Source of the DNA: Tsukamurella pulmonis
GTDB lineage: Bacteria > Actinomycetota > Actinomycetes > Mycobacteriales > Mycobacteriaceae
Direction: 5' to 3'
NCBI RefSeq assembly: GCF_900103175.1
Contig: NZ_FNLF01000002.1
Location: 3,486,136-3,550,135, forward strand
Length of the DNA: 64,000 nucleotides
Shown here: positions 1 to 64,000 of the stretch, piece after piece
Position numbering within the stretch: the stretch's first letter is position 1
How the letters are laid out: each line of letters begins with the position of its first letter
Program-made: the position numbers and the translations under genes
Notes under the pieces: model-generated
The model's database searches: none
Told to the model about the DNA's origin: nothing
The model's input: the letters and a program-made list of their open reading frames with translations, nothing else

Positions 1-514
1 CGCCCAGCACGGAGAACACCCGTTCGACCAGCTCACGCTGATCCTGCACCCCGGCCACGCCGGGCTGCCCCTGCACGGCGTCGATGACCGCGGAGAACTT
101 CTGCTCGTCGCCGACACGCACCTTGAACGACGCGGGCAGCACACCGGGGCGCACCAGCTCCGCCAGCTCGGGCTGCCCGGCGAAGGTCTTGGTCTTGGCG
201 GTCTCGAGCGCCTTGTCCTGCGAGATGTAATCGATCGAATCGACGCCCGGCTGCGCCTTGATCTTCGACTCGATGGCCTGGCACACCGACTTCTGGCAGT
301 CGGGGTCGTCAGCGGCGACCTTGTCGTCGACGAACACCTGGATCTCGACGCGCTGCAGGAAGATGTCCTGGCTCTTGTCCGCCATCCGCACCACGAGCAG
401 ACCACCGCCGAACAGGCCGAGAGAGATCGCGGTGGTGAGGATCATGGCGATCGTCATGCTCACGTTCCGGCGCAGGCCGGTGAGGACCTCGCTGGTGATG
501 AAACTGGCTCGCAC
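1..514 (-). CDS. ftsX: FtsX cell-division permease subunit (3' end outside window)
   Basis: Membrane partner of the ATPase FtsE. In actinobacteria FtsEX couples divisome assembly to activation of a peptidoglycan hydrolase outside the membrane. The GTG start at 512-514 gives the typical N-terminus ([16 protein letters not shown]), one membrane segment at about residues 19-43, then an extracellular domain with a cysteine pair at residues 73 and 78. About 171 codons are present; the remaining membrane segments lie beyond base 1. It follows ftsE on the same strand with a 51-bp gap, matching the conserved ftsE-ftsX order. The ORF is open to the window edge with no stop. Confidence 0.93.
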
Positions 515-565
515 TGGGAATTCAGTCCTTCGGTTCGTCGTCGGCGGCGGGGGCGGCGGGCACCG

Positions 566-1255
566 TCAGCGGCCCAGCCCGTACACGCCGGTGGCGTCGT
601 CGCGCACCATCTCGCCCATGCGGAACTCGATGACGCGGCGGCGCATCGAGTCGACGATGTGGCGGTCGTGCGTGGCCATCACCACGGTGGTGCCGGCCCG
701 GTTGATGCGGTCGAGCACGTCCACGATCTCGGCGGAGGTGTCGGGGTCGAGGTTGCCGGTGGGCTCGTCGGCGAGCAGCAGCAGCGGCCGGTTGGCGATG
801 GCGCGGGCGATGGCCACGCGCTGCTTCTCACCGCCGGACAGCTCGCTCGGCATACGGTTCGCCTTGCCCCCCAGGCCCACGTAGTCGAGCACCTGCGGCA
901 CCGTGCGGTCGATGACGTTGCGCGGCTTGCCGATGACCTCGAGCGCGAAGGCCACGTTCTCGGCCACCGTCTTCTGTTGCAGCAGGCGGAAGTCCTGGAA
1001 GACGCAGCCCAGCGACTGCCGCAGCTGCGGCACGCGACGGCCGGAGAGCTTGTTGACGTGGTAGTCGCCCACGTAGACGTCACCGCTCGTCGGCTTGTCC
1101 TCCTTGAGCAGGAGCCGGAAGAACGTCGACTTCCCGGAACCCGAGGGCCCGATCAGGAAGGCGAACTCCCCCTTGCCGATCTCGAGCGACAGGTCGTGGA
1201 GCGCCGGCCGGGCCGACGCCTTGTACATCATCGTGACGTTCTGGAGCGTGATCAC
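566..1255 (-). CDS. ftsE: FtsE cell-division ATP-binding protein
   Basis: ABC-type ATPase that drives FtsX during septal peptidoglycan remodelling at the cytoplasmic face of the membrane. At 229 residues it has full family length. Visible motifs are Walker [10 protein letters not shown] (36-44), ABC signature LSGGE (139-143), Walker B LLLLADE (158-164) with the catalytic Glu, and the switch His at 196 (ATHD). The ATG start is followed by the family-typical MITLQNVT. It lies between a Pro-rich membrane protein gene upstream and ftsX downstream, probably in one operon with prfB. Confidence 0.97.
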
Positions 1256-1282
1256 GAGCGCCCAGTCTACTGACGTCCCGGA

Positions 1283-1825
1283 CTACCCCGGCGGAACCGT
1301 GGTCGTCGGTGCGCCGCCCGTGCTCGGCGGGGCGCCGACCGCGCCGCTCGGGACCGGCACCGTCACCCCGCCGGGCAGGACGATCCCGCCCTGCCCGGAC
1401 GTCGTCGTCGCGTCGCTGGAGCCGGACGCCCCCGGCTCGCCGGAGGTTCCCGGCACCGTCGACGACGGTGCGCCCGACCGACTCGGATCGCCACTGGGGC
1501 GGCCCGTGCTCGACGGTGCCCGCGACGGCGTGGTGCTCACCGGCAGCTCGGAGGTGGGCGCGACCGGGGGTGGCGCGGTGGAGGTCGCGGCGGGCGGCTG
1601 TCCCGTGCGGCGCTGCTCCTCCGGAACGAACTGCGCGTACAGGTCGAGGTACCACCACAGCAGCCCGACGAACAGCAGCACCAGGACGACGGTGCTCGTG
1701 CGGGCCCGGGTGTGCGGGATCGTCTTGGGGATGCGCTCCCACGCCGCGGGGAGCGGGCGGGTGGGCTCCGAGGCGGCGCCGGCCGGCTCGTCGCCGCCCT
1801 CGGGCGGCTTCGACAGATCGCTCAC
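1283..1825 (-). CDS. Single-pass membrane protein with Pro/Ser/Thr-rich exterior tail (Rv3103c-like)
   Basis: A 180-residue protein from GTG at 1823-1825. A charged cytoplasmic N-terminus (about 50 residues) is followed by one membrane segment (VVLVLLFVGLLWWYL) and a long low-complexity tail rich in Pro, Ser, Thr and Gly, probably a cell-wall-spanning stretch. The position between the MscS-like gene and ftsE corresponds to the proline-rich Rv3103c of M. tuberculosis. The start overlaps the upstream stop by four bases (GTGA), suggesting translational coupling. Function is unknown; the prfB-ftsEX context hints at a division or envelope role. Confidence 0.8.
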   Translation of the reverse strand: MSDLSKPPEGGDEPAGAASEPTRPLPAAWERIPKTIPHTRARTSTVVLVLLFVGLLWWYLDLYAQFVPEEQRRTGQPPAATSTAPPPVAPTSELPVSTTPSRAPSSTGRPSGDPSRSGAPSSTVPGTSGEPGASGSSDATTTSGQGGIVLPGGVTVPVPSGAVGAPPSTGGAPTTTVPPG

Positions 1826-2733
1826 GACGGCGTCACCTCCGACTCGTCCTCGACGCTGTCGGTGACGGGCGCGACGTCGATACCGGCCGTCGCGAGGCTG
1901 CGGACGATGCGCTCGCGCAGGTTGCGGCCGACCTCGAACTGCTTGCCGGGCAGCGTGCGCGCGACCATCCGCAGGTTCACCTGGTCCAGGTCGATGGACT
2001 CGATGCCCATGAGGGTGGGCTCGTCGAGCAGCAGGGTGGACATCTTCGGGTCGCGGTAGGCCCGCTCCCCCACGCTGTGCAGCAGCGCGTTGACCTTGCC
2101 CATGTCCACCGTCTTGGGCAGCGGGATGTCGACGACCGCGCGCGCCCAGTCCTTGGACAGGTTGGTGGCCTTGACGATCTGGCCGTTCGGCACGGTGATG
2201 ACCTCGCCGTCGGTGTTGCGCAGCTTGGTCACCCGCAGCGTCACGTCGGAGACGGTGCCCTCGGCGGTCGAGCCGCCGGTCAGGGCGAGTTCCACGACGT
2301 CGCCGAAGCCGTACTGCCGCTCGGTGATGAGGAAGAAGCCGGCGAGCAGGTCCTGCACGACGCGCTGGGCGCCGAAGCCCAGCGCGGCGCCGATGACCGT
2401 GGCGGGCGCGACGAGTGCGTTGATCGGGACGCCGAGCGCCTTGACGATCTGGTACGTCGCGAACAGGTAGATCACGGCGATCGCGACCCAGCTGATCACC
2501 TGGATCAGCGCGTGCTGGTGCTTGGCCGACTCCGACCGGACCAGCGAGTCGCTGTTCTTGAACTGCGCGTCGATCCGCATGGTGACGCGGGCCGAGGACC
2601 AGTTGACGAACCGGTTCGCCAGCACCGCGGCGATCGTCCACAGCGCGATCGGCAGCACCCGCTGGAACATGAGGAGCCGCCACCCCGTGAGGTCGGGAAG
2701 GATCGACGCCGCGAGCTGGGTGCTACTCGTCAT
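1822..2733 (-). CDS. MscS-family mechanosensitive channel (Rv3104c-like)
   Basis: A 303-residue small-conductance-type mechanosensitive channel, expected to release osmolytes across the inner membrane on hypo-osmotic shock. Membrane segments lie in the first 130 residues, followed by the MscS pore helix region ([20 protein letters not shown]) and the cytoplasmic beta domain ([17 protein letters not shown]). The start is taken at ATG 2731-2733, which overlaps the prfB stop by 11 bases. A longer form from 2784 would sit deep inside prfB and is unlikely. It is coupled at its 3' end to the next gene by a GTGA overlap. Confidence 0.87.
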
Positions 2734-3844
2734 CGCCGCGCATCCGCCAGCGGATGCCGGCCTCGATGAAGCCGTCCAGGTCACCGTCGAGCACGGCCGA
2801 CGGATTGTTCACCTCGTACTCGGTGCGCAGGTCCTTGACCATCTGGTACGGGTGCAGCACGTAGGAGCGCATCTGGTTGCCCCACGAGGCGCCCTCGTTG
2901 GTCTTGAGGGCGTCCATCTGGGCCCGCTCCTCCTGGCGCTTGCGCTCGAGCAGCTTGGCCTGCAGCACCTTCATGGCCGAGACCTTGTTCTGCAGCTGGC
3001 TCTTCTCGTTCTGGCAGGTGACGACGATGCCGGTGGGGATGTGCGTGAGCCGCACCGCGGAGTCGGTGGTGTTGACCGACTGGCCGCCCGGGCCCGACGA
3101 GCGGTACACGTCCACGCGCACCTCGTTCTCGTCGACGTCGATGTGGTCGGTGGTCTCCACCACGGGCAGCACCTCGACCTCGGCGAAGGACGTCTGGCGG
3201 CGGCCCTGGTTGTCGAACGGGCTGATCCGCACGAGGCGGTGCGTGCCCATCTCGACGGAGAGGGTGCCGTACGCGTAATCGGTCTTCACCGCGAACGTGG
3301 CGGACTTCAGGCCCGCCTCCTCGGCGTAGCTCGTGTCGTAGACCTCGACCCCGTAGCCGTGCTTCTCGGCCCAGCGGATGTACATGCGCATGAGCATCTC
3401 GGCCCAGTCCGCGGCGTCGACGCCGCCGGCACCTGCGCGGATGTTGACCAGCGCGTCGCGGGCGTCGTACTCGCCCGAGAGCATGGTCTTGACCTCCATG
3501 GCCTCGATCTCGGTGCGCAGCTGGGCGCGGTCGCCGTCGGCGTCCTCGAGGGCGGCGGCCCTGTCGTCGCCCTCCTCCGCCTCGGCCAGCTCGTACAGCA
3601 CGGGCAGGTCGTCGAGGCGCTGGCGCAGGTCGGTGACGCGGCGCAGTTCGGCCTGGGCGTGCGAGAGCTCACTGGTGACCTGCTGCGCGTTGGCCTGGTC
3701 GTTCCAGAGCTCCGGGTCGGACGCCTTGTGTTCGAGCTCGTCGACGCGCCGGCGCAGCTCGTCGAGGTCGATCACCTTCTCCACCGTCTGGAGGGTGGTC
3801 TCGAGGCTCTCGATGTCTGCGGCTACGTCAGGTTGCACAGTCAC
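2723..3844 (-). CDS. prfB: Peptide chain release factor 2
   Basis: Class I release factor that recognises UGA and UAA and triggers peptidyl-tRNA hydrolysis. The 373-residue product carries the RF2 codon-recognition tripeptide SPF (208-210) and the universal GGQ (253-255, in [17 protein letters not shown]). The start is GTG at 3842-3844; a second in-frame GTG lies two codons downstream. The reading frame is continuous, with no internal stop near codon 25, so the autoregulatory +1 frameshift found in many bacteria is absent. The upstream gene overlaps it by four bases (GTGA). Confidence 0.97.
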
Positions 3845-4233
3845 CCAGGATACTGGCCCGGGCCGCCGTAGGAGTCCGGTGGCGGGGTAAGGCTGCCCAA
3901 CTGCCACGAGCTGTCGACCTTGCCCACCTTGTAGTAGACGGGCAGCCGGTCCCCGACCTCCGGCCAGCGCTCGGCGAAGTCCAGCACCAGCCGCCGGTAG
4001 ACGTGCGTGGGCGGCGTGCTCGGCCCCTCGACGGTGCCGGAGACGGTGACGAACGCCTGCCCCTTCTGATCGGGCTCGACGGGGCGCGGACTCACGCCGC
4101 TGAGCGTGAGCATGCCGTCCTCCATGCCCGGGCCGGCCGGCGCGGTGCCGAGCGTGCCGCGCTTGTTGCGCTGCCACATCACCACCAGCGCACCCAGCAT
4201 CGCCGCGAGCAGGAGCACCCAGATCCATTCCAT
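3841..4233 (-). CDS. Small N-terminally anchored membrane protein, unknown
   Basis: A 130-residue protein with an N-terminal membrane segment at about residues 3-20 ([19 protein letters not shown]), a short basic stretch, and a soluble domain that may fold as a small beta structure ([23 protein letters not shown]). The C-terminus is Gly/Pro-rich. I do not recognise the family. Its stop overlaps the prfB start in a GTGA quartet, so it is probably the first gene of the prfB-mscS-ftsEX operon. The start is ATG at 4231-4233. Confidence 0.72.
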
Positions 4234-4283
4234 ATGTCCAGATTACCGACGGGGACCGCCGGGCGCCCGCAGTAGCGCTCCGA

Positions 4284-4289
4284 TACCGT
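4284..4289 (+). promoter_or_regulatory. TANNNT -10 box of a leaderless promoter for hisN
   Basis: TACCGT lies six bases before the ATG at 4296, placing the transcript start at or next to the start codon. No Shine-Dalgarno sequence is present. Confidence 0.5.
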
Positions 4290-4295
4290 TCTCGC

Positions 4296-5096
4296 ATGTC
4301 GAGTGCACCGTCGAACCCCGTCACCCCCGATCTGGCCCTGGCGCTGACCCTCGCGGACGCCGCGGACGAGCTGACCATGGCGCGGTTCGGCGCGCTGGAC
4401 CTCGAGGTCGACGCGAAGCCGGACCTCACGCCCGTCTCGGACGCGGACCTCGCGACGGAGACGCTGATCCGGGAGCGGCTCGCCGCGGAGCGCCCCGGCG
4501 ATGCGGTCCTCGGCGAGGAGTTCGGCGGCGAGCCCGTCTTCTCCGGGCGGCAGTGGGTGCTCGACCCGATCGACGGGACCAAGAACTACGTCCGCGCGGT
4601 CCCTGTCTGGTCCACCCTCATCGCCCTCCTCGAGGACGGCGTCCCGACGGTCGGCGTCGTCTCGGCGCCCGCGTTGCGCCGCCGCTGGTTCGCCTCCGCC
4701 GGGGCGGGCACGTTCACGCAGTTCGACGGTGGCGCGCCCCGCCGGATCTCCGTCTCGGGGGTCCGAGAGATCGCGGACGCGTCGATCTCCTTCTCGGATC
4801 TGTCCTACTTCCCCGACGCCGGATCGCGCGAACGCTTCCTGTCCCTGGCCGCCGAGGCCTGGCGCCTGCGCGGCTACGGGGACTTCTGGAGCTACTGCCT
4901 GGTGGCCGAGGGCGCCGTCGACGTCGCGGTGGAGCCGGAGGTCTCGTTGTGGGACCTGGCCGCGGTCGAGATCGTCGTCCGGGAGGCCGGGGGCCTGTTC
5001 ACCGGCACCGACGGCACGCCCGGCCCGCACGCCGGCTCGGCCGTGGCGGCGAACCCCGTCCTGCACCCGGAGGTCCTGCGTCGTCTCGCTCCCTGA
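4296..5096 (+). CDS. hisN: Inositol-monophosphatase-family phosphatase, likely histidinol-phosphatase
   Basis: Mg2+-dependent phosphatase of the IMPase superfamily (266 residues). The metal and catalytic motifs are present: GEE (73-75), DPIDGT (90-95) and the C-terminal [15 protein letters not shown]. The M. tuberculosis counterpart next to fadE24/fadE23 (Rv3137) is assigned as HisN, which removes phosphate from histidinol phosphate, and the same neighbours follow here. Inositol monophosphatase activity is the main alternative. A TACCGT box six bases upstream of ATG suggests leaderless transcription. Confidence 0.88.
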
Positions 5097-5124
5097 CACG
5101 CCGACACGTCTTTCGTCCCACCTC

Positions 5125-5153
5125 TTGGCACCGAACTTACCGAGGAGTAAGGT
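5125..5153 (+). promoter_or_regulatory. Sigma-70-type promoter upstream of the fadE pair
   Basis: TTGGCA (5125-5130) and TAAGGT (5148-5153) are separated by exactly 17 bp, close to the housekeeping consensus. The expected transcript start near 5160 leaves about 78 nt before the ATG at 5238, or almost no leader before the ATG at 5166. Confidence 0.55.
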
Positions 5154-5237
5154 CATACCTGACTGATGAGTAAGTTGCGGCCCGGGCCGAGGGAACAGCC
5201 TCCCGACCTGCGCCGCCACGACGACGAGATGGTGGAG

Positions 5238-6605
5238 ATGAGCACGTCAACCGATCCCCGGGACACCAGTGCCATCGGGAAGAACCCGATCCGGCGCAAC
5301 CCCACCGGGCAGCTGATCCGCGCGCTGATGGCCGTGGTGCAGACGCCCTTCGTGCAGAACCGCGGCCTGCAGGACCTGGTCAACCGCGTCGCCTACGAGG
5401 GCACGCGGACCGGGTTCAAGGCGCTCGGCGCGGCGAACCGGACGTTCAAGGTGGTCTCCGGCACGGGTAAGCCCAAGCGGCTGAGCTCGAGCACGAAGTC
5501 CAACTACGACCTGACCCCGGACGACGAGCAGCAGATGATCGTCGACACGGTCAAGGACTTCGCCGCCGAGATCGTCCGGCCCGCGGCCTTCGACGCCGAC
5601 GCCGCGACCGAGGCGCCCGCCTCGCTGCTCGGCCGCGCCACCGAACTCGGCATCACCATGATCAACGTGCCGGAGGAGCTCGACGGCGCCGGCAGCGACC
5701 GCGGCGCGGTCACCAACGCGCTCGTGGCCTCGGCCCTCGCCCACGGCGACATGGGCCTCGCGCTGCCGATCCTCGCGCCCAGCGGCGTGGCTGTGACGCT
5801 CTCGCAGTTCGGCTCCGACGGCCAGCAGCAGACCTACCTCAAGGAGTTCGCGGGCGAGTCCGTGCCGCAGTCCTCCGTGGTGATCGCCGAGCCCGGCGCC
5901 CTGTTCAACCCGTTCGCGCTCGCCACCAAGGCCACGCGCACCTCGGGCGGCTACGTGCTCAGCGGCGTGAAGTCGATGGTGCCCCAGGCCGGTTCGGCCG
6001 AGCTGTTCGTCGTCGGCGCAGAGCTGGACGGCAAGCCCGCCCTGTTCATCGTCGAGTCCGGCACCGACGGCGTGATCGTCGAGGGCGACCCCAGCATGGG
6101 CCTTCGCGCCGCCTCGCTCGGCCGCCTGAATCTGAACAACGTGAAGGTCCCCGCGACCGCGCTGCTCGGTGAGGTCGACCTCGACACCGCCGCCCAGAAC
6201 TACACCGACGTGGTGCGCCTCGCGCGCCTGGGCTGGTCGGCGCTGGCGCTCGGCACCGCCCGCGCCGTGCTCGACTACGTCACCCCGTACGTCAAGGAGC
6301 GCGAGGCCTTCGGCGAGCCGATCGCGCACCGTCAGGCCGTGGCCTTCGCCGTGGCCGACATGGCCACCGAGGTCGACGGCCTGGAGCTGCTGGTCTGGCG
6401 CGGCGCCTCCCGCGCCGAGCAGGGTCTGTCCTTCGGCCGCGAGGCCGCACTCGCGCGCAAGTTCGCCACCGACAAGGGCATGCGGATCGGCCTGGACGGT
6501 GTCCAGCTGCTCGGCGGCCACGGCTTCACCAAGGAGCACCCGGTGGAGCGCTGGTACCGCGATCTGCGTGCCGTCGGCATCGCCGAGGGCGTCGTCGTCC
6601 TCTAG
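5238..6605 (+). CDS. fadE24: Acyl-CoA dehydrogenase, FadE24-like subunit
   Basis: FAD-dependent acyl-CoA dehydrogenase of fatty-acid beta-oxidation. The ATG at 5238 gives 455 residues; an earlier in-frame ATG at 5166 would add 24 Pro/Arg-rich residues that look non-conserved, so 5238 is preferred, although its ribosome site is poor. The N-terminal extension of about 100 residues precedes the usual dehydrogenase fold. The protein ends at AEGVVVL, just past the Glu-Gly of the catalytic loop and without the TxxIQ helix start. It precedes a second fadE gene by 33 bp. Families of this type form alpha2-beta2 heterotetramers, so the two probably act as one enzyme. Confidence 0.85.
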   Translation: MSTSTDPRDTSAIGKNPIRRNPTGQLIRALMAVVQTPFVQNRGLQDLVNRVAYEGTRTGFKALGAANRTFKVVSGTGKPKRLSSSTKSNYDLTPDDEQQMIVDTVKDFAAEIVRPAAFDADAATEAPASLLGRATELGITMINVPEELDGAGSDRGAVTNALVASALAHGDMGLALPILAPSGVAVTLSQFGSDGQQQTYLKEFAGESVPQSSVVIAEPGALFNPFALATKATRTSGGYVLSGVKSMVPQAGSAELFVVGAELDGKPALFIVESGTDGVIVEGDPSMGLRAASLGRLNLNNVKVPATALLGEVDLDTAAQNYTDVVRLARLGWSALALGTARAVLDYVTPYVKEREAFGEPIAHRQAVAFAVADMATEVDGLELLVWRGASRAEQGLSFGREAALARKFATDKGMRIGLDGVQLLGGHGFTKEHPVERWYRDLRAVGIAEGVVVL

Positions 6606-6638
6606 GCCCTTCTCCTTCTGACAGACGAAAGAACCATC

Positions 6639-7880
6639 ATGGCAATCAATCTGGAACTCCCCAAGAAGCTGAAGGCGTCGGCCGAGATGTCGCACCAGGG
6701 TGCGGCCGAGATCTTCCGCCCCATCTCGCGCAAGTACGACCTCGCCGAGCACGAGTACCCCAAGGAGCTCGACACCATCGCGGCGCTCTACGACGGGCTG
6801 GCCGACGCGGGCCAGGCACCGTCGGCCGCGTCGGGCGACCGCAAGAAGGGCGAGGGTGAGGACAAGCCCAAGCCCAAGCCGGCGGACGTCACCGCGGGCA
6901 GCCGCAACGGCGGCACCATGGAGTCGATCATCAACGCGATCGAGATGTGCTGGGGCGATGCGGGTCTCATGCTCGCCTTCCCGTACCAGGGTCTCGGCAA
7001 CGCCGCCATCGCCGCCGTCGCCACGGACGAGCAGCTCGAGCGGTTCGGCAAGGTCTGGGCATCGATGGCGATCACCGAGCCCTCCTTCGGCTCCGACTCC
7101 GCCGCCGTCACCGCGACCGCCGTCCGCGACGGCGACGAGTGGGTCCTCAACGGCACCAAGATCTTCGTGACCTCCGGCTCGCGCGCCGACCACATCGTGG
7201 TCTGGGCGACGGTGGACAAGAGCGCCGGCCGCGCCGCGATCAAGTCCTTCGTGGTGCCGCGCGAGCACCCCGGCGTCACCGTGGCCCGGCTCGAGCACAA
7301 GCTCGGCATCCGCGCCTCGGACACCGCGGAGATCCGGTTCGAGGACTGCCGCATCCCCTTCGAGAACATCCTCGGCAGCCCCGAGGTGAACGTCGAGAAG
7401 GGCTTCGCCGGGGTCATGCAGACCTTCGACAACACCCGCCCGCTGGTGGCCGCCATGGCGATCGGCGTCGCGCGCGCCTCGCTCGAGGAGCTGCGCACCG
7501 TGCTCGAGGACGCCGGGATCGTCATCGACTACGACGCGCCGGTGAACACCTTGCCGCACGCCGCGGCGGAGTTCATCCGCCTCGAGTCCGACTGGGAGGC
7601 CGCCTACCAGCTGACGCTCAAGTCGGGCTGGATGGCCGACAACAAGCTTCCCAACTCGATGAACGCGTCCATGGCGAAGGCCAAGGCCGGACGGGTGGGC
7701 TCGGACGTCACCCTCAAGGCGGTGGAGTTGGCGGGTGCGCTGGGCTACTCGGAGCGCACCCTGCTCGAGAAGTGGGCCCGCGATTCGAAGATCCTCGACA
7801 TCTTCGAGGGCACGCAGCAGATCCAGCAGCTGATCATCGCGCGCCGCCACCTCGACCTCACGAGCTCGCAGCTCAAGTAG
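6639..7880 (+). CDS. fadE23: Acyl-CoA dehydrogenase, FadE23-like subunit
   Basis: Second acyl-CoA dehydrogenase of the pair, 413 residues. Visible features are the FAD-binding MAITEPSFGSDS loop and the C-terminal catalytic signature IFEGTQQIQ with Glu390 as probable base. A GAAAGAA sequence precedes the ATG. A Lys/Gly-rich low-complexity insert (about residues 68-82, GEGEDKPKPKPAD) is unusual in the alpha-helical N-domain. The fadE24-fadE23 order and the upstream hisN match M. tuberculosis Rv3137-Rv3140. It likely supplies the catalytic residue to the heteromeric enzyme. Confidence 0.87.
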   Translation: MAINLELPKKLKASAEMSHQGAAEIFRPISRKYDLAEHEYPKELDTIAALYDGLADAGQAPSAASGDRKKGEGEDKPKPKPADVTAGSRNGGTMESIINAIEMCWGDAGLMLAFPYQGLGNAAIAAVATDEQLERFGKVWASMAITEPSFGSDSAAVTATAVRDGDEWVLNGTKIFVTSGSRADHIVVWATVDKSAGRAAIKSFVVPREHPGVTVARLEHKLGIRASDTAEIRFEDCRIPFENILGSPEVNVEKGFAGVMQTFDNTRPLVAAMAIGVARASLEELRTVLEDAGIVIDYDAPVNTLPHAAAEFIRLESDWEAAYQLTLKSGWMADNKLPNSMNASMAKAKAGRVGSDVTLKAVELAGALGYSERTLLEKWARDSKILDIFEGTQQIQQLIIARRHLDLTSSQLK

Positions 7881-7956
7881 CCCCGGGGAGGTTCGACGGG
7901 GCGTCGGCGCGGCACTGCCGCGGCGGCGCCCCGTTCGCGTCCGCGGAGGACGCCAC

Positions 7957-7978
7957 CGCGACGAAAGTCGTAGTCGCG
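7957..7978. promoter_or_regulatory. Candidate response-regulator operator upstream of the sensor kinase
   Basis: The dyad ACGA-AAG-TCGT sits inside a wider CGCGAC/GTCGCG inverted repeat. On the minus strand 7961-7973 reads CTACGACTTTCGT, identical to 13 bases at 9953-9965 before the transporter gene. It lies about 65 bp before the kinase start. Confidence 0.5.
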
Positions 7979-8028
7979 GGTGCTCGCGCCGCGACCTTCG
8001 CCGCTCCCCCGGAGCCGGCGCGTCTCGG

Positions 8029-8034
8029 TACCGT
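8029..8034 (+). promoter_or_regulatory. TANNNT -10 box for the sensor kinase
   Basis: TACCGT lies seven bases upstream of the ATG at 8042, consistent with a leaderless transcript starting at the kinase gene. Confidence 0.45.
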
Positions 8035-8041
8035 GATCGGC

Positions 8042-9235
8042 ATGGACACGAGTGCGGCCGAGCCGCGGTGGCAGCGGTGGTGGACCGCGCCCCGGCTGCG
8101 GGACTGCCTGTGCGTCCTGCTCTCCGCGCTCCTCGCCGTCACCGCCGCGGGGGTGGAGTGGCAGGCGGGTTCCGCCGCCTACGGCGTGATCGTGCTCGCG
8201 GTGGGGCTGGCCGGATCCCCCCTCCTCTGGTGGCGGCGTCGATGGCCCCTCGAGGTCACCGCGATCGGCGGAATCCTCACGATCGCCGTCGGCTTCTCCG
8301 GCGTGGCCCTGCTCGGCCTGTTCACCCTGGCGGTGCGGCGTCGCGATCGCGTCCTGGTCATCGCCACCGTCTTCGTCGCCGCCTGCATGGCCGTCCCGCA
8401 CCCCGGGTCGAGCACGCCGTGGACACTGTCGAACACCCTCACCAGCGCCGCCCTCACCGCGGCCTTCGCACTCTGGGGCTCCTACGTGGGCGCGCGCCGC
8501 GACCTGCTCGAGTCCCTGCGCGAGCGGGCCGTGCGCGCCGAGCAGGAGCGTGAGCTGCGCGCCGTGCAGGCGCGCACCGCGGAACGCTCGCGCATCGCTC
8601 GCGAGATGCACGACGTACTCGCGCACCGGGTCTCGCTCATCGCGCTACAGGCCGGCGCGCTCGAGGTGAACGCGCAGGGCACCGTCGAACGCGCCGCCGC
8701 GGAGATCCGCGCCACCGCGCACGAGACCCTCGAGGACCTGCGCGGCGTTCTCGGCGTTCTGCGCGGCGCCGACTCGGAACCGCTCGCCCCGCAACCGGAC
8801 CTGGCCGACCTGGCCCGCCTGGCGGAGGAGTCCCGGGTGGGCGGGGCCACCGTCGACCTGCAGCTGGACGAGGCGGCCTCGGCACCGCACGCCGTGCCGG
8901 AGGCCCTGGGACGCACCGCCTACCGCATCGTGCAGGAGAGCCTGACGAACGTGCGCAAGCACGCCGGCCCGGCCGCCGCCCACGTGACCGTGCGGCTGCG
9001 CGGGCAGGTCCTCACCATCGAGGTCGTCAACGACGCGCCGCGCTCGCCCACGTCCACCACGCTGCCCGGCTCGGGCGCGGGACTGATCGGACTGGCCGAA
9101 CGGGTGCAGCTCGCCGGGGGCGAGATCTCCTCCGGCGCCACGGCGGACGGCGGTTGGCGCGTGTCCGCGCAGCTGCCCGTGCCCGCCGTGAGCGCGGGCG
9201 CCGACGCGGCGGAGGGCCTCGCCGAGCGGTCCTGA
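8042..9235 (+). CDS. Sensor histidine kinase, NarL/HisKA_3 type
   Basis: Membrane-bound two-component sensor of 397 residues. Four to five hydrophobic segments lie between about residues 22 and 150 with almost no extracytoplasmic domain, suggesting membrane or intramembrane sensing. A helical linker (155-180) leads to the HisKA_3 box REMHDVLAHRVSL with phospho-acceptor His190, then the HATPase domain with the N-box ESLTNVRKHA and Gly-rich GSGAGLIGLAERV. The ATG at 8042 is favoured over long upstream extensions overlapping the fadE gene. It is followed 44 bp later by its response regulator; the linked MMPL transporter is the likely output. Confidence 0.9.
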   Translation: MDTSAAEPRWQRWWTAPRLRDCLCVLLSALLAVTAAGVEWQAGSAAYGVIVLAVGLAGSPLLWWRRRWPLEVTAIGGILTIAVGFSGVALLGLFTLAVRRRDRVLVIATVFVAACMAVPHPGSSTPWTLSNTLTSAALTAAFALWGSYVGARRDLLESLRERAVRAEQERELRAVQARTAERSRIAREMHDVLAHRVSLIALQAGALEVNAQGTVERAAAEIRATAHETLEDLRGVLGVLRGADSEPLAPQPDLADLARLAEESRVGGATVDLQLDEAASAPHAVPEALGRTAYRIVQESLTNVRKHAGPAAAHVTVRLRGQVLTIEVVNDAPRSPTSTTLPGSGAGLIGLAERVQLAGGEISSGATADGGWRVSAQLPVPAVSAGADAAEGLAERS

Positions 9236-9279
9236 CCCGCTTCGGGCGTGGCAGGATGGTCACGACCCCAGGAGGCGCC

Positions 9280-9936
9280 GTGACCCGCATCGTCATCATC
9301 GACGACGACCCGTTGGTGCGCTCCGGCCTGCGCATGATCATCGAATCCGCCGACGACTTGAGCATCGTCGCCGAGGGCGGTGACGGCGCCGACGCCGTGG
9401 ACCTGGTCCGCGAGCACCGGCCCGACGTGGTGCTGATGGACATCCGGATGCCCGCCGTCGACGGGCTCGCCGCCACCGCGCTGGTGCGCGCGGAACCGCA
9501 GCCGCCGCAGGTGATCGTGCTGACCACCTTCGATCTCGACGATTACGTGATGCGCGCCCTGCAGGCGGGCGCCGCCGGTTTCATGCTCAAGGACACGCCG
9601 CCGCGGCAACTGCTCGACGGTGTCCGCGTGGTCGCCTCGGGCGAGGCGATGCTGTCCCCCAGCGTGACCCGCAAGCTGATCGATCGGTTCGCCGGCGATC
9701 CCCGCGAGGACCGCCGCCGCGCCGCGCTCGCCCGGATCGCCGTGCTCACCGAACGCGAGCACGAGGTGTTCCTCGGCATCGCGGCGGGCGGCTCGAACGC
9801 GCAGATCGGCCGCGACCTGTTCATGAGCGAGGCCACCGTCAAGACGCACGTCTCGCGGCTGCTCGACAAGCTCGACGTCGCCAACCGGGTGCAGTTGGCG
9901 ATCCTCGCCCACGACGCGGGTCTCCCCCGCCGCTAG
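9280..9936 (+). CDS. Response regulator, NarL/LuxR type
   Basis: DNA-binding partner of the preceding kinase, 218 residues. The receiver domain has the acidic triad (8-10), phospho-acceptor Asp54 in VVLMDIRMP and Lys104 (FMLKD). The C-terminal LuxR-type helix-turn-helix begins at LTEREHEVFLGIAAGGSN and includes SEATVKTHVSRLLDKL. The GTG at 9280 is chosen because AGGAGG ends four bases upstream; ATG 9256 in the same frame lacks this support. A palindromic motif shared with the kinase upstream region follows directly after its stop. Confidence 0.92.
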   Translation: MTRIVIIDDDPLVRSGLRMIIESADDLSIVAEGGDGADAVDLVREHRPDVVLMDIRMPAVDGLAATALVRAEPQPPQVIVLTTFDLDDYVMRALQAGAAGFMLKDTPPRQLLDGVRVVASGEAMLSPSVTRKLIDRFAGDPREDRRRAALARIAVLTEREHEVFLGIAAGGSNAQIGRDLFMSEATVKTHVSRLLDKLDVANRVQLAILAHDAGLPRR

Positions 9937-9951
9937 GCCGGCGGCTCCGCG

Positions 9952-9968
9952 CCTACGACTTTCGTAGG
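9952..9968. promoter_or_regulatory. Perfect palindrome, candidate operator before the MMPL fusion gene
   Basis: CCTACGA-CTT-TCGTAGG is a perfect dyad with a three-base centre, 109 bp before the transporter start. Its core CTACGACTTTCGT recurs at 7961-7973 (opposite strand), and a further half site CTACGA occurs at 9999-10004. Confidence 0.55.
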
Positions 9969-9973
9969 GGCCG

Positions 9974-9990
9974 CGCAGCGATCCGCTGCG
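9974..9990. repeat. Short perfect inverted repeat between regulator and transporter genes
   Basis: CGCAGCG-ATC-CGCTGCG has seven-base arms. It could be a second operator or a weak transcription-stop hairpin after the regulator gene; no U-tract follows. Confidence 0.35.
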
Positions 9991-10076
9991 ACCATCGTCT
10001 ACGAAGCGGATATCGGTCGTCCCCCAGGCCTTTCGGACCCTAGTGTGTTCCCGTCGCGGTCGCCAGACTGGACGGC

Positions 10077-13000
10077 ATGGCATCACTGCTCTACAAGGTC
10101 GGACGCTTCTGCTACCGGAAATGGTGGCTCGTCCTCGTGCTCTGGATCGTCGCCTTCGTCGCGATCGGAGCCGCGGGGTCGGCGGTGTCCAAACCCTTCA
10201 AGGACGATTTCAACCTCCCCGGTAGCCGCGCCGTCGAGGCGCAGGACGTGCTGCAGGAGAAATTCCCCGAGACGGCGAAGACGCAGGCGCCCACCGCCAC
10301 CGTCGTACTGCAGTCCACCAACGGGCAGCGCCTGGACCAGGGCGGTAACGCCGCGGCCGTCACCGCCGTGGTCACCAAGCTGCGCGAGGTGCCGGAGCTC
10401 ACCGATGCGGACAGGGCCGCCGTCGTCAACCCCACCGTCGGGGCCGCGGCCGCGGAGAACCTGAGCAGCGACGGCCGGACCGCCCAGATCCGGTTCTCCT
10501 TCAGCGACGTCAAGGAGGTCTCCGAGGAGTCGAAGGAGGCGGTCGAGGAGGCGAAGAAGGCCGGCACCGACGCGGGCCTGAAGGTCGAGAGCGCGGGCTC
10601 GGCGAACGAGACCGAGGCCGAGCCCCCGGCGGAGTTGATCGGCATCGTCGTCGCGGTGATCGTCATGATCATCACCTTCGCGGCGCTGCTCGCGGCGCTC
10701 ATGCCGCTGGGCGCGGCGCTGATCGGCATCGGGCTCTCGACGTCGATCATCGCGATCGGCACCTCGTTCCTCACGCTCGGCACCTCCACCACCGGCCTGT
10801 CGATGATGATCGGCCTGGCGGTGGGCATCGACTACTCCCTGTTCGTGATCTCCCGCTACCGGCAGGAACTGGTCACCACGTCGGACCGCGCCCACGCCGC
10901 GGGTCTCGCGGTCGGCACCGCCGGCAGCGCCGTGGTCTTCGCCGGCGCCACCGTGATCATCGCGCTGTGCGGCCTGTCGATCACCGGCATGTCCTTCCTG
11001 TCCCAGATGGGCCTGGGCGCCGCGGTCACCGTCGCGCTCGCGGTGCTGGTGGCTCTGACGGTGCTGCCCGCCCTCCTCGGCCTGTTCAAGTCGGCGGTCT
11101 TCACGCCGAAGCTGCCGCTGCTGTGGACGCCGGAGCAGACCGAGCGCCGCCCGATGGGGCAGCGGATCGGCGAGTTGCTCACCAGCAAGCCGCTCCCCTT
11201 CCTCGTGGGCGCCGTCGCGATCCTCGCGGTCGCCGCCATCCCGATCGGAAAGCTGGAACTGGGACTCGATTTCGAGGCGCCGTCGGACAAGGCGGCGGTC
11301 CAGATGCAGACCGAGGCGTTCGGCGCGGGCAAATCCTCCCCGCTGGTCGCGGTCATCGACACGCAGGGCCGGGGCGATCTGACGGCCGCCACCACCCGGT
11401 TCGCCGACGAGGCGCGCACGTTGCCGGGAATCGCGCACGACGGCGTCATCGGGCCCGTCCCGAACGCGAAGGGCGATGCGGCGCAGTTCATCATCGTTCC
11501 CGAGTCCGGGCCGTCGACCAAGCAGACCGCGACGCTGCTCGACGAGCTGCGCGAGCGCGCGGAGACCGTGGGCGGGGCGACCTCGACCTTCGTCGGCATC
11601 GGCGGAGCGGCCGCGATCAACGCGGACTTCTCCGAGACCCTCACCTCGAAGCTGCCGCTGTACCTCGTCGTGGTGGTCGGGCTGGCGATCCTGCTGCTGA
11701 TGATCGTCTTCCGCTCGGTGATCATCCCGATCATCGCCTCCCTGGGATTCCTCCTCTCCATCGCCGCCACGTTCGGCGTCACGGTCGGCTTCTTCCAGGA
11801 GGGCTGGCTGGGCTGGATCGCCCCTGAGGAGCGGGGCCCGATCCTCGTCTTCATGCCGATCTTCCTGATCGGCATCGTCTTCGGACTCGCGATGGACTAT
11901 CAGGTGTTCCTGGTCAGCCGGATGCGGGAGGAACACCACCACGGCGCGCCGGCGCTGGAGGCGATCCGGATCGGCTACCGGTCCGGGGCGCGCGTGGTGA
12001 CCGCCGCCGCGATCATCATGATCTCGGTCTTCGCCGGATTCACGCTGTCCTCCATGACCTTCCTCAAGCTGATGGGCTTCGCCATGGCGGCGGCGATCGT
12101 CTTCGACGCCTTCCTCGTGCGGATGATCATCATGCCGACGGCGATGGCGGTGCTCGGCGAGCGCGCCTGGTGGATTCCGCGCTGGCTCGACAAGGTGCTC
12201 CCCCGGATCGACGTGGAGGGCGACGGGCTGCGGGCGATGTCCGCGGCGATGGCCGCACCCTGCGCGCCGGCGGACACCGCTGCACCGCAGGACGTCCCGA
12301 CGTCGGCGGAGGCGAAGACGGCCCCGATCACGGCGGCCGCGACTGTCCCCGTCGCGGGGCCGGCGCCGGCGCCGCTCCGGCGCGGCCGCGCGGCACCGCA
12401 CGCCGGCGTACCGCACGCCGGGGCGGCCGGTGGGCCCGTCCTGCTCACGCCCGCGGCCGGAACCGGTGCACCGCAGGCGAGTCCGCGCAGCACGGCGGAG
12501 ATCGCCGAACTGCGGGCGAGCAACCGCGCGCTGGCCGCCGAGCTCTCGGAACTGCGTTCGGACTACCGTTCCCTCTCCGCGCACGCCCGGCTCCAGGCCG
12601 ACTCCGTCACCGACCCGGTGCGATTCGAGATCGGGTCCACCGACGGTGGCGCCCGCTCGGGCACCCTGCACACGGCGCACCGCACGATCGCCACCCCCGC
12701 GTTCGTCGCCTCCGCGCCGCTCGCCGCGATCCCCGGCGTGGATCCCGCCTCGGCGCTCGCGCTCGGCGCCGACGCGGTCACCGTCGACGGGACGCGACTG
12801 AAGGTGCACCCCGGCGCCGAGACGATCGAGGAGGCCGGCGGCCTCGCCGCCTTCGCCGGGTGGGACCTGCCGCTCTTCGTCGACGTCTCCGCGCCGTCGT
12901 CCGATCCCGAGAGCGCGGTGACCGCCGCACACCGCCTGGGAGGCGATGTGGTGTTCGCCCCCGCGTCGGGCACCGGTGCGCGACGCGCGCTGGCGGAGCA

Positions 13001-13676
13001 CAACTGGCTGACGGCGCTGCGCCGCGGCGAGACGTCGCTGTGGGCCAGTGTTCCGCTGCGCCTGTCGCAGGACCGGGCGGCGGTGCGCGAGCTGCTCGCC
13101 CGGCACGAGGAGGACGTGCGCTCGGGCGGCCTGGGCTTCGGCGGCGTGCGGTTCCTCGGTGGCGTCGCGGCCCCGGAGGCGCGCACCGCGCTGGCGACGC
13201 TCGTCGAGGCACTGGGCGCGCAGCGGCCGCGATACGTCGCCGGCGTCCGCGGGCCCGAGGACCTGTTGCACGCGGTGGACGCGGGCATCGACCTCATCGA
13301 GTCGGCCGCTCCGCAGGAGCTGGCGGCGCGCGGCATCGCGCTCACACCGGACGGCCCGCTCAGCCTCTCGGCACCGTCGAGCCGGGGCGACGTGCGCCCG
13401 CTCGCCGCGGACGGCGCACCGTCGGGGCTGAACCGGGCGTACCTGCACCACCTCTACCGCACCGACGTCCCGTCGGCCGTGCAGGCGGTGACGCGGCACA
13501 ACCTGCGGTACCTGGCGGAGCTCACCGCGGGAGCGCGGCGCGCGATCGCCGACGGCCGCTACCCCGCCTACCGCGACGCGGTGCTGCGCCGCTTCGGCGC
13601 CGGCGACGGGGCGGCGACGACGTCTCGGGGCGTCGTCGATCCGCGGGACGAGGACGTGGTCGGCACGCCCTCCTAG
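10077..13676 (+). CDS. MMPL-family RND transporter fused to a degenerate tRNA-guanine transglycosylase-like domain
   Basis: One uninterrupted 1199-codon frame. Residues 1-720 form a complete MMPL lipid or drug exporter with two membrane repeats and the proton-relay Asp-Tyr pairs D252-Y253 (GIDYSLFVISRY) and D607-Y608 (AMDYQVFLVSRM). Residues 720-805 are an Ala/Pro-rich linker, then a predicted coiled coil from T806 (TAEIAELRASNRALAAELSE). Residues 846-1175 follow the TGT (queuine/archaeosine transglycosylase) fold in order: RSGTLHTAHRTIATPAFV, PGAETIEEAGGLAAFAGW, RYVAGVRGPEDLLHAVDAG, NRAYLHHLYRTD, HNLRYLAEL. The nucleophile position carries Glu1075 instead of Asp, DSGG is replaced by DVSA, and the zinc cysteines are absent, so a binding or structural role is more likely than base exchange. 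The C-terminus should be cytoplasmic. It lies downstream of a NarL-type two-component pair and is probably controlled by it. Confidence 0.85.
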   Translation: MASLLYKVGRFCYRKWWLVLVLWIVAFVAIGAAGSAVSKPFKDDFNLPGSRAVEAQDVLQEKFPETAKTQAPTATVVLQSTNGQRLDQGGNAAAVTAVVTKLREVPELTDADRAAVVNPTVGAAAAENLSSDGRTAQIRFSFSDVKEVSEESKEAVEEAKKAGTDAGLKVESAGSANETEAEPPAELIGIVVAVIVMIITFAALLAALMPLGAALIGIGLSTSIIAIGTSFLTLGTSTTGLSMMIGLAVGIDYSLFVISRYRQELVTTSDRAHAAGLAVGTAGSAVVFAGATVIIALCGLSITGMSFLSQMGLGAAVTVALAVLVALTVLPALLGLFKSAVFTPKLPLLWTPEQTERRPMGQRIGELLTSKPLPFLVGAVAILAVAAIPIGKLELGLDFEAPSDKAAVQMQTEAFGAGKSSPLVAVIDTQGRGDLTAATTRFADEARTLPGIAHDGVIGPVPNAKGDAAQFIIVPESGPSTKQTATLLDELRERAETVGGATSTFVGIGGAAAINADFSETLTSKLPLYLVVVVGLAILLLMIVFRSVIIPIIASLGFLLSIAATFGVTVGFFQEGWLGWIAPEERGPILVFMPIFLIGIVFGLAMDYQVFLVSRMREEHHHGAPALEAIRIGYRSGARVVTAAAIIMISVFAGFTLSSMTFLKLMGFAMAAAIVFDAFLVRMIIMPTAMAVLGERAWWIPRWLDKVLPRIDVEGDGLRAMSAAMAAPCAPADTAAPQDVPTSAEAKTAPITAAATVPVAGPAPAPLRRGRAAPHAGVPHAGAAGGPVLLTPAAGTGAPQASPRSTAEIAELRASNRALAAELSELRSDYRSLSAHARLQADSVTDPVRFEIGSTDGGARSGTLHTAHRTIATPAFVASAPLAAIPGVDPASALALGADAVTVDGTRLKVHPGAETIEEAGGLAAFAGWDLPLFVDVSAPSSDPESAVTAAHRLGGDVVFAPASGTGARRALAEHNWLTALRRGETSLWASVPLRLSQDRAAVRELLARHEEDVRSGGLGFGGVRFLGGVAAPEARTALATLVEALGAQRPRYVAGVRGPEDLLHAVDAGIDLIESAAPQELAARGIALTPDGPLSLSAPSSRGDVRPLAADGAPSGLNRAYLHHLYRTDVPSAVQAVTRHNLRYLAELTAGARRAIADGRYPAYRDAVLRRFGAGDGAATTSRGVVDPRDEDVVGTPS

Positions 13677-13699
13677 GCGCGGGGAAGCACCCCACCCGA

Positions 13700-13738
13700 G
13701 CGGCGGCGGTGACGGCGAGAGGCCGTCTCCGCCGCCGC
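13700..13738 (+). terminator. Strong hairpin after the MMPL fusion gene
   Basis: Seventeen-base arms (13700-13716 and 13722-13738) pair with one mismatch around a GAGAG loop, 23 bp after the stop codon. No U-tract follows, as is common for actinobacterial terminators. Confidence 0.55.
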
Positions 13739-13822
13739 TGCGGCGTTACGGTCGTTGCATTCGCGCCGATCGCGTACACCGTTCCGTAACCATCGGCGAC
13801 GTGACCGGGCCCACATTTTTCC

Positions 13823-13838
13823 TGTGATTGCCATCACT
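13823..13838. promoter_or_regulatory. CRP/GlxR-like binding site upstream of rpf
   Basis: TGTGA-TTGCCA-TCACT matches the TGTGA-N6-TCACA consensus at nine of ten positions. In M. tuberculosis the cAMP receptor protein activates rpfA, so a CRP-family site before an rpf gene is expected. The site centre is about 412 bp before the TTG start, implying a long leader. Confidence 0.6.
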
Positions 13839-13839
13839 T

Positions 13840-14566
<727 letters not shown>

Positions 14567-14589
14567 CGTCGCACCCGCTCCACGATCTA

Positions 14590-14636
14590 CGCCTGTGGCG
14601 GTCGATTCCTCGTGAATCGGCCGCCACAGGCGTTTT
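14590..14636 (+). terminator. Intrinsic terminator of rpf
   Basis: Nineteen-base arms (14590-14608 and 14614-14632, one G-U wobble) with a five-base loop are followed directly by TTTT. This is the best rho-independent terminator in the window. Confidence 0.85.
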
Positions 14637-14683
14637 CGCGTCCCGCCCTCGCCTCCTCCGCTCCCTCCTGCCAGAATCGCTGA

Positions 14684-15922
14684 GTGCGACTGCGCGTGCT
14701 CCTGCTGCTGACAGGGCTCTACTTCGCCCAGGGGCTGCCCTTCGGCTTCTTCACCCAGGCGGTGCCCGTCCTCCTGCGCAATGCGGGCCTCTCGCTCACC
14801 GCGATCAGCCTCACCTCCCTGCTCTACCTGCCGTGGGGACTGAAGTTCCTCTGGGCGCCCGCCGTCGATCGGATCGGCACGCGCCGCCGCTGGATCCTGG
14901 CCACCCAGCTCGGTTCCGCCGGGATCGCCTTCGCCCTCGCCGCCACCGATCTCGCCGGCTCCCTGCGGTGGCTGTTCGTCGCCATCGCCGCGATCAACCT
15001 CCTCTCCGCCACGCAGGACATCGCCACGGACGGCCTGGCGGTGCGGCTGCTCGGGCCCCGCGAGCGCGGCCTCGGCAACGGCATCCAGACCGGCGCGTAC
15101 CGGCTCGGCATGATCGCGGGCGGCGGAGGCCTGCTCTGGATCTACGCCGACGGTGGCTGGCGGGTGCTGCTGCTCACCCTGGGCGGCGCGATTCTGCTCT
15201 GCACGGTCCCCGTCGCGCTGCTGGCGCCCGACGATCGCGCCGACGACGCACCGCATCGCGCCCCTCCCCTGCCGGCCGGGGGCCTGCGCGCCGCCTGGTG
15301 GCACCGGCTGCGCCGACCCGGGGTGATCGCCCTGATCACCCTCCTGGCCGCCTACAAGTTCGGCAACGCGATGGTCTCCTCCCTCGCCGGTCCGTTCCTG
15401 CACGACGCCGGGTTGGCGCTCAAGGAGATCGCGCTCGTCAGCGGCGCCCTCAACTCCACCGGCGCGCTCCTGGGCTCCGCCCTGGGCGGCTGGTGGGCGT
15501 TCCGGCACGGGCGCCGCTCGGCCCTCCTGCTGGGCGGCGTGGCGCAGACGGTGACGATCGCGCTGTACGTGGTGGCGGCCCTCGGGATCGGCGGCTTCCC
15601 CATGGTGGTGGCCGCCAACCTCACCGAGCACGTCTTCGGCGGCGCGGCCACCGTCGCGCTGTTCACCCTGATGATGGACGCGAGTGAACGCGAGTACGCG
15701 GGCGCGGACTACACGCTGCTGGCGTGCGCGGTGGTCGCCGCGCAGGGCGCCGCGGGGTTCGCGGGCGGCGTCTCGGGCGATCTACTCGGCTACGCGCCGA
15801 CCTTCGCCATCGGGATGGTGCTCTCCGGGATCGGATGCGCCGTGCTGATCCGGGCGCTGGACCGCGGTATCGGCCCGCGATCGATCACGACGTGGACCCG
15901 GGGCCCGGTTCCCACACCATGA
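14684..15922 (+). CDS. MFS transporter, AmpG/RhtX-like
   Basis: A 412-residue permease with about twelve hydrophobic segments. The start LYFAQGLPFGFFTQAVPVLLR and the loop WAPAVDRIGTRRRW resemble the AmpG/acetyl-CoA-transporter/RhtX branch of the major facilitator superfamily, which handles muropeptides, acyl-CoA or siderophores. The substrate here is not known; the adjacent rpf (peptidoglycan hydrolase) makes muropeptide recycling an attractive but unproven idea. The start is GTG at 14684 with a CAGAAT box six bases upstream. Its 3' end overlaps the convergent acetyltransferase gene by 38 bp. Confidence 0.75.
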   Translation: MRLRVLLLLTGLYFAQGLPFGFFTQAVPVLLRNAGLSLTAISLTSLLYLPWGLKFLWAPAVDRIGTRRRWILATQLGSAGIAFALAATDLAGSLRWLFVAIAAINLLSATQDIATDGLAVRLLGPRERGLGNGIQTGAYRLGMIAGGGGLLWIYADGGWRVLLLTLGGAILLCTVPVALLAPDDRADDAPHRAPPLPAGGLRAAWWHRLRRPGVIALITLLAAYKFGNAMVSSLAGPFLHDAGLALKEIALVSGALNSTGALLGSALGGWWAFRHGRRSALLLGGVAQTVTIALYVVAALGIGGFPMVVAANLTEHVFGGAATVALFTLMMDASEREYAGADYTLLACAVVAAQGAAGFAGGVSGDLLGYAPTFAIGMVLSGIGCAVLIRALDRGIGPRSITTWTRGPVPTP

Positions 15923-16355
15923 GCTCGTCCGCCGCACGGAAGCCGTTGCGGCGGTACAGCGGGACGGACGGCGCGCTCGGCGAGAGGACCAGCCGGCGGT
16001 ACCCGCGGGCCCGTGCCTCCTCCTGCACCGCCGCGATCAGCGCGCGGCCGTGGCCCCGGTTGCGGACGGCGGGGAGGACGAACAGGTGCCCGAGGTAGCC
16101 CCATGCGCTCGAATCCGTGCCGGGCGTGGGCATCCGGACGTACTCGTGCAGGGTGACCATCCCCGTCGCACCGGGGCGTCCGGCGTCACCGGCGAGGAAG
16201 ACCGTGCGGCGCTCGCGCACCCACCAGTCGCGGATCCGGTCGACGAAGCCGTCGTCCTCCTCCGCCGGTCCGGCCCCCGAGGTGGCCGCCCACGCGGTGC
16301 GCAGGGCGGCGACGAGCGCCGCGTCGCGGGCGGGGTCGGCGATCCGGACGTCCAT
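15885..16355 (-). CDS. GNAT-family N-acetyltransferase
   Basis: A 156-residue acetyl-CoA-dependent acetyltransferase. The acetyl-CoA pyrophosphate loop is visible as VLPAVRNRGHGRALIAAVQEE (motif V-x-x-x-R-x-x-G-x-G), followed by YRRNGF typical of the GNAT C-terminus. The substrate is unknown. The start is set at ATG 16353-16355 (MDVRIADPA); an ATG seven codons upstream is possible. It is convergent with the MFS gene and overlaps it by 38 bp. Confidence 0.83.
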   Translation of the reverse strand: MDVRIADPARDAALVAALRTAWAATSGAGPAEEDDGFVDRIRDWWVRERRTVFLAGDAGRPGATGMVTLHEYVRMPTPGTDSSAWGYLGHLFVLPAVRNRGHGRALIAAVQEEARARGYRRLVLSPSAPSVPLYRRNGFRAADELMVWEPGPGSTS

Positions 16356-16382
16356 CACTGCACCGTACGTCCGCACACGCGC

Positions 16383-16425
16383 GTGCGGTGGATCGTGTCC
16401 GCCGAGCGAACGCGATCCACCGCAC
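16383..16425 (-). terminator. Hairpin downstream of the TauE/SafE-like gene
   Basis: Perfect 13-base arms (16383-16395, 16413-16425) lie 12 bp past the stop of the minus-strand transporter gene. No U-tract is present. Confidence 0.5.
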
Positions 16426-16437
16426 GGGTTCCGGGGC

Positions 16438-17391
16438 TCAGGCCGGGACGGGCGCCTTCGGATCCTCGACCGCGCCGGCGTTACGGGCGGCCAGATCGCT
16501 GATGGAGTCGGCGGATTCGAGCACGGCGTCCCGCCGGTACTGGACGAAGGAGTACGCGAAGGCCGCGATCCAGCCGGCGACGATCAGGATGTAGACCACG
16601 CGCTGCGTGCCCGGTTCGAGGGCCAGGCCGCTCTTGCCGACGAGGGTGCGGGCGTTGGTGAGGATGATCAGGCCACCGACCGACGCGCCCAGCAGCCGGG
16701 GCGGGAAGTGCCGCACGAGCCACGCGGCGAAGGGCGCGGCGATGACGCCGCCCAGCAGAATGGCGCCCGCGTAGGCGAAGTTGACGCCCTCGCCGCCGAG
16801 GTTGGCGAGGAAGCCGAGCGACGCGGCCAGCGCGATGAGGAACTCGCTGGTGTCGATCGTGCCGACCACCTTGCGCGGCTCCATCCGGCCCGAGGCCAGC
16901 AGCGCCGGCGTGCCGACCGGGCCCCACCCGCCACCGCCCGTGGCGTCGACGAAGCCGCCGAAGAGGCCCAGCGGTGCGAGGAAGCGGGACTTGAGCGGCC
17001 GCCCCAGATTCTTGGTGTCGATGCCGCGGAAGGTGAAGCGCAGCAGCACGTACAGGCCGAGCAGCAGCAGGATCACCGACATCAGGGGCTTCGCGACCTC
17101 GGTCGAGAGGTTCGAGAGCACCGTCGCACCGGCGAAGGCGCCGATCGCACCCGGGATGCCGATGCGCCGCACGACCTTCCAGTCGACGTTGCCGAAGCGC
17201 CAGTGCGAGGCGCCCGAGACGGCGCTGGTGCCGATCTCGGCGAGGTGGATCGTCGCGCTGATCGCGGCGGGCGAGAGCGTCGTGAGCGCGACCAGGAAGG
17301 TCGTCGCGGTCACGCCGAAGGCCATGCCGAGGCTCCCGTCGACGAGCTGCCCGAGCAGTCCGACGAAGGCGACGATGACGAGGGTGGGCAT
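16438..17391 (-). CDS. TauE/SafE-family anion exporter
   Basis: A 317-residue permease of the TauE/SafE (formerly DUF81) family, members of which export sulfite, sulfoacetate or related anions. The family repeat is visible as FVGLLGQLVDGSLGMAFG near the N-terminus and GLFGGFVDATGGGGWG in the second half, with eight or nine hydrophobic segments. The ATG at 17391 is preceded by AGGAG at seven-base spacing, so the longer form from 17442 is not used. An eight-base-pair hairpin lies in the short leader. The transported anion cannot be told from sequence. Confidence 0.85.
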   Translation of the reverse strand: MPTLVIVAFVGLLGQLVDGSLGMAFGVTATTFLVALTTLSPAAISATIHLAEIGTSAVSGASHWRFGNVDWKVVRRIGIPGAIGAFAGATVLSNLSTEVAKPLMSVILLLLGLYVLLRFTFRGIDTKNLGRPLKSRFLAPLGLFGGFVDATGGGGWGPVGTPALLASGRMEPRKVVGTIDTSEFLIALAASLGFLANLGGEGVNFAYAGAILLGGVIAAPFAAWLVRHFPPRLLGASVGGLIILTNARTLVGKSGLALEPGTQRVVYILIVAGWIAAFAYSFVQYRRDAVLESADSISDLAARNAGAVEDPKAPVPA

Positions 17392-17412
17392 GCTGGTCTC
17401 CTGCGGCTGAGG

Positions 17413-17432
17413 CGGACGAGGGGACTCGTCCG
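17413..17432 (-). promoter_or_regulatory. Hairpin or operator in the TauE/SafE leader
   Basis: CGGACGAG-GGGA-CTCGTCCG is a perfect eight-base dyad 21 bp upstream of the start codon, next to the ribosome-binding site. It may be an operator or a leader stem affecting translation. Confidence 0.4.
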
Positions 17433-17536
17433 GATATGACACGCCACTCTGCCGATCACGTCACAGGATCGGAACCGTCCCGATCAGGCTGATCGGAACT
17501 GCTGGCGTCCGATTCGCCCCGATCCGGATGGTGTAG

Positions 17537-17725
17537 AAGCACGACCAGGTGCGCACGCTCGCCTGTGACGACGACGTGGAGGTCGTCGGCTCCGACAACG
17601 CGCTCGTCCTCACCTCCGCGTGCAAGCGCGGCGAGGTCAGCGGGCACGACAACACCATCACCTGCACGGGAGCGAAGAAGCCCACCGTGAAGTCGGTCGG
17701 GGCGGACAACTCGTACCGCTGCTGA
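17537..17725 (+). pseudogene. DUF3060-like remnant lacking its 5' end
   Basis: The plus-strand frame ending at TGA 17723-17725 encodes about 62 residues with the DUF3060 repeat pattern (VEVVGSDNALVLTSAC, then GEVSGHDNTITC and VKSVGADNSYRC). DUF3060 proteins of mycolata are secreted or lipid-anchored, but here a TAG at 17534 cuts the frame before any signal peptide. The only plausible start is GTG 17549, without a ribosome site. A truncated remnant is more likely than a working gene. Confidence 0.45.
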
Positions 17726-17741
17726 GCGCGCCGGCGGAGCC

Positions 17742-17747
17742 TAGGCT
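17742..17747 (+). promoter_or_regulatory. TANNNT -10 box for the LLM oxidoreductase
   Basis: TAGGCT lies six bases before the ATG at 17754, consistent with leaderless transcription. Confidence 0.5.
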
Positions 17748-17753
17748 GGCGGC

Positions 17754-18647
17754 ATGGATTACGGCCGCCCCGTCGAATTCGGGCTCTTCGTCACCCCGTC
17801 CGCCGCGGCGCTGGAGAACTGCTTCGCGCTCGCGCAACTCGCCGACGGTCGCGTCGAGTTCCTCGGCGTGCAGGACCACCCCTATCAGCAGGCCTTCGTC
17901 GACACGTTCACGCTGATCGGCTCCCTGCTCGAGCGGACCGACCAGGTGCGCGTCTTCCCCGACGTCGCGAACCTCCCGCTGCGGCCGCCCGCCGTGCTGG
18001 CGCAGGCCGCGGCCACGCTGGACCTGCTCTCCGGCGGACGGTTCGAGCTGGGCCTCGGTGCCGGCGCGTTCTGGCCCGCGATCGAGGCGATGGGCGGGCC
18101 CGCACGCACGCCGGGCGAGGCCGCCGGGGCGCTCAAGGAGGCCGTCGAGGTGATCCGCCTGATGTGGTCCGGCGAACGCTCCGTGCGCTTCTCGGGCGAG
18201 CACTACCGTCTCGCCGGCGTGCACCCCGGCCCGCGCCCGGCCCACGACATCGGCATCTGGCTCGGCGTGGGCGGGCCCAAGCTGCTGCGCCACCTCGGCG
18301 GGCACGCGGACGGCTGGGCACCGTCGAACTCCTTCTTCCCGCCCGAGACCCTGCCCGAGCGGCACGCCGCCATCGACGACGGTGCGCGCGCCGCCGGCCG
18401 CGATCCCGCGTCGATCCGGCGGCTCTACAACATCTTCGGCTCGATCGACGACGCCCGGTCCGACGAACCCTTCCACGGCACCGTCGAGCAGTGGACCGAG
18501 CGGCTGACCGGCCTGGTCGTGGAGACCGGCATGGACACGTTCGTCTTCGGCGCCGAGGACGACGACTACGCGCAGTGCCGCCGGTTCGTCGAGGAGGTGG
18601 CGCCCGCCGTCCGGCAGCGCGTCGCCGAGGTGCGCGCCGGCGGGTAG
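17754..18647 (+). CDS. LLM-class flavin/F420-dependent oxidoreductase
   Basis: A 297-residue luciferase-like monooxygenase-fold enzyme. The N-terminal strand VEFGLFVTPS, the LDLLSGGRFELGLGAG segment and the RPAHDIGIWLGVGGPKLL segment are characteristic. Members in mycolata use reduced F420 or FMN to reduce or oxygenate diverse substrates; the substrate is unknown. It stands alone on the plus strand, and its stop abuts the stop of the convergent acetyltransferase with no base between. Confidence 0.85.
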   Translation: MDYGRPVEFGLFVTPSAAALENCFALAQLADGRVEFLGVQDHPYQQAFVDTFTLIGSLLERTDQVRVFPDVANLPLRPPAVLAQAAATLDLLSGGRFELGLGAGAFWPAIEAMGGPARTPGEAAGALKEAVEVIRLMWSGERSVRFSGEHYRLAGVHPGPRPAHDIGIWLGVGGPKLLRHLGGHADGWAPSNSFFPPETLPERHAAIDDGARAAGRDPASIRRLYNIFGSIDDARSDEPFHGTVEQWTERLTGLVVETGMDTFVFGAEDDDYAQCRRFVEEVAPAVRQRVAEVRAGG

Positions 18648-19214
18648 TCATTCGGCGGGCAGCTCCCGCATCACGCGGCACGGGTTGCCTGCGGCGGCGA
18701 CGTGATCCGGCACGTCGCGCGTGACGACGCTGCCCGCGCCGATCACGGTGTTGCGGCCGATCGTCACCCCCGGGCAGACGATGACCCCGCCGCCGAACCA
18801 CACGTTGTCGCCGATGGTGATCGGCAGGGCCGTCTCCCACCGCGCCCGACGGGCGGCGTGATCCTCGACGGGGTGCAGTGCAGTGAGCAACTGCACGCGG
18901 GGCCCGATCGAACAGTCGTCGCCGATGCTGATCGGCGCGCAGTCCATGAGGATCGCGTCGTAGTTGAGGAAGCTGTTGGCGCCGATGCTGATGTGCGCGC
19001 CGTAGTCGCACTGGAACCGCGGCATGACCCAGGAACCCTCGCCGATGCCGCCGAGGAGCTCCTGGAGGATCTGAGAGCGCTTCTCATTGTCGTCCGCGGC
19101 GGAGGCGTTGAACCGGTCGAGCAACCGGCCGCAGGACCGCCGCATCGCCACGAGCTCGGAATCGCTGTCGCGGTAGCGCTCACCCGCGAGCATCCGCTGG
19201 AGTTCGGTGGCCAC
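18648..19214 (-). CDS. Sugar O-acetyltransferase, maltose/galactoside type
   Basis: A 188-residue hexapeptide-repeat acetyltransferase of the Maa/NodL/LacA group. The N-terminal MLAGERYRDSDSEL motif is the Mac domain of maltose acetyltransferases. Left-handed beta-helix repeats follow (ISIGDDCSIGPRVQLLTALHP, ITIGDNVWFGGGVIVCPGV, IGRNTVIGAGSVVTRDVP). The catalytic His is probably in the TALHP loop. It transfers acetyl from acetyl-CoA to a sugar hydroxyl. The ATG start is clear. Confidence 0.9.
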   Translation of the reverse strand: MATELQRMLAGERYRDSDSELVAMRRSCGRLLDRFNASAADDNEKRSQILQELLGGIGEGSWVMPRFQCDYGAHISIGANSFLNYDAILMDCAPISIGDDCSIGPRVQLLTALHPVEDHAARRARWETALPITIGDNVWFGGGVIVCPGVTIGRNTVIGAGSVVTRDVPDHVAAAGNPCRVMRELPAE

Positions 19215-19257
19215 GCCCCGACCGTACCCATCAGCACGGGAGACCCCGGGAATGCGA

Positions 19258-19285
19258 AAGGCCCCCGGATTTCTCCGGGGGCCTT
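19258..19285 (-). terminator. Terminator of tRNA-fMet
   Basis: A perfect 12-base dyad (AAGGCCCCCGGA with its complement, four-base loop) lies nine bases past the tRNA 3' end. It may also stop plus-strand transcription. Confidence 0.7.
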
Positions 19286-19293
19286 CGACCTAG

Positions 19294-19367
19294 TAGCGGG
19301 GACAGGATTTGAACCTGCGACCTCTGGGTTATGAGCCCAGCGAGCTACCGAGCTGCTCCACCCCGCG
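19294..19367 (-). tRNA. Initiator tRNA-fMet (CAU)
   Basis: A 74-base cloverleaf reading from 19367 downwards. The acceptor stem CGCGGGG pairs with CCCCGC, leaving an unpaired C1-U72, the hallmark of initiator tRNA. The anticodon loop CTCATAA is flanked by three G-C pairs (GGG/CCC), also initiator-specific. The T-loop GTTCAAATC is standard. The CCA end is not encoded. Confidence 0.96.
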
Positions 19368-19435
19368 TCGGGTAAACACCACGTTACTGGAATGCGCTCA
19401 CGATGTGCAAATCAGTTGAACGTGACGCTCGTCTC

Positions 19436-19469
19436 CCCGGCCGGGGCGGGTGTCGCCACCCCGGCCGGG
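19436..19469 (-). terminator. Hairpin downstream of the UPF0182 gene
   Basis: Perfect 11-base arms (CCCGGCCGGGG and its complement) flank a 12-base loop just past the minus-strand stop. No U-tract is present. Confidence 0.5.
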
Positions 19470-19479
19470 AGAGCTGAGA

Positions 19480-22446
19480 TCAGTTGCCGCCGCCCGCCTT
19501 CGCCTCGGCCGCCTGCAGCTTGGTGATCGCATCGCCGAGCTGCTTCATGGCCTGGCCGACGGCGACCTGGTCGCCGGAACGCTGCGCCGAGAGCACCGAA
19601 CCCCAGGCGTCGGAGACCTCCTTGACCGCGGCCTTCACCTCCGGGGTCTCGGCGCCGGGCACCGTCGCCTCCGTGGGCGGCGTGGGGCCGGGCTGACCAC
19701 CGCCACCGGGCACCGTCTGCCCCTGCGTGGGGCCGGAGACGCCCGTGGCGGCCGTGGCGAGCGCCGCGTCGACGCCCTTGTAGCCCGCGTCGGACAGCGA
19801 CGCCGCAACCGTGGTGCGGTAGCCCGCGCCACCCGTGACGGGGTTGAGGCTGAGCACCTTGATCAGCTTCGGTGCCGTCTTCCCGCCCTGGCCCTGGGCG
19901 TACATCGGCCACAGGTAGGTCAGCCCGCCGTTCGCGAGGCTGATCGCCTGCACGTTGCCGTACTTGGGGCTCAGCGCCTGGATGTTCGCCTTGTCGTTCG
20001 CCACCGCCTGGGAGCCCGTGATCAGGTCGACCGCCCACACCGGGCCGGGGGTCTGCCGGCCGGGCAGCCCGCGCACGTCGCGCACCACGAGCCGGCCGGC
20101 GTCCTCGCCCTCGGAGGCCACCGAGACGTACGCCGCCATGTACGCCTGGTCCTTCTGCTGCAGGACCGACGACAACTGGAACCGCGCCGCGCCGCCGCCC
20201 GGAGCTGCCGCGACCGAGTAGTACGGCGACTGCAGGCCGTCCTTGTCCGGCGTCTCGCCGGGGGCCGCCGCGACCTGCCACAGGTCGTTCTGCTGCCGGA
20301 AGGTGTTCGCGTCCGTCGTGTGGTACTTCTGCAGCAGGAAGCGCTGCACCTCGAACAGGTCCTGCGGGTAGCGGAACTGCTTCTCGACCTCGGCGGGGAC
20401 GGCGCTCTTCGGCTCGACCACGCCGGGGAAGACGTTCTTCCACGCGTTGAGGACGGGGTCCGACTCGTCGACCTGGTACAGGTGCACCGAGCCGTCGTAG
20501 GCGTCGACGGTCGCCTTGACCGAGTTGCGGATGTAGCCCACCTTCTCGTCCACCTGGCGGCGCTGCCCCTGCTGGCCGGGCGCCGCCTGCTGGCGGCTGC
20601 CCGTGGCGTCCGAGAGCGAGGTCTGCTGCGCGTAGGGGTACTTCGGCAGCGTGGTGTAGCCGTCGACCACCCACAGGATCCGGCCGGTGCGCGAGTCGAC
20701 CATCGGGTAGGTCTTGGTGTCGACCGTCAGGAAGGGCGCGAGCTGCTTGACCCGATCACGCGGATCGCGCTGGTAGATGATCTTCGAGTCCGGGCCGATG
20801 TTGCCGTTGAGCAGGATGTTCCGCTCGGTGAACTTGATCGCGTAGGCCAGGCGGGTGAACCAGTTGCCGATGCCGACGCCGCCCTCACCCTCGTAGCGCG
20901 AGCGCTCGGTGTCGCTGTCGAGCTCGCGCGGATCGCCCGTGCTGCCCACGACCGAGTAGAAGTCGGGGTCCGAGCCGATGACCTCGCCGTAGTAGATGCG
21001 CGGCTGCGACACGGTGGCCTTGCCCGCGATGCCGTTGCGGGTGATCACGGGCTGACCACCCGCGTTGGCGTTGGCGACCGCGTCCTTACCGCTCTCGCTG
21101 ACCACCTGGTCGACCTGGCCCGCAGGGGCGGTGAGCAGGCCGTTGCCGTGCGTGTAGACCATGTGGCGCGAGGTCCAGTCGGTGGGCGTCTCCTCCGGGT
21201 TCAACTCGATCGGAGCGAGGAGCACGTTCGAGAGGTTGCCGCCCACGTCGTAGCGGTCGACCGAGAGCTTGTCGGTGAGCTTGTAGTAGTCCTTGAGCTT
21301 GCCGAAGTTGGCGAACGCCGGCGAGACCACGTTCGGGTCCAGCAGTCGCACGTTCTGCAGCGACGGCGCGTCCTTGGCCGTGAGCGTCTGCAGTGCCTCC
21401 GGGGACGCCTTCGAGTCGGCTGTCTCGTACTTGGCGTCCGTCAGCCCGTACGCCTCCCTGGTGGCGGCGATGTTGCGCGCGATGTACGGCAGCTCCTTCT
21501 CCGCGTTCGGGCCGACCGAGAAGGTCTGCACGGCGGTGGGCCAGCCCACGCCGACCACGAGGGAGGAGAACAGCATGAGCACCGTCGCGACGGCCGGGAC
21601 GCGCAGGTCCCGCAGCACGATGCCGAAGAAGAAGGCGGCCGCGCAGATGATCGCGATACCGGTCAGGATCGCCTTCGCCGGCAGCATCGCGTGGATGTCG
21701 GTGTAGCTGGCGCCGGTGAACATCGGCGAGCGGTTCGAGTACACCAGGCCGTACCGGTCGAACCAGTAGGCGACGGCCTTGGTCAGCAGGAACACGCCCG
21801 CGATCGCCGCGAGCTGGATGCGCGCACCGCGCGAGAGCGAGCCCTCGCGGCCCGCCAGCCGAATGCCGCCGAAGACGTAGTGCGTGACCAGGTTCGCCAG
21901 GAACATCAGGATCAGCCCGGCGAACAGGAAGCCGAGGACGAACTCGATGAAGGGCAGCGTGAAGGCGTAGAAGCCGATGTCCTTGCCGAACTCGGCGTCG
22001 GTCTGGCCGAAGCTCTGCCGGTTGAAGAACAGCAGCACCTGCTGCCACGACGCCTGCCCGAAGATGCCGGCGATGAGGCCGATGAGCAGCGCCGGGACGA
22101 TCGCGAAGGTCTTGAGCTTGCTCATCACCACGGCGCGGTAGCGCACCACCGGATCGTCCGTGGGCGAGGGCAGGAAGGCCGGGCGCACGCGGTACGCCAG
22201 CCACATGCCGACGAACGTGAACAGCGCCAGGACCAGACCCGTCACCACGAACAGGCCGAAGCGCGAGAGCAGCACCGTGCGCAGTACGCCCGCATGGCCG
22301 AGTGAGCCGTACCAGAGGAAGGCGGTGAACACGTCCACCACCCGCGGCCCGATGAGCAGCAACGCCAGCAGCGCCACCGCCAACGCGATGAGGATCTTTG
22401 CCCGGCGGGACAGCGTGGGAATGCCCGCGGCACGAGGTGTCGTCAC
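19480..22446 (-). CDS. UPF0182 family large membrane protein (Rv3193c-like)
   Basis: A 988-residue conserved actinobacterial and cyanobacterial membrane protein of unknown function. The first 350 residues hold about seven membrane segments; the rest is a large, probably extracytoplasmic domain (RHMVYTHGNGLLTAPAG, TERNILLNGNIGPDSKI, FPGVVEPKSAVPAEV). A Gly/Pro/Thr-rich linker near residue 920 leads to a short helical tail. GTG at 22444-22446 is chosen because TACAGT lies seven bases upstream (leaderless), and the 21-codon longer form is not conserved in character. It is followed by a hairpin and tRNA-fMet. Confidence 0.92.
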   Translation of the reverse strand: MTTPRAAGIPTLSRRAKILIALAVALLALLLIGPRVVDVFTAFLWYGSLGHAGVLRTVLLSRFGLFVVTGLVLALFTFVGMWLAYRVRPAFLPSPTDDPVVRYRAVVMSKLKTFAIVPALLIGLIAGIFGQASWQQVLLFFNRQSFGQTDAEFGKDIGFYAFTLPFIEFVLGFLFAGLILMFLANLVTHYVFGGIRLAGREGSLSRGARIQLAAIAGVFLLTKAVAYWFDRYGLVYSNRSPMFTGASYTDIHAMLPAKAILTGIAIICAAAFFFGIVLRDLRVPAVATVLMLFSSLVVGVGWPTAVQTFSVGPNAEKELPYIARNIAATREAYGLTDAKYETADSKASPEALQTLTAKDAPSLQNVRLLDPNVVSPAFANFGKLKDYYKLTDKLSVDRYDVGGNLSNVLLAPIELNPEETPTDWTSRHMVYTHGNGLLTAPAGQVDQVVSESGKDAVANANAGGQPVITRNGIAGKATVSQPRIYYGEVIGSDPDFYSVVGSTGDPRELDSDTERSRYEGEGGVGIGNWFTRLAYAIKFTERNILLNGNIGPDSKIIYQRDPRDRVKQLAPFLTVDTKTYPMVDSRTGRILWVVDGYTTLPKYPYAQQTSLSDATGSRQQAAPGQQGQRRQVDEKVGYIRNSVKATVDAYDGSVHLYQVDESDPVLNAWKNVFPGVVEPKSAVPAEVEKQFRYPQDLFEVQRFLLQKYHTTDANTFRQQNDLWQVAAAPGETPDKDGLQSPYYSVAAAPGGGAARFQLSSVLQQKDQAYMAAYVSVASEGEDAGRLVVRDVRGLPGRQTPGPVWAVDLITGSQAVANDKANIQALSPKYGNVQAISLANGGLTYLWPMYAQGQGGKTAPKLIKVLSLNPVTGGAGYRTTVAASLSDAGYKGVDAALATAATGVSGPTQGQTVPGGGGQPGPTPPTEATVPGAETPEVKAAVKEVSDAWGSVLSAQRSGDQVAVGQAMKQLGDAITKLQAAEAKAGGGN

Positions 22447-22453
22447 GCCGTCC

Positions 22454-22459
22454 ACTGTA
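22454..22459 (-). promoter_or_regulatory. TANNNT -10 box for the UPF0182 gene
   Basis: On the minus strand TACAGT ends seven bases before the GTG at 22446, consistent with a leaderless start. Confidence 0.45.
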
Positions 22460-22535
22460 CGGATTGCCCGAGATGGGACGCGCGCGTACTCACCGACGCG
22501 AGACCCCACCCGGCGCGGGATGCGATCATGGGCGC

Positions 22536-23132
22536 GTGAGCTACGACGAGGCGGAGCAGACCTTCGACGAGGCGGCCCTGGGCCGCGCGGCCCGCGAGGC
22601 CATCGAATTCGTGGAGCCGCAGGGCTGGGGGCAGCCGCCGCAGCTCTTCGGGCTGGTCCCGACCTCGCTGCTCGCCACCAGCCAGCCGGACTGGGCCGAC
22701 GTCCTCGACGACGGGGCCTCGCTCACGGTGATCGAGCAGGAGCCGCTGCCCGGCGACCCGCGCGGCGGCAGCGCGGAGCTCGATCATGTGCTCGCCACCA
22801 CCACCTGGCCCGAGGAGGTCGTCGGGTGCGCGCTGGTGCAGGAGATCATCGTGCTGCCCCCGGCCGCGGAGGCCGATCTCGACGGTGCGCTCGAGCCGCA
22901 CCTCGCCGACGTGGACGCCGCGGACCGGGCCGGTCGCGCCGCCGCCGAGAGCCACCCCGAGCGACGCACGGCGCGGATGGTCGCGGCCGTGCTGCGCGAC
23001 GGCCACCGGATCACGCTGCTCACGCTGCAGCCCGAGGACGACGATCCGTTCGCGGACGCGGACCTGCTGCGCGCCGATCAGCTCGCGCCCGGCCTGATCC
23101 AGGGCCTGCTCGCCACCTTCGACGAGGACTGA
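22536..23132 (+). CDS. PPA1309 family protein
   Basis: A 198-residue acidic soluble protein of a conserved actinobacterial family without known function. Recognisable stretches are LGRAAREAIEFVEPQGWGQPPQLFGLV and the C-terminal HRITLLTLQPEDDD. The GTG at 22536 is chosen; the reading frame extends further upstream but into a divergent promoter region shared with the UPF0182 gene. It is convergent with the S16 protease gene, 22 bp apart. Confidence 0.8.
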   Translation: MSYDEAEQTFDEAALGRAAREAIEFVEPQGWGQPPQLFGLVPTSLLATSQPDWADVLDDGASLTVIEQEPLPGDPRGGSAELDHVLATTTWPEEVVGCALVQEIIVLPPAAEADLDGALEPHLADVDAADRAGRAAAESHPERRTARMVAAVLRDGHRITLLTLQPEDDDPFADADLLRADQLAPGLIQGLLATFDED

Positions 23133-23154
23133 CCGCTCCCCCGGACTCGCCGGG

Positions 23155-24204
23155 TCAGCAGGACGGCGCGGGGCGCCCCTCGCGCACGTCGGCGAGCGCC
23201 TGCACGGCGCCGTCGACCGTGTCGACCTTGACCAGCTGCAGGCCGTCGGGCGGCGAGGACTTCGCGACATCGCAGTTGGCGGCGGGCACCAGGAAGACGG
23301 AGGCACCGTCGCGCTTGGCGCCCTGCAGCTTGTGCTCGATACCGCCGATCGGCCCGACCCTGCCGTCCGAGGAGATCTCCCCGGTACCGGCCACGGTGCG
23401 ACCGCCCGTGAGATCCCCGGGCTCGACCAGGTCGATGATGCCGAGGGTGAGCATGAGGCCGGCCGACGGCCCGCCGACCTGCTGCACCCCGAAGCCGATG
23501 TGGACCTTCGGGTCCGCGGGGACCTGCCCCACCACGACCCCCAGGCGGGGCTTGCCCTCGGACTCGCCGAGCGTGACTGGGACCTGCGCGGCGCCGTCGG
23601 CCCGACGGACCGCGACGGTGACGACGTCGCCCTTCTTCTTGCCCTGCAGGGCGGCGGCGACCTGCTCCGTGGCGGTGACGGGCGCACCGTCGACGGACTC
23701 GAGGACGTCGCCCTCGCGCAGCTTGCCCTCCGACGGTCCGCCCTGGCTCAGGCCGACGACGCCGATGGCGGTGGGGATCTTCAAGTAGCGCAGCGCGGCG
23801 ACGGTGGCGGAGGATTCGGAGCCGGTGAACTGCTCACGGTTGCCCTCCTCGATCTGTTCGCGGGTGGCGCCGGGCGGGTAGTAGGCGTCGCGCGGCGCGA
23901 TCTGCGCACCGGAGATCCACTTGCCGAGCGCGCCGTAGAGGTTGAGGCCGTCGGTCACGGCGATGGTGGTGAAGCGCAGCTGCCCGGCCGGCTGGTGCAC
24001 GGGCAGGCCGTCGATGGTGATGACCTTGCGGTCGGTGACCTCGCCGTCGGCGCCGCGCTCGGCGTAGGTGGTGAGGGTGTCGGCGGTGTCGCCGGGACCG
24101 ACGGCGACGTAGGGCACCGTCACGAACATGCCCAACAACACGAGCACCAGCAGTGGCACCAGGGCGGCGAGAGCTGTCGTGATCCTGCGTTCCGTCACCG
24201 GCAC
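23155..24204 (-). CDS. Membrane-anchored PDZ and Lon-type (S16) serine protease
   Basis: A 349-residue protein like Rv3194c and Bacillus YlbL. An N-terminal membrane anchor (about 10-30) precedes a PDZ domain (about 140-210, VGLSQGGPSEGKLREGDVLESVDG) and a Lon-like proteolytic domain with nucleophile Ser247 in VGGPSAGL and the catalytic Lys region GGIEHKLQGAKRDG (Lys292). Related proteins process surface peptides outside the membrane. GTG 24204 gives MPVTERR; a GTG two codons later is an alternative. It is divergent from the DUF2342 gene. Confidence 0.9.
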   Translation of the reverse strand: MPVTERRITTALAALVPLLVLVLLGMFVTVPYVAVGPGDTADTLTTYAERGADGEVTDRKVITIDGLPVHQPAGQLRFTTIAVTDGLNLYGALGKWISGAQIAPRDAYYPPGATREQIEEGNREQFTGSESSATVAALRYLKIPTAIGVVGLSQGGPSEGKLREGDVLESVDGAPVTATEQVAAALQGKKKGDVVTVAVRRADGAAQVPVTLGESEGKPRLGVVVGQVPADPKVHIGFGVQQVGGPSAGLMLTLGIIDLVEPGDLTGGRTVAGTGEISSDGRVGPIGGIEHKLQGAKRDGASVFLVPAANCDVAKSSPPDGLQLVKVDTVDGAVQALADVREGRPAPSC

Positions 24205-24269
24205 AGCGTAGCGGCGGCCTGTTCGCCCACAGCGTGACGCAGGGGGCGGCCGTCGGTGGACGGGGGCAG

Positions 24270-24275
24270 TACCGT
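24270..24275 (+). promoter_or_regulatory. TANNNT -10 box for the DUF2342 gene
   Basis: TACCGT lies six bases before ATG 24282, consistent with a leaderless transcript. Confidence 0.5.
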
Positions 24276-24281
24276 GGAGTC

Positions 24282-25628
24282 ATGAATGACCTGCCCTTCG
24301 GATTCTCCTCCGGCGACGACGGCGGTGACGACGGCAAAGGCCGACGGGACCAGCCCTTCGGCGCCGGTCAGCCCTTCGACATGTCCCAGCTCGGCGACAT
24401 GCTCAGCCAGCTCGGCCAGATGATCTCCGGCATGGGCTCGGGCATGACCGCGCCCGGCGCCGGCACCGGCGAGCCCGTCAACTACACCGTGGCGGCGCAG
24501 CTCGCGCGGCAGACCCTCGGCAAGCACGAGCCGGTCTCCGAGGGGCAGCGCCAGGCCGTCGAGGAGTCGATGCACCTCGCGCAGCTCTGGCTCGACGGTG
24601 CCACGGTGCTGCCCGCCGGCCCGCAGAAGACGGCGGCGTGGAGCCCCGTCGACTGGCAGGAGAAGACCCTGCCCACCTGGAAGCGGCTGGTGAACCCCGT
24701 GGCGGAGAAGATCTCCGGCTCGTGGGTGCAGAGCATGCCCGAGGAGGCTCGCGAGATGGCGGCGCCCATGATGGGCATGTTCAGCCAGCTCGGCTCGGTG
24801 TCCTTCGGCACGCAGCTCGGCCAGGCCCTGGGCTCGCTGTCGAAGGAGGTGCTCACCAGCACCGACATCGGCCTGCCGCTCGGCCCGGACGATACGGCGG
24901 CGCTGCTGCCCGAGGCGATCGAGGTCTTCAGCAAGGACCTCGACATCAAGGACCAGGAGATCCTGGTCTACCTGGCCGCGCGCGAAGCCGCGCACCAGCG
25001 CCTGTTCTCGCACGTGCCGTGGCTGCGTTCGCGCGTGCTCGACACCGTCGAGCAGTACGCGCGCGGCATCACGATCGACATGTCGGGCATCGAGGAGCTC
25101 TCCCGCAACCTCGATCCGACGGCGCTGCAGGACCCGGCGAAGCTCGAGGAGCTGATGGCCGCGCAGGGCGCCGCCCTGCAGCCCAAGGCCACGCCCGAGC
25201 AGACCGCCGCGCTCGAGCGCCTCGAGACGCTGCTCGCGCTCATCGAGGGCTGGGTCGAGACGGTCGTGCACGCGGCGATCGCCGACCGGCTGCCCAGTGC
25301 CGCCGCGCTGCGCGAGACGATGCGCCGCCGCCGCGCGTCGGGCGGTCCGGCGGAGCAGACCTTCGCCACGCTGGTCGGCCTGGAACTGCGCCCCCGCAAG
25401 GTGCGCGAGGCCGCCGACCTGTGGGAGCGCATCCTCAACGCGACCTCGATGGAGGAGCGCGACGGGGTGTGGGCCCACCCGGACCTGATCCCGGACGCCT
25501 CCGATCTGGACGCGCCCGCCGCGTTCATCGACCGCATGCTGGGCGACGCCTCCGGCGCGGATCCGTCGGACCTCGACGACCCGATCGGCGCGATCGAACG
25601 CCTGGGACGCGAGTCCGGCGACGAGTAG
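24282..25628 (+). CDS. DUF2342/TIGR03624 family protein, putative zinc-dependent hydrolase (Rv3195-like)
   Basis: A 448-residue actinobacterial protein. The N-terminus is Gly/Asp-rich and disordered, followed by a Met/Gln-rich helix (DMSQLGDMLSQLGQMISGMG). The family is annotated as a putative metallohydrolase; the segment AAREAAHQRLFSHVPWLR supplies Glu and His residues that could bind metal, but it is not a standard HExxH motif. Gene order (S16 protease, DUF2342, Rv3196, Rv3197) is conserved with M. tuberculosis. An intrinsic terminator follows. Function is unproven. Confidence 0.82.
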   Translation: MNDLPFGFSSGDDGGDDGKGRRDQPFGAGQPFDMSQLGDMLSQLGQMISGMGSGMTAPGAGTGEPVNYTVAAQLARQTLGKHEPVSEGQRQAVEESMHLAQLWLDGATVLPAGPQKTAAWSPVDWQEKTLPTWKRLVNPVAEKISGSWVQSMPEEAREMAAPMMGMFSQLGSVSFGTQLGQALGSLSKEVLTSTDIGLPLGPDDTAALLPEAIEVFSKDLDIKDQEILVYLAAREAAHQRLFSHVPWLRSRVLDTVEQYARGITIDMSGIEELSRNLDPTALQDPAKLEELMAAQGAALQPKATPEQTAALERLETLLALIEGWVETVVHAAIADRLPSAAALRETMRRRRASGGPAEQTFATLVGLELRPRKVREAADLWERILNATSMEERDGVWAHPDLIPDASDLDAPAAFIDRMLGDASGADPSDLDDPIGAIERLGRESGDE

Positions 25629-25656
25629 TTCCCGCAGGCGCGCATCCTGCCTGGTC

Positions 25657-25691
25657 AAGCCCGGTCATCCCCTGTGGATAACCGGGCTTTT
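25657..25691 (+). terminator. Intrinsic terminator with a DnaA-box sequence in its loop
   Basis: Nine-base arms AAGCCCGGT and ACCGGGCTT flank a 15-base loop and are followed by TT. The loop and arm junction contain TGTGGATAA (25673-25681), a perfect match to a DnaA box on the reverse strand. Confidence 0.6.
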
Positions 25692-25730
25692 CCGCGCTCG
25701 GGGCACGGACGGGCGTGCTTGGCTCGCACC

Positions 25731-26576
25731 ATGCGGCACCGTCTGAATCCGTTCCTGACCGTCGTGGTGCGCCCGCCCACGCTGGTGCAGCTGGGCGCCT
25801 CGGCCACCGGAGCCCCGGTGTTGCGGCCGCCGCCGTGGCTCGCCCCGGATGCCGTCGCCGGGCTGCTGCGCTGGCTGCAGACCTACCGGACTCCGCGCGA
25901 GCTCGAGCGCCGCGCCGCCGACCTGGGGATGACGGCGGGCGACGTGGAGGAGCTCCTGGGAGCGCTGGGCGAGCACGGTCTGCTCGAGCCCGAGCCGCCG
26001 CGCTCGCCGCTGCAGGTCCACCTGCACGGGCGCGGGTCGGTCGCCGATGCGGTGCTCGGCGAGCTCGCCGCCCTCGACGGTGTGCAGGTGACGGCGGGCA
26101 CCGCACGCAGCTGGACCCCCGCCGGTCGCGGCGTGGACCTGGTGGTGCTCTCCGACTTCCTCTCCCCCGACCCCGTGCTGGTCGCCCGGCTGATGCGCGA
26201 ACGGGTGCCGCACCTGCCCGTCGTGCTGCGCGACGGTGCCGGCGTGATCGGCCCGCTGGTGCTCCCCGGCGCGGGTCCGTGCCTGCGCTGCCTGGACCGG
26301 AACCGGTCCGAGACCGACCCCGGCTGGCCCACGCTGGCGTGCCAGCTGTTCGGCCGGGCCGGGCGGGCCTCGCCCCAGATCCTGCGGATGACGGCGGCGG
26401 TGGCGGCGCAGCAGGTGGCCGCCGTCGCCGCCGGGCGGTGGGGCTCGGCGGACCCACCGGACGTGCTCGGCTGTACTTTGGAGGTCGAGGGCAGCGCGAT
26501 CGCCGTCCGACGATGGTTCATGCACCCCGGGTGCGGATGCGGGGTCACCGCCCCCGCATCCGAGGCTGCTGGTTGA
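25731..26576 (+). CDS. ThiF/cyclodehydratase-like protein (Rv3196-like)
   Basis: A 281-residue protein resembling the leader-binding and E1-like parts of TOMM (azol(in)e peptide) biosynthesis enzymes. The N-terminal 95 residues look like a PqqD/RRE-type winged-helix (TYRTPRELERRAADLGMTAG), followed by a reduced Rossmann-like domain. Two putative zinc-binding pairs are visible: CLRC (GPCLRCLDRNRSETDP) and CGCG near the C-terminus. No ATP-binding GxGGxG loop of active E1 enzymes is seen. Start ATG 25731 is preferred over 25674, which overlaps the terminator. The AarF-like gene follows 14 bp later, so they are probably co-transcribed. Confidence 0.7.
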   Translation: MRHRLNPFLTVVVRPPTLVQLGASATGAPVLRPPPWLAPDAVAGLLRWLQTYRTPRELERRAADLGMTAGDVEELLGALGEHGLLEPEPPRSPLQVHLHGRGSVADAVLGELAALDGVQVTAGTARSWTPAGRGVDLVVLSDFLSPDPVLVARLMRERVPHLPVVLRDGAGVIGPLVLPGAGPCLRCLDRNRSETDPGWPTLACQLFGRAGRASPQILRMTAAVAAQQVAAVAAGRWGSADPPDVLGCTLEVEGSAIAVRRWFMHPGCGCGVTAPASEAAG

Positions 26577-26590
26577 CTTCAGGGGGCCAG

Positions 26591-27907
26591 GTGTCCGAGA
26601 TCACCCGGGGCAGTGCCAAGCGCACCGCCAAGCTCGCGGGACTGCCGCTGGGCATGGCCAGCCGCACGGCCGTGGGCTGGGGCAAGCGTCTCGCCGGCGC
26701 CGACAAGGACGAGGTGAACGCGGAGCTGCAGGCCAAGGCCGCCGAGCAGCTCTTCGAGGTCCTCGGCCAGCTCAAGGGCGGCGCGATGAAGCTCGGCCAG
26801 GCGATGAGCGTGATGGAGGCCGCCGTGCCGCCCGAGTACGCCGCGCCCTACCGCGACGCGCTCGCCAAGCTGCAGAACGAGGCGCCGCCCATGCCGGCGG
26901 CCACCGTGCACAAGGTCCTCGACCAGCAGCTGGGTACCGGCTGGCGCGATCGGTTCACCTCCTTCGACGACGATGCCGCCGCGTCCGCCTCCATCGGGCA
27001 GGTGCACCGGGGCGTGTGGTCCGACGGCCGCGAGGTGGCGGTCAAGGTCCAGTACCCCGGAGCCGACGAGGCCCTGCGCGCCGACCTCAAGGCCCTCGGC
27101 CGCCTCAGCTCCGTGCTCAAGCCGCTCACCCCCGGCGCCGATGTGAAGTCCCTGGTCCAGGAGCTCACCGATCGCACGGAGGCCGAGCTGGACTACCGGT
27201 ACGAGGCCACCAATCAGCGCAAGTTCGCCAAGGCCTTCGACGGTGACCCGAACATCCAGGTGCCCAAGGTCTTCGCGAGTGCTCCGACGGTGATCATCAG
27301 CGAGTGGGTCGCGGGGCGGCCGCTGCGCGACGTCATCGCGAACGGCACGCAGGAGGAGCGGAACGACGCGGCGTCCAAGCTCACCGAGTTCGAGGTGAGC
27401 GCCCCCGCCCGCACCGGGCTCCTGCACGGCGACCCGCACCCGGGCAACTTCATGATCGCGCCCGACGGTCGCCTCATCGCGCTCGACTTCGGCGCCGTGG
27501 CCGAGTACCCCGGTGGTATCCCGCCGGCCGTCGGCAAGATCCTGCGGCTGGCCCGCGACGAGGACTACGAGGCGCTGTTCCCGCTGCTGCGCAGCCAGGG
27601 CTTCATCCCGCCCCGCCTGGAGATCACGCCCGAGGAGATCCGCAGCTACCTCGCGCCCTACGTCGATCCGCTGCGCTCCGAGAGCTTCCACTTCACCCGC
27701 AAGTGGCTGATGAAGGCCGCGTACACGGCGACCGACGTGCGCGGCGAGCAGTTCCAGACGGGCCGCAAGCTCGCGCTGCCGCCGGAGTACGTGATGCTCT
27801 TCCGCGTCCTGCTCGGCATGGTCGGCATCTGCTCGCAGATGGAGGCGGAGGCGCCGTACCGCGCGATCGTCGAGCACTGGATCCCGCTGCTCGACGGCGA
27901 CGACTGA
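26591..27907 (+). CDS. ABC1/AarF/UbiB-family atypical kinase (Rv3197-like)
   Basis: A 438-residue ADCK-type protein kinase-like ATPase. Diagnostic features are the KxGQ motif (MKLGQAMSVME), the Ala-rich loop ASIGQVHRG, the lysine in VAVKVQYPG, catalytic HGDPHPGNF and the metal-binding LDFGAV. GTG 26591 has AGGGGG upstream. In M. tuberculosis Rv3197 lies beside whiB7, belongs to its regulon and is linked to macrolide tolerance. Here whiB7 is 3.5 kb downstream, separated by a catabolic insertion. Confidence 0.9.
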   Translation: MSEITRGSAKRTAKLAGLPLGMASRTAVGWGKRLAGADKDEVNAELQAKAAEQLFEVLGQLKGGAMKLGQAMSVMEAAVPPEYAAPYRDALAKLQNEAPPMPAATVHKVLDQQLGTGWRDRFTSFDDDAAASASIGQVHRGVWSDGREVAVKVQYPGADEALRADLKALGRLSSVLKPLTPGADVKSLVQELTDRTEAELDYRYEATNQRKFAKAFDGDPNIQVPKVFASAPTVIISEWVAGRPLRDVIANGTQEERNDAASKLTEFEVSAPARTGLLHGDPHPGNFMIAPDGRLIALDFGAVAEYPGGIPPAVGKILRLARDEDYEALFPLLRSQGFIPPRLEITPEEIRSYLAPYVDPLRSESFHFTRKWLMKAAYTATDVRGEQFQTGRKLALPPEYVMLFRVLLGMVGICSQMEAEAPYRAIVEHWIPLLDGDD

Positions 27908-27928
27908 CCCACCCCGGCTCCCGCCCGA

Positions 27929-29908
27929 CTACCCCGCGCTCGGCTTCGACGCGGCGACGGCCTCACTCCGGCTCTCGTACAGGTGCGGCGCGAGGCCGCG
28001 GTCGACGAGGTGATCGGCCAGCTTGAGCCGCAGGAACGCCGAGGTCGTGTACCGCGTCACCGACGTGTAGTACTTGCCCATGCGGCGCACCCGCGCGGCG
28101 TACTCGTCCGCGAGGTCGGGTCCGAGCACGAAGTTGTCGTAGTTGATCACCACGTTGACGGGCCGGCCGATCTCGGCGAGCCGCCGCTCGATCTCGTCCG
28201 CGGCGCGCGTCACCTCCTCCGCGGTCCGCACCGCGACGCCCTCGAAGTTCATGAAGAACAGGTTCCGGGACTCGTCGTAGCTGAATCGCGCCTCGAGCGG
28301 CACCGACAGCAGGTCCTCGCGCAGCCCCATCGGATCGTCGCGGAAGATCCGGGGGTCCATGACGGTGGGCGGGGCGTCCATGACCGGCTCGAACCCCAGC
28401 AGGTCCAGCACGTCGCGCTGCAGGTCGATGCCGGGTGCGATCTCGGTGAGCTCCATGCCGCGCTCGGTCAGCCGGAACACGCACCGCTCGGTGATGTACA
28501 TGACCGGCTGACCGGAGCGCAGCGCGTACTCCCCGGAGAAGGTGCGCTGATCGACCGACGCCACGAACTTCGGCGCCGCCGGCCCCTCGGAGGTGACGAC
28601 GGCACCGTCGGCGATCTCCGTGCGCGACGGGGCGAGGAACGTGCCCAGGAAGTACACCGCCTTCGCGTTCTGGCTGATGTTGATGAACCCGCCGGCCCCG
28701 GCGAGGCGAGGCCCGAACCGGCTGACGTTGACGTTGCCGCCACCGTCGGCCTGGGCCATGCCGAGGAAGGCGGCGTCGAGGCCGCCGCCGTCGTAGAAGT
28801 CGAACTGCGAGGGCTGCGCGAGGATGGCGTCGGCGTTGATCGCGGACCCGAAATCCGTGCCGCCGGCGGGCATCCCGCCGATGACGCCCGGCTCGGCGGT
28901 GAGGGTGAGGTATTCGAGCACGCCCTCCTCCGCGGCGACGGCCGCGACGCCCTCGGGCACGCCGATGCCGAGGTTGACCACGGAGTTGGGCCGCAGTTCG
29001 AGGGCCGCTCGCCGCGCGATGACCTTGCGCGGGTCCAGCGGCATCGGGTCGATCCAGCTCAGCGGCTGCCGGATCTCGCCGCTCATCGCCGGGTTGTACT
29101 GCGAGCCCCACGACTGGGTGTGCCGCTCGGGGCTGGTCGCGACGACGACGCAGTCCACGAGGGCGCCGGGGATCTTCACGTCGCGCGGGTTGAGGGAGCC
29201 GCGTTCGGCGATGCGCTCGACCTGGACGATCACGAGGCCGCCCTTGTTGTGCACCGCAATGGCCGTCTCGAGCGCCTCGAGCGTGAGCGCCTCCTTCTCC
29301 ATCGTGACGTTGCCGCTGGGGTCGGCGGTGGTGCCGCGCAGGAAGGCGACGTCGAGCCGATCGAAAGCCTTGTAGAACAGGTACTCCCGGCCGTCGATCT
29401 CCATCAGTCGCACCCGGTCCTCGGTGGTGGCGTCGTTGACCTTGCCGCCGCCGAGCCGGGGATCGGCGAAGGTGCCGAGTCCGACGTGGGTGAGCAACCC
29501 CGGCTTTCCCGCGCCACTGTCGCGCAGCAGTTGGGCGATCACGCCCTGCGGCAGGTTGTACGCCTCGATCTCGCCGGAGAGCGCGAGCTTCTGCAGCGCG
29601 GGGGCCATGCCGTAGTGACCGCCCATCGCGCGCTTGAGCATCCCGTCGTGGCACAGGTGCACGGTGCCGCGCTCGCCGCGGTCGCCCTGCGCCACGGTGA
29701 AGACCAGGGAGAGGTCCTTCGGCGTCCCGGTGAGCAGGAACCGCTCCTCCAGGGCCAGCACGAGCTCCTCCGCGAACCCCTGCCCGGCGAAGCCCTCGAG
29801 CACGAGGTGATCGCCGTCGCGCACGAGCCGCACCGCCTCCTTGGCGGTGACCACCTTGTCGCGGATCGGTGAGGTCGCGGTGGGCATCAGGATGGGCTCG
29901 ATGGGCAT
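27929..29908 (-). CDS. Acyl-CoA:carboxylate CoA-transferase with C-terminal extension
   Basis: Family I CoA-transferase of the Pct/YdiF type, moving CoA from an acyl-CoA to a carboxylic acid. Both half domains are fused: N-terminal LEGFAGQGFAEELVLAL and a C-terminal half with the catalytic loop LTAEPGVIGGMPAGGTDFG, Glu339 being the probable thioester-forming residue. Residues from about 545 to 659 form an extension not found in YdiF (NLFFMNFEGVAVRTAEEV, NVVINYDNFVLG), perhaps a STAS-like fold. ATG 29908 has GAGAGG upstream; the longer form to 29980 overlaps a CRP-like site. It lies downstream of an acyl-CoA dehydrogenase gene on the same strand. Confidence 0.86.
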   Translation of the reverse strand: MPIEPILMPTATSPIRDKVVTAKEAVRLVRDGDHLVLEGFAGQGFAEELVLALEERFLLTGTPKDLSLVFTVAQGDRGERGTVHLCHDGMLKRAMGGHYGMAPALQKLALSGEIEAYNLPQGVIAQLLRDSGAGKPGLLTHVGLGTFADPRLGGGKVNDATTEDRVRLMEIDGREYLFYKAFDRLDVAFLRGTTADPSGNVTMEKEALTLEALETAIAVHNKGGLVIVQVERIAERGSLNPRDVKIPGALVDCVVVATSPERHTQSWGSQYNPAMSGEIRQPLSWIDPMPLDPRKVIARRAALELRPNSVVNLGIGVPEGVAAVAAEEGVLEYLTLTAEPGVIGGMPAGGTDFGSAINADAILAQPSQFDFYDGGGLDAAFLGMAQADGGGNVNVSRFGPRLAGAGGFINISQNAKAVYFLGTFLAPSRTEIADGAVVTSEGPAAPKFVASVDQRTFSGEYALRSGQPVMYITERCVFRLTERGMELTEIAPGIDLQRDVLDLLGFEPVMDAPPTVMDPRIFRDDPMGLREDLLSVPLEARFSYDESRNLFFMNFEGVAVRTAEEVTRAADEIERRLAEIGRPVNVVINYDNFVLGPDLADEYAARVRRMGKYYTSVTRYTTSAFLRLKLADHLVDRGLAPHLYESRSEAVAASKPSAG

Positions 29909-29970
29909 CGGATTCCGCCTCTCGCTCTCCCCCGCGCGGCGGGGGCCATGACCGCACTGTGCGATCCCAC

Positions 29971-29986
29971 TGTGATGCATATCACG
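29971..29986. promoter_or_regulatory. CRP/GlxR-like site upstream of the CoA-transferase
   Basis: TGTGA-TGCATA-TCACG matches the CRP-family consensus at nine of ten bases; arms GTGAT/ATCAC are perfect. It sits 63 bp upstream of the CoA-transferase start, in the 114-bp gap after the dehydrogenase gene. Confidence 0.6.
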
Positions 29987-30022
29987 TCGCGCGGGCGGGT
30001 TCGCGCGATTGCGCGAGCGGGT

Positions 30023-31231
30023 TCAGACGAAGGCGCTGCTGCCCGTGACCTCCCGCCCCACGAGCAGCGACTGGATCTCCGCCGTGCCCTCGTAGGTGAC
30101 CAGCGCCTCCATGTCGCACAGGTGCCGCATCACGTGGAAATCAAGCGTGATCCCGTTGCCGCCCAGTACATCGCGGGCCATGCGACACACGTGCCGGGCC
30201 TTGACGCTGCAGAAGTACTTGGCGAGCGCGGCCATGGTGTCGGTGACGGCGCCCTGATCGAGCAGGCGGCCGAGGCGGATGCAGTAGAGCTGCATCGCGG
30301 TCACGTCGCCGAGCATCTCGACGAGCTTGCTCTGCACGCTCTGCGTGGCGGCGATCGGCTTGCCGAACTGGGTGCGTCGCTGCGCGTAGGTGAGCGCGAT
30401 CTCGTAGGCGGCCACGGCGTGGCCGGTCGATGACCAGGCGACCGCGTTGCGGGTACCCATGAGCACCTTGGAGACGTCGGGGAAGCCGTTGCAGTGCACA
30501 AGGCGGCGGTCGTCGGGGACGCGCACGTGATCGAGCACGATGTCGGCGTTCTGCACCATGCGCAGCGAGACCTTGCCGCCGATCTTGGTGGCGCTGTAGC
30601 CGGGGTCGCCCTTCTCGACGACGAAGGCCTTGACCTTGCCGTCGCCGGTGTCGCGCGCGAAGACCACGATGACGTCGCACCACGTCGCGTTGCCGGGCCA
30701 GCGCTTGAGGCCGTTGAGGACCCAGTCGTCGCCGTCGCGCGTGGCCGTCGCCTCCAGCGCGACCGAGTCGGAGCCGTGGTCGGGTTCGGTGAGCGCGAAC
30801 GCGCCGATCTTGTCGAGGTTCGCCATCGCCGGCAGCCAGCGCTGCCGCTGCTCCTCGGAGCCGAGGATGTAGATCGACTGCATGGCGAGGCCGACGTGGA
30901 CACCCATGAAGGTGGCGATGCTGCCGTCGATGCGGCCCAGCTCGTAGGAGACCAACCCCTGCCCGACGGCGCTCATCGGCGTGATGCCGTAGCCGGTCAT
31001 GGTGTCGCCGACGATCTGCAGGTCGCGCAGCCTCGGCAGGATCTCGAAGGGGAATTCGCCGCGCTCCCAGTAGTCGTTCACGATCGGCAGCAACTCCTTG
31101 TCGCCGAACTTGCGGACTTTGACCAGCAGTTCCTTCTCCTCGTCGGTGAGGAGGGCCTCCATGTCGAGGTAGTCGGTGTCGCGGGAGCGGGCGATGCCCT
31201 CCGCCAGCGCCTCGGTGGTCTGATCGGTCAT
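30023..31231 (-). CDS. Acyl-CoA dehydrogenase, glutaryl-CoA-dehydrogenase-like
   Basis: A 402-residue FAD-dependent dehydrogenase. FAD-contact segment AFALTEPDHGSDSVAL, arginine-rich RRTQFGKPI, and C-terminal catalytic loop VTYEGTAEIQ with Glu381 are all present. The SIATFMGVHVGLAMQSIY segment is closest to glutaryl-CoA dehydrogenases, which act on dicarboxylyl-CoA substrates. With the neighbouring CoA-transferase it forms a two-gene unit that could activate an organic acid and then oxidise it. A CRP-like site lies 40 bp upstream. The substrate is inferred only from resemblance. Confidence 0.88.
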   Translation of the reverse strand: MTDQTTEALAEGIARSRDTDYLDMEALLTDEEKELLVKVRKFGDKELLPIVNDYWERGEFPFEILPRLRDLQIVGDTMTGYGITPMSAVGQGLVSYELGRIDGSIATFMGVHVGLAMQSIYILGSEEQRQRWLPAMANLDKIGAFALTEPDHGSDSVALEATATRDGDDWVLNGLKRWPGNATWCDVIVVFARDTGDGKVKAFVVEKGDPGYSATKIGGKVSLRMVQNADIVLDHVRVPDDRRLVHCNGFPDVSKVLMGTRNAVAWSSTGHAVAAYEIALTYAQRRTQFGKPIAATQSVQSKLVEMLGDVTAMQLYCIRLGRLLDQGAVTDTMAALAKYFCSVKARHVCRMARDVLGGNGITLDFHVMRHLCDMEALVTYEGTAEIQSLLVGREVTGSSAFV

Positions 31232-31270
31232 GGGGCGTCCTCACTGTCAGCTGATTCCGGGTGCATCAAC

Positions 31271-31286
31271 TGTGCGCCGCGTCACG
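31271..31286. promoter_or_regulatory. Weaker CRP/GlxR-like site upstream of the dehydrogenase gene
   Basis: TGTGC-GCCGCG-TCACG matches eight of ten consensus bases and lies 40 bp before the start codon at 31231. With the site at 29971 it suggests carbon-source control of the pair. Confidence 0.4.
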
Positions 31287-31369
31287 TCGGGCGGCAATGG
31301 AATCGCGAACAACCGGGGCGCGGTATTCGAGTGACGAGGCACAGCGCGGCGCTACCGGTCCCGGAAACG

Positions 31370-31405
31370 AGTGAGCCCCGATCCTCGGGAGGATCGGGGC
31401 TCACT
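31370..31405 (-). terminator. Terminator hairpin of whiB7
   Basis: Arms of 17 bases (31370-31386 and 31389-31405) form a near-perfect hairpin directly after the whiB7 stop; on the minus strand it runs into CGTTTCC. Confidence 0.7.
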
Positions 31406-31409
31406 GCGC

Positions 31410-31727
31410 TCAGGCCGCATTCTTCCGCGGCCGGCCGCGCGGGCGCTTGCGCGCGATCACGACGCCCTGCTCGAAGATCTGGCCGCCCCATACGCCCCAG
31501 GGCTCGCCGCGCTCAAGGGCGGCGGCCAGGCAGGCGCGCTGGAGGGGGCAGGTCTCGCAGAGGGTCTTGGCCCGCTCGAGGTCCGACGGGGCCTCGGCGA
31601 ACCAGAGGTCGGGATCACCGGCACGGCAGGGCACACGGTTCTCGACACTGGTCGGTCGGGTGATACTGATGGAATCGATGGTGCGGACGGTCCGTTCCAC
31701 GGGACGGTCCTCCATGATGGTCGGCAC
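31410..31727 (-). CDS. whiB7: WhiB7 iron-sulfur transcription factor
   Basis: Redox-sensitive regulator that works with the primary sigma factor to switch on intrinsic antibiotic resistance. The 105 residues include four cluster cysteines (34, 57, 60, 66; motif CETC), the sigma-contact turn GVWGG (78-82) and a C-terminal AT-hook KRPRGRPRK, which together single out WhiB7 among WhiB proteins. Start GTG 31727 has AAAGGTG upstream; ATG 31715 is an alternative. It follows a long leader with an upstream ORF and an autoregulatory-type promoter, and precedes a strong terminator. Confidence 0.96.
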   Translation of the reverse strand: MPTIMEDRPVERTVRTIDSISITRPTSVENRVPCRAGDPDLWFAEAPSDLERAKTLCETCPLQRACLAAALERGEPWGVWGGQIFEQGVVIARKRPRGRPRKNAA

Positions 31728-31741
31728 TTCTTGTCACCTTT

Positions 31742-31760
31742 CCACCTGCGGTTCAGGTGG
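31742..31760 (-). promoter_or_regulatory. Hairpin next to the whiB7 ribosome-binding site
   Basis: CCACCTG-CGGTT-CAGGTGG is a perfect seven-base dyad 15 bp upstream of the whiB7 start. It could be the last stem of the attenuating leader. Confidence 0.4.
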
Positions 31761-31922
31761 CCTCGGTAGCGGCGCCCGGTCAGGCGCACGGGATGTTCTG
31801 TGGTGAGTGCGCGAACCGTGTGGCGGCCCTCGACCCCTGACGGGATGATGAGAGACCGCGAATCCACGGGTTCCGCGCGGCGGCGGGTCCCGTGGTGAAT
31901 GAGAAGAGGTGGGTCGTGAGAC

Positions 31923-32126
31923 CTAACCTCGTCGCATGGAACACACGGGGCGCGTGAGCGGTTCGTGATCGACGGCGTACGTCGCCTGCTCCTGGCGCAG
32001 GCGCCACAGGCGTGACGACAGGCCGGGCAGGGCGTGGGAGGCCTCGATACGAACCGCTACGGCTGCGAACACTCCACCCTCTGCTGCGGTGAACTGCTTG
32101 CTTGCGTTGATGATTGCGTTGTTCAT
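31923..32126 (-). CDS. Upstream ORF in the whiB7 leader, 67 residues
   Basis: The ATG at 32124-32126 is preceded by a perfect AAGGAGG (32141-32135) at eight-base spacing, the strongest ribosome site in the window. The frame runs 67 codons (MNNAIINASKQFTAAEGG ... PVCSMRRG) and ends 195 bp before whiB7. It begins about 80 nt after the predicted transcript start. whiB7 leaders in actinobacteria carry translated upstream ORFs whose stalling by ribosome-targeting drugs relieves premature termination; this ORF is in the right place but longer than usual. It could equally be a small protein in its own right. Confidence 0.6.
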   Translation of the reverse strand: MNNAIINASKQFTAAEGGVFAAVAVRIEASHALPGLSSRLWRLRQEQATYAVDHEPLTRPVCSMRRG

Positions 32127-32212
32127 TTCGTTTGCCTCCTTTCGCGCGCTGGTCAATCACGTTCCGGCGGGCGAGGGCGTACCTCGCGCGTCATCCCGTG
32201 CGGTCGTGTTCC

Positions 32213-32250
32213 ACAGTATGCGTACGAAAGTATTCGCACAAGTTATTTTT
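32213..32250 (-). promoter_or_regulatory. whiB7 autoregulatory promoter with AT-rich WhiB7 element
   Basis: On the minus strand AAAAATAA (32250-32243) lies one base before the -35 TTGTGC (32241-32236); a 17-bp spacer leads to the -10 TACTGT (32218-32213). An AT-rich block adjacent to the -35 hexamer is the known WhiB7 recognition element. Confidence 0.75.
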
Positions 32251-32303
32251 GACCTGCGGTTTTTCGATTCCCGACGCCATAGTGTGCGCCATAACTTAAT
32301 ATC

Positions 32304-32322
32304 TTAGGGTAGCCTTCCTCGC
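32304..32322. promoter_or_regulatory. Iron-box-like (IdeR/DtxR) site before the siderophore-interacting protein
   Basis: The 19 bases starting TTAGGGTAGCCT agree with about 12 of 19 positions of the IdeR consensus TTAGGTTAGSCTAACCTAA. The left half is good and the right half poor. It lies 31 bp upstream of the start codon at 32353. Confidence 0.45.
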
Positions 32323-32352
32323 AACCGATCGATCGCGACGAGAGGAACCCCG

Positions 32353-33195
32353 ATGACGGACCGCCCCACGGACTCCGAGGCACCGACCGAGGAGCGCGCC
32401 CGCGCCGTCCTCGCCAGCGCGGGCCATGCCACCCGAGAGATCCAGGCACTGACGCTGACCGTCCTGTCCGCCACCGCGGTCGCCGGCCCGTTCGTCCGGA
32501 TCCGGGGCGCGCTGCGCGGCACCGTCGTCCACGCCGACTGGACGCTGCCCAACCTCGCCGTGCGGCTCGCGGTCCCCGCGCTCGACGGCGGCGAGCCCGC
32601 CTCGCGCATCTACACCGTGCGCGCCTTCGATCCCACGACCGAGACGATCGAGCTCGACGTGCTGCGGCACGGTCACGACTCCCCCATGATGCGCTGGATC
32701 GCGGCGGTCCGGCCAGGGGACGTCGTGCCCCTCGTCGGGCCGCGCCCGCATTTCGTGCCCGACCACGCCTCCGGGCGTCCCGCCCTTCTGCTCGCCGACG
32801 ACTCCGCGGTCGCGGCCCTCTACTCCGTCTTCCGGCAGTGGCCCGACGGTGCGCGCGGCCTCGCATACGTGCGCACCGCGCAGCAGGAGGTGATCGACGA
32901 GCTCGACGCACCCACGGGGGTGGAGGTGATCCGCGTCGACGGTCCGCTGCTCGACGCCGCCCGCCGGGCACCGTCGGGCATGACGCTGTGGGCGGCCGGC
33001 GAACGCACCGAGATGCGCGCGGTCCGCGACCTGTTCCGGCGCGAGCGCGGACTGCCCCGCGGCGAGGTGCGGCCGTACGGCTACTGGCAGGCCGCCACCG
33101 ATTCGACGGCGGTGGACCAGCGGCGCCTCGCGCACTTCAGCGTGCTGATGGAGCGCGGCGAGTCCTTCGGCGAGGTCGACGACCTCGACATCTGA
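32353..33195 (+). CDS. Siderophore-interacting protein (FAD-dependent ferric-siderophore reductase)
   Basis: A 280-residue ViuB/YqjH-family flavoprotein that reduces ferric siderophores in the cytoplasm to release iron. The FAD-binding stretch ASRIYTVRAFDPTTETIELDVL and the NAD(P)H-binding C-terminal half ending in a YGYWQAATD motif are typical. ATG 32353 is preceded by AGAGGAA. An iron-box-like sequence just upstream suggests repression by IdeR under iron-replete conditions. It is divergent from whiB7 and convergent with uvrD2, 25 bp away. Confidence 0.9.
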   Translation: MTDRPTDSEAPTEERARAVLASAGHATREIQALTLTVLSATAVAGPFVRIRGALRGTVVHADWTLPNLAVRLAVPALDGGEPASRIYTVRAFDPTTETIELDVLRHGHDSPMMRWIAAVRPGDVVPLVGPRPHFVPDHASGRPALLLADDSAVAALYSVFRQWPDGARGLAYVRTAQQEVIDELDAPTGVEVIRVDGPLLDAARRAPSGMTLWAAGERTEMRAVRDLFRRERGLPRGEVRPYGYWQAATDSTAVDQRRLAHFSVLMERGESFGEVDDLDI

Positions 33196-33220
33196 GCCGG
33201 ACCCGCCGGCGGCACCGGCC

Positions 33221-35311
33221 TCAGGCGTGCTCGGCGACGAGGGCGAGCACCTCGTCGCCGTACTTGTCGATCTTCGTCGAGCCGATGCCGTTGATCCGCA
33301 CCAGCTGCGCTCGGGTGCGCGGCAGGTGCTCGGCGATCGCGAACAGCGTGGCGTTGGAGAAGATCGTGTACGGCGGGACCTGCTGGTCGCGGGCCTGACC
33401 GGTGCGCCAGATCTTCAGCGCCTCCACCAGCGCGTCGTTGAGGTCCGAAGGGCAGTCCTCGCACCGCGAGCGGAGCTTCTCCTCGCGGGTGTCGAGGATG
33501 CCGCCGCACACCCGGCAGACGTCCGAGGAGCGGCGCTTGCCCTTGCTCGGCCCCGAATCGAGCCGGGGCCTGCCCGCATCCGCCTGGCCGGCGACCACGT
33601 CGAGGAAGCGGGTGCGCTTGCGCGTCTTACGCCCGCCCTCGTTGCGGGCGAGCGCCCACGACAGGTGCAGGTGCTCGCGGGCGCGGGTGACACCCACGTA
33701 GAGCAGCCGCCGCTCCTCCTCGATCGGCTCGGGATCGCCCTTGGCGATGGCCTGCGAGATCGGCACCGAGCCCTCGGTGAGGCCGACCAGGAACACCGCG
33801 TCCCACTCCAGACCCTTCGCCGCGTGCAGCGACGAGAGCGTGACGCCCTGCATCGTGGGCGGATGCTTGGCCTCGGCCCGGGCGCGAAGCTCGCCGATCA
33901 GCTCGGCGAGGTTCAGCCCCGGCCGCTCCGTCCCGAGGTTCTCCGTGAGGTCGACGAGGGCGCCGAGCGCCTGCCACCGCTCCAGGGCACGGGCACCGTC
34001 GGGCTGCGCCTCCGTGAGCCCCAGCGGCTCGAGTGCGCCGCGGACGAGCGTCAGGAGTTCGGTGCCGGAGACGCCGCCGAACTGGCCCGCGCGGTCCATG
34101 AGCGCGCGCACGGCCTGACCGATCTCGGGCCGCTCGAAGAAGGCACTGCCGCCGCGCACCTGGTACGGGATCCCCGCCTCGGTGAGCGCGGCTTCGTGCA
34201 CGGCCGATTGGGCGTTGATCCGGTAGAGGATGGCGATCTCGCTCGCGGGGACGCCCTTGGCGAGCAGTTCGCGGATCCGCTTGGCGACGAGCTTCGCCTC
34301 GGCCGGCTCGTCGTCGACCTCGGCATAGATCGGCGCGGGCCCCTCGGGGCGTTGGCCGATGAGCTCGAGGCGGGTACCGGCCACGCGGCCCTGCGCCGCG
34401 CCGATCACCTTGTTGGCGAGCGAGACCACCTGCGGGGTGGAGCGGTAGTCGCGCTGCAGCCGCACGATGGTGGCGTCCTCGAACCGACGGGTGAAGTCGA
34501 GCAGGTAGTTCGGGGTGGCGCCGGTGAAGGAGTAGATGGTCTGGTTCGCATCGCCCACCACTGTGAGGTCGTCGCGCTCGCCCAGCCAGGCGTTGAGGAG
34601 CTGCTGCTGCAGGGGCGTGACGTCCTGGTACTCGTCCACGACGAAGCTGCGGTAGCGGTCGCGGAACTCCTCCGCCACGACGTGGTTGTCCTCGAGGATC
34701 GCGGCCGTGACCAGGATCAGATCGTCGAAGTCCAGGAGGCGGTTGCCGTCCTGGTCGGTCTTGCGCCGCTCGTAGGCCGCGTAGACGTCGGCGACGGTGC
34801 CGGGCGCCATCGGGGCGGTGCGACCCGCGTCCTCGACCGCCTTCGCGTAGGTCTCCGGCGTGACCAGGGACGCCTTCGCCCAGTCGATCTCGCTGAGCAG
34901 ATCGCGGATGGTGTCGGTCTCGGGCCGCAGGTCGCAGTCGCGGGCGGCGCGGCCGATGATGGGGAACTTGTTGTCGAGCAGCTCCCAGCGGGTGTCGCCG
35001 ATGGCGCGGGGCCAGAAGTAGCGCAGCTGCCGCATCGCGGCCGCGTGGAAGGTGACGGCCTGCACGCCCGGCTGCCCGTCGCCCCCGCCGATGCCCAGGC
35101 TGCGCAGCCGCGCCCGCATCTCCCCCGCCGCGCGCGAGGTGAACGTGACGGCGAGGACCTGACCTGCGGCGACGTGCCCTGTGGACACCTGGTGGGCGAT
35201 GCGGTGCGTGATGGTGCGGGTCTTGCCCGTGCCCGCACCCGCCAGCACGCACACCGGTCCGCGCGGCGCGAGAACCGCCTCCTGCTGCTCCGGGTCCAGT
35301 GCTTCGATCAC
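33221..35311 (-). CDS. uvrD2: UvrD2 ATP-dependent DNA helicase
   Basis: Superfamily 1A 3'-5' helicase of 696 residues in DNA repair and essential in mycobacteria. Motifs are Walker A AGAGTGKT near residue 25, motif II VVDEYQD, motif III GDANQTIYSFTGA and motif VI YVGVTRAREHLHL. The UvrD2-specific tetracysteine module CRVCG...RCEDC and the C-terminal HRDC domain are present. GTG 35309-35311 is taken as start; the upstream extension to 35416 lacks family character. It precedes the small membrane protein and mycoredoxin region as in M. tuberculosis Rv3198c-Rv3198A. Confidence 0.95.
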   Translation of the reverse strand: MIEALDPEQQEAVLAPRGPVCVLAGAGTGKTRTITHRIAHQVSTGHVAAGQVLAVTFTSRAAGEMRARLRSLGIGGGDGQPGVQAVTFHAAAMRQLRYFWPRAIGDTRWELLDNKFPIIGRAARDCDLRPETDTIRDLLSEIDWAKASLVTPETYAKAVEDAGRTAPMAPGTVADVYAAYERRKTDQDGNRLLDFDDLILVTAAILEDNHVVAEEFRDRYRSFVVDEYQDVTPLQQQLLNAWLGERDDLTVVGDANQTIYSFTGATPNYLLDFTRRFEDATIVRLQRDYRSTPQVVSLANKVIGAAQGRVAGTRLELIGQRPEGPAPIYAEVDDEPAEAKLVAKRIRELLAKGVPASEIAILYRINAQSAVHEAALTEAGIPYQVRGGSAFFERPEIGQAVRALMDRAGQFGGVSGTELLTLVRGALEPLGLTEAQPDGARALERWQALGALVDLTENLGTERPGLNLAELIGELRARAEAKHPPTMQGVTLSSLHAAKGLEWDAVFLVGLTEGSVPISQAIAKGDPEPIEEERRLLYVGVTRAREHLHLSWALARNEGGRKTRKRTRFLDVVAGQADAGRPRLDSGPSKGKRRSSDVCRVCGGILDTREEKLRSRCEDCPSDLNDALVEALKIWRTGQARDQQVPPYTIFSNATLFAIAEHLPRTRAQLVRINGIGSTKIDKYGDEVLALVAEHA

Positions 35312-35357
35312 ACCGTCGAGTATTCCAGCCGGGTCCGACAGGTCCGGGGCGGGCGGG

Positions 35358-35687
35358 TCATGCCTCCACCGCGTCCCGTCGCCGGAACAGCGCGCCCCAC
35401 CCATGCGCGACGACACACGCGAGGAGCGGCACGGCGATGACCGTCCCGATCACTCCGAGGATCCACTCGTCGATGCTCGCGGCGCGCAGCCCGTCGGCCG
35501 AGACCGTCGCGATGAGATCCGACGACGCCATCGTCCCGACGAACAACAGGAGGAACGAGTATCCGTCCAGCCCGAACCAGCCGGCGACCTTCGCGATCCC
35601 GATCCACATCAGGACCACGGGCCCGATCACGCAGAGAAGCAGAAACGCCCCGATCGCGCCGACCCACCTCTTCGCGGTTCCCCACAT
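35358..35687 (-). CDS. Small integral membrane protein, unknown
   Basis: From ATG 35685-35687 the product has 109 residues with three hydrophobic segments (GAIGAFLLLCVIGPVVLMWI, GYSFLLLFVGTMAS, WILGVIGTVIAVPLLACVV). No family is recognised. It lies 46 bp upstream of uvrD2 on the same strand. The 149-residue form to 35807 would overlap the start of the divergent mycoredoxin gene and is rejected. Confidence 0.6.
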   Translation of the reverse strand: MWGTAKRWVGAIGAFLLLCVIGPVVLMWIGIAKVAGWFGLDGYSFLLLFVGTMASSDLIATVSADGLRAASIDEWILGVIGTVIAVPLLACVVAHGWGALFRRRDAVEA

Positions 35688-35778
35688 GCTCTTCAGTGTG
35701 CCAAATCTGCGAGATCGGTACTCGCGCACGCGGCGACCTGCAGGAACAACCACGAGCCGTGCGTGGTTGAGTAGCTGT

Positions 35779-36018
35779 ATGAGCCAGCTGACGATGTACA
35801 CCACCACGTGGTGCGGTTACTGCAACCGCCTCAAGACGGGCCTGAAGGCCAACGGGATCTCCTGGACCGAGATCAACATCGAGGAGGATCCCTCGGCCGC
35901 CGAGTTCGTGCAGGGCGTGAACGGCGGCAACCAGACGGTGCCCACCGTCAAGTACGCCGACGGTTCCACCGCGACCAACCCGTCGCTCGCCGACGTCAAG
36001 CGCAAGCTCGGCGTCTGA
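35779..36018 (+). CDS. mrx1: Mycoredoxin 1
   Basis: A 79-residue glutaredoxin-fold protein that reduces mycothiol mixed disulfides. The active site is CGYC (Cys12, Cys15) following MYTTTWCGYC, and the cis-proline lies in QTVPTVKYADG. The length and position next to uvrD2 match Rv3198A. ATG 35779 lacks a clear ribosome site. A long perfect hairpin follows. Confidence 0.94.
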   Translation: MSQLTMYTTTWCGYCNRLKTGLKANGISWTEINIEEDPSAAEFVQGVNGGNQTVPTVKYADGSTATNPSLADVKRKLGV

Positions 36019-36032
36019 CCTTTCGATCGACC

Positions 36033-36082
36033 GAAGTCCGGTCATCCGTCTCCACGATCGTGGGAACGGATGACCGGACTTC
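36033..36082. terminator. Bidirectional terminator between mrx1 and a membrane protein gene
   Basis: Perfect 17-base arms (36033-36049, 36066-36082) with an inner CCACGATCGTGG palindrome separate two convergent genes. Confidence 0.65.
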
Positions 36083-36094
36083 TGCGTTCGGGCG

Positions 36095-36652
36095 TCAGGC
36101 CGCCGCGAGCGCGCCCCGTCGGCCTTCGATGCGCGCCACGTACGCCCGGGTGAACATCGCCGGCACCGCGAAGCCGAGCGCCTGCACCGCGATCCGCATC
36201 GGCTCCGGCTCGCCCAGCACGACACAGGTGGCGCCGAGCAGTGCTGTCGTCGCGAAGGACGCCGCCCAGACCGCGGTGATGACGGTGTTGATGTGCAGGA
36301 ACATCGGGTGCCGCGCGGTCCGCTCGTCGACCGAGCGCCGAGCGATCGCCAGCGTGAACGGGCGCCCCATCGCGAGCCCGACGCCCGCGATCACCGCGAG
36401 CCACGCCGAGGAGAGCGCGCCGGCGTAGGCCTCGAGCGGCGAGTGCGGCGCGACGAACGCGAGCAGAGCGAGCGCGAGGAAGTAGGCGAGGCCGCCGAGT
36501 TCGAGCTCGCCCGGCTGCCGTCCGGCGCGGCGGTCCTGGTTCAGCAGCACGACGCCGGCCGCGAACGCGGCCACCGCGCCCCACTGCCAGCCGAAGACCG
36601 ACGAGGCGATCGCCAGGACGATCCAGGGAAGGAATCCGCGTACGTAGCTCAT
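36095..36652 (-). CDS. Integral membrane protein, unknown
   Basis: A 185-residue protein from ATG 36650-36652 with five or six hydrophobic segments (LPWIVLAIASSVFGWQWGAV, LAYFLALALLAFVAPHS, TVITAVWAASFATTALLGA). A conserved-looking polar loop GRPFTLAIARRSVDERTARHPMF lies between helices. I cannot assign a family with confidence. It is separated from nudC by a long inverted repeat. Confidence 0.65.
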   Translation of the reverse strand: MSYVRGFLPWIVLAIASSVFGWQWGAVAAFAAGVVLLNQDRRAGRQPGELELGGLAYFLALALLAFVAPHSPLEAYAGALSSAWLAVIAGVGLAMGRPFTLAIARRSVDERTARHPMFLHINTVITAVWAASFATTALLGATCVVLGEPEPMRIAVQALGFAVPAMFTRAYVARIEGRRGALAAA

Positions 36653-36739
36653 GGGGAACACGCTAGGAGCGCAACGTCGCGATGACCTCGGCCCGCGGGT
36701 GGAGATCCGGGTGGAGACGGCACTCGCGTCGGGGAATCA

Positions 36740-36790
36740 GCCGATTTCCGGCCGGCGATCCCCTCTACGGATCGCCACGCCGAAATCGGC
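36740..36790 (-). terminator. Compound inverted repeat downstream of nudC
   Basis: Outer arms GCCGATTTC/GAAATCGGC and inner arms GGCGATCC/GGATCGCC form a two-part hairpin six bases past the nudC stop. The outer arm GAAATCGGC is itself followed by CGATTTC. Confidence 0.5.
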
Positions 36791-36795
36791 CGATT

Positions 36796-37704
36796 TCACG
36801 AGGGCCCGGCCGCCCAGGCCTCGACGATCGCGCGGGCGATGGAGATGGAGTTGGGCAGCAGCAGGGGTGCGTCGGGGGCGTCGGTGCTCCAGTCGCCCGC
36901 GGCGAGGGCGTCGCGGACCTGCAGGCGGCTGAACCACTGCGCCTCGGCGATCTCGCCGTCGCGGAAGTCCAGCGCCGCGTCGCGGGAGGCGCGGGCGGTG
37001 AAGCCGAGCATCAGCGAACGCGGGAAGGGCCAGGGCTGGCTCGCGACGTAGGTGATCTCGTCGACCTCGATCCCCGCCTCCTCGTGCAACTCCCGCGCGA
37101 CGCACTGCTCGAGCGACTCCCCCGGCTCCACGAACCCGGCGAACAGCGAGAACAGCCGCTCCGGCCACTGGTGCTGACGCCCGAGCAGGATGTGGTCGCC
37201 GCCGTCGTGGACCAGCGTGATCATCGCGCCGTCGGTGCGGGGGAACTCCTCACGCCCGTCGGCGGTGGCGCGCACCCACCCCGCCTTCCCGGGGACGGTC
37301 GGCGCACCGTCGACGGGCGAGAACCCCGCGGTGGCGTGCCAGTTCAGGATGCCGAGGGCCTGGCCGAGCAGCGCGGAGTCGACCGGCGAGAGCAGGTGGC
37401 CGCGCATGCGCAGATCGGCGCCGTCGAACTTCTCCACGCGCAGCGCGAAGACGATCGCCCCGTCGACCCGGCCCAGCAGCACCGCGTCCGCCGGGCGCGC
37501 GGGCGCGACCTCGTGCCCGCGGGCGAAGGCGAGGTCGGTGCCGTCGAGGTCGAAGCGGCCGCGCGGGTCGATGCGCAGCACCTTCGCGGTCGCCCAGGCG
37601 GCATCGAGTGCGGTCTCATCGGCGCGCAGTTCGTCGGCGCGGTCGACGTGATAGCGGGACAGGAGCGGGGGCACGGTCAGACTGAGCTTCGCCACGCTCA
37701 TCAT
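36796..37704 (-). CDS. nudC: NudC-type NADH pyrophosphatase without zinc-ribbon cysteines
   Basis: Nudix hydrolase that cleaves NAD(H) and removes NAD caps from RNA. The 302-residue product has the Nudix box GFVEPGESLEQCVARELHEEAG (residues 190-211) and the NADH-specific SQPWPFPRS (222-230). The segment where other NudC proteins carry a four-cysteine zinc ribbon (about 127-152, GFSPVDGAPT ... GREEFPRTD) retains the surrounding pattern but no cysteine. Start ATG 37704 or the adjacent ATG 37701. It is divergent from the sulfurtransferase gene, matching Rv3199c. Confidence 0.88.
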   Translation of the reverse strand: MMSVAKLSLTVPPLLSRYHVDRADELRADETALDAAWATAKVLRIDPRGRFDLDGTDLAFARGHEVAPARPADAVLLGRVDGAIVFALRVEKFDGADLRMRGHLLSPVDSALLGQALGILNWHATAGFSPVDGAPTVPGKAGWVRATADGREEFPRTDGAMITLVHDGGDHILLGRQHQWPERLFSLFAGFVEPGESLEQCVARELHEEAGIEVDEITYVASQPWPFPRSLMLGFTARASRDAALDFRDGEIAEAQWFSRLQVRDALAAGDWSTDAPDAPLLLPNSISIARAIVEAWAAGPS

Positions 37705-37706
37705 CG

Positions 37707-37712
37707 TAGGCT
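37707..37712 (+). promoter_or_regulatory. TANNNT -10 box for the sulfurtransferase
   Basis: TAGGCT lies six bases before ATG 37719, consistent with leaderless transcription in the 14-bp gap to the nudC start. Confidence 0.5.
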
Positions 37713-37718
37713 GACCGC

Positions 37719-38513
37719 ATGATCGAACCGTTCGTGGACGCCGCGTGGGTGCGGGCCAACCCCGGCGTGATCCTGGCCGACACCCGTTGCTACCTCGACG
37801 GGCGCTCCACCCGCGAGGCCTACGACGCCGGCCACCTGCCCAATGCCGTCTACATCGACCTCGACGGCTTCCTCGCCGCGCCCGCCTCACCCGCCGAGGG
37901 CCGGCATCCGCTGCCGACGCCGGAGGCCTTCGCCGCCGGGCTCTCGGCCGCCGGTATCGGCGACGGGGCGACGGTGGTCGCCTACGACGACGCCGGCGGT
38001 GTCATGGCCGCCCGCCTGGTGTGGCTGCTGCGCGCGCTCGGCGAATCGGCCGCGCTGCTCGACGGTCCACTCGGAGCGCTCGACGACACCGCGGCCGTCA
38101 CGCCCGCCGCCGCGACCTTCACGCCGCGCCCCTGGCCCGCGGATCGCCTGGCCTCGATCGACGAGGCGAGCGCCGGGGACGTACCGGTGATCGACGCCCG
38201 CCCCGCGGATCGGTTCCGCGGCGAGAACGAGACCGTCGATCCGCGGGCCGGCCACATCCCGGGCGCCGTCAGCGTGCCGTGCCGGGAGAACCTCGTCGAC
38301 GGCGCGCTGCTCCCCCGCGAGGAACTCCGCGCCCGGTTCGAGGAGGCGGGACTGCGGCCCGGCGAGGACTTCATCGCCTACTGCGGCTCCGGCGTCACCG
38401 CCTGCCACGACCTGCTCACCTCCGAGCACGCGGGTTTCCCCGGCGGCCGCCTCTACCCGGGCAGCTGGTCGCAGTACGCCGCCACCGATCGTCCCGCCGC
38501 GACCGGGCAGTAA
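37719..38513 (+). CDS. 3-mercaptopyruvate/thiosulfate sulfurtransferase (tandem rhodanese)
   Basis: A 264-residue protein with two rhodanese domains. The C-terminal one is active, with Cys222 in YCGSGVTACH; the CGSGVT loop is typical of 3-mercaptopyruvate-type enzymes such as SseA. The N-terminal domain (ILADTRCYLDGRSTREAYDAGHLP) lacks the loop cysteine. It delivers persulfide sulfur for thiosulfate, cyanide or cofactor metabolism. It ends before a long inverted repeat shared with the convergent channel gene. Confidence 0.88.
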   Translation: MIEPFVDAAWVRANPGVILADTRCYLDGRSTREAYDAGHLPNAVYIDLDGFLAAPASPAEGRHPLPTPEAFAAGLSAAGIGDGATVVAYDDAGGVMAARLVWLLRALGESAALLDGPLGALDDTAAVTPAAATFTPRPWPADRLASIDEASAGDVPVIDARPADRFRGENETVDPRAGHIPGAVSVPCRENLVDGALLPREELRARFEEAGLRPGEDFIAYCGSGVTACHDLLTSEHAGFPGGRLYPGSWSQYAATDRPAATGQ

Positions 38514-38517
38514 CGGC

Positions 38518-38591
38518 TCCCGAAATTCGGGTTCAGCGCACCACCGCGGTCGGATATCGCCGCGGAGCCGCGCAGAACCCGAATTTCGGGA
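38518..38591. terminator. Large bidirectional inverted repeat
   Basis: Perfect 17-base arms (38518-38534 and 38575-38591) each contain the palindrome CCCGAAATTCGGG and flank a GC-rich loop with CCGCGG elements. It separates two convergent genes and almost fills the gap. Confidence 0.55.
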
Positions 38592-38600
38592 CGCGCTTCG

Positions 38601-39701
38601 TCAGTTGGAGACCTTCACGTCCGCATTGCGGACGAACAGCAGCCGGTCGCCGGCCTCGACCACCGCGACGGCGGGCGAGTCGACGCGGTAGAGATTGCCC
38701 TTGCGGACCACGCCCAACACGATGTTCGGCAGGTGGCGCGGCGAGCGGCCGACCTCGACGCGGGTCACCTCGCGCTCGGCGATGTTGAAGCCGTCACCGG
38801 GCGAGAGCAGGTCCTCGATCATCTCCACCACCGACGGGGTGGTGGTCGCCATGCCGAGCAGGCGGCCCGCGGTCTCGGAGGAGACGACCACCGAGTCGGC
38901 GCCGGACTGGCGCAGGAGGTGGGTGTTCTCGGACTCACGGATCGAGGCGACGATCTTGGCCCGCGGCGCGAGCTCGCGCGCCGTCAGCGTCACCATCACC
39001 GCGGCGTCGTCGCGGTTGGCGCCGATGATGATCGACGCAGCGCGGGGCGCCCCGGCCAGCCGCAGGACATCGGCCTTCGTGGCGTCGCCGCGGACGGTGA
39101 CGAGCCCGTCGATCTCGGCGACCTCGAGTGCGGCCTGATCGGTGTCGACGACGACGATCTTGCTCGGCTCCATGCCGTCGTTGATCATCGCGCTCACCGC
39201 GGTCCGGCCCTTGGTGCCGTAGCCCACGACGATCGTGTGGTTGTGCACAGCAGACCTCCAACGTTGGATCTTGAACGCCTGGCGGGACCGCTCCGTGAGC
39301 ACCTGGAGCGTGGTACCGACCAAGACGATGAGGAACAGGATGCGCAGCGGGGTGATCAACAGGACGTTGATCAGGCGCGCGGATTGGGTGACGGGCGTGA
39401 TGTCGCCGTATCCCGTGGTCGAGAGGGAGACGGTCGCGTAGTAGAGGCAGTCGAGGAAGGTCAGCGTCTGCTTGCCGTCGAGTCCCGCCTCGATGGCGGA
39501 GTCCCGGTAGCCGTCCCGCTCGATGTAGACGATGAACACGGCGAGGAACAGGGCGCCGAGCGCGACGAGGACGCGTGCGCCGATCGCGCGCCAGGGATTG
39601 GAGTCCCCGGCGGGAATGCGCAGGACACTGACCAGCGCGTGGTCGGGGAGATCCGTCAGTTCGGACTTGCTCCGTCTGCGGAACGTGGTGCGTGCGGACA
39701 T
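38601..39701 (-). CDS. Two-helix potassium channel with RCK/TrkA domains (Rv3200c-like)
   Basis: A 366-residue channel. Two membrane helices (about 40-62 and 107-130) flank the K+ selectivity filter TTGYGD (95-100). The cytoplasmic part has an RCK NAD-binding domain (TIVVGYGTKGRTAV, then Asp-rich VVVDTDQAALE) and a TrkA-C domain (NIVLGVVRKGNLYRV). Such MthK-like channels are gated by ligands or nucleotides. The ATG at 39701 follows an N-terminus rich in Arg and Ser. It is adjacent to adnBA as in M. tuberculosis. Confidence 0.93.
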   Translation of the reverse strand: MSARTTFRRRSKSELTDLPDHALVSVLRIPAGDSNPWRAIGARVLVALGALFLAVFIVYIERDGYRDSAIEAGLDGKQTLTFLDCLYYATVSLSTTGYGDITPVTQSARLINVLLITPLRILFLIVLVGTTLQVLTERSRQAFKIQRWRSAVHNHTIVVGYGTKGRTAVSAMINDGMEPSKIVVVDTDQAALEVAEIDGLVTVRGDATKADVLRLAGAPRAASIIIGANRDDAAVMVTLTARELAPRAKIVASIRESENTHLLRQSGADSVVVSSETAGRLLGMATTTPSVVEMIEDLLSPGDGFNIAEREVTRVEVGRSPRHLPNIVLGVVRKGNLYRVDSPAVAVVEAGDRLLFVRNADVKVSN

Positions 39702-39796
39702 ACCTACCTGGGCGATTCGGAGCGAGAGTGCTGGTCCTTACCCGTCCGGTCTAGCACGTCCGGCGGAGCCGTCGTGCAATCTGCCACAATCTGCCA

Positions 39797-40204
39797 ATGG
39801 TGTCCACAGACCGCCCCGCCCGCCGAACCGACAAGCTCGCCGGCGGCATGGCCCTATCCCTCGCCGGGATGGGTGTCCTCCACTTCATCGCACCGAAGCC
39901 CTTCGATTCGATCGTGCCGCCGAACCTGCCCCTGGGGTTGGCGCCGCGACGCGCGACCCACCTCTCCGGCGTGGCGGAACTCACCACCGCTGCGCTGCTG
40001 GCCGCGCCGCGGACCCGCCGCCTGGGAGGCGTGGCCGCGACGGCCCTGTTCGCCGCCGTCTTCCCGGCCAACGTGCACATGGCGCAGCAGTGGTCGGACA
40101 AGCCCCTGCCGCTCAAGCTGGGCGCCTACGCCCGCCTTCCCCTGCAGGTCCCGATGCTGGTCTCGGCCGTGAAGATCGCCCGCGACCGGGGCGAGCGCGA
40201 CTAG
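39797..40204 (+). CDS. DoxX-like small membrane protein
   Basis: A 135-residue protein with about four hydrophobic helices and the DoxX-family feel of GMGVLHFIAPKPFDSIVPPNLP and GVAELTTAALLAAPRTRRLGG. Related proteins are associated with redox or thiosulfate metabolism, but the role here is unknown. A CACAAT box lies six bases before the ATG, so transcription may be leaderless. Its stop overlaps the adnB stop by four bases on the opposite strand. Confidence 0.7.
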   Translation: MVSTDRPARRTDKLAGGMALSLAGMGVLHFIAPKPFDSIVPPNLPLGLAPRRATHLSGVAELTTAALLAAPRTRRLGGVAATALFAAVFPANVHMAQQWSDKPLPLKLGAYARLPLQVPMLVSAVKIARDRGERD

Positions 40205-43200
40205 CCCTCGCCCGCGCTCGTGATCAGGTTCGCGAGCCCCGCATGGTCGAGCAGGTCCGACGGTGCCACCGTCTCCCCTGAGCGCACGTAGAAGAACGCG
40301 GCGCGCACGTCATCGACGGGTACGTCACGCAGCCGCGCCCAGGCCAGCCGGTACGCCGTCAGCTGCACGGCGGCGGCCCGCTCGTCCGCGGGCTCGCTCG
40401 GCCGCATCCCCGTCTTCCAATCGACGACGGTGAAGCCGCCGCCCGGGTCTCGGAAGACCGCGTCCATCCGGCCTCGCACCACGGTGCCGGCCGCGGCGAT
40501 CTCGAACGGGATCTCGATGTCGACGGGGGTCCGCCCTGCCCACTCGCTCTCCTCGAACCGGCGCTGCAGCAGCGCGAGGTTCTCGTCCGCTCCGGCGTCA
40601 CCGTCGGCCGCACCGGGAAGCTCGTCGACGTCGAGCAGCCGGGACGCGCCGTACCGGCGTTCGAGCCAGGCGTGGAACGCGGTGCCGCGCCGCGCGTACG
40701 GGTTCGGCTTGAACGGGACGGGCCGCCGCAGCCGGCCGGCGAACGTGGCGGGGCTGCGCCGCAGCTCGACGAGCTGACTCACCGAGACCTCGCGCGGCAC
40801 CGCCACCTCGAGCTCCGCCTGCGCCTGCCGGGCGCGCTCGGCGAGCAGCGCGGTGACCTCCGCGGCCCAGCCGTACGGGTCGGGGTCCTCCGGCCCGGGG
40901 TCGACGGTGCCGCGGCCGAGCTCGGCGAGCACCAGCTCGGCGCCGGCGTCCACGTCGGCGCGGTGGGCGCCGAGGAAGTCGCGCGGCCACGGCAGCCGGA
41001 CCGGCTCGGTCTCGAGCGGATTGGGGGCGTCCTCCAGCGGTTCACCGGCCCACTCGCCGACGGCGTCCGGTGCGTGATCGCGCGCCGCCACCAGGAACCG
41101 GGACGGCGCCTTCGGCGTCTTCACGTCCTCGCTCCAGTAGTGCCCCGAGAGCAGGAGCACCGACTGCGTGCGGGTGACGGCGACGTAGAACAGCCGCTCG
41201 TCCTCGTGCATGTTCATGCCCTTGAGGGCCTTGCGGTGCGCGTCGAGCGCGTCCTCGAGGTCCTTGCGGTTGTTGCATCCCTCGAGGTCCAGGCGGGGCA
41301 CGCCGTCGGTCTCACCGGGCTCGGCCAGATCGCCGCGCAGATTCGGTTGCAACTCGGCGGGCGTGGAGAGCCACGTGGGCAGCGCGCGGTTCGACGGGAA
41401 GATGCCCTCCGAGAGGTGCGGCACCGCCACCACGTCCCACTCGAGCCCCTTCGCGGAGTGCACGGTGAGCACCTGCACCCGGTCCGTGGCGACCTCCACG
41501 TCGCCGGGCGTGAGTCCGCCCTCCACCTTCTCCGCAGCGGCGAGGAAGCCCAGCAGCCCGGGCAGCGTGGCGGTGGGCCGCTCGGCGTAGGAGACCACCA
41601 CGTCGGCGAAGGCGTCGAGGTGCTCGCGGCCCGTCGCACGACCGCCGAGCTGACGGGACGCGCGGATCCGGGTCTCGATGCTCACGCCCAGCACGCGCTC
41701 GGCCTCGGCCACCACCTCGGGCAGCGGGTGCCCGAGGCGCTCGCGCACGTGGCGCACCTCGCGGTCGAGGGAACGGATCTTCGCCAGGCCCGCCGCCGAG
41801 TAGTCCCCGTCGGGCCCGGGATCGGCGATCGCATCGCCGAGCCCCGCGGCGTCGAGGCTCTCCGAGGGCAGCGTCGCATCCAGCGCGGCGTCGAGTTGTT
41901 CGGACGTGGCGACGGCACCGGTGGCCGCACGCCCGGTGGTGTGTGCGATCCGGCGCGCGCGGTTCCACAGCGCCCGCAGGTCGGCGGCGCCGAGCTGCCA
42001 GCGCGGGCCGGTGAGCAGGCGCATCGCGGCGGTACCGGCGAGCGGCTCGACCGCGAGCCGCAGCAGCGCCACCACGTCCTGCACCTCGGGCGTGTGCAGC
42101 AGGCCACCGAGGCCGACCACCTCGACGGGCACGCCGCGCTCGCCCAGGGCCGCGGCGATGCCCGCGGAGTCCGCGTTGCGGCGCACCAGCACCGCGACCG
42201 TCGGCGGCTCCTCCCCCGCGTCGATGCGCCCGCGCCACTGCTCGGCGATGGCGTCGGCGACCCAGTCGCGCTCGTCGATCACCGTGGAGTGCAGCGCGAT
42301 CCGCAGATCGCCCTCCGGCGCATCCGGCCGGGCCTTGAGCTCGGAGACGGGGACGCCGCGGCTGCGCAGGTCCTCCGAGACGGCGTTGGCGAGGCTCAGT
42401 GCGCTGGTCGGGTTGCGCCAGCTGGTGAGCAGCTCGCGGCGCGGTGCGGGGCTCCCGTCGGCCTGGGGGAAGTCCGTGGCGAAGCGGGGCAGGTTCGCCG
42501 CGGAGGCGCCGCGCCAGCCGTAGATCGACTGGATCGGATCGCCCACCGCCGTGACCGCGGCCGCGCCCGACGGCCCGCCGAACAACGAGGCGAGCAGCAT
42601 CCGCTGCGCGTGCCCGGTGTCCTGGTACTCGTCGAGCAGCACCGCGCCGAACCGGGCCCGTTCCAGCCCCGCCACATCGGGATTGGCGAGGGCGAGCTGC
42701 GCGGCGAGCCCCATCTGGCTGCCGAAGTCGAGCACCTCGCGGGCGCGCATCTCCGCGGCCACGGCCCGCACCAGCGGGATCAGCCGGCGCCGCTGCTCCT
42801 GCACCTCGGCGGCCTTGAGGAGCGCGGCGTTGGGCGCGGCGCGCTGCCGCGGCCCGGGCGGCAGCAGGCCGATGAGCCGTTCGAGCTCGTCGTCGTCGGC
42901 CTCGAGCTGATCCGGCGTGACGAGGTGATCCGCCAGCGCCCCGGAGAGGCCGAGCACCCACTCGGTGAGGTTCGCCGGGTTGCGATCGAGCTCCAGTGCC
43001 TCGTCCCACCCCGTGACCACGTCGTAGGCGATCTGCCAGCGCTCGGTCTCGGAGACCAGCCGCACCGACGGCTCGACCGGCAGCAGCATGCCGTAATCGC
43101 CCAGCAGCCGGCCCGCGTAGGCGTGGTACGTGCTGATCTCGGGCTCGACGGTGCGCAGCGACGCCCGCAGCTCCCCCGCCGGGTCGATCCGGTCCACGAC

Positions 43201-43503
43201 GGGAGCACCGGCCAGCCGGGCGAGCCGCTTGCGCACGCGGATCATCAACTGCTGCGCGGCCTTGCGCGTGAAGGTCAGCCCCAGGACCTGATCCGGGGTG
43301 ACGTAGCGGTTGGCGATCAGCCACACCACGCGGCCGGCCATCGTCTCCGTCTTCCCCGCGCCCGCGCCGGCCACGACGAGGCACGGGCCGAGCGGCGCCT
43401 CGATGACCGCGCGCTGCTCCTCCGTGGGCGCGAAGGCCTGGCCCAGTTCGTGGGCGAGATCGACCGCCGAGATCAGCGGGGCGTGCGGGAATCCCTCAGT
43501 CAT
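40201..43503 (-). CDS. adnB: AdnB helicase-nuclease subunit
   Basis: Lead motor of the heterodimeric AdnAB machine that resects double-strand breaks in mycobacteria and relatives. The 1100 residues start with an SF1 helicase domain (Walker A VVAGAGAGKTETM with Lys51; motif II VLLDEYQDTGHAQ; SIYGWRGASAANL) and end with a RecB-type nuclease domain (GRMDAVFRDPGGGFTVVDWKTGM). ATG 43503 overlaps the upstream adnA stop by eight bases, indicating coupled translation of the two subunits. Order adnA-adnB matches Rv3202c-Rv3201c. Confidence 0.95.
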   Translation of the reverse strand: MTEGFPHAPLISAVDLAHELGQAFAPTEEQRAVIEAPLGPCLVVAGAGAGKTETMAGRVVWLIANRYVTPDQVLGLTFTRKAAQQLMIRVRKRLARLAGAPVVDRIDPAGELRASLRTVEPEISTYHAYAGRLLGDYGMLLPVEPSVRLVSETERWQIAYDVVTGWDEALELDRNPANLTEWVLGLSGALADHLVTPDQLEADDDELERLIGLLPPGPRQRAAPNAALLKAAEVQEQRRRLIPLVRAVAAEMRAREVLDFGSQMGLAAQLALANPDVAGLERARFGAVLLDEYQDTGHAQRMLLASLFGGPSGAAAVTAVGDPIQSIYGWRGASAANLPRFATDFPQADGSPAPRRELLTSWRNPTSALSLANAVSEDLRSRGVPVSELKARPDAPEGDLRIALHSTVIDERDWVADAIAEQWRGRIDAGEEPPTVAVLVRRNADSAGIAAALGERGVPVEVVGLGGLLHTPEVQDVVALLRLAVEPLAGTAAMRLLTGPRWQLGAADLRALWNRARRIAHTTGRAATGAVATSEQLDAALDATLPSESLDAAGLGDAIADPGPDGDYSAAGLAKIRSLDREVRHVRERLGHPLPEVVAEAERVLGVSIETRIRASRQLGGRATGREHLDAFADVVVSYAERPTATLPGLLGFLAAAEKVEGGLTPGDVEVATDRVQVLTVHSAKGLEWDVVAVPHLSEGIFPSNRALPTWLSTPAELQPNLRGDLAEPGETDGVPRLDLEGCNNRKDLEDALDAHRKALKGMNMHEDERLFYVAVTRTQSVLLLSGHYWSEDVKTPKAPSRFLVAARDHAPDAVGEWAGEPLEDAPNPLETEPVRLPWPRDFLGAHRADVDAGAELVLAELGRGTVDPGPEDPDPYGWAAEVTALLAERARQAQAELEVAVPREVSVSQLVELRRSPATFAGRLRRPVPFKPNPYARRGTAFHAWLERRYGASRLLDVDELPGAADGDAGADENLALLQRRFEESEWAGRTPVDIEIPFEIAAAGTVVRGRMDAVFRDPGGGFTVVDWKTGMRPSEPADERAAAVQLTAYRLAWARLRDVPVDDVRAAFFYVRSGETVAPSDLLDHAGLANLITSAGEG

Positions 43504-46500
43504 CGGTCACGGCCCTCCCCTTGTCGACGACCGGGCAGCAGGACGCCACAGCGCAGTACTGGCACGAGGCGTTGAGCGTGGCGGTGAACTCCGGCCCCCG
43601 GGTGCGGCGCGCGGCCTCGCGCACCACGCCGAGCCATTCGTCCACGTCGGCGGGGCTGAGCGCGTCCTGCTCGCGCACCGTGGCACCGGTCTTGTTGTGC
43701 GCCTTGGCGACGTACACCAGCTTGCCGCCGCCCGGGGTCTCGGTGACACCGTCGATCCCGCCGTGCGCCAGCGCCACCTGGTAGGTGCGCAGCTGCGCCT
43801 GGGCCTGCCCCTCCGCCTGGGTGGGCAGGGTGCGGCCCGTCTTCACGTCCACCACGACGGCCCGGCCCAGCGGATCCCGCTCGAGCCGGTCGATCCGTCC
43901 GCGGATCCGCACATCGGGATCGTCGCCACCGGCCGTGGGATCTCCTGGGATCACCGCGTCGACGGCGATCTCGACACCCGCCTCGGTGAGCTCGCCGCGG
44001 CTGCCGGCGAGCCAGGCGCGGAAGGATTCGAGCATCTCCTCGGTGCGCGCCAGCTCCCGTTGGGCGAACCAGTCGGCCTCGAGATCCACGCGGTCCCAGA
44101 CCTTCTCCAGCGAACGGGTCACCTCGTCCTTCGGGATGCGGCCCGCGACCGCCTGCACGAGGGTGTGCACCAGGTTGCCGGTGGCCTGCTTGGCGGAATC
44201 GCCGTCGCTGCCGCCGAACCGCTCGAGCATCCAGCGCAGCGCGCACGCCGAGAGCGACTCCACGTTCGACGGCGAGAGCGCCACGGGACCGTCCTCGGGG
44301 GTCCAGAGCGGATCGTCGGTACTCGCGCCGGCCATGCCGTACCAGCTGTCCGGGTGGGCGCCGGGCACCCGATCGGCGGCGAGGCGCGCCAGCTGCCGTG
44401 CGGCGTGGGCACGGTCCTCGGGATCGCGTGCGGGATCGCACACGGCCGTGCGCAGCACGGCCACCAGAGTGCGCAGGTCCAGCGAGGCCGACGGTGCGCT
44501 CTCCACCGCCGGTGTGTAGGTCTCCGGGTCCTCGTCCCCCGACGGTGCGATCCCCTGCAGGAACCGGGACGGCACCAGATCTCCGTCGCCGTCGGCGGTG
44601 TCCACCGCCGAGATCAGCAGCGTGCGGCGCGCCCGCGAGCAGGCGACCAGCACTAGCCGGCGCTCCTCCGCGAGCAGCGGCAGCGACCGCGAGACCGTGG
44701 GCAGCACCGACGGATCCATCCCGTCGAGGGCGTCCACCAATTCGTCCGTGCCGAGCAGGCCGCCGCGGCGTCGCAGGTTCGGCCAGCGCCCCTCCTGCAC
44801 GCCGGCGACGGCGACCACCTCCCACTCGCGACCGACGGTGCTGTGCGCCGAGAGCAGCGTGACACCGGCGACGGTGGCCTGCCCGCTGCGGCCCCGCGCC
44901 CGGTCCGAGCGCGGGATCTGCAGCTGTTCGAGGTACTCGACGAAGGCGCCGACGGAGGCCGTGGGCAGCGCGTCGGTGAAGTCGGCGGCCGAGTCGAACA
45001 GTCCCATCACCGCGTCGAGATCGCGGTCGGCCTGCTCCCCCAGCGTTCCGCCGCGCAGCGCGAGGGCGCCCCAGCGGGCGGCGAGGCCCGTGGCCGCCCA
45101 GGCCGCCCACAGGACCTCCTCCACCGTGCCGTGCTCCGCCGCGGCGCGAGCCGCCCCGACGGCGGCGAGCACCCGCTCCACCGGCTCGGCCTCGAGTTCG
45201 GTGAGCACCGCCTTGTAGGGCGCGAATTCGGCCGCGCCGGTGAGTACCGCGGTGAGGATCTCCGCGGAACCGCGCTCCTCCGCCGGATCGGCGCGACGCA
45301 CCGCGCGCCGCACCCGCCGCAGGGTGAGCGGATCTCCGCCGCCGACGGGGCCCGAGAGCAGGGTGACCGCCTCCGCCGGATCGAGCCCGTCCGGTGCGAC
45401 GGCGGTGCGCAGCACGAGCAGCAGCGCGTGCACGGCGCGCTGCCGGGCGAGCGGCACGTCGTCCGCGGGGACGGTGACCGGCACGCCCGCGTACGCCAGC
45501 GCGCGCCGCAGTGGCGCGATCGACGCGGAGACAGACCGCACGACGACGGCCATCTCCTCCCAGGGCACGCCGCCCAGGACGTGCTCGCGCCGCAGCATCG
45601 CCGCGATCGCATCGGCCTCCTTGGCCGGGGTGGAGAAGAGCCGGACCGCAGCGGAACCGGGCCGGGGTCGCTCCGGGGCGACCGCCCCGAACCGGTGCGG
45701 CAGCCGCGCGGAGATGCGGTTCACGGCGCCCGCCACCTCCTCGCCGAACCGGAAGCTGCGCTCGAGCAGGACGTCCCGCTCCGGCGTCACATCGAGGTTC
45801 TGCAGGAAGCGGGTGCTGGCACCGCGGAAGGAGTTGACCGCCTGATCCGGATCCCCCGCGATCACCGTGAGCTCGGTGCCCGTGCCGAGCAGCCGGATGA
45901 GCGCCGAGGCCAACGGATCGAGATTCTGCGCGTCGTCGACCAGGAGGAAGCGGATGCGCTCGCGCTGCTGCGCGAGCAGGGCATCGTCCGAGGCCAGGGC
46001 GGTGACGGCGGCGTCGATCAGCTCCGCCGCGTCCACCGCGGGTGCCACCGCCTGCGGCCCGGCCAGGCCGACGGAGCCGCGCAGCAGGGTGGTCTCCTGG
46101 TACTCGCGCAGCGCATCGGCCGCCGCGAGCCACTGACCGCGGTTGTACCGCCGGGCCAGTTCCTCGATCTCGTCCGGCCCGGCACCGCGCTGCGCCGCCT
46201 GCGCGAACAGATCGCGCAGGGCGCCCGCGAAGCCGTGGGTCACCAGGGCCGGCCGCAACCGCTCCGGCCAGTGCGCACCGCCGTCCTCGAGGTTGCCGCG
46301 CAGCAGCTCCCGGACCACCGCGTCCTGCTCGGAGCCCGTGATCAGGCGCGGCGGCGGGCTGCCGGTGCTCGCGGCCTGCAGCCGCAGCACGGCGAACGCC
46401 AGCGAGTGCACGGTGCGCACCAGCGGCTCCCCCGAGGCGTGCACGCCCTCGCGGCCGGCGAGCACCCGGGCGGAGAGCTCGCGCCGCAGCGCGGCCGCCG

Positions 46501-46804
46501 CACGCTTGTTGCCGGTGAGGATCAGCACGGACTCGGGCTCGACGAACGGGTCCGTCAGCTTCGCCACGGCGATGTCGACCAGCGCCGAGGTCTTGCCGGT
46601 GCCGGGACCGCCGCGGATGCGGTACGGTGCCCAGCCGCCCACGTCCAGCGGCAGCTCGCCCGTGGCGGGGGCCGCGAGCGCCGCGATGGGGCCGACCCAC
46701 TCGCGCACCGGCGGGGGCTCCGGCGGTGTGTACTGCAGGCGCAGCCGCGGACGACGGTGCCGCCCCGCACCGTCCGATCCCCGAGCGCCCGTTCCCGCGT
46801 TCAC
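43496..46804 (-). CDS. adnA: AdnA helicase-nuclease subunit with Fe-S nuclease domain
   Basis: Partner of AdnB, about 1102 residues. The motor has Walker A RGGPGTGKTSALVDIA but a weakened motif II, LLVDDAQNLDP, in which Asp replaces the usual catalytic Glu. The C-terminal nuclease domain contains RGRIDRLERDPLGRAVVVDVKTGR and an iron-sulfur cysteine set: one Cys far upstream (SACALRWMLE) and three in ASCQYCAVASCCPV. GTG 46804 is selected because AAGGGGG lies seven bases upstream; a GTG at 46825 is also possible. It is divergent from lipV. Confidence 0.93.
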   Translation of the reverse strand: MNAGTGARGSDGAGRHRRPRLRLQYTPPEPPPVREWVGPIAALAAPATGELPLDVGGWAPYRIRGGPGTGKTSALVDIAVAKLTDPFVEPESVLILTGNKRAAAALRRELSARVLAGREGVHASGEPLVRTVHSLAFAVLRLQAASTGSPPPRLITGSEQDAVVRELLRGNLEDGGAHWPERLRPALVTHGFAGALRDLFAQAAQRGAGPDEIEELARRYNRGQWLAAADALREYQETTLLRGSVGLAGPQAVAPAVDAAELIDAAVTALASDDALLAQQRERIRFLLVDDAQNLDPLASALIRLLGTGTELTVIAGDPDQAVNSFRGASTRFLQNLDVTPERDVLLERSFRFGEEVAGAVNRISARLPHRFGAVAPERPRPGSAAVRLFSTPAKEADAIAAMLRREHVLGGVPWEEMAVVVRSVSASIAPLRRALAYAGVPVTVPADDVPLARQRAVHALLLVLRTAVAPDGLDPAEAVTLLSGPVGGGDPLTLRRVRRAVRRADPAEERGSAEILTAVLTGAAEFAPYKAVLTELEAEPVERVLAAVGAARAAAEHGTVEEVLWAAWAATGLAARWGALALRGGTLGEQADRDLDAVMGLFDSAADFTDALPTASVGAFVEYLEQLQIPRSDRARGRSGQATVAGVTLLSAHSTVGREWEVVAVAGVQEGRWPNLRRRGGLLGTDELVDALDGMDPSVLPTVSRSLPLLAEERRLVLVACSRARRTLLISAVDTADGDGDLVPSRFLQGIAPSGDEDPETYTPAVESAPSASLDLRTLVAVLRTAVCDPARDPEDRAHAARQLARLAADRVPGAHPDSWYGMAGASTDDPLWTPEDGPVALSPSNVESLSACALRWMLERFGGSDGDSAKQATGNLVHTLVQAVAGRIPKDEVTRSLEKVWDRVDLEADWFAQRELARTEEMLESFRAWLAGSRGELTEAGVEIAVDAVIPGDPTAGGDDPDVRIRGRIDRLERDPLGRAVVVDVKTGRTLPTQAEGQAQAQLRTYQVALAHGGIDGVTETPGGGKLVYVAKAHNKTGATVREQDALSPADVDEWLGVVREAARRTRGPEFTATLNASCQYCAVASCCPVVDKGRAVTDD

Positions 46805-46892
46805 CCGCACCCCCTTCACGACCACGTCCCGTCGATCACATCACAGCCCACCGACAGGTTCGCGACGGCACCGCAGGGGGCACAATCGAGGC

Positions 46893-47654
46893 ATGCTCAA
46901 CACCCACGTCTACGGGCCGACGACACCCGGCACCCCCACCGTGCTCGCGATCCACGGCGTGACCGGCCACGGCGCCCGCTGGCGGCGCTTCGCCGACGAC
47001 GAGCTCGCGGGCGTGCGCGTGCTGGCGCCGGACCTGCGCGGCCACGCGCGGTCCACGTGGGCGCCGCCGTGGCACCTGGAGCAGCACGTCGCCGATCTGG
47101 TGAGCGTCGTCGAGCGGCACGGCGGCGGCCCCGTCACGGTGATCGGGCACTCGCTCGGCGGCGCGCTGGCCTGCCGGCTGGCGGCGGCCCGGCCGGATCT
47201 CGTGCGGGCACTGCTGCTGCTCGATCCTGCGCAGGAGCTGGCCCCCGAGCTGTGCGGCACGATCGCCGCACAGACCATCGAGTTCTTCGACTTCACCTCC
47301 CCCGAGGAGGCGAAGTCAGACAAGCGCTCCGGGGCCTGGGCGCAGGTCCCCGAGCCCGTCATCGACGACGAGATCGCCGAGCACCTGGTGCGCCGGGACT
47401 CCGGCCGCTGGGAGTGGGACATCAGTTGCGCCGCCGTCGCGGCGCTCTGGGGCGAGTTGGCGCGCCCGGCGGTCGGCGCACCGTCGTCCATCCCGACGGT
47501 GCTGCTGCGCGCCGAGCGCGCCCACTTCGTCACCGAGGCACAGCTCGCGGCGATGCCGGACGGCGTCGAGGTGATCGCGGTGCCGTCGGACCACATGGTG
47601 GCGCAGGAGATTCCGGAGACGGTCGGCACGCACGCGCGCCGCCTGATCGGATAG
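46893..47654 (+). CDS. lipV: Alpha/beta hydrolase, LipV-like
   Basis: A 253-residue serine hydrolase. Nucleophile Ser87 lies in IGHSLGG, the oxyanion region is IHGVTGHGARW, and the C-terminal His is in VPSDHMVAQ. The position after the divergent adnA gene corresponds to Rv3203 (LipV), an esterase/lipase with an unknown natural substrate. A CACAAT box lies six bases before ATG 46893. The next gene begins four bases after its stop, so they are probably one operon. Confidence 0.88.
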   Translation: MLNTHVYGPTTPGTPTVLAIHGVTGHGARWRRFADDELAGVRVLAPDLRGHARSTWAPPWHLEQHVADLVSVVERHGGGPVTVIGHSLGGALACRLAAARPDLVRALLLLDPAQELAPELCGTIAAQTIEFFDFTSPEEAKSDKRSGAWAQVPEPVIDDEIAEHLVRRDSGRWEWDISCAAVAALWGELARPAVGAPSSIPTVLLRAERAHFVTEAQLAAMPDGVEVIAVPSDHMVAQEIPETVGTHARRLIG

Positions 47655-47658
47655 GCCG

Positions 47659-47949
47659 ATGGCGAGGGTCACCGAGGAGCAGGTCGAGGCCGTCCGGGCA
47701 CTGATCGCGGCGATCCCGCCGGGCCGGGTGCGGACGTACGGCGACATCGCGGACGAGGTGGGGCTGAGCTCGCCGCGCATCGTCGGCTGGGTGATGCGCA
47801 CCGACGCCTCGGATCTGCCCTGGTACCGGGTCGTTCCCGCCACCGGGCGTCCTGCGGCGCACATCGCGCGCGAACAGCTCGAACACCTGCGCGCCGAGGG
47901 CGTGCTCGCCGACGGCGACCGCATCCCGCTGCGCGACTACCGGCTCTGA
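47659..47949 (+). CDS. Alkyltransferase-like (ATL) protein, Cys replaced by Trp
   Basis: A 96-residue homologue of O6-methylguanine-DNA methyltransferase C-terminal domains. The recognition helix PGRVRTYGDIADEVG is intact, but the alkyl-acceptor motif PCHRV reads PWYRV with Trp55 in place of Cys. ATL proteins bind O6-alkylguanine, flip it out and recruit nucleotide excision repair rather than repairing it directly. Same position as Rv3204. It overlaps the convergent chelatase gene by 13 bp. Confidence 0.92.
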   Translation: MARVTEEQVEAVRALIAAIPPGRVRTYGDIADEVGLSSPRIVGWVMRTDASDLPWYRVVPATGRPAAHIAREQLEHLRAEGVLADGDRIPLRDYRL

Positions 47950-48623
47950 GCGAAGCGGGCGACGAGGAGGTCGATCACCTCGGGCGCGGTCCCGAGCGGG
48001 GCCGCCACCGCGTCGGCGCCCGCCTCGGCGAGCCGGGTGTGGAACAGGCCCTCCGCCAGCTGGTACGCGGCGACGAACACCCGTGTGCCGGGGGCGCGCG
48101 CGGCCGCGACGGCCTCGCTCACCGTCGGGGCTCCGGCGGCGAGGAAGCCCACCGGGACCGGCCCGCCCACGGCCTCCGCGAGATACGCCGCCATCGTTCG
48201 CACGTCGGCCCGGGCGTCCGGGTCGGACGATCCGGTCGCGCCCAGCACGATCGCGTCGCCGGGCCGCCGGCCCGCCTCGTCGAGCCGCCGCAGCAGTGCG
48301 CCGACCAGCGCTCGGTCCGGCCCGAGCGACGCGGCGACCGTGACCGCCGGGTGCCCGCTCTCCGCGATGTGCCGGGGCACGTCGGTGCGCACGTGGTAAC
48401 CGGCGGCGAGGAAGGCCGGCACGAGCACCGTCGGGCGGCCGTCCTCGCGCAGCAGCTGCGACGGTGACGGCCCGCGCACGTCGACGAAGGCCACCTCGAC
48501 GGGGCCGGTGCGCCGGGCGACGGCGCCGGTGATCGCGCGGACCGTCGCGATGCCGGGGGCCGAGCGGGTGCCGTGCGCGACGAGGATCCGCCGCGGCGCC
48601 GGAGCACCGCTCAGAGCAGCCAC
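47937..48623 (-). CDS. Sirohydrochlorin chelatase-like (SirB/CbiX) protein
   Basis: A 228-residue class II tetrapyrrole chelatase candidate with two tandem half domains. Metal-binding candidates are His in RRILVAHGTRSAPG and in FLAAGYHVRTDVP. Such proteins insert Fe2+ or Co2+ into sirohydrochlorin for siroheme or cobalamin. GTG 48621-48623 overlaps the stop of the upstream kinase-like gene by 13 bases. The second half is more diverged (VGFLAAGAPTVSEAVAAA). Confidence 0.8.
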   Translation of the reverse strand: MAALSGAPAPRRILVAHGTRSAPGIATVRAITGAVARRTGPVEVAFVDVRGPSPSQLLREDGRPTVLVPAFLAAGYHVRTDVPRHIAESGHPAVTVAASLGPDRALVGALLRRLDEAGRRPGDAIVLGATGSSDPDARADVRTMAAYLAEAVGGPVPVGFLAAGAPTVSEAVAAARAPGTRVFVAAYQLAEGLFHTRLAEAGADAVAAPLGTAPEVIDLLVARFAQSR

Positions 48624-49465
48624 CGGCCGATCTCGACGATGTGCTCGAGGCCGGGCAGCGCCTCGGCCTCGGAGCGCGGGTGCACCGCGTGCACGGCGAG
48701 CCGGAAGATGAGGGCGCGCAGCACCATCTGCGGCCATTCGGGCAGGTCGTTCCAGCGCATGAGCAGGCCGTCGTCGGCGCCGCCCCAGGAGAGCCCGTCG
48801 ACCGCGACCACCGCGGCCGCCCAGGCGGGCGGACGCCAGTACGGGGTGAAGTCGGTGATACCCGGCGCGGCGGCGCCCGCGAACAGCACGGAGCTGGCGA
48901 GATCGCCGTGCACCAGCTGCGGCGCCGCCTCGACGGGGGTGCGCAGCGCGGCGAGCTCGTTGACCAGCTCGACGGCGCGCTGCCGGTGCGGCTCCGTCTC
49001 GTCGAGGGCGCCGAGCTTGCGCGCCATCGCCAGCGGCTTGTCCTCCCAGGCGGCGCGGTCGGCGAAGCCGAAGTAGTCGACGTCGGTGAACGGCGCGACC
49101 ACCGGCGAGGCCAAGAACCGCGGGCGCTCCAGCTTGGCGGTCACCTCGTGCAGGCGGTTGGCCATCGAGATGATCTCGTCGAAGCGCGGCTCGGCCGAGC
49201 CCGCGATGAAGGTGTCCGCCCGCCAGCCAGAGACGACGTAGCGGCCGTCGGTGGCGCGGAACGGGCGGGCCAGCCGCATCCCCTCGACGTACAGGTCCTC
49301 CCGCACGTTCGCCGACCACGCCGCGCGCGCGTGATCGGCGATGAGCGAGAGCACGACCTCGCCGCACCGCCAGCCGCCGTCCCATTCGGCACCGAGGGCG
49401 ATCGGCTCGGTCTCGTCCAAGCCGAAGGTGGACAGGACGTGCGCGGGAGGTTCGACAGGGCTCAC
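48611..49465 (-). CDS. TIGR02569 family protein, kinase-like (Rv3205c-like)
   Basis: A 284-residue actinobacterial protein with a reduced aminoglycoside-phosphotransferase fold. The catalytic-loop equivalent is QLVHGDLASSVLFAG and the metal-site equivalent GITDFTPYWRP, which keep Asp residues but lack a full Brenner motif. The C-terminus VHPRSEAEALPGLEHI is typical of TIGR02569. Substrate and activity are unknown. It lies upstream of the chelatase with overlapping stop and start, and upstream of it is the Ddn-like gene. Confidence 0.82.
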   Translation of the reverse strand: MSPVEPPAHVLSTFGLDETEPIALGAEWDGGWRCGEVVLSLIADHARAAWSANVREDLYVEGMRLARPFRATDGRYVVSGWRADTFIAGSAEPRFDEIISMANRLHEVTAKLERPRFLASPVVAPFTDVDYFGFADRAAWEDKPLAMARKLGALDETEPHRQRAVELVNELAALRTPVEAAPQLVHGDLASSVLFAGAAAPGITDFTPYWRPPAWAAAVVAVDGLSWGGADDGLLMRWNDLPEWPQMVLRALIFRLAVHAVHPRSEAEALPGLEHIVEIGRWLL

Positions 49466-49501
49466 ACTGGAAAATCTACCCGCGCGGGAGCGGGGACGCC
49501 G

Positions 49502-49942
49502 CTAGGCGCGGCCCGGTTCCACCAGGACGATCGGGATCAGGCGGTCCGTCTTCTCCTGGTACTCGGCGTACGCCGGGTACGCGGCGACGGCCCGCTCCCA
49601 CCACTGATCGCGCTCCGCACCGTGGATCTCGCGCACGGGGCCGGTGACGACGGACGTGCCGTCCTGCACCTGGACCTCGTCGTTGCGGAGCATCGCCGTG
49701 AACCACACCGGGTTCTGCGGCGCGCCGGCGAGCGAGGCGACGGCGGCGTACGCGCCGTCGTGCTCCACCCGCATGAGGGGGCGGCGGTGCAGCTTGCCCG
49801 ACTTGGGGCCGCGGTAGGTGAACAGCACCACCTTGCTGCCCGCGACGTCCACCGCGGCGGTGGTACCCGTCTCGTCGATCTTCGCCAGCTGGTCGGAGAC
49901 CCAGCTCGTCTTCTCCTGTGCGTAATCACCTTCGAGGGCCAT
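49502..49942 (-). CDS. Ddn-like deazaflavin (F420)-dependent nitroreductase family protein
   Basis: A 146-residue split-barrel protein of the nitroreductase/deazaflavin family. Core segments are VVLFTYRGPKSGKLHRRPLMRVEHDGAYAAVAS and NPVWFTAMLRNDEVQVQDG; the K-S-G-K-x-R-R-x-P motif contacts F420 in relatives. Members reduce quinones or nitroaromatics. The start is ATG 49942. It is divergent from the duplicated-domain protein, 34 bp apart. Confidence 0.86.
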   Translation of the reverse strand: MALEGDYAQEKTSWVSDQLAKIDETGTTAAVDVAGSKVVLFTYRGPKSGKLHRRPLMRVEHDGAYAAVASLAGAPQNPVWFTAMLRNDEVQVQDGTSVVTGPVREIHGAERDQWWERAVAAYPAYAEYQEKTDRLIPIVLVEPGRA

Positions 49943-49976
49943 GCCCCCAGCCTAGAGCGCCGAGCGGGACAATGGG

Positions 49977-50567
49977 GTGGTGCAGTCCTCCCGCCCCGTG
50001 GTCACCGTCTCCGTCCAGTTCCCCGACCTCTCGACCTCCGAGTTCGACGAGGTGCGGGCCCGGCTCACGACGGGCCGTCCCGGCCGCATCGTGATCGGCC
50101 ATCACGCGCACCGCTGGTACACCGCGTCATCGGACCCGGAGACGGTGCGCGCCCTGGTCTCGGCGCTGCGCGCCGCGACGGAGGGACGCCGGCTCTCCTT
50201 CGACGACGAGGAGGCCCTCGACGACCTGAGCCAGGAGTACGCCGACTGGCTCGAGGAGTCGGAGGAGACCGACGACGCGGATCCCGGCCCGGTGATGAGC
50301 TTCTCGGTCCACCTACCGGCCCTGGAACCGGATGAGTTCACCGCGCTCGCGCTGCTGCTGCGGCAGACGCACTCGCGGCGGATCGTCCTCGGCGAGCAGC
50401 AGGGCCTGAGCCACCACGAACTGTCCGAGCGCTCCCGGATCGCGGCCCGCATGCCGGGTATCCGCGCCGCGCTGCGCGGCGAGCCGGTGGCCACCGTCGA
50501 CGCCCTGCCGCTCGTCGCCCTGCTCGACGATTACGCGGCCTGGCTCTCGGCGCATCATCCGTCGTGA
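49977..50567 (+). CDS. Uncharacterised protein with two tandem copies of a ~90-residue unit
   Basis: A 196-residue acidic soluble protein. Residues about 7-95 and 105-194 align to each other: VVTVSVQFPDLSTSEFDEV with VMSFSVHLPALEPDEFTAL, RPGRIVIGHH with HSRRIVLGEQ, and ...EYADWLEE with ...DYAAWLSA. Neither copy matches a family I recognise. Two adjacent GTG starts (49977, 49980) are possible. It lies alone on the plus strand between the Ddn-like gene and a FadD gene. Confidence 0.72.
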   Translation: MVQSSRPVVTVSVQFPDLSTSEFDEVRARLTTGRPGRIVIGHHAHRWYTASSDPETVRALVSALRAATEGRRLSFDDEEALDDLSQEYADWLEESEETDDADPGPVMSFSVHLPALEPDEFTALALLLRQTHSRRIVLGEQQGLSHHELSERSRIAARMPGIRAALRGEPVATVDALPLVALLDDYAAWLSAHHPS

Positions 50568-50699
50568 CCGCCGGCCGTGGTCCGCGGTGCGCGGCGCCGC
50601 CGACACGCCGGATCACGATCGCATAATCGCACCAAAACGGGCGAGCCGATGTCGACGCCCGGCTACCGTGGGACCACCTCGAAGTTAAAGGCGGTTCTC

Positions 50700-52226
50700 A
50701 TGTTCCCAGGAGCCTTCGCAGAGCTCTCCCCCGGCAAGCCCGCAGCGATCGACTCCGCCACCGGCGAGATCCTGAGCCACGCCCGCCTGAACGAGGAGTC
50801 CACCCGGCTCGCGCACCACCTGCGCGCGCTGGGGCTGCGCCGCGGCGACACCGTCGCGATCGTGGCCGGCAACGATCTGCGCGTCTTCTCCGCGTACGCC
50901 GCGGCGATCCGCAGCGGCCTGTACGTCACCGCCGTCAACTTCCACCTCACTCCGGCCGAGGTCAACTACATCCTCGCCGACTGCGATGCGAAAGCGCTGT
51001 TCGCAGGAGCCGATGTGGCGGAGGCGGTCTCGGAGGCACTGCGGCTGCCGAACCTCGCCGAGCCGGGCCGCGCGATCGCCTGGGGAGGACCGATCACGGG
51101 GTTCGCCGATTTCGACACGGTTCTCGCGGAAGCCGATTCCACTCCGCTGACCGAGCAGCCGCGGGGCACCGACATGCTGTACTCCTCCGGCACCACCGGT
51201 CGCCCCAAGGGCATCCGGATCCCGCTCCCCGAGGGCACCGTCGACCAGACCCCCGACGCCTACACCGCGATCTTCGCCCCGATGTACGGCATGGACGCCG
51301 ACACCGTCTACCTCTCGCCCGCGCCGCTGTACCACGCTGCGCCGCTGCGTTTCTGCGGCGTCACCATGTCGGTCGGCGGCACCGTGATCATGATGCACCG
51401 GTTCGATCCGGAGGAGGCCCTCGCCCTCATCGCGAAGTACCGCGTGACGCACAGCCAGTGGGTGCCCACCATGTTCGTGCGAATGCTCAAGCTTCCGCAG
51501 GAGACCCGGGACCACTACGACACCAGCAGCCTCAAGGTAGCGATCCACGCCGCCGCCCCCTGCCCGGCCGAGGTCAAGCAGTCGATGCTCGCCTGGTGGG
51601 GTCCGGTGATCCACGAGTACTACGCCTCCACCGAGGCCGCCGGCGCCACGTTCATCAGCCCGCAGGAAGCCCTCGAGCGCCCCGGGTCCGTGGGGCGCGC
51701 GGGCCTCGGCATCGCCCGGATCTGCGGAGACGACGGTGCCGTCCTCCCCGCCGGCGAGGTCGGCACCATCTACTTCGAGCGTGACGCGATGCCGTTCGAG
51801 TACCACAACGCGCCCGAGAAGACCCGCTCGGCGCAGCATCCCGATCACGAGAACTGGGCCACCACCGGCGATGTCGGCTACCTCGACGAGGACGGCTACC
51901 TCTACCTCACCGACCGCAAGGACTTCATGATCATCACGGGCGGGGTGAACATCTACCCGCAGGAGTCCGAGAACGCCCTCATCATGCATCCGGCGGTCAC
52001 CGATGTGGCGGTGATCGGGGTACCGCACGACGAGCTCGGCGAGACCGCCCTCGCCTGCGTGCAATTGGCGCCGGGGGCGGCACCGTCGGACGAGCTGGCG
52101 CAGGAGCTGATCGAGTACGCGGGACGGGATCTGGCCCGCTACAAGCTTCCCCGCGCCGTGCGCTTCGTCGATTCGCTGCCGCGCACGCCGACGGGGAAGC
52201 TGGTCAAACGCCTGATCGAGGTCTGA
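50700..52226 (+). CDS. Acyl-CoA synthetase (FadD4-like AMP-dependent ligase)
   Basis: ANL-superfamily ligase of 508 residues that activates a carboxylic acid to its CoA thioester through an acyl-adenylate. Motifs are P-loop YSSGTTGRPKG, A5 YYASTEAAGA, the hinge TTGDVGYLDEDGYLYLTDRKDF and C-terminal catalytic Lys in PRTPTGKLVKR. ATG 50700 has AAAGGCGG upstream; an in-frame ATG at 50649 would add 17 residues. It is most similar in style to FadD4/FadD2-type enzymes; the chain length is unknown. It ends directly beside the convergent moeZ. Confidence 0.9.
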   Translation: MFPGAFAELSPGKPAAIDSATGEILSHARLNEESTRLAHHLRALGLRRGDTVAIVAGNDLRVFSAYAAAIRSGLYVTAVNFHLTPAEVNYILADCDAKALFAGADVAEAVSEALRLPNLAEPGRAIAWGGPITGFADFDTVLAEADSTPLTEQPRGTDMLYSSGTTGRPKGIRIPLPEGTVDQTPDAYTAIFAPMYGMDADTVYLSPAPLYHAAPLRFCGVTMSVGGTVIMMHRFDPEEALALIAKYRVTHSQWVPTMFVRMLKLPQETRDHYDTSSLKVAIHAAAPCPAEVKQSMLAWWGPVIHEYYASTEAAGATFISPQEALERPGSVGRAGLGIARICGDDGAVLPAGEVGTIYFERDAMPFEYHNAPEKTRSAQHPDHENWATTGDVGYLDEDGYLYLTDRKDFMIITGGVNIYPQESENALIMHPAVTDVAVIGVPHDELGETALACVQLAPGAAPSDELAQELIEYAGRDLARYKLPRAVRFVDSLPRTPTGKLVKRLIEV

Positions 52227-53417
52227 TCAGTAGACGGGCAGCGACGGGTCCACCTGCTTGGCGTACGCGGTGATGCCGCCCTGCAGGTGCACGGCGTCGC
52301 GGTAGCCCGCGCCCTGCACGGCGGCGAGCACCTCGGCGGAGCGGATGCCGGTCTTGCAGTACAGGACGAGCTTCTTGTCCGCGGAGACCTGCGCGAGTCC
52401 CTCGCCGGTCTCGAAGGCGCCCTTGGGCACCAGCTTCGCGCCGTCGAGGTGCACGATCTCCCACTCGACGGGCTCGCGCACGTCCACCAGCTCGTAATCG
52501 ACGCCGGCGGAACCCATCTCGACGAGCTCCTTCGGCGTGATGGTGCTGCCGGCGGCGGCGCGCTCGGCCTCGTCGGAGACCACGCCGCAGAACTCGTCGT
52601 AGTCGATGAGCCCGGTGATGCGCGGGGCGTCCGGGTCCTTGCGGATCGACAGGGTGCGGTAGCTCATCTCCAGGGCGTCGTAGACCATGAGCCGGCCGAG
52701 CAGGGACTCGCCGATGCCGGTGATCAGCTTGACCGCCTCGGTGCCCATGATCGAGCCGATCGAGGCGCAGAGGATGCCGAGCACGCCGCCCTCGGCGCAC
52801 GAGGGCACCATGCCGGGCGGCGGCGCGACGGGGTACAGGTCGCGGTAGTTCAGGCCCTGCTTCTCGCCGTTCGGGCCGTCGGGCGCGTCCTCCCAGAACA
52901 CCGAGACCTGGCCCTCGAACCGGAAGATGGACCCCCACACGTAGGGCTTGTGCGCCAGCACCGCGGCGTCGTTGACGAGGTAGCGGGTGGCGAAGTTGTC
53001 GGTGCCGTCGAGGATGAGGTCGTACTGCTCGAACAGCTCCACCGCGTTCTCGGGCTCGAGCCGGATCGGGTGCAGGTTGACCGTGACGAGCGGGTTGATC
53101 TCGGCGATGGAATCGCGCGCGCTCTCCCCCTTGGGCCGCCCCAGGTCCGAGACGCCGTGGATCACCTGGCGCTGCAGGTTGGACTCGTCGACCTCGTCGA
53201 ACTCGACGATGCCGATGGTGCCGACGCCGGCGGCGGCGAGGTAGAGCAGCGCGGGGCTGCCCAGACCGCCGGCACCGATGACCAGCACCTTCGCATTCTT
53301 GAGGCGCTTCTGGCCGGTGACCCCCATCTCGGGGATGATCAGGTGCCGCGAGTAGCGCGCGACCTCGTCGCGGGTCAGTTCGGCGGCCGGTTCGACAAGC
53401 GGGGGCAGGGTGCTCAC
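52227..53417 (-). CDS. moeZ: MoeZ adenylyltransferase-sulfurtransferase
   Basis: E1-like ThiF/MoeB domain fused to a rhodanese domain, 396 residues. It adenylates the C-terminus of small sulfur carriers (MoaD, CysO) and converts it to a thiocarboxylate for molybdopterin and cysteine synthesis. ATP loop IGAGGLGSPALLYLAAAGVG, RQVIHG, and NDAAVLAHKPYVWGS are clear; rhodanese Cys lies in LYCKTGIRSAE. The zinc cysteines seen in many MoeB proteins are not all present. GTG 53417 (VSTLPPLVEPA) agrees with the M. tuberculosis start; the frame extends to 53459. Confidence 0.96.
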   Translation of the reverse strand: MSTLPPLVEPAAELTRDEVARYSRHLIIPEMGVTGQKRLKNAKVLVIGAGGLGSPALLYLAAAGVGTIGIVEFDEVDESNLQRQVIHGVSDLGRPKGESARDSIAEINPLVTVNLHPIRLEPENAVELFEQYDLILDGTDNFATRYLVNDAAVLAHKPYVWGSIFRFEGQVSVFWEDAPDGPNGEKQGLNYRDLYPVAPPPGMVPSCAEGGVLGILCASIGSIMGTEAVKLITGIGESLLGRLMVYDALEMSYRTLSIRKDPDAPRITGLIDYDEFCGVVSDEAERAAAGSTITPKELVEMGSAGVDYELVDVREPVEWEIVHLDGAKLVPKGAFETGEGLAQVSADKKLVLYCKTGIRSAEVLAAVQGAGYRDAVHLQGGITAYAKQVDPSLPVY

Positions 53418-53483
53418 GTTCTGCTCAACGACGGTGCGCGTCGCACCATTCCCGGGCACGGCACCGTCGGGCCGGGGCGCGGG

Positions 53484-54494
53484 TCACTTGAGGACGGGCG
53501 CGACCCAGGCGTTCGGCCGGCAGGTGAGGTCGTTGTCGAAGCCGTCGGACTTGTCCAGGTCGAAGATGTCGCGGTTCTTCACGCCGAAGGACTGCTGCAT
53601 CATGATCGGCGCGAGGGCGCCCTGCGCGGGGCACGTGACGTGCTGCGGGTAGCCGATGGCGTGGCCGACCTCGTGGTTGATGGCGTACTGCCGGTAGCCG
53701 GTCAGATCGCCCTCGAAGGCGGTCGCGCCGCGCACCCAGCGGGCAAGGTTGATCACGACGCGCCCGATCTCGCCGTTGTAGCACGACGACTCCAGCTGGA
53801 TCGTGTACCCGCAGGCCTGCCGCACCGTCATGGGCGAGGTCAGTGAGATGGTGAACGACGGGGTGCCCTTGTCGATGCGCTGGAAGGCGACGGCGGGGTC
53901 GTGGATCCAGCTGCGCGGATCGGCGAGGGTCTTGTCGACCATCGCCGCGAACGCCTGATCGCCGCCGAGGGCGCTCATGTCGACGCCGTCCTCGACGGCG
54001 ATCCGGTAGGTGAAGACCTGCTGGTTGCCCTCGTCCTTCTTGCCCACACGGGGCGTGGCACCGGGGACCACGTGCCAGATCCCCTGGCCCTTCTCGGTGA
54101 ACGCGCCGCCCTCCGGCAGCATGCCGGCGGGCGGCACCGGGCCCGGCACCGTCTTCGTCGGCGCACCGATGATCGTCTTCTCCGGCGTCGGATTGCGGGA
54201 CAGGTGGCTCTCGGTCGACGATTCGGTCGACTCCTGCGTCCGGAAGGTGTCGGTGAAGGTCATCACCAGCGCGACCACCGTGAGGATCGCCAGCACCGGC
54301 ACCGCGTAGGCGCGCCAGCCGTAGGTCCGCAGCAGGCGACCGAGCCGGCCCTGCTTGGCGTAGACCCGCTCGCGCGGCTGCCGGTAGCGGTTCTCGCCCG
54401 ACGTGGCGGCGGTGGAGTTGATGGGGTCCCACTCGGCCCGAAGCGGCGCACGCCCGTCCGGCCGCGGACGCCTCGGGTTCGAAGGACTACTCAC
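53484..54494 (-). CDS. DUF3152 membrane-anchored protein with metzincin zinc motif (Rv3207c-like)
   Basis: A 336-residue protein. A basic, Pro-rich cytoplasmic N-terminus (1-60) is followed by one membrane segment (62-82), a Ser/Thr/Pro-rich linker, and an extracytoplasmic domain. Residues 274-285 read HEVGHAIGYPQH, the HExxHxxGxxH metzincin zinc-binding signature, so a metalloprotease activity is likely. Paired cysteines (228/238, 288/323 region) suggest disulfides. GTG 54494 is the start. It is probably co-transcribed with moeZ, 66 bp downstream. Confidence 0.88.
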   Translation of the reverse strand: MSSPSNPRRPRPDGRAPLRAEWDPINSTAATSGENRYRQPRERVYAKQGRLGRLLRTYGWRAYAVPVLAILTVVALVMTFTDTFRTQESTESSTESHLSRNPTPEKTIIGAPTKTVPGPVPPAGMLPEGGAFTEKGQGIWHVVPGATPRVGKKDEGNQQVFTYRIAVEDGVDMSALGGDQAFAAMVDKTLADPRSWIHDPAVAFQRIDKGTPSFTISLTSPMTVRQACGYTIQLESSCYNGEIGRVVINLARWVRGATAFEGDLTGYRQYAINHEVGHAIGYPQHVTCPAQGALAPIMMQQSFGVKNRDIFDLDKSDGFDNDLTCRPNAWVAPVLK

Positions 54495-54554
54495 GTCGTC
54501 AACAATTCCACGAACACCGCCGCGGGAGTGGAACCGACACGCGCCCGGCCGCCG

Positions 54555-56302
<1,748 letters not shown>

Positions 56303-56320
56303 GTCGGTCGGTCCCGCGGC

Positions 56321-57484
56321 TCAGGCCGCGCGGTGCATCAGCATCTCGATCGGCCCGCGGGCGAAGCGGCGCGTCCACAGCGCCGAGACCGCGAGCAGGC
56401 AGGCCATCACGCCGACGTAGACCGCGACGGTGAAGACGAGCCGGTGTTCCGCCCCGAACCGGGCGGCGAGACCGAGCCCCCACCCGTAGCAGAGCGCCGA
56501 GGCGATCAGGTTCTGCAGCACGTAGCAGCTCAGCGCGGTCTTTCCCACGTTGCTCAGCGCTCCGCCCACGCGCCCCACCGCCCGCCGCTGGTAGAACTCC
56601 GCGATCAGCGCGAGCAGCCCCAGCGCCACGAGCGGGGCGACGGCGTACCGTCCGACGAAGACGGCCGGCCCCGCGAGCCCCAGCGGCGCACCGGCGATCC
56701 CGATCGCGAGGTCGACCGGCGCCGCGACCCCGCCGATCCACATCATCCGGCGGCGCAGGGCGGCGCCCTCCGGGGCGAAGAGCCCGCCCTGGAACAGGGC
56801 CGCGCCGGTGAGGAACATCGCGATCGTCAGCGGGATCATGAACATCGTCTCGGCGCGGAAGAGCAGCGCGTGATCGGCACGGAAGAGCACCAGGTCCCAG
56901 AACGAGCCGTCGGCGTACGGGTTCGCGCGGGCGGGCTCCGGACCCGCGCCGACGCCGGAGCGCTCGAGCGTCATCCCGACGGACACCAGCGCCACCACGG
57001 ACAGGTGCAGTGCGGCGCAGGCGACCGCCCAGCGCAGCCGCACGCGCGGCCGCAGGATCAGCATCGCCGAGACCACGAAGGACACCAGGGCGTAGCCCAT
57101 GAGCACGTCGAACTCGGCGACGAGCAGGAAGTGCACGAGCCCGTCGAGGAACAGGACCAGCGCGCGGCGCCAGTACCGGCCCGGCCAGGGGCGCTCGTGC
57201 CGCGCCGCCGAGGCCTGCTGGATCGCCAGCCCCACCCCGAACATGAGGCTGAGCAGCCCGAGGAACTTGCCCTGCGCGAGGGTCTGCAGCACCCGGATCG
57301 GCAGCGATTCCGCGCCGACGGTGTCCAGGTAGCCGACCATGCCGCGAGGCTCGGTGAAGATCCACACGTTGGTGCCGAAGGTGCCGAGGATCGCGAGGCC
57401 GCGCGCCACGTCGAGCGAGGCGATGCGGCGCGTCGTGGGCGCCGGGGTACTGGCGGTGCCGGCCGGGGCGGGAGTCGAGGTCAT
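56321..57484 (-). CDS. DUF418 family membrane protein (YeiB-like)
   Basis: A 387-residue integral membrane protein with about ten hydrophobic segments. The N-terminal RRIASLDVARGLAILGTFGTNVWIF and the C-terminal VGKTALSCYVLQNLIASALCYGWG are signatures of the DUF418/DUF1624 acyltransferase-like group, whose function is not established. The start ATG 57482-57484 is chosen; the frame continues upstream through the rhlE tail region. It is convergent with TetR and lies downstream of rhlE. Confidence 0.83.
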   Translation of the reverse strand: MTSTPAPAGTASTPAPTTRRIASLDVARGLAILGTFGTNVWIFTEPRGMVGYLDTVGAESLPIRVLQTLAQGKFLGLLSLMFGVGLAIQQASAARHERPWPGRYWRRALVLFLDGLVHFLLVAEFDVLMGYALVSFVVSAMLILRPRVRLRWAVACAALHLSVVALVSVGMTLERSGVGAGPEPARANPYADGSFWDLVLFRADHALLFRAETMFMIPLTIAMFLTGAALFQGGLFAPEGAALRRRMMWIGGVAAPVDLAIGIAGAPLGLAGPAVFVGRYAVAPLVALGLLALIAEFYQRRAVGRVGGALSNVGKTALSCYVLQNLIASALCYGWGLGLAARFGAEHRLVFTVAVYVGVMACLLAVSALWTRRFARGPIEMLMHRAA

Positions 57485-57510
57485 GCCGACCACCCTCCCC
57501 CGGAACGCGA

Positions 57511-57546
57511 GGACCCCGCGACCACCGATCGGTGAACGCGGGGTCC
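57511..57546 (-). terminator. Terminator hairpin of rhlE
   Basis: Arms GGACCCCGCG/CGCGGGGTCC enclose the palindrome CACCGATCGGTG, 15 bp past the rhlE stop. Confidence 0.55.
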
Positions 57547-57560
57547 GTCGTTCGGGGGAC

Positions 57561-59222
57561 CTACTCCGACGCGGCCTCGACGGTCGCGCCCTCGGTCTTC
57601 TTGGCGCCCGAGCGGCGACGACGGCGGCGCTTGCGGGCGGGGGCGTCGCCCTCGGCGCTCTCGCCCGACGGTCCGCCCTCGGCCTTCGCCGGGGCGTCCG
57701 TGGCGGGCTTGGCCTCGGCGGGCGCACCGTCGACCTTCTGGCCGCCGCGGGTGCGGGTGCGCGACCGGGTGCGGGTGCTCTCGCGCTTCTCACGCGGCTT
57801 GCGCTCGACGACCTCGCCCTCGGCGCGCTTGCGCACGCCGGGCAGGCTGCCCTTGACCTTGGGATCGATGCCCAGATCGGTGAACAGGTGCTCGCTGGAG
57901 CTGTAGGTCTCCACCGGCTCGGGCTTGCCGAGGCCGAGGGCCTTGTCGATGAGCTCCCAGCGGTGCAGCTCGTCCCAGTCGACGAGGGTGACCGCGGTGC
58001 CGGTCTTGCCGGCGCGGCCGGTGCGGCCGATGCGGTGGACGTAGGTCTTGTCGTCCTCGGGGCACTGGAAGTTGATGACGTGGGTGACGTCGTCGATGTC
58101 GATGCCGCGGGCCGCGACGTCGGTCGCGACGAGCACGTCGATCGAGCCGTCGCGGAACTTGCCGAGCGCCTTCTCGCGGGCGACCTGGCCGAGGTCGCCG
58201 TGCACCGCGCCGACCTTGAAGCCGCGCTCGGCGAGGTCGTCGGCGACCTTCTGCGCGGTGCGCTTCGTGCGGGTGAAGATCATGGTGGCGCCGCGGCCCT
58301 CGGCCTGCAGCACCTTCGCCACCAGCTCGACCTTGTCGAGGGCGTGAGCACGGTAGACGTACTGGGTGGTTCGCTCGTGCACCGCGGAGTCGTCGTGGTG
58401 CTCGGCGCGCACGTGCGTGGGCTGGCGCAGGAAGGTGCGGGCCAGGGTGATGATCGGGCCCGGCATGGTGGCCGAGAACAGCATGGTCTGCCGGTCGGTG
58501 GGCACCATCGTCAGGATGCGCTCGATGTCGGGCAGGAAGCCCAGGTCGAGCATCTCGTCGGCCTCGTCGAGCACGAGGATCTGGATCTTGCCGAGCACGA
58601 GGTGGCCCTGCTTGGCCAGGTCGAGGAGGCGGCCGGGCGTGCCGACGACCACGTCGACGCCCTTCTGCAGCGCCTCGATCTGCGCCTCGTACGGACGGCC
58701 GCCGTAGATCGAGGTGATCGTCAGGTCGCGCTCGCCCTTGGTGGTCTGCACGCGGACGCCGTCGGAGGCGCGCTCGAGATCCTCGGTGACCTGCACGCAC
58801 AGCTCGCGCGTCGGGACGATGATGAGGGCGCGGGGCGTGCCGTCGAGGGCGCGCAGGCCGTCCTCGCCCACCTCGGCGCGGGCCTGGGTGACGAGGCGGT
58901 TGAGCAGCGGGACGCCGAAGCCGTAGGTCTTGCCCATGCCCGTACGGGCCTGACCGATGAGGTCGTTGCCGGCCAGCGCGAGCGGCAGCGTCAGCTCCTG
59001 GATGGCGAAGGTGCGCTCGATGCCGCGCTTGGCCAGCGAGTCGACGATGCCCTGGTCGACGCCGAGCTCGGCGAAGCTGGGCGAGACGTGATCGTCGCCG
59101 ATCACGTGGACGTCGGGCATGCCCTCTTCGGTGGCGGGCTCGGTGTGGATGTCAGTGATTGCGGTGGTGGTCTCGGAAGTAATGGTTCTGCCTTTCATCG
59201 GCGGCGAATGCGTCGCGTTCAT
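57561..59222 (-). CDS. rhlE: DEAD-box RNA helicase with basic C-terminal tail
   Basis: ATP-dependent RNA helicase of 553 residues (Rv3211-like). Motif I ARTGMGKT (92-99), motif Ia PTRELCVQ, motif II DEAD (219-222), motif III SATM, and motif VI HRIGRTGRAG are all present. Residues 455-553 form an Arg/Lys/Ala-rich disordered tail (KRRRRRRSG near the end) that probably binds RNA. The ATG at 59222 is the first start; an ATG at 59120 (MPDVHVIGDD) with GAGGG upstream is a realistic alternative. It is divergent from the ferritin-like gene with about 178 bp between them. Confidence 0.93.
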   Translation of the reverse strand: MNATHSPPMKGRTITSETTTAITDIHTEPATEEGMPDVHVIGDDHVSPSFAELGVDQGIVDSLAKRGIERTFAIQELTLPLALAGNDLIGQARTGMGKTYGFGVPLLNRLVTQARAEVGEDGLRALDGTPRALIIVPTRELCVQVTEDLERASDGVRVQTTKGERDLTITSIYGGRPYEAQIEALQKGVDVVVGTPGRLLDLAKQGHLVLGKIQILVLDEADEMLDLGFLPDIERILTMVPTDRQTMLFSATMPGPIITLARTFLRQPTHVRAEHHDDSAVHERTTQYVYRAHALDKVELVAKVLQAEGRGATMIFTRTKRTAQKVADDLAERGFKVGAVHGDLGQVAREKALGKFRDGSIDVLVATDVAARGIDIDDVTHVINFQCPEDDKTYVHRIGRTGRAGKTGTAVTLVDWDELHRWELIDKALGLGKPEPVETYSSSEHLFTDLGIDPKVKGSLPGVRKRAEGEVVERKPREKRESTRTRSRTRTRGGQKVDGAPAEAKPATDAPAKAEGGPSGESAEGDAPARKRRRRRRSGAKKTEGATVEAASE

Positions 59223-59387
59223 GTCTCACGCGCGCACTGCTTCCGGCCAATGAATCCTCGGCCCGCAACGGGCCGTCATCGTCGCCTCGACGCCTTCGTC
59301 GTGGTGACGAGGGCGGAGTGCGCGCACAACTACCGGCGATCGAAATGGATCGCTACGGACCATGGTACCCGGCCGGGCCGCCCGCAT

Positions 59388-59393
59388 TAGCAT
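59388..59393 (+). promoter_or_regulatory. TANNNT -10 box for the ferritin-like gene
   Basis: TAGCAT lies seven bases before ATG 59401, consistent with leaderless transcription. Confidence 0.5.
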
Positions 59394-59400
59394 GTGCGTC

Positions 59401-60072
59401 ATGAGCGAACAGGCGCGGCATCGGGGAATCCCGTCGGAACACCCGGGCGTGGCCGCCCTGTTCGCGGTGCTGGCGCACGGTGAGCTGGCCGCGTTCGAGC
59501 GGCTGGCCAAGGAGGCGCAGATGGCGCCGGACCTGCGCGGCCGGATCGCCGTGTCGTCGATGGCGGCGGCGCAGATGCGCAACTTCGAGCTGCTCGAGAC
59601 CGAACTGGACCGTCGCGGGCAGGACGTCGCCACCGCGACCGCCCCGTTCGAGCCCGTGATCACCCGCTACCACGAGCGCACGACCCCGCGGAACTGGAAC
59701 GAGGCGCTGGTCAAGGCGTACATCGGCGACGGGCTGGCGGCGGACTTCTACTCGGAGGTGGCGCGCGCGCTGCCGGGCGAGCCCGCGACGATCGTCGCGG
59801 CGGTCCTCTCCGACACCCGCGAGTCGGACTTCGCGGTCGAGCGGGTGCGGGAGGCGGTCACCGCCAACCCGGCGCTGCGCTCCCCGCTCACGCTGTGGGG
59901 GCGGCGCCTGCTCTCGGAGGCGATCACCCAGGCGCAGGAGGTGCTGGCCACCCGCGACGAACTCTCGGCGCTGCTGTTCGAGCACTCCGGGGACCTGCCC
60001 GGCGTGACGCAGTTCTTCGAGTCGCTGCAGACCCGCCACGCCGAGCGGATGGCGACGCTGGGCCTGGGCTGA
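59401..60072 (+). CDS. Ferritin-like fold protein (Rv3210c type, MiaE-related)
   Basis: A 223-residue all-helical protein related to the ferritin-like/tRNA-hydroxylase (MiaE-like) group. Helix 1 carries HGELAAFERLAKEA and helix 2 AAAQMRNFELLETEL; later helices contain DGLAADFYSEVARAL and DTRESDFAVERV. Glu and His residues that could ligate a di-iron centre are present in the expected helices but are not all identifiable. The function is uncertain. ATG 59401 is used; an ATG 13 codons upstream lies in the promoter. Confidence 0.78.
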   Translation: MSEQARHRGIPSEHPGVAALFAVLAHGELAAFERLAKEAQMAPDLRGRIAVSSMAAAQMRNFELLETELDRRGQDVATATAPFEPVITRYHERTTPRNWNEALVKAYIGDGLAADFYSEVARALPGEPATIVAAVLSDTRESDFAVERVREAVTANPALRSPLTLWGRRLLSEAITQAQEVLATRDELSALLFEHSGDLPGVTQFFESLQTRHAERMATLGLG

Positions 60073-60087
60073 GCCACCGCCTGCGGT

Positions 60088-60149
60088 GAACGCTGCCGAT
60101 ACCGGCGAACGCTGCCGGTTCTCGGCAGCGTTGACGGGTTTCGGCAGCG
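60088..60149. repeat. Nested inverted repeats built from four CGCTGCCG copies
   Basis: Two direct copies of GAACGCTGCCG (60088, 60107) are followed by two inverted copies CGGCAGCG (60123, 60142). Copies 2 and 3 form a ten-base-pair hairpin; copies 1 and 4 can form an outer stem. It lies 15 bp after the ferritin-like stop and may act as its terminator. Confidence 0.6.
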
Positions 60150-60232
60150 CCGGCGGGAATCGGCGGCGGCGACGCGCGCTGCCCTGAGCGGAAATCTGCG
60201 CTCCGACGGCACACCCCGCAGCCCGGGACCGA

Positions 60233-60238
60233 TAACCT
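60233..60238 (+). promoter_or_regulatory. TANNNT -10 box for the DUF3107 gene
   Basis: TAACCT lies six bases before ATG 60245, consistent with a leaderless transcript. Confidence 0.5.
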
Positions 60239-60244
60239 CGTGGC

Positions 60245-60472
60245 ATGGAGATCAAGATCGGTATCGCGGACTCGAACCGCGAACTCGTGGTGCAGAGCAA
60301 GGATCAGGCGGACGACGTGAAGAAGGCCGTGAGCGACGCGCTCGCCGGCCGCACCGAGCTGCTGGAGCTCACGGACGAGAAGGGCAAGCAGTACCTGGTG
60401 CCCACCGCCCGCGTCTCCTACGTCGAGATCGGGACGGCCGAGAGCCGCTCGGTCGGTTTCAACGCCAGCTGA
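60245..60472 (+). CDS. DUF3107 small conserved protein (TB9.4-like)
   Basis: A 75-residue protein of the actinobacteria-wide DUF3107 family (M. tuberculosis Rv3208A/TB9.4). Its sequence MEIKIGIADSNRELVVQSK, then SDALAGRTELLELTDEKGK and YLVPTARVSYVEIGT, spans the entire family. Function is unknown; TB9.4 is known as a T-cell antigen. The gene stands alone with its own leaderless-type promoter. Confidence 0.92.
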   Translation: MEIKIGIADSNRELVVQSKDQADDVKKAVSDALAGRTELLELTDEKGKQYLVPTARVSYVEIGTAESRSVGFNAS

Positions 60473-60542
60473 TCCCCGCGATCGCCTCACCGCGGCCGCC
60501 CCGGACACCGTCCGGGGCGGCCGCGCTGGGCCCGGTGCCGGT

Positions 60543-61448
60543 TCAGTCGCGCTCGGCCCCCGGCGCACCCGCCGCGTTCGCCCGCGCCGCGAAGTAGTCG
60601 CGCAGCGTGCGCGATCCGTGCGGCGTCCCCACCGAGTCGACCTGCATGCCCTCGAGGAAGAAGCGGGTCAGCGAGCCCGCGCGCGGGCCGAGCCGGTCCG
60701 CCGCCCAGACCACCCGCGGCGCCAGCCCCGCCGGGAGGCGCACGTAGCGCGGGCGCCGGCCCGCCGCCGCGAAGGCCAGGTCGACGACGTCGCGGTAGGT
60801 GAGCACGTCGGGACCGCCGACGTCCCAGGTGCCCGCGGCACCGTCGGCGAGGCGATCGAGGCAGACCTGCGCGAGGTCGGCGCCGTGGATCGGCGCCAGG
60901 CGCACGCCGCCCTCCCCCAGGCCGAACGCCCATCCCCGCCGAGCGAGGTCGAAGATCTCGGTGAGATCCGAGAAGTAGCCCGACGGATTGACGATCTGCG
61001 GGGTCACCCGCGAGCGGACCAGCGCCTCCATGAACGCGTACTTCGCGCGGGCCACGCCGGACGTGCCGGTCGCCGCGTTCATCACCCCGACGTACAGGAA
61101 CGACGACACCGCCGCGTCCTCGGCCAGCCGCAGGTAGCGCAGGTTCATCAGGAAATCGACGTCCCACGGGTCGGCGGGCTGACGCGTGACGCCCAGGGCG
61201 GAGACGACGTGATCGACCCCGTCCATCAGGTCCGCTCCGTGCTCCCGCGCAGCGTCGGCGCTCACCACCCACTCGTCCACGAGCGGGCCGAGGCCCGGGG
61301 CGTCGTACGCGCCGGGGGCCTCCGCACGGGCCCGATCGCGCACGACGGCGCGCACGGTGTACCCCTCCCGGTGCAGGGCGTCGACGAGGTGCCGACCGAC
61401 GTAGCCCGTCGCCCCGAGGACCAGGACGCGATGCGTTGCGTTGTTCAT
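60543..61448 (-). CDS. NAD(P)-binding atypical short-chain dehydrogenase (NmrA/SDR_a-like)
   Basis: A 301-residue Rossmann protein. The glycine-rich nucleotide loop VLVLGATGYVGRHLVDAL is at the N-terminus; VRAVVRDRAR follows the second strand, favouring NADP(H). The classic YxxxK is replaced by the atypical arrangement GVARAKYAFMEALVRS. It resembles NAD(P)H-binding epimerase-like proteins of the SDR_a5/a7 type. Substrate unknown. Its upstream region contains a tandem 21-bp repeat next to the ribosome site. Confidence 0.82.
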   Translation of the reverse strand: MNNATHRVLVLGATGYVGRHLVDALHREGYTVRAVVRDRARAEAPGAYDAPGLGPLVDEWVVSADAAREHGADLMDGVDHVVSALGVTRQPADPWDVDFLMNLRYLRLAEDAAVSSFLYVGVMNAATGTSGVARAKYAFMEALVRSRVTPQIVNPSGYFSDLTEIFDLARRGWAFGLGEGGVRLAPIHGADLAQVCLDRLADGAAGTWDVGGPDVLTYRDVVDLAFAAAGRRPRYVRLPAGLAPRVVWAADRLGPRAGSLTRFFLEGMQVDSVGTPHGSRTLRDYFAARANAAGAPGAERD

Positions 61449-61455
61449 GTCCGAC

Positions 61456-61497
61456 CTTCCGGTTCTACTCGCTGATCTTCCGGTTCTACCCGCTGAT
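61456..61497 (-). repeat. Tandem 21-bp direct repeat in the SDR leader
   Basis: Two adjacent copies of a 21-base unit (61456-61476, 61477-61497) differ at one base. On the minus strand each unit ends in AACCGGAAG, and the copy nearest the gene supplies its Shine-Dalgarno GGAAGG. Confidence 0.75.
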
Positions 61498-61518
61498 GTC
61501 CACGGGGTGCGGGCCGGC

Positions 61519-61944
61519 TCAGAGGCCGGCCGGGCCCGCGTACAGGTACTCGCCCGGACGCTGCGGATCCGGCGCGACGAGGACGACGTCGCCCTGGCGC
61601 GGGATCTGCACCTTCGAGACGAGGGTGCGGATCGCCGCCCGCTGCCCGCCGGGCAGGTCCACGGTGATCTGCACGACCGGATCGAAGTTCACCAGCTGGC
61701 CCGTATCGGCGACGCCGATCACCGCGGCGCGGACGAGCTCCGCGCCGCCCGCGCCTCCGGCCGCCGCACCCGCCTGGGCCTGGCGGGTCGCGTCCATCGC
61801 CGCGCCGAGACGGGCGGCGTTGTCTGCGCCCATGAATCCCTTCATCAGGCGACCGCCGAGGCCCTTACCCGCGGCGATGTCCTCCGCCTGGCGCATCGCG
61901 CGCTCGGTCGGATCGCCGGACTTCTTCGAACCGAACAGTCCCAT
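61519..61944 (-). CDS. Conserved small protein, unknown
   Basis: A 141-residue soluble protein beginning MGLFGSKKSGDPTERAMRQAE, a helical Ala/Gly-rich first half, and a beta-rich second half (VVQITVDLPGGQRAAIRTLVSKVQIPRQGDVVLVAPD). The second half may be an OB-like or SHOCT-adjacent domain, but I cannot assign it. ATG 61944 is preceded by GAAAGG. It may form an operon with the DUF4190 gene 57 bp upstream. Confidence 0.72.
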   Translation of the reverse strand: MGLFGSKKSGDPTERAMRQAEDIAAGKGLGGRLMKGFMGADNAARLGAAMDATRQAQAGAAAGGAGGAELVRAAVIGVADTGQLVNFDPVVQITVDLPGGQRAAIRTLVSKVQIPRQGDVVLVAPDPQRPGEYLYAGPAGL

Positions 61945-62001
61945 GTCATACCTTTCGTCGAGGTCGAATGATTCGGGGCGCCGCGGACGGTGCCGGGGCC
62001 G

Positions 62002-62361
62002 TCAGCGCAGCAGCGCGACGGCGGAGTACGGATCGCTCGCGGCCGCGCTGACGCCGACGATCACTGCGAAGATCAGGTAGAGCACGGCGAAGGCCGTGAG
62101 CACGCCGCCGAGGACGACGCCGACGACCGCGACGGTGTTCTTGTACCCCCGGCGCTTCGACTTGTTCAGCGCCACGATCGAGACGATCAGCCCCGGCAGG
62201 GCGCAGAAGAACGACAGCACCACCCCGGTGATCGCGAGCGTGTTGTCCGGATCGTTGACGCGCTCACCGGCGGGCATCGGCGGGCCGTATCCCTGCGGCG
62301 TGGTGCCGCCGTACGGGAACCGTTCCTGCCCGGGCGGGCGATGGTCGCTCGGCATCGACAT
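62002..62361 (-). CDS. DUF4190-type two-helix membrane protein
   Basis: A 119-residue protein with a Pro/Gly-rich cytoplasmic head and two membrane helices (NTLAITGVVLSFFCALPGLI; NTVAVVGVVLGGVLTAFAVLY) separated by a basic loop NKSKRRGYK, the arrangement of DUF4190 proteins. Function unknown. ATG 62361 is preceded by AGGAG at good spacing. A TAATGT promoter element with a dyad in its spacer lies about 85 bp upstream. Confidence 0.78.
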   Translation of the reverse strand: MSMPSDHRPPGQERFPYGGTTPQGYGPPMPAGERVNDPDNTLAITGVVLSFFCALPGLIVSIVALNKSKRRGYKNTVAVVGVVLGGVLTAFAVLYLIFAVIVGVSAAASDPYSAVALLR

Positions 62362-62444
62362 ATCTGCACTCCTGGTTGTGAATGACGCCGGCGCACTCGG
62401 TCACCGGACAGGGATGCGCCCGGGACGGCCCGACGGTCACCCTC

Positions 62445-62467
62445 ACATTATCGCAACTGGAAGTTGC
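62445..62467 (-). promoter_or_regulatory. -10 element with adjacent operator-like palindrome
   Basis: On the minus strand the perfect dyad GCAACT-TCC-AGTTGC (62467-62453) lies two bases upstream of a TAATGT -10 box (62450-62445). The dyad occupies the promoter spacer, the layout used by MerR-type and some repressor operators. Confidence 0.5.
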
Positions 62468-62552
62468 ATTACGAACGCGGGTGACGCACTGCGGACGACC
62501 CACGACGACATGCCCCGGCGACGTGCGGCGGCGGCGCGGCCCGGCGCGCCGC

Positions 62553-62558
62553 TAGGCT
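62553..62558 (+). promoter_or_regulatory. TANNNT -10 box for the Rv3212-like gene
   Basis: TAGGCT lies seven bases before GTG 62566, consistent with leaderless transcription. Confidence 0.5.
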
Positions 62559-62565
62559 CGGGCGC

Positions 62566-63810
62566 GTGGTGAAACCCGAACGCAGGACCCGCGTCGATCT
62601 GGCGGTCGCGGCCGCGATCCTGGTCGCGGTGGTCGTCGCGGGCGTCGTGGCCTGGCAGACGGGCTCGGCGAGCAAGGCCGTCAGCGAGACGGTTCCCGCA
62701 CCGTCGACGGTGCCCGGGAACCTCGTCGAGCTCCCGGCGGCGCTGCGGGAGGCCTGGACCGAGCGCGCGGACCAGCCCGTCCTGACCCTGCCGAGCACCG
62801 GCGCGCTGGTGCTCAGCCGCGGCGGCGAGGTCACCGGCCACGATCCCGCCACCGGCCGTCGCACGTGGCGCTACCAGCGCGAGAGCGATCTCTGCGGCCT
62901 CAGCGACAACGCGGGACTGGTCCTCGCGTTCTACCGCGACGTCCGCGGCTGCGGCGAGGTCATGGCGCTCGATCCCACGACGGGCCAGCGCCGCGCGAGC
63001 CGCACCAGCCGGGAGGACCGCGACATCACCGTCACCGGCGACGGCAATTACGCCGTCGTGCAGGGCCCGACCCGCGTCGACGTCTTCCGCTCCGACCTGG
63101 TGCGCACCGTCGAGTACGGCAAGCCCGACGTGCCGGTGAACCCCGGCGTCCAGCCCCGCTCCGGGTGCACCATCGGCTCGGCGCTCCCCGCGGGCGCGTC
63201 GATCGCCGTGCTCGAGGCGTGCCCCACCGAGCCCTCCCCCCGACTGACGCTGATCGGCGCGTCGCCGAAGGAGGCGACCGAGCCGCAGGAGACCTCGTCG
63301 GTGGTCTCGCCCGACCTGGGCGCCGCCGCCCCCGAGGGCACGGACCGCGCGCGACTGATCACCGCCACCTCCGGCGGCGCGGTGGTCTACGTCCCGGCCC
63401 AGGACGGCCGCCCCGCCCGGGTGACCACCGTCGACCCGCAGGGCCGCACGCTGCGCTCGGTGGACGTGCCCGCCCCGCCCGCCGGCGCCCCGCGCGAGGT
63501 GCCCGTGGTGACGGAGGCCGGCCTCGCCTCGTTCTTCACCGGGACCGCGACCGTGGTGGTGGACGCCGCCTCGCTCACCGCGCAGATGGTGATCCCCGGA
63601 ACCCTCGGGCCCGGCGCCGTAGTCGGCGGCCAGCTCGTGGTGCCCGGCCCCACCTCACTGACCGCCTACGACCTGCGCACGCGGGCGCTGGCCCGCTCCA
63701 CGCCGATCGCCAAGCCCGGCTACACGGGCGGGCCGGTGCTGCTCGCGGAGGTCGACGAGACCCTGCTCGCGCAGTGGGGGTCGACGGTCCAGGCCTACCG
63801 CGCGGCCTAG
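62566..63810 (+). CDS. Membrane-anchored beta-propeller-like protein (Rv3212-like)
   Basis: A 414-residue protein with a short basic N-terminus, one membrane segment (about 12-30) and a large extracytoplasmic domain. Repeats such as VLSRGGEVTGHDPATGRRTWRYQ and VMALDPTTGQRR resemble PQQ/beta-propeller blades. Four cysteines (LCGLSDN, RGCGEV, RSGCTIG, LEACPTE) could form disulfides. Position next to parA matches Rv3212. A role in the envelope is inferred. GTG 62566 or the adjacent GTG 62569. Confidence 0.83.
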   Translation: MVKPERRTRVDLAVAAAILVAVVVAGVVAWQTGSASKAVSETVPAPSTVPGNLVELPAALREAWTERADQPVLTLPSTGALVLSRGGEVTGHDPATGRRTWRYQRESDLCGLSDNAGLVLAFYRDVRGCGEVMALDPTTGQRRASRTSREDRDITVTGDGNYAVVQGPTRVDVFRSDLVRTVEYGKPDVPVNPGVQPRSGCTIGSALPAGASIAVLEACPTEPSPRLTLIGASPKEATEPQETSSVVSPDLGAAAPEGTDRARLITATSGGAVVYVPAQDGRPARVTTVDPQGRTLRSVDVPAPPAGAPREVPVVTEAGLASFFTGTATVVVDAASLTAQMVIPGTLGPGAVVGGQLVVPGPTSLTAYDLRTRALARSTPIAKPGYTGGPVLLAEVDETLLAQWGSTVQAYRAA

Positions 63811-63818
63811 CCCGACCG

Positions 63819-64000
63819 CTACTCCGACGCCCAGGTGACCAGCGGCGCACCGTCGGAGACGTGCCCCTTGATGCTCTGCGCGAGTTCGCGATAGGCGCTG
63901 GCGCCCTTGTTCTTCCGCCCGGCGAGCACGGTGCGCCCGGCGGCGTTCGCCTCGGCGAAGCGCACGGTGCGCGGGATCGGCGGGGAGAGCACCGCGAGGT
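63819..64000 (-). CDS. ParA/Soj-family ATPase, C-terminal end
   Basis: The minus-strand frame ending at TAG (63819-63821) encodes the last 60 residues of a ParA-like protein: LAVLSPPIPRTVRFAEANAA, AGRKNKGASAYRELAQSIK. The IPRTVRFAEA segment is typical of the C-terminal region of chromosome- or cargo-positioning ParA ATPases. It corresponds to Rv3213c. The Walker motifs are beyond the window. Confidence 0.85.
   Translation of the reverse strand, partial: LAVLSPPIPRTVRFAEANAAGRTVLAGRKNKGASAYRELAQSIKGHVSDGAPLVTWASE

Follow-up and report, generated by a model that had tools for sequence, protein, structure and literature searches.

Organization of the Type C Locus

The window, the whole stretch of 64,000 nucleotides from Tsukamurella pulmonis analyzed here, contains on its forward strand a single open frame (10077–13676, with an ATG start at 10077 and a TAG stop ending at 13676) for a protein of 1199 amino acids (124.1 kDa), here referred to as type C. 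It consists of an MMPL exporter, a linker, a coiled coil and a degenerate tRNA-guanine transglycosylase (TGT) domain. Pfam MMPL (PF03176) matched the protein in two stretches (E 2.5e-85, 286.8 bits). Pfam TGT (PF01702), the profile check named in an earlier note on this DNA, gave E 9.5e-41 and 140.5 bits (cut-off, 26.3); as the protein has no counterpart of the central section of the TGT profile, this match falls into two stretches. A phmmer search against solved structures recovered Zymomonas-type TGT chains (best E 1.4e-34). The layout described in the earlier note was confirmed: a complete MMPL exporter is joined in one frame to a TGT-homologous domain, with an Ala/Pro linker and a coiled coil between the two.

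The transporter part (residues 1–720; 10077–12236, the region of the Pfam MMPL match) keeps both the Asp252-Tyr253 and the Asp607-Tyr608 pairs, which we take to be the proton relay of MMPL pumps. The trehalose monomycolate exporter MmpL3 belongs to the same superfamily; identification of the window protein as MmpL3 itself was rejected (200.7 bits vs an NCBIfam cut-off of 1400). The transporter is followed by a fast-evolving Ala/Pro-rich linker (residues 721–805; 12237–12491), a coiled coil (residues 806–849; 12492–12623) that is common to the fused paralogues and in which an a position holds a conserved Asn, and the TGT domain (residues 850–1176; 12624–13604), all on the forward strand. Hydrophobic residues occupy 8 of the 11 a/d places of the coil, which was matched by 1 of 5000 shuffles.

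A LuxR-type response regulator gene (9154–9936, forward strand; Response_reg and GerE domains) lies directly upstream of the fusion gene, with a histidine kinase gene (8048–9235, forward strand; HisKA_3 and HATPase_c domains) nearby; the starts of both are uncertain. The palindrome CTACGACTTTCGTAG (9953–9967) is also upstream of the type C gene, and its core recurs, slightly varied, in the 6 upstream regions of type C genes that were compared. The adjacent two-component system would probably induce the type C exporter. No riboswitch or other Rfam element reached gathering scores in the window or in loci L016 and L018 (types C, A and B, respectively), where the lone match was a tRNA at 19294–19367.

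The type C gene is intact in one frame in five other genomes (G100, G086, G113, G122 and G123), truncated by a contig end in G030 and interrupted in the MMPL part by an insertion element in G129; with the window, these form the set of 8 type C sequences used below. Since the gene is whole and in one frame in 5 of these 7 other genomes, a sequencing error joining the MMPL and TGT parts was judged unlikely. It is highly improbable that the fusion is an artefact or that its two parts are made as separate proteins: the linker does hold in-frame ATG/GTG codons, but a scan of the 8 type C sequences found no Shine-Dalgarno-like site before such codons around the linker and coil, which leaves separate products unsupported, and a simple consensus scan of 9850–14200 found no sigma-70-like promoter.

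Erosion of the Type C TGT Domain

Homology of the window protein to bacterial Tgt (Zymomonas mobilis TGT, PDB 1ENU, 1P0D and others) extends over two stretches that make up most of the domain, and the RAY.HHL motif and the zinc-site His (His349) are common to both. In contrast to the Zymomonas enzyme, type C is tied to a membrane protein and is without the catalytic loop, the base-binding residues and the zinc cysteines. In the alignment, 53 residues of the intact-looking genus paralog described below (type A), comprising the catalytic SGGFQ loop and the hairpin that follows it, are unpartnered at a first deletion place (12882–12893), just ahead of which Asp936 is retained. A second deletion, of 18 residues (12972–12983), follows the place of the FDELTT motif, which is itself lost together with its Asp156 equivalent. 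The equivalents of S103–Q107 (the SGGFQ loop), D156 and Q203 are lost in all 8 type C proteins, and the Asp102 letter is retained in all 8. Asp1092 of the window protein (13350–13352) corresponds in position to the nucleophile, Asp280 of Zymomonas TGT; an Asp is retained there in 4/8 type C proteins with the window included, 15/15 type A proteins and 17/20 standalone Tgts. The absence of the CxCxxC zinc cysteines is not telling, since they are also missing in 14 of the 20 standalone family Tgts.

Some residues of the dimer interface are kept and others lost. Among the TGT dimer hot spot residues, as listed in the available text of PMC5395182, the equivalents of Tyr330 and His333 lie in the RAYLHHL motif of the window protein (13434–13454). 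Across type C, the letters F92 (7/8), Y330 (7/8) and H333 (8/8) are kept, and W326 and other near-invariant residues are lost; the Trp326 position holds Pro in 5/8 and an aromatic residue in 1/8. A Lys and a Glu that are near-invariant in intact-type Tgts, in the loop-helix and dimer-helix regions, are likewise both lost in the alignment. Because of the changes at the Trp326, Lys and Glu positions, pairing of type C with type A through the usual TGT interface is doubtful.

Among 185 positions near-invariant in intact-type Tgts, the window protein retains 69, of which 15 fall among the 69 positions of the core. Retention is 64–74 in type C as a whole, 89–133 in MFS-borne modules and 183–185 in type A, whose rows helped define these positions. 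Within type C, 16–18 of 25 positions are retained in the C-terminal helices vs 11–15 of 69 in the core. The earlier description of a domain that follows the TGT fold motif by motif was thus overstated. The window TGT domain is the most eroded of the four in its genome and, judged from its residues, seems catalytically dead.

TGT Fusions in Tsukamurella and the Wider Family

All four TGT domains of the window's genome are in frame with an exporter. Besides type C, they belong to an intact-looking MMPL-Tgt protein encoded near gluQ (type A) and to two MFS-TGT proteins with eroded sites. TGT domains were found in 16/16 genus genomes, type A as one frame in 14/16 and type C in 8/16; one of the 8 genomes in which type C was not found is a fragmented assembly. 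Type A retains the checked catalytic letters in 15/15 sequences and is the sole intact-looking Tgt in the genus genomes, all 16 of which contain gluQ. Outside the genus, 108 of 114 family genomes have one TGT each, and the longest frame, of 872 amino acids, had no match to four transporter queries.

The coil, about 45 residues long, is common to all four TGT fusions of the window's genome. A search with it returned 41 matches in the 16 genus genomes, their number per genome equaling that of the TGT domains, and none at E 0.001 in the 114 other family genomes. The possibility that it is a general Tsukamurella motif was rejected, as at E 0.01 it occurs in the 16 genus genomes only alongside TGT domains. 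Because the same kind of tail is found on several other Tsukamurella exporters, the coil-TGT tail appears to be a component that these exporters have in common, not a functional enzyme.

The link between exporter and TGT is itself not new. The earlier note had stated that no such link was described, which is refuted by the available text of Quaiyum et al. (2024; PMC11130926), where Tsukamurella fusions of bTGT are named, with an MMPL in one case and an MFS protein in the other; a literature search on the fusion and related terms found this sole paper bearing on it. The fusions reported there, Tpau_4044 (MMPL-bTGT) and Tpau_0550 (MFS-bTGT), share the genus and two-part layout of the window protein and, from their positions in genome G053, are probably types A and B; type C was not found in G053. 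Compared with Tpau_4044, type C has a different MMPL and a far more eroded TGT domain, and the text available from that paper makes no mention of the window gene, erosion, the coil or a second MMPL.

Origin and Selection of the Type C Fusion

In sister genera an MMPL gene lies near tgt in 8 of 20 selected loci. In the MMPL tree, type A clusters with 6 of these 8 tgt-near MMPLs (97/91), the sister MMPLs L048 and L052 lie outside the type A group, and type C pairs with a TGT-less protein of G070 (100/100). The module tree separates type A and the standalone Tgts (100/99) from the eroded modules of types B and C and of MFS proteins found in single genomes. Long-branch warnings apply to both trees, and three type C rows of the module tree also drew a composition warning. 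Types A and C are different orthologous groups in both trees. One relative carries the type C locus without a TGT module.

These relationships suggest that type A arose in place, when an mmpL-tgt pair was fused, and that type C is another MMPL given the coil-TGT module later. Module gain in type C is likely rather than proved, because in neither tree does G070 take a basal position within the type A part. Origin of type C by duplication of the whole type A gene is unlikely, since its MMPL forms a separate clade with a TGT-less sister. From the trees and synteny, the pair would have been fused in the Tsukamurella ancestor with a new linker and coil, giving the still active-looking type A. A coil-TGT copy would then have eroded and been placed behind other exporters, namely an MFS protein (type B), additional MFS proteins of individual genomes and, at another locus, a second MMPL (type C). 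A search for a TGT-less ortholog of the Bp MFS protein gave no clear before/after pair, since its best matches in other genus genomes are just 49–50% identical.

The TGT domain of type C is under purifying selection (dN/dS 0.29). Within type C, dN/dS is 0.083 for the MMPL part, 0.576 for the linker, 0.096 for the coil and 0.288 for the TGT domain, with sub-parts of the latter at 0.19–0.34 and the tail past it at 0.90. The TGT part has no stop and no frame change in the 8 type C sequences. The gene as a whole seems dispensable, as it was not found in 8/16 genomes and an insertion element disrupts it in one other.

Possible Functions of the Coil-TGT Tail

We propose, with a probability of roughly 0.5, that the window gene encodes an inducible MMPL exporter whose catalytically dead TGT tail is used for assembly. 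Type C would be a proton-driven exporter with a cytoplasmic C-terminus made of the coil and the dead TGT domain. This module would no longer exchange bases; the coil and remaining TGT scaffold would join exporters to one another or to the membrane-bound MMPL-Tgt. A scaffold appears the best of the uses proposed for the tail in the earlier note. Slower evolution of the C-terminal (dimer) helices within type C, sought as support for assembly, was not found: at a dN/dS of 0.34 they change no more slowly than the remainder of the domain. The dead tail would be comparable to the non-catalytic partner of the eukaryotic enzyme: QTRT2, the partner of QTRT1, is described in the available text of PMC6165067 as a TGT homolog that has lost catalysis and kept the fold. 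Unlike QTRT2, type C has its dead domain attached to an exporter, and there is no evidence that it descends from QTRT2.

The strongest competitor, possible although clearly less probable, holds that only the coil matters (e.g., in oligomerization or stability) and that the TGT part is carried along as it slowly decays. Erosion is highest in type C, the TGT part is three times less constrained than the coil, and the gene is patchy and once interrupted, all as expected of a relic. However, the constraint on the TGT sub-parts relative to the tail beyond, and the uninterrupted frame of the TGT part, argue against simple decay.

A more speculative reading is that the tail is an adaptor passed between two exporter superfamilies, which would gather MMPL and MFS pumps into mixed complexes round the membrane-bound active Tgt. 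Queuosine modification of tRNA and envelope export would then share one membrane platform, on which the dead copies would serve the live enzyme as regulatory or structural partners.

In the queuosine-precursor transport model, the idea published for the Tsukamurella fusions and in our view unlikely for this locus, preQ0, preQ1 or queuine would be carried by the MMPL and MFS parts for insertion into tRNA by the fused TGT. The model fits type A, with its catalytic letters and nearby gluQ, and a search of the window's genome found no QueA, so that a salvaged base would be expected there. Type C, however, offers no working enzyme to supply, MMPL pumps as a rule export, and 16/16 genus genomes have QPTR (PF02592), a family of known importers. 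A search for Qng1 (PF10343) gave zero matches and is uninformative because the controls had none either. In the available text of PMC11130926, MMPL and MFS proteins were chosen as candidates by fusion and clustering; a Corynebacterium MMPL failed to rescue preQ0/preQ1 transport in Escherichia coli, although its authors allow for expression problems.

Less probable still is a ligand sensor, with the TGT domain gating the pump on binding of guanine, queuine or tRNA. Purifying selection on the leftover domain and its conserved segments among orthologs would agree with such a role. Yet the base-holding residues of intact TGT are lost in 8/8 type C proteins, and deletions have removed much of the catalytic part; with the SGGFQ loop, the Asp156 and Gln203 equivalents and 53 + 18 residues gone, the TGT-style binding of a purine-like ligand suggested in the earlier note is unlikely.

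Within one genus, a tRNA-modifying enzyme appears to have been turned into a recurrent cytoplasmic exporter tail, graded from intact to dead. Because type C apparently retains no enzyme that a transporter could supply, not every transporter-TGT fusion need be a queuosine-precursor transporter. Type A, the less eroded MFS-borne copy of strain 8F, type B and type C form a natural series in which use of the TGT scaffold without catalysis can be probed.

A TGT Domain Fused In Frame to an MMPL Exporter

The gene under study (window 10077–13676, forward strand) is a single frame of 1199 amino acids, and the earlier note's claim that it joins an MMPL exporter to a tRNA-guanine transglycosylase (TGT) domain was borne out. 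Pfam matched MMPL with 286.8 bits and, in the search that the note had proposed, TGT with a significant 140.5 bits, and the tail of the protein matched Zymomonas-type TGT chains among solved structures (E 1.4e-34). Because the protein lacks the catalytic middle of the domain, the TGT match is divided into two stretches. The whole gene was recovered in one frame from five other genomes of the genus, and an artificial joining by sequencing error, against which the note had cautioned, is therefore very unlikely. This gene and its orthologs (MMPL exporter, linker, coiled coil and degenerate TGT domain) are referred to here as type C, and the coiled coil plus TGT domain behind an exporter as the module.

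A PF01702 search of the window genome detected four TGT domains. Besides type C, full frames and Pfam matches identified type A (MMPL with a complete TGT, 1425 aa, TGT 380.9 bits), type B (MFS with TGT, 1078 aa) and type Bp (a second MFS with TGT, 982 aa). The MMPL-bTGT and MFS-bTGT layout is already published for Tsukamurella: the text of PMC11130926 describes bTGT fused to MFS (Tpau_0550) and MMPL (Tpau_4044) as unique to this genus, and these probably correspond to types B and A, respectively. Erosion of the domain, the coil, spread of the module and the second MMPL appear to be unmentioned in that text (supplementary Table S1 aside) and would be the additions made here.

Distribution of the Fusions and Their Coiled Coil

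Among 16 genomes of the genus, type A was found in one frame in 14; it is split over two frames in the G125 assembly, and in the 890-contig assembly G127 a fragment adjoins gluQ. Type B was present in 15, with a TGT piece only in G125, while Bp and a further MFS-TGT protein, Bq, each occurred in one genome. Type C was found in eight genomes and was not recovered by PF01702, coil and MMPL searches from the other eight, one of which (G127) is fragmented. In G129 an insertion (locus L066, about 917–4610) that encodes an ISL3-family transposase and an AraC/DJ-1 regulator disrupts the MMPL part of the type C gene. A scan of named genomes gave six loci, all in Tsukamurella, their genomes being counted within the same genus as the window genome. 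Five carry type C (T. conjunctivitidis, T. ocularis, T. pseudospumae and strains TY48 and M9C, the M9C copy being cut by a contig end), and the sixth, in strain 8F, encodes an MFS-TGT protein, not type C. Of 114 family genomes from other genera, 108 had a single TGT, and no TGT frame in the 114 exceeded 872 aa; of 246 genomes sampled from the class, 59 had TGT, and longer TGT frames occurred only in the window genome.

A coil search (E 0.01) yielded 41 matches in the 16 genus genomes, the count per genome equaling that of TGT domains. Across the family the coil was detected in 7 of 121 genomes, those of Tsukamurella, with not every first-look candidate scored in some genomes. Heptads in the window protein are hydrophobic at 8 of 11 a/d places, a level reached by 1 of 5000 shuffles, and seven rows invariably show Asn at one a position, a feature characteristic of parallel two-stranded coils.

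Erosion and Maintenance of the TGT Domain

To gauge erosion, 185 positions were taken at which 35 intact-type rows (15 of type A and 20 standalone Tgts) show 94% identity or more. Of these, 183–185 are retained in type A, whose rows helped define the set; retention is 133 in the strain 8F MFS-borne module, 99 in Bq, 89–104 in the remaining MFS-borne modules and 64–74 in type C (69 in the window protein). Judged from these counts, the strain 8F domain is a stage between intact and dead; it has Glu in place of Asp102 (L060/L062; Zymomonas numbering throughout). Counted by column, at least seven of the eight type C rows keep 60 of the 185 positions, and no more than one row keeps a further 109; deletion accounts for 33 of these 109. 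Loss is uneven, with 16–18 of 25 positions kept in the C-terminal helices of type C and 11–15 of 69 in the catalytic core. None of the eight members retains the SGGFQ loop, Asp156 or Gln203; Asp280 is kept in four, including the window protein, and the Asp102 letter persists in all eight. Stretches of 53 and 18 type A residues have no partner in the window protein. The zinc cysteines are absent in type C, as they are in 14 of the 20 standalone family Tgts (L035–L054). Three of these 20 (L036, L045, L047) have Asn, Asn and Thr at the nucleophile position and may therefore be inactive or use another residue.

Median pairwise dN/dS (Nei-Gojobori, custom script; strain 8F proteins, Bp and the G125 pieces excluded) for transporter, linker, coil and TGT was 0.083, 0.576, 0.096 and 0.288 in type C (8 rows), 0.183, 0.545, 0.122 and 0.201 in type B (13 rows), and 0.247, 0.508, 0.058 and 0.085 in type A (13 rows). 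The coil is thus the slowest-evolving part in types A and B, and its rate in type C is close to that of the transporter. Parts of the type C TGT domain ranged from 0.19 to 0.34 against 0.90 for the tail, indicating that the dead domain continues to be maintained; the dimer helices (0.34) showed no extra constraint relative to the other TGT parts and are not specially protected.

Origin of Types A and C

Among 20 tgt loci of sister genera, a sample chosen out of 108, eight have an MMPL gene close to tgt. Where the gap was readable (seven of the eight, all but L052), the first possible tgt start follows the MMPL end by 17, 33, 78 or 127 bases or overlaps it by 4 bases in five loci, and by 618 and 1965 bases in two more. 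No coil was seen in the MMPL tails and Tgt N-termini inspected there. In the MMPL tree, type A clusters with six of the eight sister-locus MMPLs (97/91), and L048 and L052 branch outside this group. The simplest account would be that type A arose by in-place fusion of neighboring mmpL and tgt. All catalytic letters checked are kept in 15 of 15 type A proteins, gluQ (about 1.4 kb downstream of type A in the window genome) and QPTR occur in 16 of 16 genus genomes, and QueA was not found in the window genome. These data fit salvage of the finished base via QPTR and its insertion into tRNA by type A. For a Corynebacterium MMPL, the text of PMC11130926 reports that preQ0/preQ1 transport was not restored, with expression problems possible.

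In the MMPL tree (without the incomplete type C rows G030 and G129), the type C exporters form a separate clade (100/100) that includes a TGT-less protein of G070 (L081, 4429–6642). This protein occupies the same chromosomal place by synteny, has 67% identity, and by eye ends about a dozen residues past the point where type C enters the linker; no coil match was obtained at its locus. The module tree has two sides: type A and standalone Tgts make up the first (100/99), and the second contains the eroded modules of B, C, Bp and Bq, adjoined by the strain 8F copy, with Bp of the window genome nested inside B (99/81). Long-branch warnings apply to both trees, and three type C rows additionally drew a composition warning in the module tree. 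Most simply, the type A module may have been duplicated once, eroded, and placed behind other exporters. Since G070 does not branch at the base of type A, transfer between species, or loss of the module in G070, is possible.

Potential Role and Regulation of Type C

Homology, fusion, spread, loss of the catalytic part and maintenance of the type C TGT tail are supported. Both Asp-Tyr pairs are present in the window protein; its MMPL part would export, and the coil-TGT tail would face the cytoplasm, where it would serve assembly. Bacterial TGT is described in PMC5395182 as a homodimer with a hot spot of Phe92 and Trp326, Tyr330 and His333 of the mate, and eukaryotic TGT in PMC6165067 as a live subunit paired with a dead one. 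Three of the four hot-spot positions are kept in at least seven of eight type C members (Trp326 is not), and by analogy with these enzymes assembly is a plausible role for the coil and TGT remnant.

The type C exporter would also be inducible. Histidine kinase and LuxR-type regulator genes (Pfam, provisional start codons) stand directly upstream, and a palindrome, CTACGACTTTCGTAG, lies at 9953–9967 in the window, upstream of the type C start. Its core recurs with small differences in all six upstream regions compared (window, L034, L055, L056, L058, L059) and is possibly the operator of the adjoining response regulator. At the G070 locus the response regulator found no match; a gene that is MerR-like by its N-terminus, as judged by eye, stands there instead. 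Downstream of the window gene, 14174–14566 encodes a small protein that matches PF06737, a transglycosylase-like domain of the resuscitation-factor type.
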